Shown here: positions 1 to 46,938 of the stretch, one piece after another
How the letters are laid out: every line of letters begins with the position of its first letter
Position numbering within the stretch: the first letter of the stretch is position 1
Assembly: GCF_012940005.1 (NCBI RefSeq)
Contig: NZ_SPMX01000057.1
Coordinates: forward strand, 1 to 46,938
DNA length: 46,938 nt
From: Candidatus Accumulibacter contiguus
Lineage (GTDB): Bacteria > Pseudomonadota > Gammaproteobacteria > Burkholderiales > Rhodocyclaceae
Direction: 5' to 3'
Translations under genes and position numbers: made by a program
Notes under the pieces: model-generated
What the model was told of the DNA's origin: nothing
The model's input: the letters and a program-made list of their open reading frames with translations, nothing else
Databases searched by the model: none

Positions 1-339
1 ATCGTGAAAACCACCTTCCTGGAAATTCGCCCGATCTTCCTGCGCAAGGCCGAGCGTACCAAGGCGCATGTCTTCGTGGCGATGCTCGCGTTGAAGATCA
101 CGCGGCGATTTGAAGCCGATCTGCACCGGACCTTCGGCAGCACCGAAGACGACCCCGCCGCCATCACTCCGGACGACGCCCTGGTGGCCCTCGGACGATT
201 GACCTATCTCTACACCACCGACCGCAACGGTCAGCGTCACACGCATCTGCCACGCCCGGACGATCAACAGGCCAAAATCCTCAGCGCCATCGGTCTGTCC
301 TTCCCGCTCAAGGCCAAAGCCGACAAGCTCGCCGCGTAG
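1..339 (+). pseudogene. DDE transposase, C-terminal part (cut by window edge)
   Basis: The reading frame is open to the left edge of the window, so only the last 112 or so codons are visible. The segment with FLEIRPIFLRKAERTKAHVF followed by MLAL resembles the end of the catalytic domain of IS4/IS1634-type transposases, where a helix rich in Arg and His follows the catalytic Glu. The catalytic residues themselves would lie upstream of the window, so it cannot be judged whether the element is intact. A small GCCGC-TTTC-GCGGC hairpin lies just after the stop (346-359). Family assignment is by resemblance only. Confidence 0.65.
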
Positions 340-372
340 GCAGGCGCCGCTTTCGCGGCATCGGCTATTTGT

Positions 373-858
373 TTAACAAAAACAGATACTTAAAGCATAA
401 TTGCGCTTGCTGGCTGGAGGAAGATCCGTCAGACGCAGGCGCAGCACCCGATAGAGCAGTGCCAGGAAGCAGATCAAGGCATGCGCCTGGATTCGGTCCG
501 GAAGGCGAGGGAAGACCGGCGCGATTTCGATCTCCGACTTCAGAATTCGGAATCCTCGTTCGATGTCGGCCAGCGCTTGGTAGCGCGTCACGATCTCGGA
601 CGGGGGACAATCCGGCACATTGGAAACGAGGATCCACTTCCCGTCCATCAGCCGTGCGCGCTTCAGCGCACGTTCATCGATCGCGTCGGTGAACACCTCG
701 GAGGAGAGATCGACCTTGATGATGTGTGCCAGATGCGCCGCAGCGACCGCTTGGTAGAAACGGGCTGTCGTGCCGGGGTCCGATAGCTTCTTGCCCGGAT
801 GGGTCTGACCAGCCTCCTGGGCATCCAGTTGTCCAGTTTGGTATGGAATACACAGTAG
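373..858 (-). pseudogene. IS1634-type transposase remnant
   Basis: About 140 recognisable codons of a DDE transposase lie between the end of the glycosyltransferase gene and position 373. Visible is the stretch YQALADIERGFRILKSEIE, which fits the Y-R-E-K signature around the catalytic Glu of IS4/IS1634-like enzymes, followed by RLPDRIQAHALICFLALLYR. The N-terminal two thirds with the first two catalytic Asp residues are missing: upstream the sequence runs straight into the 3' end of the neighbouring gene. It is therefore a dead fragment, and it faces the plus-strand transposase remnant that ends 33 bases away. Confidence 0.75.
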
Positions 859-859
859 C

Positions 860-2143
860 TCAGGTTCTTGCCAGTCCATCCAGAAGCGCCGCAAGCTCCT
901 TCGTTCTTGCCTTGCGCGAGTGTCTCATGGCGAACTCCCTGGAAACGCCCGAATCGACTCCCTCGGACAGCTTCTTGACGAATAACCGAAGTGTACCAGC
1001 GATGTTTTCTGCGTCGGCAATATTGGCAATATGGTTCACCCTGGCCTCCGACAGCATACTTGCGGAAATGCCCTCGGGACCAACGAGCCCGAGAATCGGT
1101 CGTCCGGAGCGGTAGTATTCGTAAATCTTTGCCGGGATCTGATGGTTGCAGCATGCGCCTTGGAACAACAATAGCCCATCGGCTCGCAGCATTTCCTGAA
1201 GTGCCTCATGATAACTGACCACTGGCGCCAGCCTGACGATGTCGTCAATGCCCAGTTCGGCGATCATCGGCTTGTACAATTCGTCGTTGCCGGTTGCCCG
1301 AAGGACAACCTGAAGCTTCGAGCCATCAATGTCTCCCGAATGTTTCAGCATTGCCAATGCAGCGAAGAAAGGGCGCGGGTCTCTTTCCGTGGGGTAAAGG
1401 ATGCCGCTGTGAAGGAGCGTGATCTGCCCAGGCCGTCCCAGGGGAGTGTTTGTGAAACCGGACTCGGCACTGCGGAAGTTGTCTTCGTCGAAGCCGTTTT
1501 CGATGACTGCCCAGCGCGATGCCGGAATCTCGGGGTAGCGTTCGGCATACATCTGTCGCGTCGGCTCGGTGGTGAACACCGCCTTTGAGCAGTGATGAAC
1601 CGTTTCATGTTCGATCTTGCGATGAATTTTCCATGTTCTCGGGTCGCGCGGGTAGCCCGTCTCGGTCATCGAATCGCGAAAGTCTGCGATCCATGGTAGC
1701 CTGCTTCGCTTGCACAGGCTGAGCCCGATCAGGTGAGCCGTGACAATGGGGGACGTGGAAAATATGGCTGCAGGGCGGTAACGGCGAATCATTCGCATAC
1801 CGGTCCAGACGGCCCCAGGCCACCAGCTGACCCAGCGATCGGGCTGCGCCATCCAGCGAAAATACCTGCCTCCGATCGAGAAATGGCGAGAGGTGTCCAG
1901 CCCGAAAGCACGTCGAACAATGGCATCCTCCGGGATCTCCTTGAGTTGATGAGGACTGGTCGCGTCGTAGGCCCTGGGAGAGACTGTAAGAACCAGTGGT
2001 TCCCAGCCGTACTCGCGAAGGTACGCAGAGAACTTCAATGTCCTCTGTATGCCACTACTGGCCTGGAATGGCGGGAAGTGGTAGGCGATCATGAGTAACT
2101 TTCTGTGGTCGGCCATTTGGGGTATTGCGGTTGTCAGAGTCAT
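860..2143 (-). CDS. Glycosyltransferase, GT4-like
   Basis: This 427-residue protein is a cytoplasmic glycosyltransferase of the GT-B fold, probably adding one sugar to a lipid-linked exopolysaccharide repeat. The N-terminus has MIAYHFPPFQASSGIQRTLKF, typical of the Gly-loop region of family 4 enzymes. The C-terminal half has HSGILYPTERDP and the nucleotide-sugar-binding stretch QIPAKIYEYYRSGRPILGLV, where KIYEY is the usual acceptor of the sugar diphosphate. The start ATG overlaps the stop of the upstream TPR gene as ATGA, implying translational coupling. It is the last gene of a leftward operon and is followed directly by an IS remnant, so further operon genes may have been lost. Donor and acceptor cannot be told from sequence. 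Confidence 0.85.
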   Translation of the reverse strand: MTLTTAIPQMADHRKLLMIAYHFPPFQASSGIQRTLKFSAYLREYGWEPLVLTVSPRAYDATSPHQLKEIPEDAIVRRAFGLDTSRHFSIGGRYFRWMAQPDRWVSWWPGAVWTGMRMIRRYRPAAIFSTSPIVTAHLIGLSLCKRSRLPWIADFRDSMTETGYPRDPRTWKIHRKIEHETVHHCSKAVFTTEPTRQMYAERYPEIPASRWAVIENGFDEDNFRSAESGFTNTPLGRPGQITLLHSGILYPTERDPRPFFAALAMLKHSGDIDGSKLQVVLRATGNDELYKPMIAELGIDDIVRLAPVVSYHEALQEMLRADGLLLFQGACCNHQIPAKIYEYYRSGRPILGLVGPEGISASMLSEARVNHIANIADAENIAGTLRLFVKKLSEGVDSGVSREFAMRHSRKARTKELAALLDGLART

Positions 2144-2907
2144 TTCTGCTGCTCCGGACCCGAGACAGGGGGGTCTTCGCCGTCATCCCGGGTGGCTGTC
2201 GCCTGTTCCGCGAGCTCTGGCGCAGCGGTCTCGCCGGCGCTTTCCGGAGCAGGTTTCTGGACAATCGGCACGATCTCGGATGGATTTCCACCAAGCAGGC
2301 GATATTGCTCACGCAGCACCCTTGAACCCGGACTATATTCCAGGCCTGATTTCACCAACTGCTTTGCTTCAGCTTTCTTTCCAGCCTTTATCAGAAACTC
2401 GGCCCAGTGTGAATAAGCCGGCCAGTATTCAGGCCGCAGGGCTCGGGCCTGGGCAAATGAATTGTTGGCCTCTTTGAAAAGGGACAGGCGCAGTTCCACC
2501 TCGCCGGTTCGAGTGAGGATTTCCGGAAGCAGGATGAAATCGCGCGTGGAGTTACGGAGAACGTATTGGTAATCCGCGCGTACGTTGGAGAGCATGGATT
2601 TTCTGGTGGCTTCCGGGGTACCGCTGCTCAGGGCGCGCAGCAGGTTGATCTGCCCCCAACAATAATGGTGCATGTGCGAGAACGACTTGCCCATCCGAGC
2701 TTCCCAGCTTTTGCTCTCGGGGCTCCCATACACCCAGCTCTGGGTATGGGGGCAGTAAGCCGGAATCAGGCGCATTTCCTCCACTGTGACGTTCTGAGGC
2801 TTTTCTGCCAGGGTGGTGGTCGCCGTGCTCATCAGCGCCAGAGCGAGTGCCAGATGTCGCGCGGCGATTCGAGACAGATATTTCCTCGGTTTCGTGTACC
2901 TGAACAT
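2140..2907 (-). CDS. Exported TPR protein of the polysaccharide operon
   Basis: The 255-residue protein starts with a basic segment and a hydrophobic stretch rich in Ala and Leu (about residues 18-34) ending in a signal-peptidase-like site near TTTLA-E, so it is probably periplasmic. Residues 110-205 hold helical pairs of tetratricopeptide type, for example FKEANNSFAQARALRPEYW followed by AKQLVKSGLEYSPGSRVL. The last 50 residues are Pro/Glu/Ala-rich and look disordered. A Shine-Dalgarno AGGA lies 9 bases before ATG. The 3' end overlaps the glycosyltransferase start by four bases. TPR proteins of such loci usually act as scaffolds in export or assembly; a specific role cannot be assigned. Confidence 0.7.
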   Translation of the reverse strand: MFRYTKPRKYLSRIAARHLALALALMSTATTTLAEKPQNVTVEEMRLIPAYCPHTQSWVYGSPESKSWEARMGKSFSHMHHYCWGQINLLRALSSGTPEATRKSMLSNVRADYQYVLRNSTRDFILLPEILTRTGEVELRLSLFKEANNSFAQARALRPEYWPAYSHWAEFLIKAGKKAEAKQLVKSGLEYSPGSRVLREQYRLLGGNPSEIVPIVQKPAPESAGETAAPELAEQATATRDDGEDPPVSGPEQQK

Positions 2908-3007
2908 TCGTGGGATTCCTATGTGCTGTTAGTCCAACTGCTGAATGAAGATCTGTCCTGTCATCGATGGAAGCGATCATGGCTCGAGGGATCATGGGCC
3001 AGTTCTT

Positions 3008-4007
3008 CTAACCGAAAATTCTTCGTGCCAATTGCTCTCCGTGACGCAGGAATGTCGAGGAAAGGCTCGCCTTTCCCGGATATGGATAGGATGGACAAAA
3101 TGGATAATCCTGCCGCAGTTGGGTATCGATCGTTGGGGCAGGAGATAGCGTACTGACTTCAAATTTGTCCCGGTGTGCCGCCAGGAACGCGCAAAGCGCT
3201 TCGAAACGCCTGACCACGATACCGTCGGGCTCACTGCGCCCCTGCCGCAGCATTTCGAAATTGTGGGAAAGGATGACGAAGTGCCTGGTTCCATTGTCGG
3301 CCGCGGATTCCAGGGCATTGCGCATTTCAGGGAAGCTGCAGGCACCGAGCTGGGCTGGCCTCGGTTTACCGAAGCCGTCGCGAAAAATCGTCAAAGGCAG
3401 GATGCGCACTCCCTCGAATACCTGTGGCCGATAGAAATCCAGGGTGTTCCTAAGGTCAATTCCACAATCCGGATGCACCGCGTTGAGGCTGCTGTCCAGA
3501 GTGATCCCACATTGCCGGAGAGCGCGGTAGGTGTCGGTGTTACAGGCAAAGCTCCCAGCCCGGAAGGCAGTCACCTGGTCATGTCCGGCAGCGGCCAGAA
3601 GATTGCGGCCGTAGGCCAGCAGGGTGCACTGTTCCTCCAGGGTGTAGTAGGAAAGATGTTGGCGCTTCCGATTCGCTCCAGGAAAGAGCAAGGGACGGAT
3701 TTCATCGGTCCATTCCGGATGCAAGTGCAACTGGATATCGTGATTCCCGGCACGAATCATGTCAACGATGACGGCCAGGTGCTCGATTCCGAAGCGTCCG
3801 GCAAACAGTGGCTCCACGAAAAAAAACCCCCTTGAGCGCATTGCGATCAAGAATCTCGAGAGTTTTGGGCAGCGCATAGTCACCGCTTTGCGAGTGGCCA
3901 TAGACATAACGGTGGAAACTGTGAGGAAAGCGGACGTCCAGTTCTTCCCAGTTGTTGCACCAGATCTCGATATCGAAGGTCAGATAGACTTTCATGGTCT
4001 CATGCAT
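3008..4007 (-). CDS. Polysaccharide deacetylase family protein (one frame break)
   Basis: Two overlapping frames join into one 332-residue protein if one T is removed from the run of eight T (minus strand) at 3819-3826, where KGVFF then continues as VEPLFAGRFG. The protein has the NodB-like signatures: FDIEIW with the metal-binding Asp at residue 12, HLHPEW for the paired histidines, and the TAFRAGSFA motif. It likely removes N- or O-acetyl groups from a sugar or polysaccharide, or hydrolyses a related bond. A second Met four codons downstream (3995, MKVYLTFDIEIW) is an equally good start. It lies between the methyltransferase and the TPR gene of the same operon. The break is most likely a sequencing error. 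Confidence 0.8.
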
Positions 4008-4143
4008 TGCTGTTGATTTGCTGGAGTTCGAAAACGGTTGCTGACTTTGCCGACTCGGGAAGGAGAAATACGTCCGGAAATACCGGTCCGACGACTGGAG
4101 GGGCCGAGACTGGTGCGGGCCCCCACTGGTCTGTCGCTCCAGT

Positions 4144-5163
4144 TCACCGTTCTTTGATCGCGAACAACACTGTCCAGGGAGTTAACACTTGTCCGGCAAA
4201 GCGCAGCGGCGGAATCATCCGCGCCATGTTGACGGTCAGCCTCTGCAGCGTCCCCATCTGATCGGTATCAATCAGATCGAAACGATCCAGGCAGCGAAAG
4301 CCGCGTGGTTTCAGATAGGCGGAGAGAGAATAGACGCTGAACCAATTCACCGCGGGGTACTTGGCATCGTTGGCGATCTCCGGTCTGGTAGTTACCGCAA
4401 GGTGCTCGAACCTGCGCTTCACGAAGCCGGGGTACCAACTGTACATTGGCAAGTCGAACTCCTCCTGAACCGGGCACAGGCAGTTGGTGGTGCTGAGATA
4501 CAGCAGGCCGCCGGGTTTCAGCACACGTACCGCCTCATTGAGGCAACTTTGCCAGTCGCAGACATGTTCCAGAAGTTCTGGTACCAGGGCGACATCCATT
4601 GATTCGTTGGCATAGGGCAGATCTGTCGCTGATCCAATATTGAACTCGATTTCGAACTGTTCCTCGCGCCCTCGTTGCCTGGCCACTTCGATCAGTGACG
4701 CGTTGACATCCAGACCATGGACATGGTGTCCCAGTTGCGCCCAGAGGCGGCACTGAGTACCAGCACCACAGCCGATGTCCAATACCTCCAGTCTGCTCGT
4801 GCGGCCAGCCGTGGTAGCGAGGAGCGCCAAGGCCTGGTCACGTACCCGGGTGAAACGTTCTATGGTCGCAGGCGAAAGGCTTTGCTGAGAGTAGTAGTCA
4901 AAAAAAACCGACGTTGGTCGAATGATCCCATGATCCTGGGGGCTGCGTTTCTCTTCTGTCGGTAGACATTTCTGCGCATTCCTTGAAAGGTGTGTGGCGG
5001 GGACGAGGTTACGACTCGAAGGAGCCTGTTCCGAGACGAAACCTTGGCGCTTACGGAGCAATAGGCTCACTATTGTAAGGTGGTCTGCTGAATGCTTTGG
5101 TGCAATTTCAAGCCTGCACATGACATTGGCTTGCCAAGTGTGTGCTTGCCGGTCGGTGTTCAT
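4144..5163 (-). CDS. SAM-dependent class I methyltransferase
   Basis: The 339-residue protein contains a complete Rossmann-type methyltransferase core: motif I VLDIGCGAGTQ near residues 127-137, an acidic HVHGLDVNASLIEVA for the SAM ribose, SATDLPYANESMDVALV, and EAVRVLKPGGLLYLST. This resembles Methyltransf_11/UbiG-like enzymes that methylate small molecules or sugars. I chose the ATG at 5163 because it overlaps the upstream stop as ATGA; an earlier in-frame ATG (5202) would lie well inside that gene. The first 80 or so residues have no recognisable domain, so true translation might begin later. By context it probably modifies a sugar of the exopolysaccharide. Confidence 0.85.
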   Translation of the reverse strand: MNTDRQAHTWQANVMCRLEIAPKHSADHLTIVSLLLRKRQGFVSEQAPSSRNLVPATHLSRNAQKCLPTEEKRSPQDHGIIRPTSVFFDYYSQQSLSPATIERFTRVRDQALALLATTAGRTSRLEVLDIGCGAGTQCRLWAQLGHHVHGLDVNASLIEVARQRGREEQFEIEFNIGSATDLPYANESMDVALVPELLEHVCDWQSCLNEAVRVLKPGGLLYLSTTNCLCPVQEEFDLPMYSWYPGFVKRRFEHLAVTTRPEIANDAKYPAVNWFSVYSLSAYLKPRGFRCLDRFDLIDTDQMGTLQRLTVNMARMIPPLRFAGQVLTPWTVLFAIKER

Positions 5164-7325
5164 TTTTCCCGCAATGGGCGGAAAAAGCCTGCTTGCGGCC
5201 AAGCCAGCTTGATCCTTGCGGCGATGGTTTTGACCACCCGACCCAGAACCTCCTTGACCAACAATGTGAAGCCAATGATCGTCCCGGGGTTGTAGGCGAT
5301 GATTCCCCAGCGCTCGCGGCGGTCACTCATCCACTTCTGCTTGTAACTATCATCGCCGATCAGGTAGTCCACCTCGTGAACGTGATCACAGTCGATAACG
5401 TGCTGCATGAGATGTGCGGCAAGAACGGTTCCCGGTGCGTACGATGCGAAACTGTCATCGTACGCCACCTTGTAGATGCTGGCCTTATTGCCGTCTATGA
5501 ACCAGAGTTGTGCCGCAATCGCGCGGTTTTGCAGCCGAGCAATTCCTAGACGGAGCGTGCCCATGCCAGCAAGCTTCCGGATCAGGGAGGGGACGAAATC
5601 CGGATAAGGTTCCGGTTTCTTCCAGCTTGCTGCGTAGACCTGCTGGAACTCGGCGATGGATGGTTCAATGTTCTCGGGCGTCATTACGATTTCAAGCGTT
5701 CCACCTGCAGCGGCGAACTTCTTGCAACTGCGACGGATTGAACTGCGCAGGTTGGCACTTCGGCTCTTAAGATAGTCTTGCCAGGTACCCCTCACAGTAA
5801 GAAACCAGTTGCCAAAGCAGAAGAACGGAAACGGGATCCAGTCGTTCGCTTTCAGCGCGTTGAACAGGGATTGGTATGCTGGGGTGTCCGGATCCATGGG
5901 GGCAAAACGCATCACATGGGCACCTCCATGGTCTCGATCGGCCGCTGCGAGCAGATCGTTCAAATCCAGCAAGTCGGCGTCTTTACTGAGCAGCGGAGCG
6001 TAGAGTGAGGTGTAGTAGTTGCTCAGGGATTCGACGCTCTTGACCGGTCCTTTCGCTCTCAACCTTACTGGAAGAAGCACTGCCGGGAATTGCTTCTCGG
6101 CAGTGAAGTAGTAACGAATACCCGGATCGCTCGGGAACACATTGCTTTCCAGGAGTTCGAACCAGGCGGCGGACGCTTCCAAACGGTCTGCGCTGGCGAA
6201 CTCGCCGAGGTGGTACGGTGTATCCTTGAAGTTCCCGATGCGCTTGCAGTCCTTCACTTCGTCTTTCAGCCGGGCGTTTTCTGGCCTTTCAGCCCGGAGC
6301 TTCCGAAGATTCCGCCGGAAAGCTCTCAGCACAGAGAATGCAGCAGCGTACAGCGGACCCCTGAAAATCTGAATGTTCTGAAGAGTGCAGGCAAATGTCG
6401 CCCATTCCTTCTGATCGCTGGTGGCATTGGTGTAGAACTCGATCGTTTTTCTGGAGGGCATGGAGAATTGTTCCTCGATCAAGCGATAGAGCAGGAGTCG
6501 GCCTGGAGCAAAACGCGCCAGGGATTCGTCGTATGCCGTTTTCAGACAGATCAGCAGATGATCGTTTGCAATCACCAGGCGAGAGGATGCCAGATGCGCG
6601 CCGAGATGGAGTTCATAGACCGCTGCCTGGTGGCTCAGCGCAAAACGGTGCAGGATTTCCCGATAGAAGGCGCCTTGCGGGTTGCCGATCGAAATTGCAG
6701 TCCCTCGCTGTCCTTTCCAGCCAGCGGTTTCCAGTGCGCCGTACCTGCCAATGCAGGCTTCCATGTCTGCCGCCTCAACGAACGCCGCCAGTCCAGTAGG
6801 TCCGATCTCGGTCTCCGTGCGCCGGAAGTATCGGGCAAGGTTCCCCTGCAATTTTTTCGGGCGTTCTTGCCAGTAACTACGAAAATCATGATTCTCCTGC
6901 CGGATACCGATCGTGCGTGCCTGTGCGAGGACGATCCTGGGCAACGGTAGACGCGAGAAGTCAGGGAGATAGCGTGGATCTACTGCGTACAGTTCAATCG
7001 TCCACGCCAGACCCGGCAGTGCGGTCCATAGGGTTTCGAGCAGGCAGGCGTCATCGAGCAGGACGGCGCCTGTTTGTACCTGTGCAGGACGAAATGAGGA
7101 CCACCGGCCAAAACCACCCGAGCAAAGGATCAGCGCACCCACAATGCCTGCATCCGTCCGGTGAATGCACAACTGTTCGCCACCGTCGCCGAAATGATCC
7201 AGCAAAGGTTCAATGAAACGACTGTCGAAAAAAGGGTGGCGATCGTACAGTCTGGCATTCAGGCGGTCCCATTCGTCGGCAAACTGTCGGAAGGCGGTCT
7301 TTGCATCATGGATTTCCCATCCCAT
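5160..7325 (-). CDS. Tandem GNAT (FemAB/BioF2-like) acetyltransferase
   Basis: The 721-residue protein appears to hold two GNAT-fold units of the Acetyltransf_6 (BioF2-like) type. In the first half, LHLGAHLASSRLVIANDHLLICLKTAYDE, then FAPGRLLLYRLIEE, form the characteristic core; in the second half the equivalent is LQNRAIAAQLWFIDGNKASIYKVAYDD, then YAPGTVLAAHLMQHVI and VDYLIGDDSYKQKWMS. Such proteins transfer acyl or aminoacyl groups and are frequent in exosortase-type polysaccharide loci. The ATG at 7325 shares its A with the upstream TAA (TAATG), which decides the start over an earlier ATG at 7463 that would overlap the preceding gene by 139 bases. A one-base coupling upstream and an ATGA overlap downstream place it firmly in the operon. 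Substrate unknown. Confidence 0.8.
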   Translation of the reverse strand: MGWEIHDAKTAFRQFADEWDRLNARLYDRHPFFDSRFIEPLLDHFGDGGEQLCIHRTDAGIVGALILCSGGFGRWSSFRPAQVQTGAVLLDDACLLETLWTALPGLAWTIELYAVDPRYLPDFSRLPLPRIVLAQARTIGIRQENHDFRSYWQERPKKLQGNLARYFRRTETEIGPTGLAAFVEAADMEACIGRYGALETAGWKGQRGTAISIGNPQGAFYREILHRFALSHQAAVYELHLGAHLASSRLVIANDHLLICLKTAYDESLARFAPGRLLLYRLIEEQFSMPSRKTIEFYTNATSDQKEWATFACTLQNIQIFRGPLYAAAFSVLRAFRRNLRKLRAERPENARLKDEVKDCKRIGNFKDTPYHLGEFASADRLEASAAWFELLESNVFPSDPGIRYYFTAEKQFPAVLLPVRLRAKGPVKSVESLSNYYTSLYAPLLSKDADLLDLNDLLAAADRDHGGAHVMRFAPMDPDTPAYQSLFNALKANDWIPFPFFCFGNWFLTVRGTWQDYLKSRSANLRSSIRRSCKKFAAAGGTLEIVMTPENIEPSIAEFQQVYAASWKKPEPYPDFVPSLIRKLAGMGTLRLGIARLQNRAIAAQLWFIDGNKASIYKVAYDDSFASYAPGTVLAAHLMQHVIDCDHVHEVDYLIGDDSYKQKWMSDRRERWGIIAYNPGTIIGFTLLVKEVLGRVVKTIAARIKLAWPQAGFFRPLREK

Positions 7326-8530
7326 TACTGAAAGCCTTTCGCGGAAGAACGGTTGAGCGTCTTGTCGAGGGCGGTGATCATCCACTCCAGTTGATTGCTG
7401 GTCAGCGCTTGATGGCAAGGCAAATGCAGGAGGTGAAGCCGATAGTCTTGCGAGATCCGGCAATTGGAGTCGGCCATCTCATCCCAGCGCCAGATCGGAA
7501 CACCGAGATGCTTCAGCCAGTAGAAATGTGGGTCTGGATGGGCGATATACAGTGGGAACATGTATGGCGCAGTGTGTTCCGGCAAGTCAGAAAACAGCGT
7601 CTGGCAGTTCGATATGCGGGTGACGGCTTCCAGCCAGCGATGGTAGTTCTCGCGGCGGCGACGCATGTTGTCGGTGATGGAAGACTGGTCGACGATTAGG
7701 CGCGAGCAGCGCAGTGATTCCCTATGGGCCAAGGCTCCGGAAAAAAGGGCGGAGGGAGCCGAGCGTTCCTCGATCTCGTCATTGCCGGGGACTACTGGAC
7801 AGGCACTGAGGGACTCCAGGCGCAAGTCGATCGAAGAGATGTCCCCAATCATGATCCGTGCCGATCGGCTTCTTTCCCAGGCGTGCTTGATGCCGCGCAA
7901 CTCCTCGACTGGCGTGGCTGGTACGGTTTTCACACGATCGAGCAGGTGATCCTCTGGTGTGTAGAGCAAGCCTCCATCATCGCAAGCGAAGAATTTGTAA
8001 GGGCTGGATACGACAAAGTGACCATAGCTGCCGGTACCGGCTGCGCGAAAGTGCTCGGTGAACAGCACATGTGAACAGTCCTCGATCAAAGTGATTTCGC
8101 GATTGACGCAGAATGCTTTCAATCGGCTGAAATCCTTGGCGATACCGAAGTAATGCGTCGCCAGCAGCGCCTTGACCGGTTTCTCGATGCTGGCAAGAAG
8201 TTTCTCCAGAGCGTCGAGGTCGGGTGATAGATCGGCCTGGAGGCGATAGAGATGGACTTCCGCTTCCAGGGCCATGGCCGGGTCCAGCATGGTTACGCAG
8301 TGATACGCTGGAGCCAGCAGAGCACCCTCACGATTCAGACCAGCCAGCCGATAGGCCTCGCCCAGCGCGTATCGCCCGCGCGAGAAATGCCGGAAGTTCC
8401 TGCTTGCCCGACGCGGAATCGATCTGCAGAGCCAGGCCGAGGGCGATGGGAGGAGGGGTGTGTTTGGTAAGGGGGATATCCGGGGTTTTGGAAAACCACA
8501 GGGTTTCGGGTCAAAGCGTATGAACTTCAT
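7325..8530 (-). CDS. DegT/DnrJ/EryC1-type PLP aminotransferase
   Basis: The 401-residue protein matches sugar aminotransferases that convert a keto-sugar nucleotide to an amino sugar using PLP. Diagnostic segments are LLAPAYHCVTMLDP (PLP phosphate region), ATHYFGIAKD, LIEDCSHVLFTE with the Asp that contacts the pyridine nitrogen, and VVSSPYKFFACDDGGLLY with the Schiff-base Lys. The first 50 residues are Pro/Arg-rich and unlike the family, so the start may be downstream, yet ATG 8530 follows the upstream stop by only three bases. Amino sugars are common in these polysaccharides and would supply a substrate for the neighbouring acetyltransferase. Confidence 0.85.
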   Translation of the reverse strand: MKFIRFDPKPCGFPKPRISPLPNTPLLPSPSAWLCRSIPRRASRNFRHFSRGRYALGEAYRLAGLNREGALLAPAYHCVTMLDPAMALEAEVHLYRLQADLSPDLDALEKLLASIEKPVKALLATHYFGIAKDFSRLKAFCVNREITLIEDCSHVLFTEHFRAAGTGSYGHFVVSSPYKFFACDDGGLLYTPEDHLLDRVKTVPATPVEELRGIKHAWERSRSARIMIGDISSIDLRLESLSACPVVPGNDEIEERSAPSALFSGALAHRESLRCSRLIVDQSSITDNMRRRRENYHRWLEAVTRISNCQTLFSDLPEHTAPYMFPLYIAHPDPHFYWLKHLGVPIWRWDEMADSNCRISQDYRLHLLHLPCHQALTSNQLEWMITALDKTLNRSSAKGFQ

Positions 8531-8533
8531 CTC

Positions 8534-10327
8534 TCAGTCGCAGCCATCCCTCGCGCTTTTTGGTCTCTCCTGGGCGCGCAGCCATTGTTCCAGGATGGTC
8601 AGGACCCACACCATCTCCCCGTAGTAGCCAGGGTGCTCGGGCAGATGTTCGCTCATCAGCTTCTGAATGAAGTCAGCACGTACGATTCCGCGCGTCGCGA
8701 GGGTGCTCAGTGAGTCCTCGACGAGTTGCATCAGGGCCGGGGTGCGTGTCGTCCACACGCCAAAGGGCAGTCCGAAGCCCTTTTTCTTCTTGGTCAGGAT
8801 TTCGTCGGGAAGGAAACCGCGCAGCGCCTCCTTGAAGAACCAGCGCAGCTTGAAGCGGCGAAGTTTCCAGTCGGGCGGCAGGCCCATCGAGAAATCGGTC
8901 AGGCGGTCGGTCAGCAAGGGATAGGCGACCGGGATGCCGGCCATCTGGGTGGCGCCGCGAACTTTCGGCAGGTCGCTGTCGGCCAGCGTGTAGCGCCAGT
9001 CGTAAGCGAGCATGCGATTGATCAGGCTCGGCGCCTGACACTCGTTCCAGGTGCCCTGCATGTGCCTGGACGGTTCGCTCGAATCGATCTGGGCGAGAAA
9101 ATCAGCAGTGAGTACTTTTTCCGGATCGAGTTGCGTGATCAGGTTGAAGCTCTGCAGGCGATCGGGCATCGGAACGCGTGAATGGCGAACATAGCCGGTT
9201 GCCTGCCTGAGGCCGGGGATTCGCCGCAAGGGGCTGCCGTCTGTGCAAATTGGCTCGATCAATCGCCTGAGGCGATGCGGCACGCGGTGGTAGAACTCAA
9301 ACACTTGTTGCGTAGCGTAGCGGGTGTTGCCGCCGAACAGTTCGTCGCCGCCATCGCCGGCCAGCATTTTGGTGCAGCCGTCGGCCTGCGCGATCTTGGC
9401 GCAGTAATAGGCCGGCAGCGCCGAGGAGTTGCCGAAGGGCTGATCGTGATGCTGTGCGACCATTGGCATGCTGGCTACCAGGTCGGCCGGTGTCACATAG
9501 TATTCATGGTGTTCGCAGCCAAAGTGCCTGGCGGCGAGACGAGCGTATTCCATTTCGTCGTAGCCTTCGGCGTCGAAGCCGATCGAGTAGGCGGGTGCCG
9601 CTCTGCCGGTCACTTGGCAGAGCATGCCTGCCACCGTCGAGCTGTCGGTGCCGCCAGACAGGAAGGCGCCGACGCGTTCGTGGCCGGCGACCTCTTCGGC
9701 GATGCTGTCGCGGATCAGGTTGCGGAAGGTGTCGCGCGCTGCGGCGAAGGGCTGGCGGTGTTGCTCGTCGAAAAGCAGGGGCCAGTGGCGGGCTTCGTGT
9801 ACCCCATTCCGGTCGATCAGCACGCCGTGTGCCGCCGGCAGCCGGCACACCTGGCGGAAAATCGTGCGTGGTGCCGGGATCATGTGGAAGTACAGGTAGT
9901 CGAAGATCGCCTGCGGGTCGAGTTCGTCGCCACGCCCCTGAACGCAGTCGGCACGATCCGAGAAAGCCAGCGTCTTGCCGTCGGTGCGATAACACAGCGT
10001 CTCGATCGCAAAGCGGTCAACGGCCAGGAATACGCAGGCACGCGTCGTATCCACAATCGCCAGAGCGTAGGATCCACGGATGCGCGCGGCGACTTCTGCC
10101 CCGCTCTTCCGCCAGGCTTCGAGAAGCGCAGTGGCAAATCCTGCCGATCGCGAAGCGCCGGCGACACTTTCGTCCCGGAAGGAGGGTGAGCCGATCACCA
10201 CGCATGCGCTATCGGCGTCGCGGGCAACCTCGTCGCCCTGCAGGACAAGCGACTGGATCAGCATGGGCGCAGTGCTGGGATCCAGGAGGCTGGTCAGGTC
10301 AAGCTGGCCCGAAAGTCTGTCTTTCAT
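8534..10327 (-). CDS. AsnB-like amidotransferase lacking the glutaminase Cys
   Basis: The 597-residue protein is homologous to glutamine-dependent asparagine synthetases. The synthetase half is complete: ATP-pyrophosphatase loop VGAFLSGGTDSSTVAGM (about residues 219-235), YSIGFDAEGYDE, and LAGDGGDELFGGNTRY, ending with KKKKGFGLPFGVW. The N-terminal half keeps a class II glutaminase-like fold (GSYALAIVDT, VDRFAIETLCY) but begins MKDRLSGQ, without the Met-Cys-Gly start whose Cys is the nucleophile in active enzymes. It therefore probably uses ammonia or another amine, or makes an amide or peptide-like bond on a sugar acid. It is the first gene of the leftward operon and its ATG faces the divergent region that carries the hairpin repeat. 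Confidence 0.85.
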   Translation of the reverse strand: MKDRLSGQLDLTSLLDPSTAPMLIQSLVLQGDEVARDADSACVVIGSPSFRDESVAGASRSAGFATALLEAWRKSGAEVAARIRGSYALAIVDTTRACVFLAVDRFAIETLCYRTDGKTLAFSDRADCVQGRGDELDPQAIFDYLYFHMIPAPRTIFRQVCRLPAAHGVLIDRNGVHEARHWPLLFDEQHRQPFAAARDTFRNLIRDSIAEEVAGHERVGAFLSGGTDSSTVAGMLCQVTGRAAPAYSIGFDAEGYDEMEYARLAARHFGCEHHEYYVTPADLVASMPMVAQHHDQPFGNSSALPAYYCAKIAQADGCTKMLAGDGGDELFGGNTRYATQQVFEFYHRVPHRLRRLIEPICTDGSPLRRIPGLRQATGYVRHSRVPMPDRLQSFNLITQLDPEKVLTADFLAQIDSSEPSRHMQGTWNECQAPSLINRMLAYDWRYTLADSDLPKVRGATQMAGIPVAYPLLTDRLTDFSMGLPPDWKLRRFKLRWFFKEALRGFLPDEILTKKKKGFGLPFGVWTTRTPALMQLVEDSLSTLATRGIVRADFIQKLMSEHLPEHPGYYGEMVWVLTILEQWLRAQERPKSARDGCD

Positions 10328-10415
10328 AAAGTGTCTGGTTGATTGCAGGTTGATTGGCGGACGCGATGCTACGCTAAAGCCATGACTTCTACTGTGTGAA
10401 ATTTCCTTTCAAGCC

Positions 10416-10537
10416 AACGGTCATGACTTTTTCCAGGCACCTCCGATCATGAAAGTCATGACCGTTTCCCTCTCCCCCCAACCCCTCCCCCCGCGAGGGG
10501 GAGGGGAGATTCGTGAGTCGCATACGCGACTTTCACA
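10416..10537 (+). repeat. Dispersed hairpin repeat, copy 1
   Basis: About 120 bases here recur, with few changes and in inverse orientation, at 46411-46570. The unit contains three inverted repeats: AACGGTCATGAC (10416-10427) against GTCATGACCGTT (10455-10466), a 10-bp G/C arm pair CCCCTCCCCC / GGGGGAGGGG (10482-10506) around CGCGA, and GTCGC-ATAC-GCGAC. In copy 2 the loop of the last hairpin differs while its arms are kept, suggesting the structure is under selection. It has no coding capacity and resembles REP or MITE-like elements. It sits in the 288-base region between the divergent amidotransferase and polymerase genes, the only other content of that region. Confidence 0.85.
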
Positions 10538-10615
10538 TTAAGATTGCAGGATCAGTACGCGTCTTATATCAGGCATACTTGACAACGAGTGGCAGCCACC
10601 AACAGGATCCTGAGC

Positions 10616-13600
10616 ATGAGCAAGCATCGTATCGGTAGCCTTCACACACCTGTCCCCGCTGCCGACTCTGGCGCATTCCGTCTCGGCTGGCTTCTCTATC
10701 TCGTCTTCATTGTTTATGGCAGCCTGGTTCCCCTGGATTTCCATGCCCTGCCTCTCGATCAGGCTTGGGCACAGTTCAGACAACTGCCGATGCTGCAGAT
10801 CGGTGCCGAGGGCCGGGCCGATTGGGTGGCCAACGGAGTCCTTTATGTTCCGGCGGGCTTTCTGACGGTAGTGGTGCTGGGGGGTGGGAAGGGTGGGCTG
10901 TGGCGGCGTTTTCCCCGGCTGGCGGGCGCGCCCTCTTCTGCATCGCTCTTGCTCTGGCGGTGGAGTTTACCCAGTTGTTCTTCCCACAGCGAACATTTTC
11001 ACGGAATGATGTGATTGCCGAGGTGATTGGCAGTCTTGTGGGTATCCTCCTGGCGGCGAACTGGTCCGACTGGTTCAGTCAATTGCTTGCCTCCTGGGTC
11101 GGGACGCTCGACCAGTTGCTGGTCCGGGCGTTGCAGGCCTACGCGGTCGGCTATCTGGTATTCAGCCTGTTTCCGTTCGATTTTATGATTTCTGCAGGCG
11201 AATTTGCCGGCAAGCTGAATGCGGATGGATGGGGCTGGTTTCTTGCGGGTCAGACCACGGAACGGGGAGCGATCGTGCTGGCTGCCAAGCTGCTGGCCGA
11301 AATGCTCGCCGTCGTACCTGTCGGTGTCATGCTCGGGCGCCGCAACCAGTTGCGAGGGCGGTCGGCGACCGGCAATGCGCTGCTCTATGGCGGACTGCTT
11401 GGGCTGGCCATCGAGGCCATCCAGTTCCTGATGTTCTCGGGCGTCAGCCAGGGAGCATCGTTGCTGACGCGCATTGGCGGCATGTATCTTGGTGCTCTTT
11501 TCTGGCAGGAGCGGCGGCGCTTTCGGGATTTGCCCAACTCCGGCGTCGGCAAACGGCTGGCGCCATGGCTCGGCCTGCTCTACCTGCCAGCCCTGGTCGC
11601 CGTCAATGGCTGGTTCGATCATTCGTGGCATGGCCTGGAACTGGCCGGCAAGACGGTTGCAGAGACTCGCTTCCTGCCCTTCTATTACCACTACTACACC
11701 ACCGAGCAAGCGGCTTTGCTCAGTGTTGCTGCGGTGGCGTTGATGTATGCACCGATCGGAGGACTGGCCTGGTTGCGTCGACTGTCGCCGGCCGTCGCGT
11801 TCTGGCTTGCCCTGCTCGTTGCCGGCATGATCGAGACCAGCAAGCTTTTCCTCGCCGGCTTTCACCCGGATCCGACCAATCTGTTGATCGCTGCATTCGC
11901 CGCCTGGTCGCTTACGAGCTTGCTCCGGCAATTCTACTCCGCCGTGGCAGATGAAGTGCAGCAACCCGAAGAACGGCCTGTGAAGGTAGCCACGACGACC
12001 GCCGAGCCGGCACGGATCGCCGTTTCCTCCTGGTTTTCTCTGGCCGGAACCTTGGCACTTGCGGCCTGGGTAGCCGTTGATTTTCCCATTTACTCACTCC
12101 TGCTGGCAGTACTTTTGCTTGCCTATGCCGCGCTGCTCTGGTTTCGACCGCAACTGCTCTGGATGGTCATCCCGGCTGCCCTGCCGCTCCTTGACCTTGC
12201 CCCCTGGAGTGGACGCTTCTTCCTCGATGAATTCGATTTCCTGGTCATGGTCAGCCTCGCGCTGGGCTACGTCCGCACGCGCGCTCTCCAGCGAGGCGTG
12301 TACCGCGATTGGTGGGCTCTGGCGGTGACCGGACTGCTGGCGTTGACTTTGACTATCTCTGCCCTGCGGGGCGGGCTGCTTCCCTTGTCCTTGCCGGATG
12401 TCAACGCCTTCACCAACTACTACAGCCCCTACAATGCCCTGCGGGCCGGCAAGGGTGCTCTGTGGGCACTGCTGCTGTTCGGTTTGATCCGACGCTTCGA
12501 GGCCGACGGACGCGATATCCGCGGCTTGTTCGCCGGCGGCATGGTGGTCGGGCTTGCCGGGATCGTTGCTGTCGTGGTCTGGGAGCGCGCCGTTTTTCCC
12601 GGATTGTTCAATTTTGCAGATGTCTACCGTGTGACCGGGCCGTTTTCTCAGATGCATACCGGCGGGGCGGACATCGAGGTTTACCTGACCGCCGCTGTGC
12701 CTTTTGTCGTGCTGCTGGTAATGATCCGTACGCTTTGGGCCCGGCTCGTCGGTATCCTGCTTTTCCCCGCTGCGACCTACGCGCTAATGGTGACCTTCTC
12801 CCGCGCCGGCTATGCTGGCTATGGCATTGCCCTGGCAGGTGCCTGTCTGGTGATCCTGCTGTCGCCGCGCAAGGGACCCGAGCCGGGTGCGCCGCCAGTC
12901 CATGCAAACCACGCCAAGGGGCTTGGAGTCTTCGCGCTGAGTCGCTGGGCGCTGCCGGTGGGTTTGCTTGCGCTGGCAGTGGTGGTGGCGCTACCGATCT
13001 ACAGCGGTTCGTTTGCCCAGGAGCGCCTCTCCCAGGTGCGTGCGGACCTGGCGGTTCGACAGGCCCACTGGGCAGATACCTTGGCCATGCGCGACTCCGG
13101 ACTGGCTTCTACGCTGTTCGGCATGGGGTTTGGCCGCTTTCCGGAAAGGCACTACTGGCGCAGCAGCGAACCCAGGGCGGCAAGCTACCGCCTGGAAAGC
13201 GAGGCCGGCAATGTCTTCCTGCGGCTTGGTGCCGGCCTGTCGCTGTATATGGAGCAGTTGGTCACGGTGCAGCCGCATCGGGACTACGTGCTGCACTTGG
13301 CGCTGCGAAGTTCTCAACCGGTGACGCTCTCGGCATCCCTGTGCGAGAAATGGCTGCTCACTTCCGGGCGCTGCGTATTCGGTACTGCGGCCAGCGAGGG
13401 AAGACAATGGGAGGAACACCAAATTCGTTTGGCCAGCGGCGAGGTCGGTGCTGGATCGGGGCTGTTGCACGCACCGGTCAAGTTGTCCCTGCAAAACACC
13501 TCTGCGGCCAGCCTGGACCTCGACAACGTACGCCTGCTGAACGAGGATGGCGCAGATCTGACGGATAACGGTGGCTTTTCTCGTGCTCTGGATCGCTGGT

Positions 13601-13935
13601 TTTTCAGTGTTGACGATGACTTGCCCTGGCATGTGTGGAGCATGCCGGTGGCCATTCTGTTCGAGCAGGGCGTGATCGGCCTGTTGGCATTTGCGGTCAT
13701 GTTGTTGCTGGGAGTCTGGCGGACCGGGCGTCGGGCTCGACAAGGCGACATCATGGCCGGGTGCTTTCTGGCATCACTGCTTGGGGTATTGTTCATCGGC
13801 AGTGTCGATAGCATCATAGACTCCCCGCGCTTCCTGTTGCTCTTGCTCTTGCTTTGTCGAGTCGGATGGATGTGGAGCGAGACCGTCGGAGTGCCGGCAA
13901 TGCGCTTATCGACTCCGCAAACCAGTCGTTATTAA
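10616..13935 (+). CDS. VanZ / O-antigen polymerase fusion protein (one frame break)
   Basis: Two overlapping frames join into a membrane protein of about 1106 residues if one base is restored near the G run at 10879-10884. The N-terminal 350 residues show VanZ-type helices in several rounds: LVFIVYGSLVPLDFH, later LVFSLFPFDFMIS with LGLAIEAIQFLM, and again GMIETSKLFLAGFHPDPTN. The next 350 residues resemble Wzy/O-antigen ligase membrane proteins, with FSQMHTGGADIEVYLTAAVP and LMVTFSRAGYAGYGIALAGA. A soluble, beta-rich segment (near 13150-13610) precedes three final helices. It probably polymerises exopolysaccharide repeats in the periplasm. ATG 10616 has AGGA eight bases upstream; a GTG at 10589 is an alternative. 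Hydrolase genes follow immediately. Confidence 0.8.
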
Positions 13936-13949
13936 GGGGGCTCCTATCC

Positions 13950-14763
13950 TTGCAGCCATTTTTTTCTTCAAGCAGAGAGGGGATATCGCTTCTGCGTCTA
14001 TCACCCGACAGTCAACCGTGCAGCGCGTGGCGCGATCATTTATGTGCATCCATTTGCCGAGGAAATGAACAAATCTCGCCGTATGGCCGCCCTGCAGGCG
14101 AGGGAAATGGCCAAACTTGGCTACGATGTCCTGCAGATCGATCTGCTGGGCTGTGGAGATAGCTCCGGGGATTTCGCAGAAGCCGGCTGGCGAGACTGGC
14201 AAGACGATGTTCATAGGGCCTGTCGTTGGCTGCGCACCAGGAGCGATGCGCCTTTGATCCTCTGGGGCTTGCGTGCTGGCTGTCTGCTGGCGGCGAGTGC
14301 GGCAGTCACGCTCAAGGAAGCAGCCAATTTCATTTATTGGCAGCCGGTGGTCTCCGGAAAACAACATTGGCAACAGTTCATACGCCTGAAGATGGCCTCA
14401 GAGCTGGCTTCAGGGCAGGCGAAAACCGTCTCCGAGCAATTGCGGCGGCAATTGTCGAACGGCCAGTCTGTTGAAATCGCCGGCTATACCTTTTCTCCGG
14501 CGCTTGTCGAGAGTCTGGAGGCTGCGGAGCTCAACCCTCCCATCGATCTGGGCGGACGCGTAGCGTGGCTGGAACTCTCGACTCGCGAGGGTGCAAGCCC
14601 TTCTCCGGTTTCCAGGAAATGCATCGGGCAATGGGAAGCGGCGGGTGGGTACAGACTGGATGCCCGGATGATTCATGGCCCAGGCTTCTGGCAGAGCAGC
14701 GAAATCGAAGATGCACCCGAACTGATCGAGGCGACGGTAGCGGTACTGGAGTCCTGGCAATGA
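13950..14763 (+). CDS. Exosortase A system-associated hydrolase 2 (one frame break)
   Basis: The alpha/beta-hydrolase fold protein has YVHPFAEEMNKSRRMAALQA and LQIDLLGCGDSSGDF, the hallmark stretches of the 'exosortase A system-associated hydrolase 2' family. An N-terminus reading LQPFFLQAERGYRFCVYHP is restored when one T is removed from the seven T at 13959-13965, giving 270 residues from a TTG start at 13950, 14 bases after the polymerase stop. An unbroken but shorter version would begin with GTG 14044 and lack the first strand. Members are found beside EpsH/XrtA exopolysaccharide genes; their substrates are not established. The 3' end overlaps the next gene as ATGA. Confidence 0.85.
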
Positions 14764-15659
14764 ATTACACAGAACAGGTCTTGCTCTTCTCTTGTGCCGG
14801 CGAGAGCCTGGTCGGCATCGTTGCCTCTCCTGCCGGGGAGCCCGCAAGGAAAGGGGTGCTCATTATTGTGGGTGGACCGCAATATCGCGTCGGTAGCCAT
14901 CGCCAGTTCGTGCTCTTGTCGCGTACTTTGGCGGAGGCTGGCTTCCCGGTGATGCGTTTCGACTGCCGGGGAATGGGTGACAGCACCGGTGGGATTCGCG
15001 ATTTCGAGCACATCAATGCGGATATTGCTGCGGCAATCGATGCCTTTGGCACTTCCTGTCCTCAGCTTGAGCAGATTGTCCTCTGGGGATTGTGCGATGC
15101 GGCGTCGGCTAGCCTGTTGTATTGGGATGCGACGCAGGATGCGCGGGTGACCGGGGTGGTGATGCTCAACCCGTGGGTCCGTACCGAGGCTGGACTGGCC
15201 AAGACCCACCTCAAGCACTACTACGGTCAACGGCTCCTGCAGGCAGACTTCTGGCGTAAGTTGCTCACGGGAAACCTTGGATTGGGCCGGTCACTCAAGG
15301 ATCTCATGGCCAACATTCGAAGCGCAGGTCAGAACAGTCGCTCGACAAGCAGCGATCAGATGCTTCCATTCCAGAAAAGAATGGCACGTGGCCTCGAGAG
15401 CTTTGGCGGTGCTGCATTACTGATCCTCAGTGGCAACGATTTGACTGCGAAGGAATTTTCCGAGGCCTTGAAAACCGATCGCGCCTGGCATGCATCCTTG
15501 CAGCGCGGGCATGTGGCATTCGTGGATATCGAGGACGCCGACCACACCTTTTCATCGGCAGTCTGGCGCAATTCGGTGGCCACTGCGGTTACGGATTGGC
15601 TCCAGAAAGTGGAATCCGGGGCCGGGCCTCCACGAAGCGCTTGGTCGCGCGCTCCATAA
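14760..15659 (+). CDS. Exosortase A system-associated hydrolase 1
   Basis: This 299-residue alpha/beta-hydrolase carries the family signature GGPQYRVGSHRQFVLLSRTL followed by AGFPVMRFDCRGMGDSTG, and LWGLCDAASASLLY at the position of the nucleophile elbow. Notably the elbow reads G-L-C-D-A, so the nucleophile would be Cys rather than Ser. The ATG at 14760 overlaps the stop of hydrolase 2 (ATGA), a pairing that is conserved in exosortase-A polysaccharide loci of betaproteobacteria. The hydrolases may process an intermediate or an acyl-linked sugar. The gene ends 37 bases before the convergent rne gene, so the EPS locus stops here and no exosortase gene is in the window. Confidence 0.88.
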   Translation: MNYTEQVLLFSCAGESLVGIVASPAGEPARKGVLIIVGGPQYRVGSHRQFVLLSRTLAEAGFPVMRFDCRGMGDSTGGIRDFEHINADIAAAIDAFGTSCPQLEQIVLWGLCDAASASLLYWDATQDARVTGVVMLNPWVRTEAGLAKTHLKHYYGQRLLQADFWRKLLTGNLGLGRSLKDLMANIRSAGQNSRSTSSDQMLPFQKRMARGLESFGGAALLILSGNDLTAKEFSEALKTDRAWHASLQRGHVAFVDIEDADHTFSSAVWRNSVATAVTDWLQKVESGAGPPRSAWSRAP

Positions 15660-15696
15660 GGGAATTCCCGGCCCTCCCGAAGGGTCTGCGGCAGGT

Positions 15697-18495
15697 CTAC
15701 TTGCGGGTTTCGATCATGACCAGCGGCTCATCGGGAACGACCACGCTAGCCCGTCTGCGACGTGGCGGCCTGGACGCGGTAATCGGGCTGCTCTGCTGCG
15801 GCGACCCCTGAACCTGGTTTTTGCTGGTTTCCACCATGATCAGGCCACTGCCGGCGATCGCTTCCTGGATGGTGGGTGCGAGTGGGATGGCGGCAAGCGG
15901 CTCGATCGATGCAAGCGCATCCGCTGCAGGAGGCAAGTCGATGTTTGCAGCGGCCAAGACGACCGACGGTGCTTCGATGCCGAGCGGCGCCACGACCACC
16001 GGCTGGGCTTCGCTCGCTGCTGGCGTGGCGACCACCGCGGCTGCTTCCAGGGTTGCCGGGACTACCGCGACCATCGGGGACTCGACGTTTGCTGGCGCCT
16101 CGCCGGTGCCGGGTACATCGACCAGGGCTGCGGGAACTGCCTCGGCAATGGGTGCCTCGCGGGATGCCACAGGTGCTGAAACGGTTTCGGCAATTGCCGG
16201 AGGAGTCTCGGCAAGGGGAGCAGATGGCTGCGCGGTGTCTGGCATAACCCGCGTTGCAACTGCCTCGCCAGGAGCCACTGGCTCGACGGTCAGGCTTGCC
16301 ATTTCAGTGCTGCTGCTTGCAGCACTCGCGGCAGCGATTCCCGGTGCTTCGACCGTACTCTCGGTTCGTTCGCTGCGCTCGCGGCGTCCGCCACGCCGAC
16401 CACGGCGACGCGCGGCGCTGCCGGGGTCGTCGCTGGCTTGCTCTGGAACTGGAGTGGCAAGCGCCGGCGGCGTGACCGGCGCCACTTCGTTGCCTGCCGT
16501 GACCGCTGCAGGCGTTTGTGGCCTGCGTTCGCTGCGCTGGCGGCGCGGTTCGCGTGCCAGCGTCGGATCCCGCGGTTCGCGCGGCTTCTGCGCTTCGCTT
16601 CGTGCTGGCGCGGGCGATTGCGGCAGGGTTTCCCTCGCATCCCGATTGACGCGTGTCTCGGGGAGTTCGCGTGCCTCGTCACGGCGAGGTCCGCGAACAC
16701 CGCTCCGGCGATTGTCGCGCGGTCCCTCGCGCGCAGGGGTGCTGACGCGTGTCGGTTGCGGAGGTTCCGGAACGGCAGCAGGCTGGTGGCGGAACCAGGA
16801 AATGATCTTTTTCCAGAAATGCTGGCCTGCCGTGACGGGTTTTTCGACATTCCCCGATGCCCTTTCGGCAAGGTTCGGTGCCGGCTGCGATGAGGTCACT
16901 CCCTTGATTGCCGCTTCCGCTCGGGGCGCTTTGCTTTCACCGGTCACGGCGACGTTCTTGCTGTCGTCCTCGGTCGGCAGGGCAACCATGCGGTACGAGG
17001 CCTGTTGCAGCAGTTCCGGGCCTGCTTCATCCTGACGCAGGCGCGTGAACGTGTGCTGTGGCGTTTCGAGATGAATGTTGGGAATCAGCAGGATGGTGAC
17101 CTTGTGCCGCTGTTCGATGGCCTGGACGTCGGCCCGTTTTTCGTTGAGCAGGAAGGTGGCGACATCGACCGGCACCTGCGCATGCACGGCGGCAGTGTTG
17201 TCCTTCATCGCTTCCTCTTCGAGAATACGCAGGATGTGCAGGGCTGCAGATTCCGTGCTGCGGATGTGGCCCGTCCCCGAACAACGCGGGCAGGGGATGT
17301 AGCTGGTTTCGGCGAGTGCTGGGCGCAGGCGCTGGCGCGACAGCTCGAGCAGGCCGAAGCGGCTGATCTTGCCGGTCTGCACGCGGGCGCGATCGAAGCG
17401 CAGCGCCTCGCGGACGCGATTTTCAACCTCGCGTTGATTGCGCTGATTCTCCATGTCAATGAAGTCGATGATGATCAGACCGCCGAGATCGCGCAGGCGC
17501 AGTTGGCGGGCCATTTCTTCGGCGGCTTCGAGGTTGGTCTTCAGCGCCGTTTCCTCGATGTCGGCACCACGGGTCGAGCGGCCAGAGTTCACATCGACGG
17601 AAACCAGCGCTTCGGTATGGTCGATGACGATCGCGCCACCCGACGGCAGGGTGACCTGGCGGGAGTAGGCGGATTCGATCTGATGCTCGATCTGGAAGCG
17701 GGAGAACAGCGGCACATCGTCGCGATAGCGCTTGATGCGATTGACGGTTCCCGGCATCACATGTTCCATGAATTGCTGTGCCTGTTCGAAAACATCGTCG
17801 GTATCGATCAGGATTTCGCCGATTTCGGGCTGAAAGTAGTCACGGATGGCGCGGATGACCAGGCTGCCCTCCTGGTAGATCAGGAAGGCACCCTTCTGCT
17901 GCTGGGCGGCGGCTTCAATGGCTTTCCACAACTGCAGCAGGTAATTGAGATCCCATTGCAGTTCTTCGGCGTTGCGGCCGATCGCGGCAGTGCGGGCGAT
18001 CAGACTCATTCCCGGTGCGACCTGTAGCTGATCCATCACTTCCCGCAGTTCCGTACGCTCGTCGCCTTCGACGCGGCGCGAGACGCCGCCACCGCGCGGA
18101 TTGTTCGGCATCAGCACCAGGTATCGGCCGGCGAGACTGACAAAGGTCGTCAGCGCGGCACCCTTGTTGCCGCGTTCGTCCTTGTCCACCTGGACGATCA
18201 GTTCCTGGCCTTCGCGCAGCGCTTCTCTGATACTGGCGCGGCCCGCGTCGACTCCGGGCTGGAAGAAGGCGCGGGAGACTTCCTTGAAGGGAAGAAAGCC
18301 GTGTCGTTCCGATCCGTAGTCGACGAACGCCGCCTCGAGGCTGGGCTCGATGCGGGTAATGACTGCTTTATAAATGTTGCTCTTTTTCTGTTCCTTGTTC
18401 GCCGATTCGATGTCCAGGTCAATGAGCTTCTGACCGTCGACAATGGCAACACGGAGTTCCTCGGCCTGTGTGGCGTTAAACAGCATGCGTTTCAT
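15697..18495 (-). CDS. rne: Ribonuclease E
   Basis: Ribonuclease E is the endonuclease that starts mRNA decay and matures rRNA and tRNA, acting at the inner membrane as scaffold of the degradosome. The first 500 residues hold the S1 domain ([20 protein letters not shown]), the 5' sensor and the DNase-I-like catalytic part with Asp in VSVDVNSG and IIIDFIDM, then the zinc-link CPRCSGTGH. The remaining 430 residues are low-complexity: first Arg/Pro-rich (about 580-720), then Ala/Val/Pro-rich, closing with a conserved-looking VMIETRK. The ATG at 18495 ([10 protein letters not shown]) matches family starts and has GGGAG upstream; a longer frame begins 11 codons earlier. It is 932 residues, within the family's range. 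Confidence 0.97.
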
Positions 18496-18899
18496 GATTT
18501 GGGCTCCCGCGCGCTTTGCCGGGGGCAAGGGCCTTGTGCAGGCAGTAACGGATTAGTTGTGGGGGGGAATGCTTGAGAGACTTTCCAGTAGTGCAACTAA
18601 TAGGGGTATCTCGCCGACTCGATTTCTCGTCGGGCCTTGAAAGCCAAGGACTCGGGAATCTGCCAGGGCCGCTCCACAGGTGCTAGGCGCGCGCAGTTCA
18701 AGTAGTATCGCTACTTCGTGGTGAGCGTACTTAACCAGGTGATTGGCGTTGAGTGATCTTGCGCAGCTTGGCGCAAGAGAGGCGGCTGAGGCCTGCCGGA
18801 AAGTGCGTCGCAATGGCTTTACAATCGGCGCTGCTCGACGGTCTCACGGGTCAGCGCCTCTTTCAACCCAAAACGCAAATCAAGTCAAGTATATTCAAA
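18496..18899. other. Divergent rne / rluC intergenic region
   Basis: These 404 bases separate two divergent genes and contain no convincing coding frame. The rne side should carry the long untranslated leader through which RNase E usually controls its own mRNA; a short inverted repeat AAGTAG-TATCG-CTACTT (18700-18716) could be part of it. On the rluC side a TACAAT hexamer (18830-18835) might be a -10 element, but no matching -35 is evident. The arrangement of rne and rluC in opposite directions is the common one in proteobacteria. Confidence 0.6.
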
Positions 18900-19893
18900 A
18901 TGGCCGAAGTTAGCAAAAACTCCGTTTCCCAGACGCTGATTACCGAGAATGAGCATGGACAGCGCCTCGATAACTTGCTGCTGAAGAAGTGCAAAGGGGT
19001 GCCCAAGAGCCACGTCTACAGCATCGTGCGCAGCGGACAGGTGCGAGTCAACGGCCGGCGAGCGGAGGTTTCCTACCGTCTGCAGAGTGGCGATGTGCTG
19101 CGTATCCCGCCGTTGCGAATCGCCAGCATCGAACAGGAAGTGGTCGCCGGCGCCGAATTCAAGGTGCACCTGCCCATTGTTTTCGAAGACGAGGGCTTGT
19201 TGGTCGTCGACAAGCCAGCCGGCATCGCCGTGCATGGTGGCAGTGGCGAGAGCTTCGGGGTCATCGAGGCGCTGCGACGGCAGCGGCCACAGGCGCGTTT
19301 TCTCGAACTTGCGCATCGGCTTGACCGCGAAACCTCGGGAATCCTCTTGCTGGGCAAGAAACGCTCGGTGCTCCTGGCCTTGCACCAGATGTTCCGTAGC
19401 GGCGGTCTCGGTGGGGGGGGGGCAGGGAGCCGACAAACGTTACCTGGTCCTGGTCTGCGGTCGCTGGATGGATCCGCTGCGCAATGTTCGGCTACCCTTG
19501 CTCAAGTATCTGCAGGCATCGGGTGAGCGTCGAGTGCGCGTTTCCGAGGAGGGCAAGACTGCGCATACCCTCTTCCGCCTCGTGGCGCGCTGGGAACGTT
19601 TCAGCCTGCTGGAAGCCGAGCTGAAAACCGGGCGAACGCACCAGATCCGAGTCCATCTCGCGCATCTGGGCTTTCCGATCGCCGGTGACGAAAAATATGG
19701 CGACTTTGCGCTGAACAAGGCGTTGTCCAGGGAAGGGCTGAAGCGCATGTTTCTGCACGCTTGGCGGATGCGCCTGCCACACCCGCTGGAGGAGCGGGAA
19801 TTGGTGGTGGAAGCGGCGCTGCCGGCGGCGCTGAAGAGCTTCGTGCACAGCATTTCGGCGAAGGAAAAGCAGGATTATGGCGAGAAGGTCTGA
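18900..19893 (+). CDS. rluC: 23S rRNA pseudouridine synthase RluC (one frame break)
   Basis: The enzyme converts uridines of 23S rRNA to pseudouridine. An S4-type RNA-binding domain comes first (GQRLDNLLLKK through VRVNGRRAEVSYRLQSGD), then the catalytic domain with LAHRLDRETSGILLLGK, whose Asp is the nucleophile, and LKTGRTHQIRVHLAHLGFPI near the end. The frame breaks in a run of ten G at 19413-19422; nine G restores one protein of 330 residues, joining the MFRSGG segment to ADKRYLVLVCGRW. The start ATG GCC GAA at 18900 is used because the frame upstream lacks family sequence. It lies divergent from rne and is followed at once by the Rieske gene. The break is probably a base-calling error. 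Confidence 0.93.
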
Positions 19894-19917
19894 GTGGACG
19901 GGACTGTCCGAGTGGCC

Positions 19918-20271
19918 ATGGCTGCACGCCTGATCTGTCTTTCCGGTGATTTGCTGGACGGCGGGCCGGGGGTACGCTTCACGGTCAGGCGCTATGGCAC
20001 CGAAGAGCCGGCATTTGCGGTGCGATTTCAGGGTCGTGTCTTTGCCTACTGCAATCGTTGTGCGCATGTTCCCGTTGAACTCGACTGGCAGCCCAAGGAA
20101 TTCTTCGATCATTCCAAGTTATACTTGATCTGCGCAACGCATGGCGCGCTCTACTCGCCGGAAGACGGCCGCTGCCTGGGCGGTCGTTGTAACGGCAGAG
20201 GGCTGACGCCGCTACCCGTCGAAGAACGGGATGGCGCGATCTATTTCACCCCCAGCGAGCAGATATCTTGA
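19918..20271 (+). CDS. Small Rieske [2Fe-2S] protein
   Basis: The 117-residue soluble protein carries both halves of the Rieske cluster site: C-A-H in CNRCAHVPVEL and C-A-T-H in LICATHGALYSPEDGRCLGG, so two Cys and two His can hold a 2Fe-2S cluster. There is no membrane anchor or catalytic oxygenase domain, so it resembles stand-alone ferredoxin-like Rieske proteins with unknown partners. I use ATG 19918; a GTG at 19894 directly after the rluC stop would add eight residues. Its stop overlaps the TTG of the protease gene as TTGA, so rluC, this gene and the protease form one unit. Confidence 0.85.
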   Translation: MAARLICLSGDLLDGGPGVRFTVRRYGTEEPAFAVRFQGRVFAYCNRCAHVPVELDWQPKEFFDHSKLYLICATHGALYSPEDGRCLGGRCNGRGLTPLPVEERDGAIYFTPSEQIS

Positions 20272-21221
20272 GTACCCCTGAAAACGAACCACCCTGGGAA
20301 CGGCAGTTACTGGAGAAGGTTGCCTTCGCGTCGCTGCACGAGCAGCGGGCGAAGCGGCGCTGGGGTATTTTTTTCAAGCTGGCTGGCCTGGCCTACCTGG
20401 TCGCAGTCCTGGTGCTGGTCGTTGATTGGGGCGGCTCCGAGCAGCTTGCCGATGGCAGGCATACGGCGGTCATCCATCTGCATGGCACGATCGAGGCACA
20501 GGGCGAAGCCAGTGCGCAGAATGTCAACGACGCGCTGGAAGCCGCTTTCGCGGACAAGGGAACGGCGGGCGTCATCCTGCGGGTCAACAGCCCGGGTGGC
20601 AGCCCTGTTCAGGCAGGTATCGTCCACGACGAAATTCGTCGCTTGCGTACCAAGCACCCGCAGATTCCGCTGTATGCCGTGGTCGAAGACCTCTGCGCTT
20701 CCGGCGGCTACTACGTTGCTGTGGCGGCTGACAAGATTTTCGTAGACAAGGCCAGCATCGTCGGGTCGATCGGTGTGCTGATGGACGGTTTCGGTTTCAC
20801 CGGGACGATGGAAAAGCTTGGCGTCGAACGTCGGCTGCTGACCGCCGGGGAGAACAAGGGTTTCCTCGATCCTTTCTCGCCGCAGGACGCGAAGCAGAAG
20901 GAACACGCGCGGGTGTTGCTGCGCGAGATCCACAAGCAGTTCATCGAGGTCGTCCGGCGAGGGCGCGGCACGCGGCTCAAGGAAACGCCGGAGATGTTCA
21001 GCGGCCTGATGTGGACCGGCAGTCAAAGTGTCGGTCTGGGTCTCGCCGATGGCTTTGGCACCGTCGGTTCGGTGGCGCGTGACGTGATCAAGGCGGAGCG
21101 GATCGTCGAGTTCACCATCAAGGAAAATATCGCCGAACGTTTTGCCAAGCGCCTGCGTGCCGATGCCGTGCAGGGTGTGGCGGGCTCGCTGCTTGGCGCC
21201 GGCAGGCCACTGTTTCATTGA
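20268..21221 (+). CDS. SppA-type signal peptide peptidase (S49 family)
   Basis: The 317-residue protease is predicted to have one N-terminal membrane helix (about residues 33-54, IFFKLAGLAYLVAVLVLVVD) with the catalytic domain facing outward. It has the S49 features ILRVNSPGGSPVQAG, EDLCASGGYYVAVAAD with the nucleophilic Ser, and ENKGFLDPFSP with the general-base Lys, a Ser/Lys dyad. Such proteases clear cleaved signal peptides and membrane fragments. The start TTG overlaps the stop of the Rieske gene (TTGA), which makes the unusual start credible. The length suits the short bacterial SppA form rather than the duplicated 67-kDa one. Confidence 0.92.
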   Translation: MSTPENEPPWERQLLEKVAFASLHEQRAKRRWGIFFKLAGLAYLVAVLVLVVDWGGSEQLADGRHTAVIHLHGTIEAQGEASAQNVNDALEAAFADKGTAGVILRVNSPGGSPVQAGIVHDEIRRLRTKHPQIPLYAVVEDLCASGGYYVAVAADKIFVDKASIVGSIGVLMDGFGFTGTMEKLGVERRLLTAGENKGFLDPFSPQDAKQKEHARVLLREIHKQFIEVVRRGRGTRLKETPEMFSGLMWTGSQSVGLGLADGFGTVGSVARDVIKAERIVEFTIKENIAERFAKRLRADAVQGVAGSLLGAGRPLFH

Positions 21222-21236
21222 CCGCGTAGGTGTTCA

Positions 21237-21947
21237 CTAGGCCTGCAAAAGGAATACCGTCGGTCGGCGACTGATCTCGGGGTGCTGTTGGCGCCGCCAT
21301 TCGGAAACCGTTCGAGTCGTGATCTGCTCCTCATCGAGCGAGAGGTCGGTCGCGACACAGACGCGCGTGCTCGGCGCACAGGTCTGGACGAGTGCTGCGA
21401 GCATCTGGCGGTTGCGGTAGGGCGTTTCGATGAAGATTTGGGTTCGCTGTTGCTGCCGTGATTCTCTTTCCAGCTCGCGCAAGCGTGTTCCGAGTTCCTG
21501 GGGGCCGCTTGGCAGGTAGCCGTGAAACGCGAAACTTTGGCCGCTCAGTCCTGAAGCCATCAAGGCGAGCAGGATCGACGAGGGACCGATCATGGGAACG
21601 ACCTGGACGCCTCGCTGATGGGCCAGCGCAACCAGAGCGGCACCAGGGTCGGCCACTGCGGGGCAGCCGGCCTCGGAGATCAGTCCAAGGTCATTGCCAG
21701 CCAGTGCCGGCGCCAGAAGTTGTGGTAGCGCGCTGGCCGCGGTATGTTCGTTGAGTTCCAGTATCTCGATCTGTTGCAGCGGCGTCTCGGAAGGCAGCGA
21801 CTTGAGGAAGGCGCGCGCCGTCTTGGCATTCTCGGCAACGAAATGCACGAGTCTTTGCGCACAGGCCAGAACGGGCCCTGGCAGTACGTCCGCTACCGGA
21901 GTTTGGCCGAGTGGCACCGGAATCAGATAAAGCCGGCCGGTTTTCAT
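21237..21947 (-). CDS. RsmI-like tetrapyrrole-methylase-fold methyltransferase
   Basis: This 236-residue protein has the fold of the SAM-dependent tetrapyrrole methylases. Key segments are LYLIPVPLGQ at the start, LISEAGCPAVADPGAALV, VPMIGPSSILLALMASGLSG, and FIETPYRNRQMLAALV. It is close to RsmI, which 2'-O-methylates C1402 of 16S rRNA, but begins and ends differently and may be the second RsmI-like protein common in betaproteobacteria, so I give no symbol. It lies 33 bases downstream of yceF on the same strand and probably shares its transcript. Confidence 0.85.
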   Translation of the reverse strand: MKTGRLYLIPVPLGQTPVADVLPGPVLACAQRLVHFVAENAKTARAFLKSLPSETPLQQIEILELNEHTAASALPQLLAPALAGNDLGLISEAGCPAVADPGAALVALAHQRGVQVVPMIGPSSILLALMASGLSGQSFAFHGYLPSGPQELGTRLRELERESRQQQRTQIFIETPYRNRQMLAALVQTCAPSTRVCVATDLSLDEEQITTRTVSEWRRQQHPEISRRPTVFLLQA

Positions 21948-21980
21948 GCAGTGCCTGGCCTCCGAACGATCCCCTGACGA

Positions 21981-22565
21981 TCAGAATACCGAGACGTTCT
22001 CGATTCGCAGCAGGTCGCAGAGCGCGATCAGCGGCAGTCCGATCAGTGCATTCGGGTCTTCGCCGTCGATTCTGGCAATCAGGGCGATTCCCAGCCCTTC
22101 CGATTTGGCACTGCCGGCACAGTGGTACGGTTGTTCCTTGCGCAGGTAGCTTTCGATTTCCTCGTCTTGCAGGTTTCTGAAAGTGACCAGCGTCGCTACG
22201 CCGCGCCGATGTGCTTTGCCGGTTCTTGCGTTCAGAAGGCAGAGACCGGTGAAGAAGTTCACGCGGTGGCCACGCATGGCCTGCAACTGGCGCAGTGCAT
22301 TGTCATGGGTTCCCGGTTTCCCGAAAATCTGGCCGTCCAGACAGGCCACCTGGTCGCTGCCAATGATCAGGGCGTCGCCGTGCGAACCGGCGACGGCGCG
22401 GGCCTTGGCTTCCGAAAGGCGCAGGGCGCCAGCTTCAGGGGTTTCGCCTAGCAGCAGGGCTTCGTCAACGGCGGGATTGGCGGTCTCGAACGGCAAACCA
22501 AGGCGAGCCAGCAGTTCACGGCGATACGGCGAGGTCGAGGCGAGAATGAGCGGTGGCATGGGCAT
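21981..22565 (-). CDS. yceF: Maf-type nucleotide pyrophosphatase, YceF subfamily
   Basis: The 194-residue enzyme removes pyrophosphate from modified nucleotides; the YceF branch acts on 7-methyl-GTP. Family motifs are [21 protein letters not shown] with the substrate-binding Ser/Arg, [26 protein letters not shown], and [13 protein letters not shown] near the end. The arrangement yceF divergent from yceD-rpmF-plsX-fab is conserved widely in gamma- and betaproteobacteria, which supports the name. A second ATG two codons in (22559) could be the start. Confidence 0.93.
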
Positions 22566-22643
22566 CGGAGGGTCAACTTCTGCGCAAAGACCGGGGCAAA
22601 GCGGAAAAAACCAGGGAATGCCGCAATTTGCCGCGTCGCTGCT

Positions 22644-22672
22644 TTGACTTCAAAAGCCGAAGATAATATCAT
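22644..22672 (+). promoter_or_regulatory. Predicted sigma-70 promoter of the yceD-rpmF-fab operon
   Basis: TTGACT (22644-22649) and TATCAT (22667-22672) are separated by 17 bases, close to the consensus TTGACA-17-TATAAT. They lie 28 bases before the yceD ATG in the divergent space with yceF. Confidence 0.55.
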
Positions 22673-22699
22673 GCGCCCCTTGTGTCGTGACGAGTCGTG

Positions 22700-23191
22700 A
22701 TGGACGTGATTGACAGCCAGGTATTTGCACGTGAAGGAGGTTCGCTGCAAGGCGAGCTGCCCGTCGCAGCACTGACTCGATTGCTTGATCTGTTGACTGC
22801 TTCAGATGGCTCTCTGACGTACCGGATCCAGGGACGAATGGGGCCTTGCAAGCGCCCACAGTTACTGGTGGAGGTGGATGGTGTCTTGTCCCTGTGCTGT
22901 CAACGCTGCCTCGAGGCGATCGACTACCCGATCGAGGTGCGTAGTCTGCTGGAATTTGTCGATAGCGACGGTGACCTGACACAGGAGGAACTGGAGGATG
23001 ACTCCAGGGACTTTCTTCCCGATCAGAAGGAACTGGATGTTGCCGTACTGATCGAGGATGAAATTCTGCTTGCGCTTCCCCTCGCTCCGCGCCACGATCA
23101 TTGCGCCCTGCCCGGGGTTGCTCCGGGGTCGGCAAATGTGTCACCGTTTTCAGTGTTGGCCGGCCTTCAGGGCAAGGCTGAGCAAGTTTGA
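22700..23191 (+). CDS. yceD: YceD family (DUF177) 23S rRNA accumulation protein
   Basis: The 163-residue acidic protein belongs to the DUF177/YceD family, linked to 23S rRNA accumulation. A central LCCQRCLEAIDYPIEV supplies the conserved C-x-x-C pair, followed by an acidic stretch (FVDSDGDLTQEELEDD) and LDVAVLIEDEILLALPLAPRH, the family's final block. The start is ATG 22700, preceded in frame by a GTG. It heads the rpmF-plsX-fab operon as in many proteobacteria and ends 15 bases before rpmF. Confidence 0.93.
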   Translation: MDVIDSQVFAREGGSLQGELPVAALTRLLDLLTASDGSLTYRIQGRMGPCKRPQLLVEVDGVLSLCCQRCLEAIDYPIEVRSLLEFVDSDGDLTQEELEDDSRDFLPDQKELDVAVLIEDEILLALPLAPRHDHCALPGVAPGSANVSPFSVLAGLQGKAEQV

Positions 23192-23206
23192 TTCTAGGAG
23201 TTCGTG

Positions 23207-23386
23207 ATGGCTGTGCAACAGAACAAGAAATCCCCTTCCAAGCGTGGCATGCATCGTGCGCACGATTCCCTGAGCGGCATGCCGCTGGCGATCGAGCCGA
23301 CGACCGGCGAGGTCCACCTGCGTCACCACGTCAGCCCGTCGGGTTATTATCGGGGCAAGAAGGTCGTCAAAAGCGCCGGCGAGTGA
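23207..23386 (+). CDS. rpmF: 50S ribosomal protein bL32
   Basis: The 59-residue protein starts [20 protein letters not shown], an unmistakable bL32 N-terminus, and ends [15 protein letters not shown]. It lacks the zinc-binding cysteines of some bL32 forms. AGGAG stands about 8 bases before ATG 23207; a GTG codon just upstream is in frame but unlikely to be used. It is co-transcribed with yceD and plsX. Confidence 0.97.
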
Positions 23387-23449
23387 TTCTGCTGGCTTGG
23401 GTGAGCGCCTTTCCGTGATGGTGAGTTGCCAGTCCTGGTCTGTCATCGG

Positions 23450-24463
23450 ATGACCATTACCGTCGCCATCGACTGCATGGGAGGGGACCACGGTCCCTGC
23501 GTGACCGTTCCGGCAGCACTCCAGTTTGTACGCGATCGTTCTGACGTGCGCGTCATTCTGGTGGGTCTCGCCGAGAGCATTCGCCCTTTTCTGGGCGACG
23601 CTGCGATCGGCCGGGTTGCCGTACGTCATGCCACGGAAGTGGTGGCGATGGATGAGTCGCCGGCACTGACGCTGCGCACCAAGAAAGACTCGTCGATGCG
23701 TGTCGCCATCAACCTGGTCAAGCAGGGCGAGGCGGATGCCTGTGTTTCGGCCGGGAACACCGGCGCGCTGATGGCCATTTCCCGATTCGTCCTGAAGATG
23801 CTGCCGGGGATCGATCGACCGGCGATCTGTGCGGTGCTGCCCACGCTCACCGGGCACACGCATGTGCTCGATCTCGGCGCCAATGTCGATTGCAGCCCAG
23901 GGCATCTGCTGCAGTTCGGAATCATGGGCGCTTCGCTGGTTTCTGCCATCGAGCATCGAGATCGACCAACGGTCGGGATGCTGAACATCGGCGAAGAGGA
24001 CATCAAGGGCAATGATGTCGCCAAGCGGGCTGCCGAGTTGCTTTGGGAGTCGGGTTTGAATTTCGTCGGTAATATCGAAGGTGACGGGCTCTACAAAGGC
24101 GAGGCAGACGTCATTGTTTGCGATGGCTTTGTCGGCAATGTCGCGCTCAAGGCTTCGGAAGGTCTGGCACAACTGCTGGCTACTTTCCTGCGGCAGGAAT
24201 TCCGGCGCAATCTGTTTACCAGGCTGGCGGCTGTGGTCGCCATGCCGGTGCTCAATAGGTTCAAGAAGCGGGTTGACCATCGCCAGTACAACGGCGCCAC
24301 CCTGCTCGGCTTGAAGGGTATCGTCGTCAAGAGCCATGGCTCGGCCGATGTCATTGCTTTTACGCGCGCGCTGCAGCGTGCTGCAGATGAGGCCAGTAGT
24401 GGCGTTCTCGCACGCATCAGCGAACGCGTTGCGCAGCAACAACCGCTTCAGGAGACCGCCTAG
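23450..24463 (+). CDS. plsX: Phosphate acyltransferase PlsX
   Basis: PlsX makes acyl-phosphate from acyl-ACP, the first step of the PlsX/PlsY route to lysophosphatidate. The 337-residue protein has the family's [11 protein letters not shown] at the start, [37 protein letters not shown], and [17 protein letters not shown]. The start ATG 23450 gives the standard N-terminus MTITVAIDC; an upstream in-frame codon would add eight residues unlike the family. It ends two bases before the fabH start codon. Confidence 0.97.
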
Positions 24464-24464
24464 C

Positions 24465-25424
24465 ATGTTCTCCCGCATTACCGGGACCGGCAGTTTTCTG
24501 CCCGGCCCCCCAGTCAGCAACGATGATCTCGTGCACCGTGGCATCGAAACCAACGATGACTGGATCGTCAGTCGTACCGGCATTCGCTGCCGTCATCTCG
24601 CGGACCAGGGCGAGACTTCCAGTGATCTGGGCCTGGAGGCGAGCCGTCGGGCACTGAACGCCGCTGGTCTTGAGGCGTCCGATCTGGATCTGATCATTGT
24701 GGCGACCTCGACCCCGGATTTCATTTTTCCGAGTACCGCCTGCTTGCTGCAGGCCAAACTCGGGAATCATGGAGCTACGGCGTTTGACGTGCAGGCGGTT
24801 TGCAGCGGCTTCGTCTACGCGCTGGCGATTGCCGACAAGTTCCTCCGTTCGGGGAGTCATCGGCGCGCTTTGGTGGTCGGAGCCGAAGTCTTCTCGCATA
24901 TTCTCGACTGGAATGATCGAGCCACCTGTGTGCTGTTCGGCGATGGTGCCGGTGCAGTCGTTCTGGAGACGTCCGATCAGCCGGGAATCCTGGCAACCGC
25001 CCTGCACGCCGACGGTGCGCACCACGCTATCCTGTCGGTGCCGGGTGGTGTCAGCGGCGGTCGGGTGACGGGCGATCCTTTCCTGCGTATGGATGGGCAG
25101 GCGGTGTTCAAGTTTGCTGTGCGCGTCCTCGCGGAAGTTGGCGAGGAGTGCTGCCAGGCGGCCGGCATCGCATCTTCCGATATCGACTGGCTGATTCCGC
25201 ACCAGGCCAATATTCGCATCCTGGAAGCCACGGCCAGAAGAATGAAAATGCCGATGGACAAGCTGGTTGTCACCGTCGACCGGCATGGCAACACGTCGGC
25301 TGCCTCGGTTCCTCTGGCTCTGGATGAGGCCATTCGCGATCGACGCATGCAGGCCGGACAGAAGATCATGCTCGAAGGCGTTGGTGGTGGTTTCACCTGG
25401 GGCGCAGTTCTGTTCGAATTCTAA
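24465..25424 (+). CDS. fabH: 3-oxoacyl-ACP synthase III
   Basis: FabH condenses acetyl-CoA with malonyl-ACP to start fatty acid synthesis. The 319-residue protein has catalytic Cys113 in DVQAVCSGF, His in [11 protein letters not shown] and Asn in [14 protein letters not shown], the full Cys-His-Asn triad, and ends [13 protein letters not shown] as usual. The ATG at 24465 follows the plsX stop by one base and has GGAGA upstream inside plsX, so the two are probably coupled. Confidence 0.98.
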
Positions 25425-25435
25425 AGGAAGTATGC

Positions 25436-26377
25436 ATGGCGTTCGCTTTTGTTTTTCCCGGTCAGGGCTCGCAAGCGGTGGGAATGATGGCGGCCTACGG
25501 CGATTCCGCGGTGGTGCGTGCCACTTTCGCCGAGGCTTCGGCGGCACTCGACCAGGATCTCTGGAAATTGCTTGCCGATGGCCCGGCCGAAGCCCTGGCA
25601 CAGACCGTCAATACCCAGCCCGTGATGCTGAGCGCCGGGATTGCGGTCTATCGCCTATGGCTCGACATGGGTGGCGAGGTGCCGACGCTCCTCGCCGGTC
25701 ACAGCCTCGGCGAGTACACCGCGCTGGTGGTCGCCGGCGTCATTGCCTTCAAGGATGCGGTGCCGCTGGTTCGCCTGCGTGCGGCGGCGATGCAGGAAGC
25801 GGTCCCCGCGGGCGCGGGGGCGATGGCCGCCATTCTCGGGATCGATGACGATAGAATTGCCGCGGCCTGTGCCGAAGCCAGGGTGGCCGGCAGCACTGCC
25901 GAGGTGGTTGAACCGGTCAATTACAACGGGCCCGGGCAGACCGTCATTGCTGGCAGCAAGGCGGCAGTGGAACGTGCCTGTGCCGTGTGCAAGGCGAATG
26001 GCGCCAAGCGCGCGCTGCTGCTGCCGGTTTCCGCACCCTTTCACTCCTCGCTGATGCGGCCGGCGGCTGCCAAACTGGCAGCCCGTCTGGACGAGTTGAG
26101 CTTTGCCGCAGCCCAGATACCGGTGATCAACAATGTGGATGTGGCCATCGAGTCGGACCCCGCTCGGATCAAGGACGCTCTGGTTCGGCAGGCGTACTCT
26201 CCGGTGCGCTGGGTCGAGACGATCCGGAAAATGGCTGCCATGGACATCACGACGATCGCCGAATGCGGACCCGGCAAGGTTCTGGCAGGCCTCAGCAAGC
26301 GCTGTGCAGAGCCGTTGACGAGTATCGCGCTGGCTGATCGGGCGGCGATCGAAGCTGCCGTAGCGAACCTGGAGTAA
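25436..26377 (+). CDS. fabD: Malonyl-CoA:ACP transacylase
   Basis: FabD loads malonyl groups onto acyl carrier protein. The 313-residue protein begins AFVFPGQGSQAVGMM, has the nucleophile Ser in LLAGHSLGEYTAL (about residue 90), the catalytic His in VSAPFHSSLM, and the terminal ECGPGKVLAGL. AAAGGAAG lies five bases before the chosen ATG 25436. It stands between fabH and fabG. Confidence 0.98.
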   Translation: MAFAFVFPGQGSQAVGMMAAYGDSAVVRATFAEASAALDQDLWKLLADGPAEALAQTVNTQPVMLSAGIAVYRLWLDMGGEVPTLLAGHSLGEYTALVVAGVIAFKDAVPLVRLRAAAMQEAVPAGAGAMAAILGIDDDRIAAACAEARVAGSTAEVVEPVNYNGPGQTVIAGSKAAVERACAVCKANGAKRALLLPVSAPFHSSLMRPAAAKLAARLDELSFAAAQIPVINNVDVAIESDPARIKDALVRQAYSPVRWVETIRKMAAMDITTIAECGPGKVLAGLSKRCAEPLTSIALADRAAIEAAVANLE

Positions 26378-26382
26378 GGATC

Positions 26383-27123
26383 ATGCTCGAAGGGCAAGTG
26401 GCACTCGTGACCGGTGCCTCGCGTGGTATCGGTCAGGCGATCGCACGCGAACTGGGCCGCCTGGGAGCAACCGTGATCGGGACCGCAACGAGTCCCGAGG
26501 GTGCTGCGAATATCGCGGCGTACCTGAATGATGCAGACAGCAAGGGTGAGGGGGCGCTGCTCGAAGTGCGCGATGCCGGACAGGTGGATGCGCTGGTCAG
26601 CCATATCGAGAAGACCTACGGTGCGGTATCGATCCTGATCAACAACGCCGGTATCACCCGCGATAACCTCGCGCTGCGTCTCAAGGACGACGAGTGGGAG
26701 ACGGTCCTCGATACCAACCTGAAAGCCGTTTTCCGACTCTCCAGAGCGGTCATGCGCGGCATGATCAAGGCCAGGTATGGGCGGATCATCAACGTGACCT
26801 CGGTGGTCGCTCATGCAGGCAATTCCGGTCAGGTGAATTACTGCGCGGCCAAGGCTGGCGTCGCCGGCATGAGCCGGGCGCTGGCCCGAGAACTCGCCAG
26901 TCGCAATATCACCGTCAATTGTGTGGCGCCCGGGCTGATCGATACGGATATGACGAAGGCCCTCGACGACAAGCAGAAGGCCGCGCTGCTCGGGAATATT
27001 CCACTCGGTCGCTTCGGATCTGCTCAGGATGTCGCTGCTGCAGTTGCTTTTCTGGCATCCGCGGGGGCTGCTTATGTCACCGGTACGACACTGCATGTCA
27101 ACGGTGGCATGTTCATGGGCTGA
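26383..27123 (+). CDS. fabG: 3-oxoacyl-ACP reductase
   Basis: FabG reduces 3-oxoacyl-ACP with NADPH. The 246-residue short-chain dehydrogenase has the cofactor loop VTGASRGIGQAIA, NNAGITRDNLALRLKDDEW, and the catalytic Ser and Tyr-Lys in NVTSVVAHAGNSGQVNYCAAKAG. It ends GTTLHVNGGMFMG, the usual FabG tail. It lies five bases after fabD. Confidence 0.98.
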   Translation: MLEGQVALVTGASRGIGQAIARELGRLGATVIGTATSPEGAANIAAYLNDADSKGEGALLEVRDAGQVDALVSHIEKTYGAVSILINNAGITRDNLALRLKDDEWETVLDTNLKAVFRLSRAVMRGMIKARYGRIINVTSVVAHAGNSGQVNYCAAKAGVAGMSRALARELASRNITVNCVAPGLIDTDMTKALDDKQKAALLGNIPLGRFGSAQDVAAAVAFLASAGAAYVTGTTLHVNGGMFMG

Positions 27124-27185
27124 GCAATGCCGGCCGCCGGAGACTTGCAGCCGGCTGCTGTGAGCATTGGTAACTTGCGGCCATT

Positions 27186-27214
27186 TTGTTAGAATGGCGC
27201 GTTTTTGTTTTACA
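27186..27214 (+). promoter_or_regulatory. Possible internal promoter before acpP
   Basis: The 117-base gap between fabG and acpP is AT-rich compared with its surroundings. TTGTTA (27186-27191) and TTTACA (27209-27214), 17 bases apart, could form a promoter that boosts acyl carrier protein, which is needed in excess. The -10 match is only fair. Confidence 0.35.
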
Positions 27215-27240
27215 TTTGAACCTTGAGAAGGAAGACCTTG

Positions 27241-27477
27241 ATGGAAAATATTGAACAGCGTGTCAAGAAGATTGTCGCAGAACAGCTTGGTGTCAATGAA
27301 GCGGACATCAAGAACGAATCGTCGTTTGTCGATGATCTTGGCGCTGATTCGCTGGACACGGTGGAGTTGGTGATGGCTCTGGAAGAGGAGTTCGAGTGCG
27401 AGATTCCGGATGATGAAGCCGAGAAGATCACCACCGTGCAGCAGGCCATCGACTACGTGACCGCTCACAAGAAGTAA
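27241..27477 (+). CDS. acpP: Acyl carrier protein
   Basis: The 78-residue acidic protein carries the growing acyl chain on a phosphopantetheine arm attached to Ser37 in [37 protein letters not shown] is the standard N-terminus. GAGAAGGAAG upstream of ATG 27241 gives a strong ribosome site; an in-frame codon six residues earlier is not needed. It lies between fabG and fabF. Confidence 0.98.
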
Positions 27478-27582
27478 TCGACCAGGAGCCTTGCCGACAG
27501 TTCGCGGTAGCGGCTGTCTTCGGCAGTGCGTTTGAGGGTAAAGGAAATCCGTTTCCGAATGTTTCAATCGTCGGAGTCCAAG

Positions 27583-28821
27583 TTGGCACGTCGCAGAGTC
27601 GTCATCACAGGCCTAGGCATCGTTTCTCCGGTTGGAAATTCCGTCGAAGAAGCCTGGCAGAACATTCTTGCCGGGCGTTCGGGTATTGGCCGGGTGACCC
27701 GTTTCGATGTGTCCGGCTTTCCCGTGCACATCGCTGGCGAGGTTCGGAATTTTGATATTGGCCAGTATCTCTCGTCGAAAGAAGCGCGCCGGATGGATGT
27801 CTTCATCCATTACGGAATGGCGGCGGGACTGCAAGCCATACGGGACGCCGGTCTGGATGCGCAGCCGGTGGCGCCGGAGCGGGTTGGCGTGTCGATTGGT
27901 TCGGGGATTGGCGGTCTGCCGATGATTGAAAACACCTGTGACGACTTCGCTGCGGGTGGCGTTCGCAAGGTATCGCCGTTTTTTGTTCCCGGCTCGATCA
28001 TCAACATGATCTCCGGTAACCTGTCGATCATGTGCGGTTACAAAGGTCCCAACATCTCGCTGGTCAGTGCCTGTTCGACGGGTACGCACAGCATCGGTGA
28101 CGCCGGGCGTCTGATCGAATACGGTGATGTGGACATCATGATCGCCGGAGGGTCCGAAGGCTGTATCTCGAAACTCGGCCTGGGAGGTTTCTGTGCGCCG
28201 CGCGCCCTCTCGACGCGCAACGATGATCCGCAGACGGCAAGCCGCCCGTGGGACCGGGACCGCGATGGCTTTGTGCTCAGTGAAGGGGCTGGTGTCGTGG
28301 TGCTTGAGGAATACGAGCATGCGAAAGCGCGTGGCGCCCGGATATACTGTGAACTCGCCGGCTTCGGCATGAGTGCCGACGCCCACCACATGACTGCGCC
28401 ATGCGAGGACGGTGAAGGTGCGGCGCGTTGCATGACAAACGCCTTGCGCAACGCCGGGCTGAATATGGATGAGGTGCAGTACGTCAATGCGCACGGCACG
28501 TCGACCCCGCTGGGTGACAAGGCCGAGACCATTGCCGTCAAGCGGGCTTTCGGCGAGCATGCGCGCAAATTGGTGGTCAATTCGACCAAGTCGATGACCG
28601 GCCATCTGTTGGGCGCCGCGGGCGGCATCGAGGCCCTGTTTACTGTACTGGCGGTCTATCATCAGGTTTCGCCGCCGACGATCAACATTTTCAACCAGGA
28701 TGAATCCTGCGATCTCGATTATTGCGCCAACACCGCGCGTCCGATGAAGATCGAGGTCGGAATCTCGAACTCTTTCGGCTTCGGCGGTACCAATGCCACC
28801 GTCGCCTTCAAACGCATCTAG
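27583..28821 (+). CDS. fabF: 3-oxoacyl-ACP synthase II
   Basis: FabF elongates acyl-ACP, including the step to vaccenic acid. The catalytic Cys (about residue 164) lies in LVSACSTGTHS, the two His in VNAHGTSTPLGD and KSMTGHLLGAAGG, and the C-terminus is the usual SFGFGGTNATVAFKR. I chose TTG 27583, which yields MARRRVVITGLGIVSPVGN and 412 residues, the standard FabF length, with GGAG six bases upstream. An ATG at 27559 would add eight residues not typical of the family. Confidence 0.96.
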   Translation: MARRRVVITGLGIVSPVGNSVEEAWQNILAGRSGIGRVTRFDVSGFPVHIAGEVRNFDIGQYLSSKEARRMDVFIHYGMAAGLQAIRDAGLDAQPVAPERVGVSIGSGIGGLPMIENTCDDFAAGGVRKVSPFFVPGSIINMISGNLSIMCGYKGPNISLVSACSTGTHSIGDAGRLIEYGDVDIMIAGGSEGCISKLGLGGFCAPRALSTRNDDPQTASRPWDRDRDGFVLSEGAGVVVLEEYEHAKARGARIYCELAGFGMSADAHHMTAPCEDGEGAARCMTNALRNAGLNMDEVQYVNAHGTSTPLGDKAETIAVKRAFGEHARKLVVNSTKSMTGHLLGAAGGIEALFTVLAVYHQVSPPTINIFNQDESCDLDYCANTARPMKIEVGISNSFGFGGTNATVAFKRI

Positions 28822-28863
28822 TCCCGGAATCAGCGCGCGCTACCCGGGTAGTGCGGCAGTGCC

Positions 28864-29298
28864 GTGCAATTCCCGATCACTATCGAGCTGCGCCGCTCGC
28901 GTCTGCTGTCCTTCCTGACGGTCCTGTTGCACGCTCTGGCGGCGGGCTGCCTGTGGGTGCTGCCCTGGCCAGAGGAGGCGCGCCTGCTGCTGCTGATCGT
29001 TGCGCTGTCCTTGGCGGACGCGCTGCGACCGTCGACAATCGTCGGGCTGCGCCTCGGTGAGCGCGGCGAACTGACGCTTCTGTTTGCCGCCGGCGATGTC
29101 CTTTTCGGATCGGTGCAGGCCGACACCGCAGTATTCAGTCAGTTGATCGTCCTGCGCGTGCGCGATGACGAGAACGCTGGGCGGCTCTCGAGCCTGGTCC
29201 TGCTGACCGACAGCATGCCGCCAGAGCAGTTTCGTCTACTGCGTCTATGGCTGCGTTGGCGAGTCAATCCTGGCGATTCGGCCGTGGGCGGCGTCTGA
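28864..29298 (+). CDS. YgfX-like small membrane protein
   Basis: The 144-residue protein begins with a basic segment and shows two probable membrane helices (about residues 14-33 and 38-55), followed by a short soluble part containing [13 protein letters not shown] and [11 protein letters not shown]. This size, order of segments and place at the end of a fabF operon beside nadB suit the YgfX/CptA family, named for a toxin in E. coli, but the match is weak. The start is GTG 28864. Its last 35 bases overlap the end of the convergent nadB gene. Confidence 0.6.
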
Positions 29299-30853
29299 CC
29301 ACGGTATTGCGCGCGCGCGGCAGCGTTTCCGGATAATTGCGACTGAAGTGCAGTCCCCGACTTTCGTGGCGCCGCAGCGCGCAGCGGATGATCAGGTCTG
29401 CGGTGACCACGAGGTTGCGCAGTTCGATCAAATCGTGACTGACCCGGAACTGCGAGTAGAAATCATCGATTTCACGCATCAGCAGGTGAATCCGGTTCTG
29501 CGCGCGCTGCAGGCGCTTGGTGGTGCGGACGATGCCGACATAGTCCCACATGAAGCGGCGCAGTTCATCCCAGTTGTGGGAAATGACGATTTCTTCATCC
29601 GGGTCGCTGACACGGCTGGCGTCCCAGGAAGGTAGCTGCGGGAAATCCCCTGCAGGCTGTTCGAGAATGTCCTTGGCTGCGGCTTCGGCGAAAACCAGGC
29701 ATTCGAGCAGCGAATTGCTGGCCAGACGATTGGCGCCGTGCAAGCCGGTGCACGAAGCCTCGCCGGCGACATAGAGGCCTGGGATGTCGGTGCGCGCCCG
29801 CAGGTCGGTGACGACGCCACCACAGGTGTAGTGCGCGGCGGGAACGACCGGGATCGCCTGGCGGGTCATGTCGATTCCCAGATCAAGGCAGCGCGCCAGA
29901 ATATTCGGGAAATGCTCGCCGAGAAACTCGGCTGACTTGTGCGAGATGTCCAGATAAACGCAGTCCAGGCCGCGCTTTTTCATCTCGAAGTCGATTGCTC
30001 TGGCGACCACGTCGCGGGGTGCAAGTTCGGCGCGCGCGTCGTGCCTGGGCATGAAGCGGGTACCGTCAGGCAGCAGCAGGCGCCCGCCTTCGCCTCGCAC
30101 CGCTTCGGAAATCAGAAAGGACTTGGCCTGTGGATGGTAGAGGCAGGTCGGATGAAACTGGATGAACTCCATGTTCGCCACGCGGCAGCCGGCACGCCAG
30201 GCCATGGCGATGCCGTCGCCGGTCGAGGTGTCCGGATTGGTCGTGTAGAGATAGACTTTACCGGCGCCGCCGGCAGCGATCAGGGTGTTCCTGGCGCCCA
30301 CGGTCAGGACTTCACCGCTGGTGCTGTCGAGTACATAGGCACCGTGACAGCGCTGCTCTCCGAGTCGCAACTTGTCGCCGGTAATCAGATCGATGGCGAT
30401 GTGCTGTTCGAGGACGGTAATGTTCGGCTGCCGGCGAATCAGGCTGGTCAGCGTGTTCTGAACCGCGAGGCCGGTCGCATCAGCGACGTGGATCACGCGC
30501 CGGGCGCTGTGACCTCCCTCGCGGGTCAGGTGGTAGCCTTCGTCATCACGAGTGAAGGGAACACCCTGCGCAATCAGCCAATCGACCGCGCGCCGACCGT
30601 TTTCGATGACGAAGCGAGTCGCCCGCGGGTCATTGAGAAAAGCGCCAGCGGTGATCGTGTCGCGAATGTGCGCTTCGATCGAATCGCGGTTATCGAGCAC
30701 GGCCGCAATGCCGCCCTGCGCCCAACTCGAAGCGCTGTCTTCGAGGCTGCGCTTGCTGACCAGGGCCACTCTGCGGGTTGGTGCCAGCCGGAGTGCTGCG
30801 GCTTGTCCGGCCAGACCACTGCCAATGATGAGAACGTCGAAGCGAAGCGGCAA
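29264..30853 (-). CDS. nadB: L-aspartate oxidase
   Basis: NadB oxidises L-aspartate to iminoaspartate with FAD, the first step of de novo NAD synthesis. The protein has the dinucleotide loop [67 protein letters not shown], and [20 protein letters not shown], all typical of the succinate dehydrogenase/fumarate reductase superfamily branch NadB. I prefer the TTG at 30853 (AGGA nine bases upstream, [13 protein letters not shown], 529 residues); another TTG at 30883 would add ten residues with no clear ribosome site. No nadA or nadC lies nearby. Confidence 0.94.
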
Positions 30854-30901
30854 AAGGGGGAATCCTGTCGAAAAGGGCTGCAACTATAGCACGGGCAGAG
30901 G

Positions 30902-31846
30902 CTATGACAAGCCTGCTGCCTGGGTTGATTCCTGGATCCCGGCCATCATTGGCAACGCCAATTCCTGCCGGTTCTTCAGCCAGGCCGAGAACTCGTGCCC
31001 GAGTTCAGGGTGGCTTTCCCCGAGGACGACGCTGGCCTGCATCAGGCCGAGTTTGCTGCCACAGTCGTAACGCTGGCCATGGTAGCGGTAGGCCAGCACT
31101 GGTTCACTGGCCAGCAGTGCGGCGATGCCATCGGTGAGCTGAATTTCGCCACCCGCACCGCGCGGCTGTTTGCGGATCAGTTCAAATACCGCCGGGGTCA
31201 GGATATAACGGCCCGCCACCGCCAGATTCGATGGCGCAGCGCTTGGGTGCGGTTTCTCGATCAGGCCCTTGATGTTCATCAGATCGGACGATAGTGGCTC
31301 ACCCTCGACGATCCCGTAGCGGTTGGTCTGATCCTCAGGCACCTCCTGCACGGCAAGGATGCTGCAATGGTGCTCGGCGAACAATTTGGTCATTTGTTGC
31401 ATGATCGGTGGCGTGCCGATCATCAGGTCGTCGGCCAGCAGGACGGCAAAGGCCTCACCCTGGATCAGGCGCTCGGCGCAGAGTATCGCGTGCCCGAGGC
31501 CCAGCGCCCGCGGCTGGCGTACATAGACGCAATCCATGTCGTCCGGCTTGATCGAGTGCACCAGCGCGATCAACTCGTCCTTGCCGGTAGCGGCGAGTTC
31601 CGCCTCCAGCTCGTAGGCGGTGTCGAAGTGGTCTTCGATCGAGCGCTTGTTGCGGCCGGTGACGAAGATCATTTGCCGAATCCCGGCCGCGTAGGCTTCT
31701 TCAACCGCGTACTGAATCAGGGGCTTGTCCACCACGGCGAGCATTTCCTTCGGGCTGGCCTTGGTGGCCGGCAGGAAGCGCGTGCCGAGACCCGCGACCG
31801 GGAAGATCGCTTTCTTTACCACGAAATCAATTTTCAGACTGGTCAT
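30902..31846 (-). CDS. galU: UTP-glucose-1-phosphate uridylyltransferase
   Basis: GalU makes UDP-glucose, a donor for surface polysaccharides and glycogen. The 314-residue protein has AIFPVAGLGTRFLPATKASP with the nucleotide-binding loop and Lys, MLAVVDKPLIQYAVEEA, FAVLLADDLMIG, and GLIEKPHPSAAPSNLAVAGR. It is full length for bacterial GalU. It is apart from the polysaccharide operons of this window but would feed them. Upstream 31847-31979 has no gene. Confidence 0.96.
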   Translation of the reverse strand: MTSLKIDFVVKKAIFPVAGLGTRFLPATKASPKEMLAVVDKPLIQYAVEEAYAAGIRQMIFVTGRNKRSIEDHFDTAYELEAELAATGKDELIALVHSIKPDDMDCVYVRQPRALGLGHAILCAERLIQGEAFAVLLADDLMIGTPPIMQQMTKLFAEHHCSILAVQEVPEDQTNRYGIVEGEPLSSDLMNIKGLIEKPHPSAAPSNLAVAGRYILTPAVFELIRKQPRGAGGEIQLTDGIAALLASEPVLAYRYHGQRYDCGSKLGLMQASVVLGESHPELGHEFSAWLKNRQELALPMMAGIQESTQAAGLS

Positions 31847-31979
31847 GATGAAATCCGGATGGGTATGGTTGACTGATCATTCTATCGCTTTCGCACCCCC
31901 GAACGCCTCTGGCCTCTGACAATCATCGCAGTTCTTCCCACTGCGGGCCGCTTGCCCAAGGCCAATCGGCGAGCCTGGG

Positions 31980-32297
31980 TCAGGGGAGGCGCGCTGCGGT
32001 CCACGACATGCCGCCGGATACTGCCAGCAACGACGCGATCAGCAGTGCGACGCAGAGCGCGCGGTACAAGCCGGGGCTGCCGGTACGGTCTGCCATCGCG
32101 AGGATGTGCAGGGCACCCCAGGCGACGGCCAGACCGGCGATCAGCGGGATCACCAGTACTTGCAATTCGATCCTGTTGAGCGAGAGCATGCGGCTTTCCC
32201 GCCAGGGTACGCAGAGGAATATGCCGAAGGTCCAGAACAGGGCGGTACTTCCGGCGGCGCAGATGGCGGCAACGGTGCGGATAATCCATTTTTCCAT
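31980..32297 (-). CDS. Small hypothetical membrane protein
   Basis: The 105-residue protein shows three likely membrane helices: about residues 8-29, 46-66 and 80-98 (LCVALLIASLLAVSGGMSW). No catalytic motif or known family is recognised. Codon use looks like that of neighbours, which supports it being real, and it lies on the same strand as the methyltransferase upstream (57 bases away) and galU downstream. Confidence 0.6.
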   Translation of the reverse strand: MEKWIIRTVAAICAAGSTALFWTFGIFLCVPWRESRMLSLNRIELQVLVIPLIAGLAVAWGALHILAMADRTGSPGLYRALCVALLIASLLAVSGGMSWTAARLP

Positions 32298-32354
32298 TGA
32301 CAGTCCTTGAGTGGTGGCAGTGGCTGACCAGCAGACGCTTGCCTGCTGCTATCC

Positions 32355-33176
32355 TCAGTAGATGAAACGCGCACGCAACTCGTCGAGGTTCAGTTGCTGC
32401 AGGATCTGTTCGAGCCGCGTCGTGGCGTTGCTGCGCGCGACACCAGTGTGCCTGGCGATGATCAGCTCGTTCTTCAGTGAGTGTTCCCAGCCGACGAGCT
32501 CGGTCACCGTCAGCTGATAGCCCTGCGCTTCGAGCTGCAGGCAGCGCAGGGCATTGGTCAGCTGGCTGCCGAATTCGCGGGTGTGGATGGGATGCCGCCA
32601 GAGTTCCGACAGCGGCGTCTGCGCCAGGGATTCGCCTTTCCTGCGGCGCAGCACGCCGGCGACTTCGGCCTGACAGCAGGGGACGAGAACGATGAATTTC
32701 GCCTGCTTGTGGAGGGCGAAGCGAATCGCGTCGTCAGTGGCGGTGTCACAGGCGTGCAGAGCGGTGACGATGTCCACCCGCGCGGGCAGCCCAGACGACT
32801 CGATGGCGTTCTCGACATGCAGGTTCAGGAAGGACATGCGCGTGAAAGCGAGTCGGCTGGCAAGGCTGCGCGCGTGCTCGACGAGTTCTGCGCGCGCCTC
32901 GACACCGTAAATGTGGCCATCGTCCCGGGTGTGGAAGAACAGATCGTAGAGGAGGAAGCCGAGGTAGGATTTACCCGCACCGTGATCGACCAGCGTCAGG
33001 CCCTTGCCACTGGCGACGATCTCGGTGAGCAGCGGTTCGATGAAATGGCAGAGGTGATGGACCTGCTTGAGCTTGCGCCGGCTGTCCTGGTTGAGCTTGC
33101 CGTCGCGGGTCAGGATGTGCAACGCCTTGAGCAGTTCGATCGACTGCCCGGGCCTGATTTCGGGGATCGCCGACAA
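32355..33176 (-). CDS. SAM-dependent methyltransferase (Methyltransf_32-like)
   Basis: This 273-residue protein has a Rossmann methyltransferase core: TLVDHGAGKSYLGFLLYDLF as motif I, HIYGVEARAELVEHAR, and VTALHACDTATDDAIRFAL, then VLVPCCQAEV. The D-H-G-A-G-K-S-Y form of motif I and P-C-C-Q are typical of the Methyltransf_32 group, which includes RNA-modifying and glutathione-domain proteins. The substrate is unknown. Translation probably starts at TTG 33176, with AGGAAA six bases upstream, as no ATG occurs near. Confidence 0.82.
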   Translation of the reverse strand: MSAIPEIRPGQSIELLKALHILTRDGKLNQDSRRKLKQVHHLCHFIEPLLTEIVASGKGLTLVDHGAGKSYLGFLLYDLFFHTRDDGHIYGVEARAELVEHARSLASRLAFTRMSFLNLHVENAIESSGLPARVDIVTALHACDTATDDAIRFALHKQAKFIVLVPCCQAEVAGVLRRRKGESLAQTPLSELWRHPIHTREFGSQLTNALRCLQLEAQGYQLTVTELVGWEHSLKNELIIARHTGVARSNATTRLEQILQQLNLDELRARFIY

Positions 33177-33302
33177 GCGGTTTCCTGACGAGGGATGGGA
33201 AAGATCTCATTTTAGCGGTTTACGCTGCTGCCAGCGCCGCGGAAGCGCCAGCCTGGCCGAAGCGGTGGGATAATGACACTCTTTCAGATTGTTGGACTCT
33301 GC

Positions 33303-34232
33303 ATGGCCATCCAGTGGTATCCCGGTCACATGACCTCGGCGCGCAAGAAAGCGGCCGAGACGATGGCGTCGATCGACGTGGTCATCGAGGTGCTCGATGC
33401 GCGCCTGCCCGAGGCGAGCACCAATCCTCTGGTCCGCGAGCTTCGCCTGCATCGCCAGCGTCCATGCCTGAAGGTCCTGAACAAGGCCGACCTGGCCGAC
33501 CCGCAGGTGACGCAGGCGTGGATCGCCTATTACAACCGGCAGGAGGGCGTGCGCGCGGTGGCACTGTCGTGCAAGAAACCCGGCGACGTGGCCCGCCTTC
33601 CCGGACTGTGCGAGGCTCTGGCGCCACATCGCAGCGAAAACACCAAGCCGCTGCGGATGATGATCATGGGCATCCCGAACGTCGGCAAATCGACGCTGAT
33701 GAATGTCGTTCTCCAGCGCAAACTGGCCAAGGTCGGTGACGAACCGGCAGTGACCCGCGCGCAGCAGACCTCGCAGCTCGATGTTCGGCATTCGATTACC
33801 GATACGCCCGGACTGCTGTGGCCGAAAATCGAACATCCAAGCGACGGTCTGATGCTCGCTGCGAGCCATGCCGTCGGTCGCAATGCGATGATCGACGAGG
33901 AAGTGGCGACCTTTCTCGCCGGGCTGTTGCTGGCGCGTTACCCGACTTTGCTGGCGAAGCGCTACGGCTTCCCGGCCGATGCAATCGAGCATCTCGATGC
34001 CGTGGCGGTCATCGAAGAGATCGCCAGACGCCGTAGCCTGCGCGTCCGTGGCGGCGAAGCCGATCTCGAGAAGGCAGCGAAGATGCTGCTGCAGGATTAC
34101 CGGGACGGTGTTCTCGGCCGCATCAGCCTGGAGACTCCGTTGACGCGCAGCGCCATGCTGGCGGCTGAGCAGACGCAGACGGTGATCCGTGGAACGGCAC
34201 TGGACGACGATCTGCCAGCCGCGCACGCTTGA
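33303..34232 (+). CDS. ylqF: Ribosome biogenesis GTPase YlqF/RbgA
   Basis: This circularly permuted GTPase assists late assembly of the 50S subunit. The motif order is diagnostic: G4 LNKADLAD precedes G1 GIPNVGKSTLMN, which precedes G3 DTPGLLWP. It starts MAIQWYPGHMTSARKKA, the family's standard N-terminus including the PGHM motif, so ATG 33303 is chosen over an earlier in-frame ATG at 33273. It is 309 residues, near the usual length, and is followed three bases later by the acyltransferase gene. Confidence 0.93.
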   Translation: MAIQWYPGHMTSARKKAAETMASIDVVIEVLDARLPEASTNPLVRELRLHRQRPCLKVLNKADLADPQVTQAWIAYYNRQEGVRAVALSCKKPGDVARLPGLCEALAPHRSENTKPLRMMIMGIPNVGKSTLMNVVLQRKLAKVGDEPAVTRAQQTSQLDVRHSITDTPGLLWPKIEHPSDGLMLAASHAVGRNAMIDEEVATFLAGLLLARYPTLLAKRYGFPADAIEHLDAVAVIEEIARRRSLRVRGGEADLEKAAKMLLQDYRDGVLGRISLETPLTRSAMLAAEQTQTVIRGTALDDDLPAAHA

Positions 34233-34235
34233 CCG

Positions 34236-35132
34236 ATGCTGAATTTCCTGCCGGCGCCGTTGATCGGCCTGATCGCTTTCTCACTGCTGGCGCTCAACTC
34301 GTTCTTCTGGGTGCCGATCCTGGTGTTCGTGGCCGGTTGCAAGCTGCTCCTGCCGTTCCGGGTGGTTCGCCTGCGCCTCGACCCGGTTCTGGTGCATATC
34401 GCCGAGGCCTGGATCGCGTGCAACAGCGGCTGGATGGCGCTGACCCAGCAGGCGCAGTGGGATGTCCAGGGGATCGATGGGCTCGACCCACGCGGCTGGT
34501 ACCTGGTCAACTGCAATCATCAATCGTGGGCCGATATCCTCGTCCTGCAACATCTGCTGACGCGGCGCATTCCCTTGCTCAAATTCTTCCTCAAGCAGCA
34601 ATTGCTTTGGGTGCCGGTGATGGGATTGGCCTGGTGGGCCCTCGATTTTCCGTTCATGCGCCGCCATAGTGAAGAAGTTCTCAAGGCGCGCCCGGAATTG
34701 CGCGCCCGCGATCAGGAGGCGACCCGCCTGGCCTGCGAGAAGTTTTCGCTGATTCCGACCAGCGTGATGAACTTTTGCGAGGGGACGCGCTTCACGCCGG
34801 ACAAACATCAGCGGCAGCAGTCACCGTATCGACACCTCCTGAAGCCGAAAGCCGGAGGAATTGCGCTGGCACTGAATGTGATGGGCGACAAGTTTCGCGC
34901 GATTCTCGATGTAACCATCGTTTATCCCGCCGGCGCTCCGAATTTCTGGGAGTTCCTTTGCGGTCGGATGCATCGCGTGCAGGTTCGCGTACAGACACTG
35001 CCGGTGCCGAGGCATCTGGCGAGCGGAGACTACGCCAATGACCCGGCGATTCGAGAAGCTTTCCAGCAGTGGATGCAGCAGATCTGGCAGGACAAGGACG
35101 CGCAGATCGAAGGATTGCTCGCCGACCAATGA
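34236..35132 (+). CDS. YihG-like membrane acyltransferase (PlsC family)
   Basis: The 298-residue protein is a glycerolipid acyltransferase by its motifs NHQSWADI (H-X4-D catalytic box) and FCEGTRFTPDKH (E-G-T-R, substrate phosphate). The N-terminus has one or two membrane helices (about residues 6-40). The overall pattern is that of YihG/LCLAT-like enzymes, which acylate lysophospholipids at sn-2. It begins three bases after the ylqF stop and is probably co-transcribed. Confidence 0.88.
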   Translation: MLNFLPAPLIGLIAFSLLALNSFFWVPILVFVAGCKLLLPFRVVRLRLDPVLVHIAEAWIACNSGWMALTQQAQWDVQGIDGLDPRGWYLVNCNHQSWADILVLQHLLTRRIPLLKFFLKQQLLWVPVMGLAWWALDFPFMRRHSEEVLKARPELRARDQEATRLACEKFSLIPTSVMNFCEGTRFTPDKHQRQQSPYRHLLKPKAGGIALALNVMGDKFRAILDVTIVYPAGAPNFWEFLCGRMHRVQVRVQTLPVPRHLASGDYANDPAIREAFQQWMQQIWQDKDAQIEGLLADQ

Positions 35133-35260
35133 GCCCCGACCCTGGGCTTGTGCCTCCGTCAGGCAGTGGCCGCCGCTCTCGGTGGCCGCGAAATGAGTGC
35201 ACAGTTCCCGCAGCGCCGAGCGCCTGACGTATCATCATATTCTTTCGTTTCAGGTCAGAA

Positions 35261-37957
35261 ATGCCATTGCTTCAGATCGTCCGTAGCAAGCTGCAGCGTC
35301 CCCGGGCTAGCGCCGACTTCGTCGCGCGCAGCGAGTTGCTGGCAAGGCTCGAAGCCGGCAGCAACCGGCCACTGACCCTGCTGGTGGCGCCGGCGGGTTA
35401 TGGCAAGACGGCGCTGGTCACGCACTGGCTCGCTGGCCGTGACGGCCTGGCTGCCTGGCTCTCGCTCGACCACGAAGACAGCGATCCGATCGTGTTCATC
35501 CGCTACTTCGCTGCCGCATTGCGCACGGCGATTCCCGATGCCTGCGCCGAGACGCTGGCGTATCTCGATGCCGGGCAGCAAACCTCGCTGACGGTGCTTG
35601 CCGGCAGTCTGAGCAACGATCTGGCAGCGCTGCCGGTGCCGCTGGTGATGGTTCTTGACGATTATCACCGCATCGACTCGCCGCCGATCCATGCCCTGCT
35701 CGATCGCCTGCTGGTGCATCCGGCGAGTGCTCTGCATCTGCTGGTGATCGCCCGCCATGATCCTCCCTTGTCGCTGGGCGCGCTGCGCGTTCGCGAGGAG
35801 ATGAACGAAATCCGGATGCGCGACCTGCAATTTGGCGAGCGTGAAGCGGCGATCCTGCTCGAACGCTGCGTCGGACGTACCGTTTCGGCAGCCGCATTGG
35901 CCAGACTGCAGGCCTGTAGCGAGGGCTGGCCGGTTGGTGTTCGCCTGGCGGCACTGGCGCTGCGAAACAAGGATGCGGCTGACGCGCTAGGCACGCTCGA
36001 GCACTGCTTCAGCGGCAGTACGCGCGAGGTCGAGCAGTATTTCTGCGAGGAAGTGCTGGCCCAACAGAGCGTGCTCGCGCGTGACTGCCTGCTCAGGACC
36101 TCGATTCTCGACCGTTTCTGCGCGTCCTTGTGCGACGCCGTTCTCGGGGACGCTTGCAACGGGCATGCCTTGATGCAATTGGTGTCGAGCGGCGCGCTGC
36201 TCTGCATTCCCATCGACGATCGCCTGGAGTGGTATCGCCATCAGCGTCTGTTCCGGGAGTTTCTGCAGCGGCAGCTCGAACTGCAGTATCCGGCGAGCGA
36301 GATTGCCGCACTGCATCGACGCGCGGCCGCCTGGTTCGAAACGCAGGATTTTCTCGAAGAAGCGATTCCGCATGCGCTGGCCGCAAGCGGCGCGGTAGCG
36401 GCGGGACATCTCCTGGCGCGCAATCGCCAGCGACTTCTCAACCAGGAGCAGCGACAACGGCTCGAACGCTGTCTGCGTCTGTTGCCGCCCGATAGCGTCG
36501 CGGAAGACCCCGAATTGCTGCTGCTGAAGGCCTGGCTGATGTATCACCAGGGGCGGCATGTCGAGACCCCGGCGGTTCTCGACCGGATCGAGGTGTTGCT
36601 CGAAAGCGCTGCCAGCGGTCTGCCCGCTGTCTCTGCGCTCTGTGGCAGTGTGTCGGCGCTGCGCAGTCTGCAGTATTACCTCGAAGGGCGGGCCGACATG
36701 GCTATCCGCTCTGCCGAGCAGGCGCTGCAGGGCTTACCGATCGACTGCGCGCAAGCCCGCGTGCTGGCCCAGGCGGTCATCGCCGGAACCCGGCAAATGC
36801 GCGGTGACCTGGTCGGCGCGCGCCAGAGTCTGCATGCAGCGCTGGCGCGGGCGTCGGGACCGATCGACGTTTCCCAGGCGCCGCTGCTCGCGACCTTGTG
36901 CTTCATCGACTGGATGGCTGCCGATCTGTCGGCATTGCAGTGGACGGCCAACCAGCACTACCCGCTCGGCGAGGATCGTTTGCGCAGCGCAGGCAGCCCG
37001 GTACTCGGGCGCTACTTTCATGGTCTGGTCCAGTATCAGCGCAACGATCTGGCGCTGGCGGAGGCCACGCTGCTGCCGGCGCTCGCCCCGCAGCCGGTGC
37101 CGCGCCCCGGCTACCGAACCGAAGTCACCTTCGTTCTGGCGGCAGTCTATCAGGCGCTCGGCCAGACCAACCTGGCACGCGAGATCGTCGATACGGTCTG
37201 CGAGCACTTGCAGCGCAATGGCGATTCGCCGGCCTTGTTTCGTGCGCAAGCCTGCCAGGCCGACCTGGCGCTGCGCCAGGGGCGCTCCGACGCGGCTCGG
37301 GAATGGGCGCGCAACTTCGATCCCGGTCCGGTCCAGTTCGTCTACCGCTTCAGCAACGCTCCCCACCTGACGCTGGCCCGCGTGTGGATTGCCGAGGGAA
37401 GCGTCGACAGCCACGAGCAGGCGGCTCGCCTCCTGCAGTTGCTGGAAACCGAGATGATGGCCAGGCACAACGTCCGTTTCCTGATCGAGGTCGTGGCGCT
37501 GCAGGCGCTGCTGCGGCATCTCCAGGGCGAGGAGACGGTCGCGTGCGAACTGCTGGGCCGTGCCGTCGCGCTGGCGCAACCTGGTGGCTTCATCCGGCTG
37601 TTCGTCGATCTTGGGCAAGATCTCGTGCCGCCGCTGAAACGACTGCAAACCGGCCAGAGCATTGTCGGCAACGCGGCCAATGCCCGCTACGTCGGGCAGA
37701 TTCTCGCCGCGTTCAACGACGACTGGCTGGTCAGTGCGGGTCGCCAGCAGGTGGGTGCAGACCTTACCCGCCGTGAACTGAAGATCCTCAAACTGCTCGC
37801 AGTCCGGTTGAGCAACATCGAGATTTCGGAGGAGTTGTGCATTTCACGGGCGACGGTCAAGCGGCATACCCAGAACATCTATCGCAAGCTGCGCGCATCG
37901 AGCCGCCGCGAAGCCGTCTTCAGAGCCAGAACACTCAACCTACTCGCAGACGCTTGA
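35261..37957 (+). CDS. MalT-type LuxR-family transcriptional regulator
   Basis: The 898-residue protein is a large signal-transducing ATPase (STAND) regulator. Its N-terminal NTPase domain has Walker A LLVAPAGYGKTALVTHWLAG (about residues 40-59) and Walker B PLVMVLDDYHRID; the middle 400 residues are helical repeats of TPR/MalT type; and the end is a LuxR-type DNA-binding domain (LTRRELKILKLL, then ISRATVKRHTQNIYRKL). MalT itself binds maltotriose, but the ligand here cannot be predicted. It lies 128 bases after the acyltransferase gene and 233 bases before parA, and might regulate that unit or the phosphate genes. Confidence 0.92.
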   Translation: MPLLQIVRSKLQRPRASADFVARSELLARLEAGSNRPLTLLVAPAGYGKTALVTHWLAGRDGLAAWLSLDHEDSDPIVFIRYFAAALRTAIPDACAETLAYLDAGQQTSLTVLAGSLSNDLAALPVPLVMVLDDYHRIDSPPIHALLDRLLVHPASALHLLVIARHDPPLSLGALRVREEMNEIRMRDLQFGEREAAILLERCVGRTVSAAALARLQACSEGWPVGVRLAALALRNKDAADALGTLEHCFSGSTREVEQYFCEEVLAQQSVLARDCLLRTSILDRFCASLCDAVLGDACNGHALMQLVSSGALLCIPIDDRLEWYRHQRLFREFLQRQLELQYPASEIAALHRRAAAWFETQDFLEEAIPHALAASGAVAAGHLLARNRQRLLNQEQRQRLERCLRLLPPDSVAEDPELLLLKAWLMYHQGRHVETPAVLDRIEVLLESAASGLPAVSALCGSVSALRSLQYYLEGRADMAIRSAEQALQGLPIDCAQARVLAQAVIAGTRQMRGDLVGARQSLHAALARASGPIDVSQAPLLATLCFIDWMAADLSALQWTANQHYPLGEDRLRSAGSPVLGRYFHGLVQYQRNDLALAEATLLPALAPQPVPRPGYRTEVTFVLAAVYQALGQTNLAREIVDTVCEHLQRNGDSPALFRAQACQADLALRQGRSDAAREWARNFDPGPVQFVYRFSNAPHLTLARVWIAEGSVDSHEQAARLLQLLETEMMARHNVRFLIEVVALQALLRHLQGEETVACELLGRAVALAQPGGFIRLFVDLGQDLVPPLKRLQTGQSIVGNAANARYVGQILAAFNDDWLVSAGRQQVGADLTRRELKILKLLAVRLSNIEISEELCISRATVKRHTQNIYRKLRASSRREAVFRARTLNLLADA

Positions 37958-38035
37958 CCACCTTCTTGCCGAGGCTGCCGACATCGGGTTTTGCAAGTGC
38001 AGCTCGCCCGCCATGGCTGCTGGTGAGTGAATTTT

Positions 38036-38108
38036 CCTTGATCGTAATCAAGGACAGCGGGCCATTTTGCAAAAAATGGCCCATTTCATGGCCCATTGCG
38101 GGCCCATT
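38036..38108. promoter_or_regulatory. Operator or centromere-like array upstream of parA
   Basis: Three kinds of symmetric or repeated site are packed into 73 bases: an 18-bp inverted repeat CCTTGAT-CGTA-ATCAAGG (38036-38053); a perfect 10-bp inverted repeat GGGCCATTTT-GCAA-AAAATGGCCC (38059-38082); and three direct copies of GGCCCATT at 38078, 38090 and 38101, spaced 12 and 11 bases apart, about one helical turn. Type Ib partition cassettes carry repeated operator/centromere boxes at this position, bound by a ribbon-helix-helix protein; the downstream pair is of this kind. The function is inferred. Confidence 0.55.
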
Positions 38109-38113
38109 TCGGC

Positions 38114-38141
38114 TTGTCCGTTTTTCTCGCGATGGCATAAT
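38114..38141 (+). promoter_or_regulatory. Predicted parA promoter
   Basis: TTGTCC (38114-38119) and CATAAT (38136-38141) are spaced 16 bases apart, 49 bases before the parA ATG and directly after the GGCCCATT repeats, so a protein bound there would cover or abut the -35 site. Confidence 0.45.
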
Positions 38142-38190
38142 CGTGGGTTATGCGGATCACCATAAGAATGTTCCTTCAAAGGTACGATAA

Positions 38191-38858
38191 ATGTCTTTGT
38201 CATTAGGTCGGGTGATTGCTGTGGTTTCACAAAAGGGGGGGGGCTGGCAAAACCACGGTCGCCATGCAGCTCGGGGGGGGGGTTTCATGCCATTGGCGCT
38301 TCGGTGCTGCTGGTCGACCTGGACCCGCAGGAAAGCGCGCTGCGCTGGGCAGAATCGGCGCCCTTGCTCGACTCGGACCTGCAACTCGATGTCCGCAAGA
38401 TGTCTGGCCTGGAATTGATCAAGCATGTCGTGGAACTGCAGAGCGAGGCCGATTATGTCGTTCTCGACACCCCACCGTCGATCTACCATCCGTCTACGCT
38501 GGCCGCGCTGGCGGTGGCGCATCTGGCGATCGTACCGGCAGTACCGAGTCCAACCGACCTGTGGTCGACACGGGCGGTCGAGCGGCTGATTCTCAATCGC
38601 ATGGAGCAAAGCCATCGCCTGCACGGCTGCATTCTCCCCAACCGTGTGCAAAACACCGCTCTGGCTACGGATGTACTTGAACTGTTGCATGAATTTACCT
38701 TACCCATCCTCGATGCTATGCTCTGCCAGCGCAACGCGTATGCGCAAAGTGCGGTGGTCGGCGCGTCGGTTTTTCAACTGGCCTCTGGCGCCGACGCAGC
38801 GCAGGATGAAGTTCGCAAGCTGATCGCAGCCGTTCTTAAACAATTGGGAGAAAACTGA
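38191..38858 (+). CDS. ParA/ParF-like partition ATPase (two frame breaks)
   Basis: The gene reads through only if one G is removed from each of two runs, 38235-38243 and 38273-38282; then a 221-residue ParA-type ATPase results. Walker A is KGGAGKTT with the signature first Lys (residues 15-22), followed by LLVDLDPQESALRW, VVLDTPPS and VPAVPSPTDLWS. It has no N-terminal helix-turn-helix, which with its small size fits the type Ib (ParF/delta) class and also orphan ParAs that position cargos. AAAGG stands eight bases before ATG. The stop overlaps the next start as TGATG, so the two proteins are made together. The breaks are most likely homopolymer errors. Confidence 0.85.
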
Positions 38859-39502
38859 TGACTACACCCACACGTACTACCAGCAGCAACAAGACCGCTT
38901 TGCGCGCCAGTCTCAAGAAGGAAGACGAATCGCTCGCCGAGCGTCTGGTGGCAACCGACGTTGCGCTGGTCGTCCCGCCGGAGCCCGAAGCCGCTGTTGC
39001 GCCAGTAAGCCAGGCCGCAGCGGCGCCGCTGAGCAAGCCTGCAGACGAGGGGAAGCCGGCGGCCGTTGTGGAAGCTCCCGGCAAAGCCGCGAAAAATACG
39101 GCACCGGCAAAAACCAAGTCGGCAAAAGGAGCCGCTGCGGCGGCAAAGGCCAAGCCGGGCAGCAAGAAAGCCGCCGCCGCGGCCAAGCCGCAGGCCAAGG
39201 TCGAGGCCGCCGCCGAGGCAGGCAAGAAGACTGCCGGGCTGGAGGAAGCGCTGGAAAAGATCGAAAAGACGGCCAAGGAAAAGGGCGACAAACTCGTCCG
39301 TTACACGGTGGAATTGCTCAAGAGCGAAGAGGCGGCCATCGAGGCTGTGCGTGCCGAGTTGTCGAAGGCCGCGGGTTGGGCGGCCAGCAAGTCGGACATC
39401 CTGCGCGCCGCGGTGCGTCTGTTTGCCGAGCAGAAGATGGAGCAGATGAAAGCCTTGCTCGCCGCGGTGAGCGTTCCCGAGAAAGGCAAGAAGAAGGACT
39501 GA
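38858..39502 (+). CDS. Ribbon-helix-helix protein with H1-like Lys/Ala-rich region
   Basis: The 214-residue protein has three parts. Residues 1-50 are a polar, basic tail (NKTALRASLKKEDESLAERL). Residues 60-125 are Ala/Lys/Pro-rich, for example GAAAAAKAKPGSKKAAAAAK, like bacterial histone-H1-like proteins such as AlgP or the DNA-binding tail of PhaM. Residues 144-193 (KLVRYTVELLKSEEAAIEAV, then SKSDILRAAVRLFAEQ) fit a ribbon-helix-helix fold: a basic strand, a helix, a turn and a helix starting S-D-I-L-R. This would suit the centromere-binding partner of a type Ib ParA, with a flexible basic tail to stimulate the ATPase. Its start overlaps the parA stop. The RHH call is by pattern, not by profile search; a phasin-like helical protein is the alternative. 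Confidence 0.6.
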   Translation: MTTPTRTTSSNKTALRASLKKEDESLAERLVATDVALVVPPEPEAAVAPVSQAAAAPLSKPADEGKPAAVVEAPGKAAKNTAPAKTKSAKGAAAAAKAKPGSKKAAAAAKPQAKVEAAAEAGKKTAGLEEALEKIEKTAKEKGDKLVRYTVELLKSEEAAIEAVRAELSKAAGWAASKSDILRAAVRLFAEQKMEQMKALLAAVSVPEKGKKKD

Positions 39503-39650
39503 TCGACTGATCGAGCGTGGGGGGAATGGATCGTCCGAAGTTCCTTTCCCGCTGCGGCCAGCCTGCGCGATGCTGAGCCATTGCCCGAGTGGGTTTGTGA
39601 ATAAGTGAATAAGTGGTGCCGACAATCGATCGGCGTGTTTTGACTGAGAA

Positions 39651-39666
39651 CTGCTCCGACGAGCAG
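39651..39666. promoter_or_regulatory. Inverted repeat before the first DUF47 gene
   Basis: CTGCTC-CGAC-GAGCAG is a perfect 6-bp inverted repeat 18 bases before the start codon; a TTGACT (39640-39645) precedes it. Just upstream, GTGAATAA occurs twice in tandem (39597-39612). These may be promoter and operator of the phosphate cluster, but no known box is matched. Confidence 0.3.
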
Positions 39667-39684
39667 ATAACCAAGGGAGGTCGT

Positions 39685-40325
39685 ATGTTTAGTAGTCTGA
39701 TGCCGCAACGCCGGGAATTTTTTTGAACTTCTCGCGGCGCATTCCGAAAAGGTCGCTGCCGGGGCCAATGCAACCTTGCGCCTGATCAATGGCCTGGGCG
39801 ATGGCAGTGGCAACGCTGCGGCGCTGATCGCGGAAGTCAATCTCAACGAAAAAAAATGCCGATGAGATCAAGGCCAAGGTGATTGGTCGCCTGCACCAAT
39901 CCTTTACCACGCCGATCAACCGGGATCAGATCCATTCGCTGATCAGCGATCTCGACATGACGCTCAATGTCCTGCAATCGGTGGCCAACGCCATCGACAT
40001 GTACGGCATCAAGCAGTCGACGGTCGAAGCCCGCGAAATGGCTTCCTTGAGTGCCGATGCCTGTATGCGCCTCAACCGTGCAGTCGCGGCTTTGGGCGAC
40101 AAGGCGCGTGGTGAGGAAACACTGAACCTGTGCAAGGAAATCGAGGAAATCGAAACCAAGGCCGACCGGGTACAGCAGAAGGCGATCACCGAGCTTTTCA
40201 AGGAGGGGGCCAACGTCTGGCAGACGATGAAGATGCGGGAGTTCTACTCTCTGCAGGAATCCGTCCTCGATTGCTGCCAGGACGCGGCCAAAATGATCGA
40301 AGAGATCCTGATCGAGAACTCCTGA
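39685..40325 (+). CDS. DUF47 (PhoU-like) phosphate transport regulator, copy 1 (two frame breaks)
   Basis: DUF47 proteins are all-helical PhoU relatives that accompany and modulate PiT phosphate transporters. Removing one T from the run 39718-39724 and one A from 39849-39856 yields one protein of 212 residues: MFSSLMPQRREFFELLAAHS, then GANATLRLINGLGDG, NEKNADEIKAKVIGRLHQSF, TTPINRDQIHSLISDLD, and FYSLQESVLDCCQDAAKMIE. The PINR/D and H-x-S-F elements are typical of the family. AAGGGAGG lies four bases before ATG. Without the corrections the gene ends after 13 codons, so the 148-residue fragment from 39879 is what a gene finder would show. It precedes its transporter by 13 bases. Confidence 0.85.
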
Positions 40326-40338
40326 GAGGTAGCGCAAA

Positions 40339-41353
40339 ATGGAAGGCCTAAATATGAGCATCTGGACGCTGGGGCTGCTGATTGCAGTGGCTCTGGCGTT
40401 CGACTTCATGAACGGGTTTCATGACGGTGCCAACTCGATCTCGACGATTGTCGCCACCGGTGCCCTGACCCCCAAGCAGGCGGTGCTGTTCGCCGCATTC
40501 TTCAACTTCGCCGCACTGTGGGTATTCCAGCTCAAGGTGGCGGCGACGATCGGCAAGGGCACCGTCGACCCGAGTTTCGTCGATTATTACGTGATCTTCG
40601 GGGCTCTGGTCGGGGCGCTCGCCTGGAACATCATCACCTGGTATTACGGCATTCCGTCCTCGTCCTCGCACGCGCTGGTCGGTGGCCTGGTCGGTGCAAC
40701 GGTTGCCAAGGCCGGTTCGGGCGCGCCGATCGTCTGGGAGGGTTTCGGCAAGATCCTTGCCTTCATCATCATTTCGCCGCTGGTCGGGGTGATCATCGGC
40801 GGTCTGCTGATGGTGCTGGTATCGTGGATCTTCCGCAACAAGTCGCCGTATCAGGCCGGGAAATACTTCAAGAGCGGGCAATTGATCGCCGCCGCCGCGT
40901 ACAGCCTGGGCCACGGCGGCAACGATGCGCAAAAGACGATCGGCATCATCTGGCTGTTGCTGATCACTGCCGGCGTGGCAACCAAGGACGTGGCGACGTT
41001 GCCGACCTGGGTGATCTACTCGTGCTACTTCGCGATCGCCTGGGGGAACCTATCTGGGTGGCTGGCGCATCGTCAAGACGATGGGCACCAAGATCACCAA
41101 GCTCAATGCGGTCAGCGGTTCGTGCGCCTCGATGGGTGGTGCGATCACGCTCGGGCTGGCGACGCTCGGCGGCATTCCGGTGTCGACGACGCATACCATC
41201 ACCGGCGCGATCATCGGTGTCGGGGCAGCCACCGACGTCAAGGCGGTGCGCTGGGCGATCACCATGAACCTGCTCGTCGCCTGGGTGCTGACGATTCCTG
41301 CCGCCGGGCTGATTGCGGCGATCTTCTGGTACATAGGGACCAAGTTCCTGTAA
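40339..41353 (+). CDS. PiT-family inorganic phosphate transporter 1 (one frame break)
   Basis: PiT proteins import metal-phosphate with protons (low affinity, high capacity). The frame breaks at 41042-41048, where removing one base turns AWGNLSGW into AWGTYLGGWRIVKTMGTK and gives 337 residues with about ten membrane helices. Both internal signatures are canonical: FMNGFHDGANSISTIVATGA near the start and LGHGGNDAQKTIGIIW in the second half. ATG 40339 has GAGAGG upstream; ATG 40354 (MSIWTLGLL) with GGAAGG is as plausible. It sits between two DUF47 genes. In polyphosphate accumulators such carriers handle the large phosphate fluxes. Confidence 0.9.
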
Positions 41354-41401
41354 CCCACACAGGTGGGTGCTTGACGGAACGGGCGCCCCGGCAACGGGGC
41401 G
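41353..41401 (+). terminator. Two adjacent hairpins after pit 1
   Basis: ACCCAC-ACAG-GTGGGT (41353-41368) begins at the transporter's stop codon, and CGCCCCG-GCAA-CGGGGCG (41384-41401) follows. No T run comes after, so these may attenuate or protect mRNA ends rather than terminate fully. The second hairpin recurs at 42098-42119. Confidence 0.5.
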
Positions 41402-41437
41402 TCGCAGAACAACAGATGATTATCAAGGGAGTTATAT

Positions 41438-42074
41438 ATGTTACCCAAGCGAACCCAGTTTTTTGAGCTCCTCGAGGCACACAGCGAGCGGGTTCTGGCC
41501 GGTGCCAATTCCATGCTGCGCCTGATCAACGACCTCGGGGTCAGCGGGCAGGAGGTTGCCGCGCTGATCCAGGAAGTCAACATGAACGAAGCGAGTGCGG
41601 ACCAGATCAAGGCCGACCTGCTGCTGATGCTGCACAAGTCCTTCGTCACCCCGCTCAACCGTGACCAGGTCTACGAGCTGACGCTGGACATCGACCGGAT
41701 CATGAATGCGGTGCAGGATGTCGCGCAGGCGGTCGGCATCTACCACATCCATGAGGCCAATGCCGAGTCACGTGAACTCGCGTCGATGGCCGTCGATGCC
41801 TGCTCACGCCTGACGCGCGCCATCGCCGCCCTGAAGAAGAATGAGCGTAGCGAAGAGACCGTCAACCTCTGTGTCGAAATCGAGCGTATCGAAGAGAAAT
41901 CCGATGGGGTCATGCAGCGGGCGATCAAGGCCTTGTATGCGAACGAAGGAAATGAGCAGGCGGCCTTGCGGGCGCTGGCCTTGCAAGAATTCTATGCCTT
42001 GCAGGAAAAAAGTGCTTCGCACTTGCAAGGCCTCGGCCCAGATGGTCGAAGAGATCCTGCTCCAGAATGCCTGA
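41438..42074 (+). CDS. DUF47 (PhoU-like) phosphate transport regulator, copy 2 (one frame break)
   Basis: This is a close paralogue of copy 1: MLPKRTQFFELLEAHSERVL, GANSMLRLINDLG, NEASADQIKADLLLMLHKSF, TPLNRDQVYELTLDID. The frame breaks in six A at 42006-42011; with five, the end reads ALQEKVLRTCKASAQMVEEI and stops at 42074, giving 211 residues. Copies 1 and 2 align over their whole length, so they arose by duplication. The gene lies 84 bases after the first transporter and ends before a strong hairpin. Confidence 0.87.
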
Positions 42075-42097
42075 GACCTGACCTGCTCCGCGCGCGC

Positions 42098-42119
42098 AAC
42101 GCCCCGGCAACGGGGCGTT
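42098..42119 (+). terminator. Rho-independent terminator-like hairpin
   Basis: AACGCCCCG-GCAA-CGGGGCGTT forms a perfect 9-bp stem with a GNRA-type loop, followed by T-C-C-T-T-T, 23 bases after the DUF47 copy 2 stop. Confidence 0.65.
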
Positions 42120-42177
42120 TCCTTTGGCAATCGCCAGATTTCTTCACCTGCTTCAGCCGAGAACGCGGAGAACGCCC

Positions 42178-42858
42178 ATGTTACCCAGCAACCCGATGGC
42201 CGCCTTGTTCGGCAAGTCGCCGTTCAAACCGCTGCCGCAACACATGCGCATCGTGATCGAATGCGTCGAAGAAGTGCAGCCCTTGTTTCAGGCCCTGATT
42301 GACGACGATCAGGAGCAGCTTGAAGAACGCAAGAACCGCATCTTTGTCAAGGAGCGTGAGGCGGACGCGATGCGGAACGAGCTCTGTGAGCATTTGCCGA
42401 GAAGCATGCGCCAGGCGGCGGGCCGGCAGGATCTGCTCGAACTCCTGGCGGCGCAGGATGCCATTGCCGACACTGCGCAGGACATCGCCGGTTTGCTGGT
42501 GGAACGTAGGATGGAGGTATACCCGGGCATGGCCGAACCGCTGATGCGACTCGTGGCCCGCTGCATCGATACCTGCCGGCAGGCGCACATCGTCGTCGAG
42601 AAGCTTGGCGAGCTGCAGGAGGCCGGATTCCGTGGTCGCGAGGCCAGCCAGGTGGATGAGATGCTTGCTGAACTGGGGAACATGGAATCCGACACCGATT
42701 TGATGGGAATGGCGCTGGCCCGAGCCTTGTTCTCGGAGGAGGACAAGCTCAAGCCGGTGTCGGTGATGTTCTGGTACCAGTTGATCCAGTGGGTTGGCAA
42801 TCTGGCCGATTACGCGGAGAAGGTCGGAGATCGGCTGCGTTTGCTGATCACCCGCTGA
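42178..42858 (+). CDS. DUF47/TIGR00153-type phosphate transport regulator, copy 3
   Basis: The 226-residue helical protein belongs to the TIGR00153 branch of DUF47: MAALFGKSPFKPLPQHM, ECVEEVQPLFQALIDDD, RIFVKEREADAMRNELCEHL, QDAIADTAQDIAGLLVERR, and FWYQLIQWVGNLADYAEKVG. It is clearly diverged from copies 1 and 2 and stands just before the second transporter, so it is likely that transporter's partner. ATG 42178 has GCGGAG upstream; a longer in-frame start at 42124 would run through the terminator stem's neighbourhood and is less likely. No frame break is seen. Confidence 0.88.
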   Translation: MLPSNPMAALFGKSPFKPLPQHMRIVIECVEEVQPLFQALIDDDQEQLEERKNRIFVKEREADAMRNELCEHLPRSMRQAAGRQDLLELLAAQDAIADTAQDIAGLLVERRMEVYPGMAEPLMRLVARCIDTCRQAHIVVEKLGELQEAGFRGREASQVDEMLAELGNMESDTDLMGMALARALFSEEDKLKPVSVMFWYQLIQWVGNLADYAEKVGDRLRLLITR

Positions 42859-42980
42859 CGATCACAATTCAAGGAAGATTCCAGGAAGAAGGCCTGCCCG
42901 TTTTCGACTTCAACCATCCGAATTCCGGCTGCTCCGTTCGCATGTTCTGCAAGGGGGGATTCGCCAGCTAAGGCGGTAGT

Positions 42981-44249
42981 ATGGAAATCATCGATCAGTA
43001 TCAAACCTTGTTTTATGTCCTGGCCCTCGCCGGTGGTCTGTACATGACCTGGGGAATCGGCGCCAACGGCGTCGCCAGTGCCATGGGCACTTCAGTTGGT
43101 TCGGGTGCGATCACCGTCAGGCAGGCGCTCGTCCTGGCCGCGATCATGGAGTTCTGCGGTGCTTATCTGGCCGGCGGAGAGGTGGCCGACACGATTTCGA
43201 CAGGCATCATCGACGGCAGGCTCTTCGAACCGGTGCCGCATCTGTTGGTGCTCGGCATGATCGGGGCGCTGCTGGCGGCGGGGGTCTGGCTGATGGTCGC
43301 CAGCATGCGCGGCTGGCCAGTGGCGACGACGCATGCCCTCGTCGGCGCCGTGTGCGGGGTTGGCGTTGCGGCCCTCGGCGTGCATGCGGTGCATTGGGAA
43401 ATGATGGGCGAAATCGTTGCTAGCTGGTTCATCTCGCCGGTCCTGGGCGGTACGGTCGCCCTGCTGCTGACCATGAGCATCCGCAAGCTGATTTTCAATA
43501 CCGTCAACCCGATCGCCCGGGCGCGCAAGTGGGGTCCGATGTATGTCTTCCTGGTCGGCTGGATGGTTTCTCTGGTCACCATCAGCAAGGGCCTCAAGCA
43601 TCTGGACATTCATTTCGGCCTGTTCTCGGGTCAGATCCTTGCGATCGTGATCGGCGTCGTCCTGGCTCTTGCCGCCCGGCTGATGATGAACCGCATGCAA
43701 TTCGATGAGCATCTCGACAGGGCTTTTCAGCACGCCAGCGTCGAGAGGCTGTTCATTCCGCAGATGGTGTTCACCGGCGCGGCGATGGCCTACGCGCATG
43801 GTTCAAACGAAGTGGCCATTGGGATTGGCCCGATGGCTGCGGTGATTCAGATCCTGGTGACCAGGGAGGTGTCTGCCATCTCGCCAATCACGCCCTTCCT
43901 GTTGTTGATCGGCAGCTTCGGCATGGTTGCCGGTCTGGCCACCTACGGTTACAAGGTGATGGCCACCCTGGGCCACAAGATTACCGAGTTGACGCCAACC
44001 CGAGCCTATTGCGCCACCGTTGCCACTGCGTTCGTGACGGTGGCCGCTTCCGGCCTGGGCCTGCCGGTGTCCAGCACGCATATCGCGGTTGGTGCGGTGA
44101 TGGGTGTCGGCATTGCCCGCGGTATCGGCGCCCTGGACCTGCGTGTGGTCGGTGGCATCATCGTTTCCTGGTTCATTACCGTTCCGGTCGGGGCTCTTCT
44201 GGGGGCCAGCATTTTCCATCTCCTGAGAGCAGTATTTTCCATAGAATGA
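42981..44249 (+). CDS. PiT-family transporter 2 with atypical signatures
   Basis: The 422-residue protein has about eleven predicted membrane helices and the overall plan of PiT carriers: MTWGIGANGVASAMGTSVGS near the start, AYAHGSNEVAIGIGPMAAV in the second half, and GLPVSSTHIAVGAVMGVG. The usual signatures are G-A-N-D-V-A-N and H-G-S/A-N-D-V-A-N; here the first Asp is Gly and the second is Glu, and the following Asn residues are Ser and Ile. These Asp residues are central to transport in studied PiT proteins, so substrate or mechanism may differ. It follows DUF47 copy 3 by 122 bases, a gap with no gene. Frame and length are intact. Confidence 0.88.
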   Translation: MEIIDQYQTLFYVLALAGGLYMTWGIGANGVASAMGTSVGSGAITVRQALVLAAIMEFCGAYLAGGEVADTISTGIIDGRLFEPVPHLLVLGMIGALLAAGVWLMVASMRGWPVATTHALVGAVCGVGVAALGVHAVHWEMMGEIVASWFISPVLGGTVALLLTMSIRKLIFNTVNPIARARKWGPMYVFLVGWMVSLVTISKGLKHLDIHFGLFSGQILAIVIGVVLALAARLMMNRMQFDEHLDRAFQHASVERLFIPQMVFTGAAMAYAHGSNEVAIGIGPMAAVIQILVTREVSAISPITPFLLLIGSFGMVAGLATYGYKVMATLGHKITELTPTRAYCATVATAFVTVAASGLGLPVSSTHIAVGAVMGVGIARGIGALDLRVVGGIIVSWFITVPVGALLGASIFHLLRAVFSIE

Positions 44250-44291
44250 TCATGCCTCTTCCTGCTGGATATTTCCACTGAAACTGCAGCC

Positions 44292-44907
44292 ATGACGGAA
44301 CTGCCTACCCTGCCCATCGAATCGCTGCAGCACTTCAAGGGGATCGACTTCCCGGAGGACATTCGCTTTGGCCAGATTCTGGTGACTGGCCCGCCCGGTG
44401 CCGGCAAAAGCACCTTGATCGTGCGTCTCGGCGGCTGGTCGGAGGAGGGCTATCTGGATTTGGGCCGCAAGCATTGGTGGCGATCGGAAATTCTGTCGGT
44501 GCGACCGCGCGAGATCCATCTGGGACTTCCGTTTCAGGGCCTGGCCAACGCGGTGTCGGTCTTTGATGCCGAGTTCCTCGATCGCGACCCATTGCCACCC
44601 GTCGATTTCGATCGCATCGTCCTGCCGCCTCGCAAGCGTTATTTTTTTTTCGGTCGACTGGTATCGGCGCTATGTGTTTGAATTCCTGCTGCCACCTCCC
44701 GATCTGGTCTTTGAGCGCCGTGTCGAGCGGGCTCGCCACAGCACCCATCCGGTCGATGCGCAACTGAGCCTCGAGATTTGTACTGCCCAGCTTGCAGTTT
44801 TCCGCAGCGTTGCCGAGTTTCTGCACCGCAAGGGCTTCAAGGTGTATCTCCGTGAGGGGGCAGATGGCCACCCGAGACGTTTCCATGAGCCGCAGTCGCA
44901 GCCGTGA
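44292..44907 (+). CDS. P-loop NTPase of unknown function (one frame break)
   Basis: With one T removed from the nine T at 44642-44650, the protein has 204 residues. Walker A is ILVTGPPGAGKSTLIVRLGG (about residues 29-48); after it come YLDLGRKHWWRSE, LGLPFQGLANAVSVFD, and after the break VDWYRRYVFEFLLPPPDLVF and ERARHSTHPVD. This is kinase-like in layout but no family can be named. Its stop overlaps the next gene's GTG (GTGA), so the two are coupled. Its neighbour is a metallophosphoesterase, which raises the possibility of an opposing phosphorylation pair, or that both process nucleotides. Confidence 0.75.
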
Positions 44908-46364
44908 GAACGATGGCCGCCCGGCGCTCGTTCAAGCTGTCGAGCTTGTTGGCGTGGCTAAAAGGAGTTGCGGCGAGACTGGGCTTCGGCTGGGGGCGCG
45001 ACCTCAGACTGGGCGACTCCTACCGACTGGGCAGCAGCAAGGTGCGGGTTCCTCTTGGTGGTCTGCCGATCGAGATCTCGCTCGGTCTCAACGACAAACG
45101 CCTGCATCTCTACCCGGAGACGCGACTCAATGCGCGCGGTGAACCGCTCAGGCTGGGTAGCTTCATCATCGTCGATCCCAGCGCTCATCGTCGCCGCATC
45201 AGCGGTTTTCTGCGCCTGACCCCGAAGAGCTGGCTGTCGCTGGGTTCGGCGGACATGCTCCAACAGGCCCTGTTCAATTACCCCGCAGCCATCGATGAGG
45301 AGCACCTGGTGGTGATCCATGGCCGCGACGCGCTGGTGTTTCGCAATTTGAGCGACGCCGGTACGGCGATCGGACCGGCACCTGCGGAAGATGGCTGGCT
45401 TCGCGAGAAACTCTGGCGGCGGTTGCGTGCGCTTTTCGGTGGTTCGATTGCGCTGTTGCCCAGGGATGAGGCGATGCAACTCATCGAAGACGTCAATCGG
45501 CTGCTGCAGAAGGAGATCCATCGACCAATCGATGAGCGGGGCATGCCGGGTGGATTGCTGCGGCTACCGTCGACGCTCACCCCGATTATCGTTGCCGACC
45601 TGCATGCCCGGATCGATAACCTGCTGACGGTTTTGAGCCAGAACGCTTTTCTCGACGCGCTGGAGCAGGGTACGGCGGCGCTGGTGATTATTGGCGATGC
45701 CGTGCATTCCGAAATGGATGGGCAGTTGCGGGAGATGGAGAGTTCGATGCTGATGATGGATCTCATTTTCCGGCTCAAACTGCGCTTTCCGGAGCAGGTG
45801 TTCTATCTTCGCGGCAACCACGATTCGTTTTCCGAGGACATGTCCAAGGACGGAATTCCGCAGGGACTGCTGTGGGCCAGGGAACTCGGCGAGCGACGCG
45901 GTACGGCCTACCTGAAAGCCATGCAAGAGTTCTACCAGCTGTTGCCTTACGTGGTGGCTTCCGAGAATTTCGTGGCCTGCCATGCGGCGGCGCCGATAAG
46001 CAAGATCAGCATCGAGATGCTGGTGCAAATCCACCGTCACCCGAAGCTGGTCATGGAGTTGATCAGCAACCGCCTGCAGCGGCCGAACCGGCCACAGGGC
46101 TATCACCGGCGCGATGTCAAACGCTTTCGCCAATGCCTGCAAGTGAAACCGGAAACGCCCTTGATCGTTGGCCACACGCCGATCGACCGGGAGAACACCC
46201 TGTGGCTCGACGTCGATGGCATCGCCAATCATCATGTGCTGTTCAGCGCCAATCCCGAGCAGGTCGGCGTTTTCACCCGTGTTGGCGGTACCATGATCCC
46301 CCTGGTCTACCCGGTAGACGCGTTGACGCCGATCATCAACGCTCTCGATCAGGCGCCGGGCTGA
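44904..46364 (+). CDS. Metallophosphoesterase with N-terminal FHA-like region
   Basis: The C-terminal half (about residues 226-430 of 486) is a calcineurin-like phosphoesterase with every metal ligand: D-x-H in IVADLHARIDN (232-234), GD in VIIGDAVHSE (264-265), YLRGNHDSF (304-307), His in FVACHAAAP (360) and LIVGHTPID (423-426). It probably hydrolyses a phosphomonoester or diester, perhaps on a protein. The region 112-157 (LSLGSADML, then IDEEHLVVIHGRDALVFRNL and DAGTAIG) loosely resembles an FHA phosphopeptide-binding domain; this is tentative. GTG 44904 overlaps the P-loop gene's stop; ATG 44913 is possible. It ends the phosphate cluster. Confidence 0.85.
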   Translation: MRTMAARRSFKLSSLLAWLKGVAARLGFGWGRDLRLGDSYRLGSSKVRVPLGGLPIEISLGLNDKRLHLYPETRLNARGEPLRLGSFIIVDPSAHRRRISGFLRLTPKSWLSLGSADMLQQALFNYPAAIDEEHLVVIHGRDALVFRNLSDAGTAIGPAPAEDGWLREKLWRRLRALFGGSIALLPRDEAMQLIEDVNRLLQKEIHRPIDERGMPGGLLRLPSTLTPIIVADLHARIDNLLTVLSQNAFLDALEQGTAALVIIGDAVHSEMDGQLREMESSMLMMDLIFRLKLRFPEQVFYLRGNHDSFSEDMSKDGIPQGLLWARELGERRGTAYLKAMQEFYQLLPYVVASENFVACHAAAPISKISIEMLVQIHRHPKLVMELISNRLQRPNRPQGYHRRDVKRFRQCLQVKPETPLIVGHTPIDRENTLWLDVDGIANHHVLFSANPEQVGVFTRVGGTMIPLVYPVDALTPIINALDQAPG

Positions 46365-46410
46365 GCCGCGAAGACTCTCCGCGGCAGCAACAGCATCCGG
46401 AGCTGAATAT

Positions 46411-46570
46411 GATCATGATCGGGGTGCCTGGAAAAGTCATGACCGTTACCATGAAAGTCGCGTCAGCGACTCACGAACCTCCCCTCCCCACTCGCGGGGG
46501 AGGGGTTGGGGGAGAGGGAAACGGTCATGACTTCCATGATCGGGGGTGCCTGGAAAAGTCATGACCGTTA
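46411..46570 (-). repeat. Dispersed hairpin repeat, copy 2
   Basis: This is the reverse complement of the repeat at 10416-10537, with a few substitutions, a 9- to 10-bp G/C hairpin and GTCGC-GTCA-GCGAC. It carries one extra module: GTGCCTGGAAAAGTCATGAC followed by CGTTA occurs at both ends (near 46424 and 46545) as direct repeats. It lies between the metallophosphoesterase and the transposase tail and is the only content of 46365-46610. Confidence 0.85.
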
Positions 46571-46610
46571 GGCACTGCGCAGAAATGACTTGAAATGTTT
46601 GGCTTCCCAC

Positions 46611-46938
46611 TTAAGCCGGGACAATCTCTAACTTCAATGGGTTATGCACAACCCGGTGGCGGGACTTCCTCGGTAAGGGAAGTTCCCCCATCTGGTTGAG
46701 CAGCCAATCGAAAAGATCAGGGAAAGAGGTGCTAAACAGACGTTCGGCTGCGATAGTGCCGTCACTACGTCTCACCCCATAGTTGTGGATAACCGTTAGC
46801 GCAGCCAGGCGGCATTTCGTCAGACCTCGCCCGTTATGATACAACTGGGACAAGCGGCCATTGCGCCCTTCGACGGCGGAGGAGCTGCGATGGAACTGTC
46901 GCACCATCCATTCCCCCCATTCTAGCCAGCGCTGCAAC
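46611..46938 (-). pseudogene. DUF6399-type transposase, C-terminal part (cut by window edge)
   Basis: The visible 108 residues, ending at a stop at 46611, contain FHRSSSAVEGRNGRLSQLYH, then RGLTKCRLAALTVIHNYGV and FPDLFDWLLNQMGELPLPRK. This is the conserved end of transposases with a DUF6399 domain. The frame is open to the window edge, so it may be intact outside. It marks a mobile-element boundary next to the dispersed repeat. Confidence 0.7.

Follow-up and report, generated by a model that had tools for sequence, protein, structure and literature searches.

The window, a stretch of 46,938 nucleotides from Candidatus Accumulibacter contiguus, a member of a genus known for phosphate removal, carries a gene for a ParA-type ATPase followed directly by a gene for a putative adaptor protein, and this pair is very probably a chromosomal ParA-adaptor module. 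Homologues of the adaptor, mostly without a ParA, are clearly tied to polyphosphate genes across the order. We propose, rating the chances at a little below even, that the pair may tether polyphosphate granules to the nucleoid. A wider and more doubtful proposal is that the pair would position these granules at the expense of ATP, and that the homologues adjoining ppk1, pst, CHAD and PPK2 genes would be undescribed granule-nucleoid linkers, some of which would have joined a ParA repeatedly, either in an operon or divergently.

The contig is part of a 5.02-Mb genome whose nearest named relatives are Accumulibacter. The genes described here, from parA to the second PiT carrier, lie on the forward strand. 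The parA gene occupies positions 38191-38858 and the adaptor gene, an intact open reading frame of 214 codons, positions 38858-39502; the parA stop and the adaptor start overlap by one base at 38858, which bears out the TGATG coupling described in the first-pass annotation. A terminator-like stem (39616-39636, a consensus match only) lies between the adaptor gene and a DUF47 (PhoU_div) gene (39685-40325), which is frame-broken in the window and was recognized by similarity to the other DUF47 genes of relatives. There follow a first PiT phosphate carrier gene (40339-41353, split between two frames in the window), two more DUF47 genes (41438-42858), and a second PiT carrier gene (42981-44249). 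The 221-residue ParA of the first-pass annotation is unreadable in the window as printed, its gene being broken around the G runs at 38235-38243 and 38273-38282: the span of 668 nt is no multiple of three, and the open reading frame in the ParA frame starts at 38304, leaving an open core of 184 amino acids (38304-38858). The size itself stands, with intact ParAs of 219-222 residues in relatives. These two homopolymer runs, together with those at 39718-39724 and 39849-39856, coincide with the broken parA and DUF47 genes. The next genes after the pair, DUF47 and the first PiT, are frame-broken too, so we infer that base-calling or other sequencing error is a likelier cause of the parA frame breaks than gene decay; uncorrected base-calling errors are probably present in the contig. 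A transposase-like open frame, recognized by eye, lies at the contig end (46611-46937) and is a possible cause of the contig break, and in a close relative (G018, locus L065, 10192-12118) the first PiT gene is apparently split by about 770 bp of intervening sequence.

The ParAs of Accumulibacter relatives share the Walker box QKGGAGKTT. A profile built from 13 intact Accumulibacter ParAs has ParF-type chains as its best PDB matches, near full length (5u1g and 4dzz, E 6e-16), and all 13 match the NCBIfam partition ATPase family NF041546, the first member scoring 177.9 bits, 2 bits under the cut-off of 180. Type Ib ParAs have about 200-230 amino acids and no N-terminal HTH, and the relatives conform to this, the window copy being frame-broken. 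Judged from sequence, the window ATPase is small and of the ParF type, with a deviant Walker box and no HTH.

Across genera the adaptor consists of an N-terminal motif, a variable Lys/Ala/Pro tract, and a C-terminal domain. The motif is conserved in cross-genus comparison, where it centres on ALRASLKKEDESLAERL; in the window it lies around KTALRASLKKEDESLAERL (38858-38962) and is a putative ParA contact. The H1-like tract (38972-39295) differs among relatives, and the Lys/Ala-rich centre noted earlier is confirmed by the composition of residues 39-146 (32% A, 19% K, 10% P), with a net charge of +7; the whole window adaptor has a net charge of +11. Pfam recognizes no domain in it, phasin included, at E≤0.1. 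The C-terminal domain (39290-39436) has the consensus VVRDSFSMPKSE...SKSEVLRAGL... and is found in 17 of 18 Accumulibacter loci. Its reading as a ribbon-helix-helix (RHH) fold is backed by weak sequence matches and not by structure prediction. NCBIfam gives a weak ParD-antitoxin match to the window adaptor (E 0.0031), ParD/RHH models weakly match 15 of 20 cross-genus members (best E 0.00037; the window member has 19.2 bits against a cut-off of 21), and RHH antitoxins of the ParD type fill the first five places in a PDB sequence search with the adaptor domain, with E from 0.0075 to 0.11. Two AlphaFold runs on this end gave low-confidence models without any strand (mean pLDDT 68.8 and 68.5), the first with a long helix at the expected strand position, and none of 34 Foldseek matches to the second model reached E≤0.001. 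We regard the C-terminal domain as a probable RHH. One adaptor, that of C. aalborgensis (L045, from 10001), has the motif and the tract and then ends without the RHH-like domain, for which a profile search of the 20-kb locus gave no match.

Pair adaptors were used to train a model of the N-terminal motif, which picks out 29 of 116 adaptor genes; 28 of these 29 have a ParA in their 1.5-kb flanks, as against 10 of the 87 motif-less adaptors. Five of the 28 flanking ParAs were classed as not upstream, probably as a result of open reading frame starts placed too early. Outside the training set a ParA accompanies 13 of 14 motif-bearing adaptors, several of which are same-genus relatives of training sequences. 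Six motif-less adaptors (L101, L105, L131, L135, L137, and L183) have a divergent, more distant ParA beside them, so the association of adaptor and ParA may have arisen more than once. ParF is stimulated by a motif resembling an arginine finger in the flexible tail of ParG (PMC7308502 and PMC5393062, both in excerpt), and by analogy the N-terminal motif of the adaptor could stimulate its ATPase in the manner of the ParG tail.

Upstream of parA, the sequence contains both of the perfect inverted repeats listed in the first-pass annotation (38035-38054, with 8-nt arms, and 38059-38082, with 10-nt arms) and all three copies of GGCCCATT (at 38078, 38090 and 38101, spaced by 12 and 11 bp). The second repeat, a tandem TGGCCC at 38077-38094, and the third GGCCCATT copy at 38101 make up a candidate operator array (38059-38110, assigned to neither strand). 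The promoter claimed just beyond it also holds up: a sigma-70-like TTGTCC-N16-CATAAT lies at 38114-38141 on the forward strand, promoter-like sites number 2 in 37900-39800 against a shuffle mean of 0.3, and 16 of 18 Accumulibacter loci have a similar promoter. The pattern TGGCCC-N6-TGGCCC occurs once in the window, with 0.01 expected. Of 18 distinct Accumulibacter loci, 17 have it in the corresponding position with its sites 12 bp apart; there it lies at -111 to -126 relative to the approximate start codon and precedes the -10 by 58-72 bp. Iterated upstream sites of the kind found in type Ib systems, here sequence sites with putative binding, are thus present in 17 of the 18. The exception, L037 (C. 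appositus), is also without the MalT-like gene and the first DUF47-PiT pair. The array is most likely an autoregulatory operator. The C. aalborgensis locus keeps it in the absence of the RHH-like end, which weakens both the reading of the array by that end and the autoregulation step of our proposal, and leaves the genomic linkage unaffected; either the end was recently lost there, or the array is not read by that end alone. In other genera the word near the start is a different one, GTAATAC or GTATTAC, in 7 of 10 loci viewed by eye.

A perfect dyad, TTGAT-N4-ATCAA, lies at 38038-38051 (assigned to neither strand) and is the only match to TTGAYNNNNRTCAA in the window, with 0.13 expected. Of the 18 Accumulibacter loci, 14 have the related pattern TTGAY-N4-RTCAN, at 88-91 bp upstream of the -10 or, in the case of L036, at 101 bp. 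We take the dyad to be a box of the FNR/CRP-family type, and its near-constant position suggests control by an FNR/CRP-type regulator; oxygen control of this sort would suit the aerobic/anaerobic polyphosphate cycle.

The alternative that survives best, which we nevertheless consider unlikely, is that the pair is a domesticated plasmid-type (ParF-ParG-like) partition cassette, in which the array would be a centromere and the system would act on DNA, either a chromosomal region or plasmids with like sites. Gene order, ATPase type, RHH-like end, and iterated sites are all as in ParFG-parH (PMC7308502, in excerpt), the best PDB matches of the ATPase are ParF-type chains, and each of the six genomes searched has a single full array, located at the pair (in G125 with 2 mismatches). 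The published ParG, however, has 76 residues, with no room for a tract (PMC5393062, in excerpt), and close relatives of the pair are chromosomal and not confined to plasmids; confinement to plasmids is what the first-pass annotation had named as telling against its own reading. Relatives at 48-97% occur in assembled genomes of several genera, including eight single-contig genomes of 3.2-5.2 Mb, where a type Ib cassette would be expected on a plasmid. Plasmid matches to the ParA amount to 1926 records, all with less than 60% identity (37.9% for the first listed), and those to the adaptor to nine records with 36-48.5% identity. Each of nine genomes examined has one canonical ParB (TIGR00180), located away from the pair, unlike a canonical ParABS arrangement, and in eight single-contig genomes the pair is anywhere between 20 kb and 2.2 Mb away from dnaA (at most 50 kb in three, at least 0.38 Mb in five). 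Origin-linked chromosome segregation as a rule was rejected on these two grounds. Phage origin was dismissed after one peptide pattern, compared with 19 stretches, found no relative.

Every one of the 18 Accumulibacter loci has DUF47 and PiT genes within about 1 kb downstream of the pair (those of the second DUF47-PiT pair in the case of L037), and the phosphate synteny suggested by the first-pass annotation therefore stands within the genus. It does not extend far beyond it, since pair-type adaptors of other genera are mostly without phosphate neighbours, and the pair is there mostly near sulfhydrylase- and pabB-like genes (named by eye). Taken alone the synteny is weak, because the upstream YlqF, acyltransferase, and MalT-like genes, which have no phosphate role, are equally conserved in Accumulibacter, and because of the terminator-like stem before DUF47, which argues against the phosphate genes being in the same operon as the pair; genus-level synteny was accordingly rejected as proof of a phosphate link. 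A panel of PPK1, PPK2, PstS, PstC/A, CYTH-CHAD, SixA, PiT, and DUF47 genes, without PPX, PhoU, PhoB/R, or phasins, was used for further comparison, and the neighbour counts rest on a crude gene finder. Three of 13 genera (Accumulibacter, g36, and g35) have a motif-bearing adaptor with a panel gene no more than two genes away, only a modest excess over chance (P 0.026); with Accumulibacter set aside the count is 2 of 12 (P 0.12). In g36 a PPK2 gene is found at +2 in four loci, two of them Pfam-confirmed, and in g35 a motif-bearing adaptor has a PPK2 neighbour; a pair-type ParA was not found in the g35 genome, which is 82% complete.

A cross-genus profile of the adaptor domain has matches in 75 of the 199 genomes of the family. 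Many further homologues have an IKTGRPxK C-terminal end and no N-terminal motif. The KTGRP-type and pair-type domains are homologous by hhalign (99.6%, or 97.8% with an Accumulibacter-only profile), and comparison of the KTGRP-type domain with Pfam and PDB profiles gave no recognition of an RHH. Near slots were defined as those within two genes of the adaptor gene, and far slots as those four to five (family) or four to six (outside) genes away; the random control comprised 20 random 20-kb stretches at round coordinates in family genomes, with 383 genes and 5 positives in two clusters. Within the family, panel genes occupy 26 of 296 near slots and 8 of 219 far slots (76 adaptor genes, 79 loci; P 0.02), a count that omits L121, L130, L141, and L146 (no adaptor gene model), the Accumulibacter pair loci, and the matches in G130, G161, and G186:C56 (no wide flanks). 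Compared with the random control (5/383), the near slots are again enriched (P 3e-6). This pattern was noticed first and then tested on the same family, and the count was hence repeated outside it.

The KTGRP-type profile has matches in 59 of 260 genomes sampled from the order, and 40 of the 57 matching places outside the family were taken, representing 31 genera and 17 families. Panel genes are present in 28 of 149 near slots as against 4 of 138 far slots (Fisher P 2e-5) or 5 of 383 genes of the random control (Fisher P 3e-12), these P values being guides only, as slots are not independent. Positives number 15 of 40 loci (P 7e-5 with the far-slot rate as null), from 12 of 31 genera and 8 of 17 families, and the other 25 loci have no panel gene within two genes. 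PPK1 is within two genes of an adaptor homologue in four of the families outside, as well as in g7 of the home family (L123). Pfam checks of sampled neighbours returned PPK1, PPK2, CYTH-CHAD, PiT, PBP_like_2 (read as PstS), and histidine phosphatase (read as SixA). Neighbours that were not counted include PhoU in L178 and L180 and PPX in L193, two of the three Pfam-checked.

A second alternative, which we consider less probable still than a partition cassette, is that the adaptors are phosphate-linked transcription factors or nucleoid proteins whose DNA binding the ParA would modulate, with no movement of granules. It accords with a conserved array at the pair's own promoter, with the RHH-like end, and with the pst and ppk genes nearby; the KTGRP tails, which we take to be like AT-hook cores, would also fit. 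The Accumulibacter adaptor shows no sign of a regulon, however: five weaker array-like sites were found in four of the six genomes searched, four within long open reading frames and one, in G018, overlapping the start of a gene, and a one-mismatch pattern in G000 gave 64 sites against 62 in a backward control. A regulon acting through the TGGCCC array was rejected on this basis. The ParA-linked motif also suggests a dynamic partner and in this respect speaks against a regulator.

The least probable of the three is that the pair has PHA granules as its cargo and is an equivalent of PhaM/PhaF powered by ATP. A PHA synthase is encoded in 193 of 199 family genomes (E≤1e-50), a frequency at which its presence was rejected as a discriminator. 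In g44, KTGRP-type adaptors have phasin genes two genes away (Pfam 2e-15 and 8e-15), one g62 locus has a weak phasin match (0.0013) and a second g62 locus none, and an H1-like region is common to AlgP and PhaF (PMC9239181, in excerpt). Against this, a Pfam scan of ten open reading frames of the window found no PHA gene, and it is ppk1, pst, CHAD, SixA, and PPK2 that recur as neighbours, in a comparison that is unequal as the panel is without phasins.

We return to polyphosphate granules as the proposed cargo. In the mechanism that we propose, the RHH-like end would dimerise, bind the TGGCCC array, and set the expression of its own genes, and the Lys/Ala tract would bind polyphosphate, DNA, or both. 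The adaptor would couple polyphosphate granules to a nucleoid ParA gradient, with the result that granules would be spaced and partitioned, and those homologues that adjoin ppk1, pst, and CHAD genes without a ParA would act more simply, tethering granules to the nucleoid in the manner proposed for AlgP. The ParF-type matches, conserved array, motif-ParA coupling, PiT/DUF47 synteny, homologue linkage, and AlgP precedent support this reading; the small number of genera with linkage, the conservation of unrelated upstream genes, the C. aalborgensis adaptor, the low adaptor charge, and the 25 negative loci of 40 weaken it.

Several known systems resemble the pair in part. ParF-ParG of plasmid TP228 (type Ib) has a small HTH-less ATPase, a downstream adaptor gene, a flexible N-terminal region, an RHH-like end, and iterated sites, whereas the pair is chromosomal, has a Lys/Ala tract of about 110 residues, and has order-wide homologues tied to polyphosphate genes. 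McdA-McdB, which positions carboxysomes, likewise combines a ParA-type ATPase with an adaptor, and the pair resembles it in being encoded near genes of the presumed cargo; the pair differs in its candidate DNA operator and H1-like tract, and its cargo is presumed from genomic linkage and the ParA-associated motif. McdB is not known to have an RHH end. AlgP of Pseudomonas aeruginosa shares the Lys/Ala/Pro-rich H1-like tract and the polyphosphate context; it localises to polyphosphate granules, whose even spacing depends on it, and differs in having a putative helical N-domain, KPAA repeats at its C-terminus, and a charge of +55 as against +11 for the window adaptor (PMC9239181, in excerpt). A 2025 review, in its excerpted text, names no ParA partner for AlgP (PMC13052382). 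PhaM and PhaF have a histone-like DNA-binding tract that ties PHA granules to the nucleoid (PMC13052382, in excerpt); unlike them, the window adaptor has no Pfam phasin match and has a ParA partner.

The same review, again in excerpt, describes the need for ATP in the localisation of PHB and polyphosphate granules as still open, and its table lists no spacing ATPase for them (PMC13052382). The word polyphosphate is absent from a paper on one bacterium's ParA/MinD ATPases (PMC10241942), and among the open-licence papers listed by literature searches, the titles and abstract openings viewed mention no ParA or RHH system for polyphosphate granules. The pair is a concrete candidate for the spacing ATPase of polyphosphate granules, and the order-wide linkage to polyphosphate genes yields, for other bacteria, an immediate set of candidate granule proteins.

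Two minor observations concern the homologues. KTGRP-type genes are found beside an rpiA-like gene (recognized by eye) in L099, L104, L108, L122, L124, L156, L178, and L180, and in several of these loci pst or phoU genes come next. Accumulibacter also has a second, shorter protein with the adaptor domain, encoded immediately 3' of a PstS-like gene (L097, 5246-5584; L098, 4738-5076; L136, 5917-6324).
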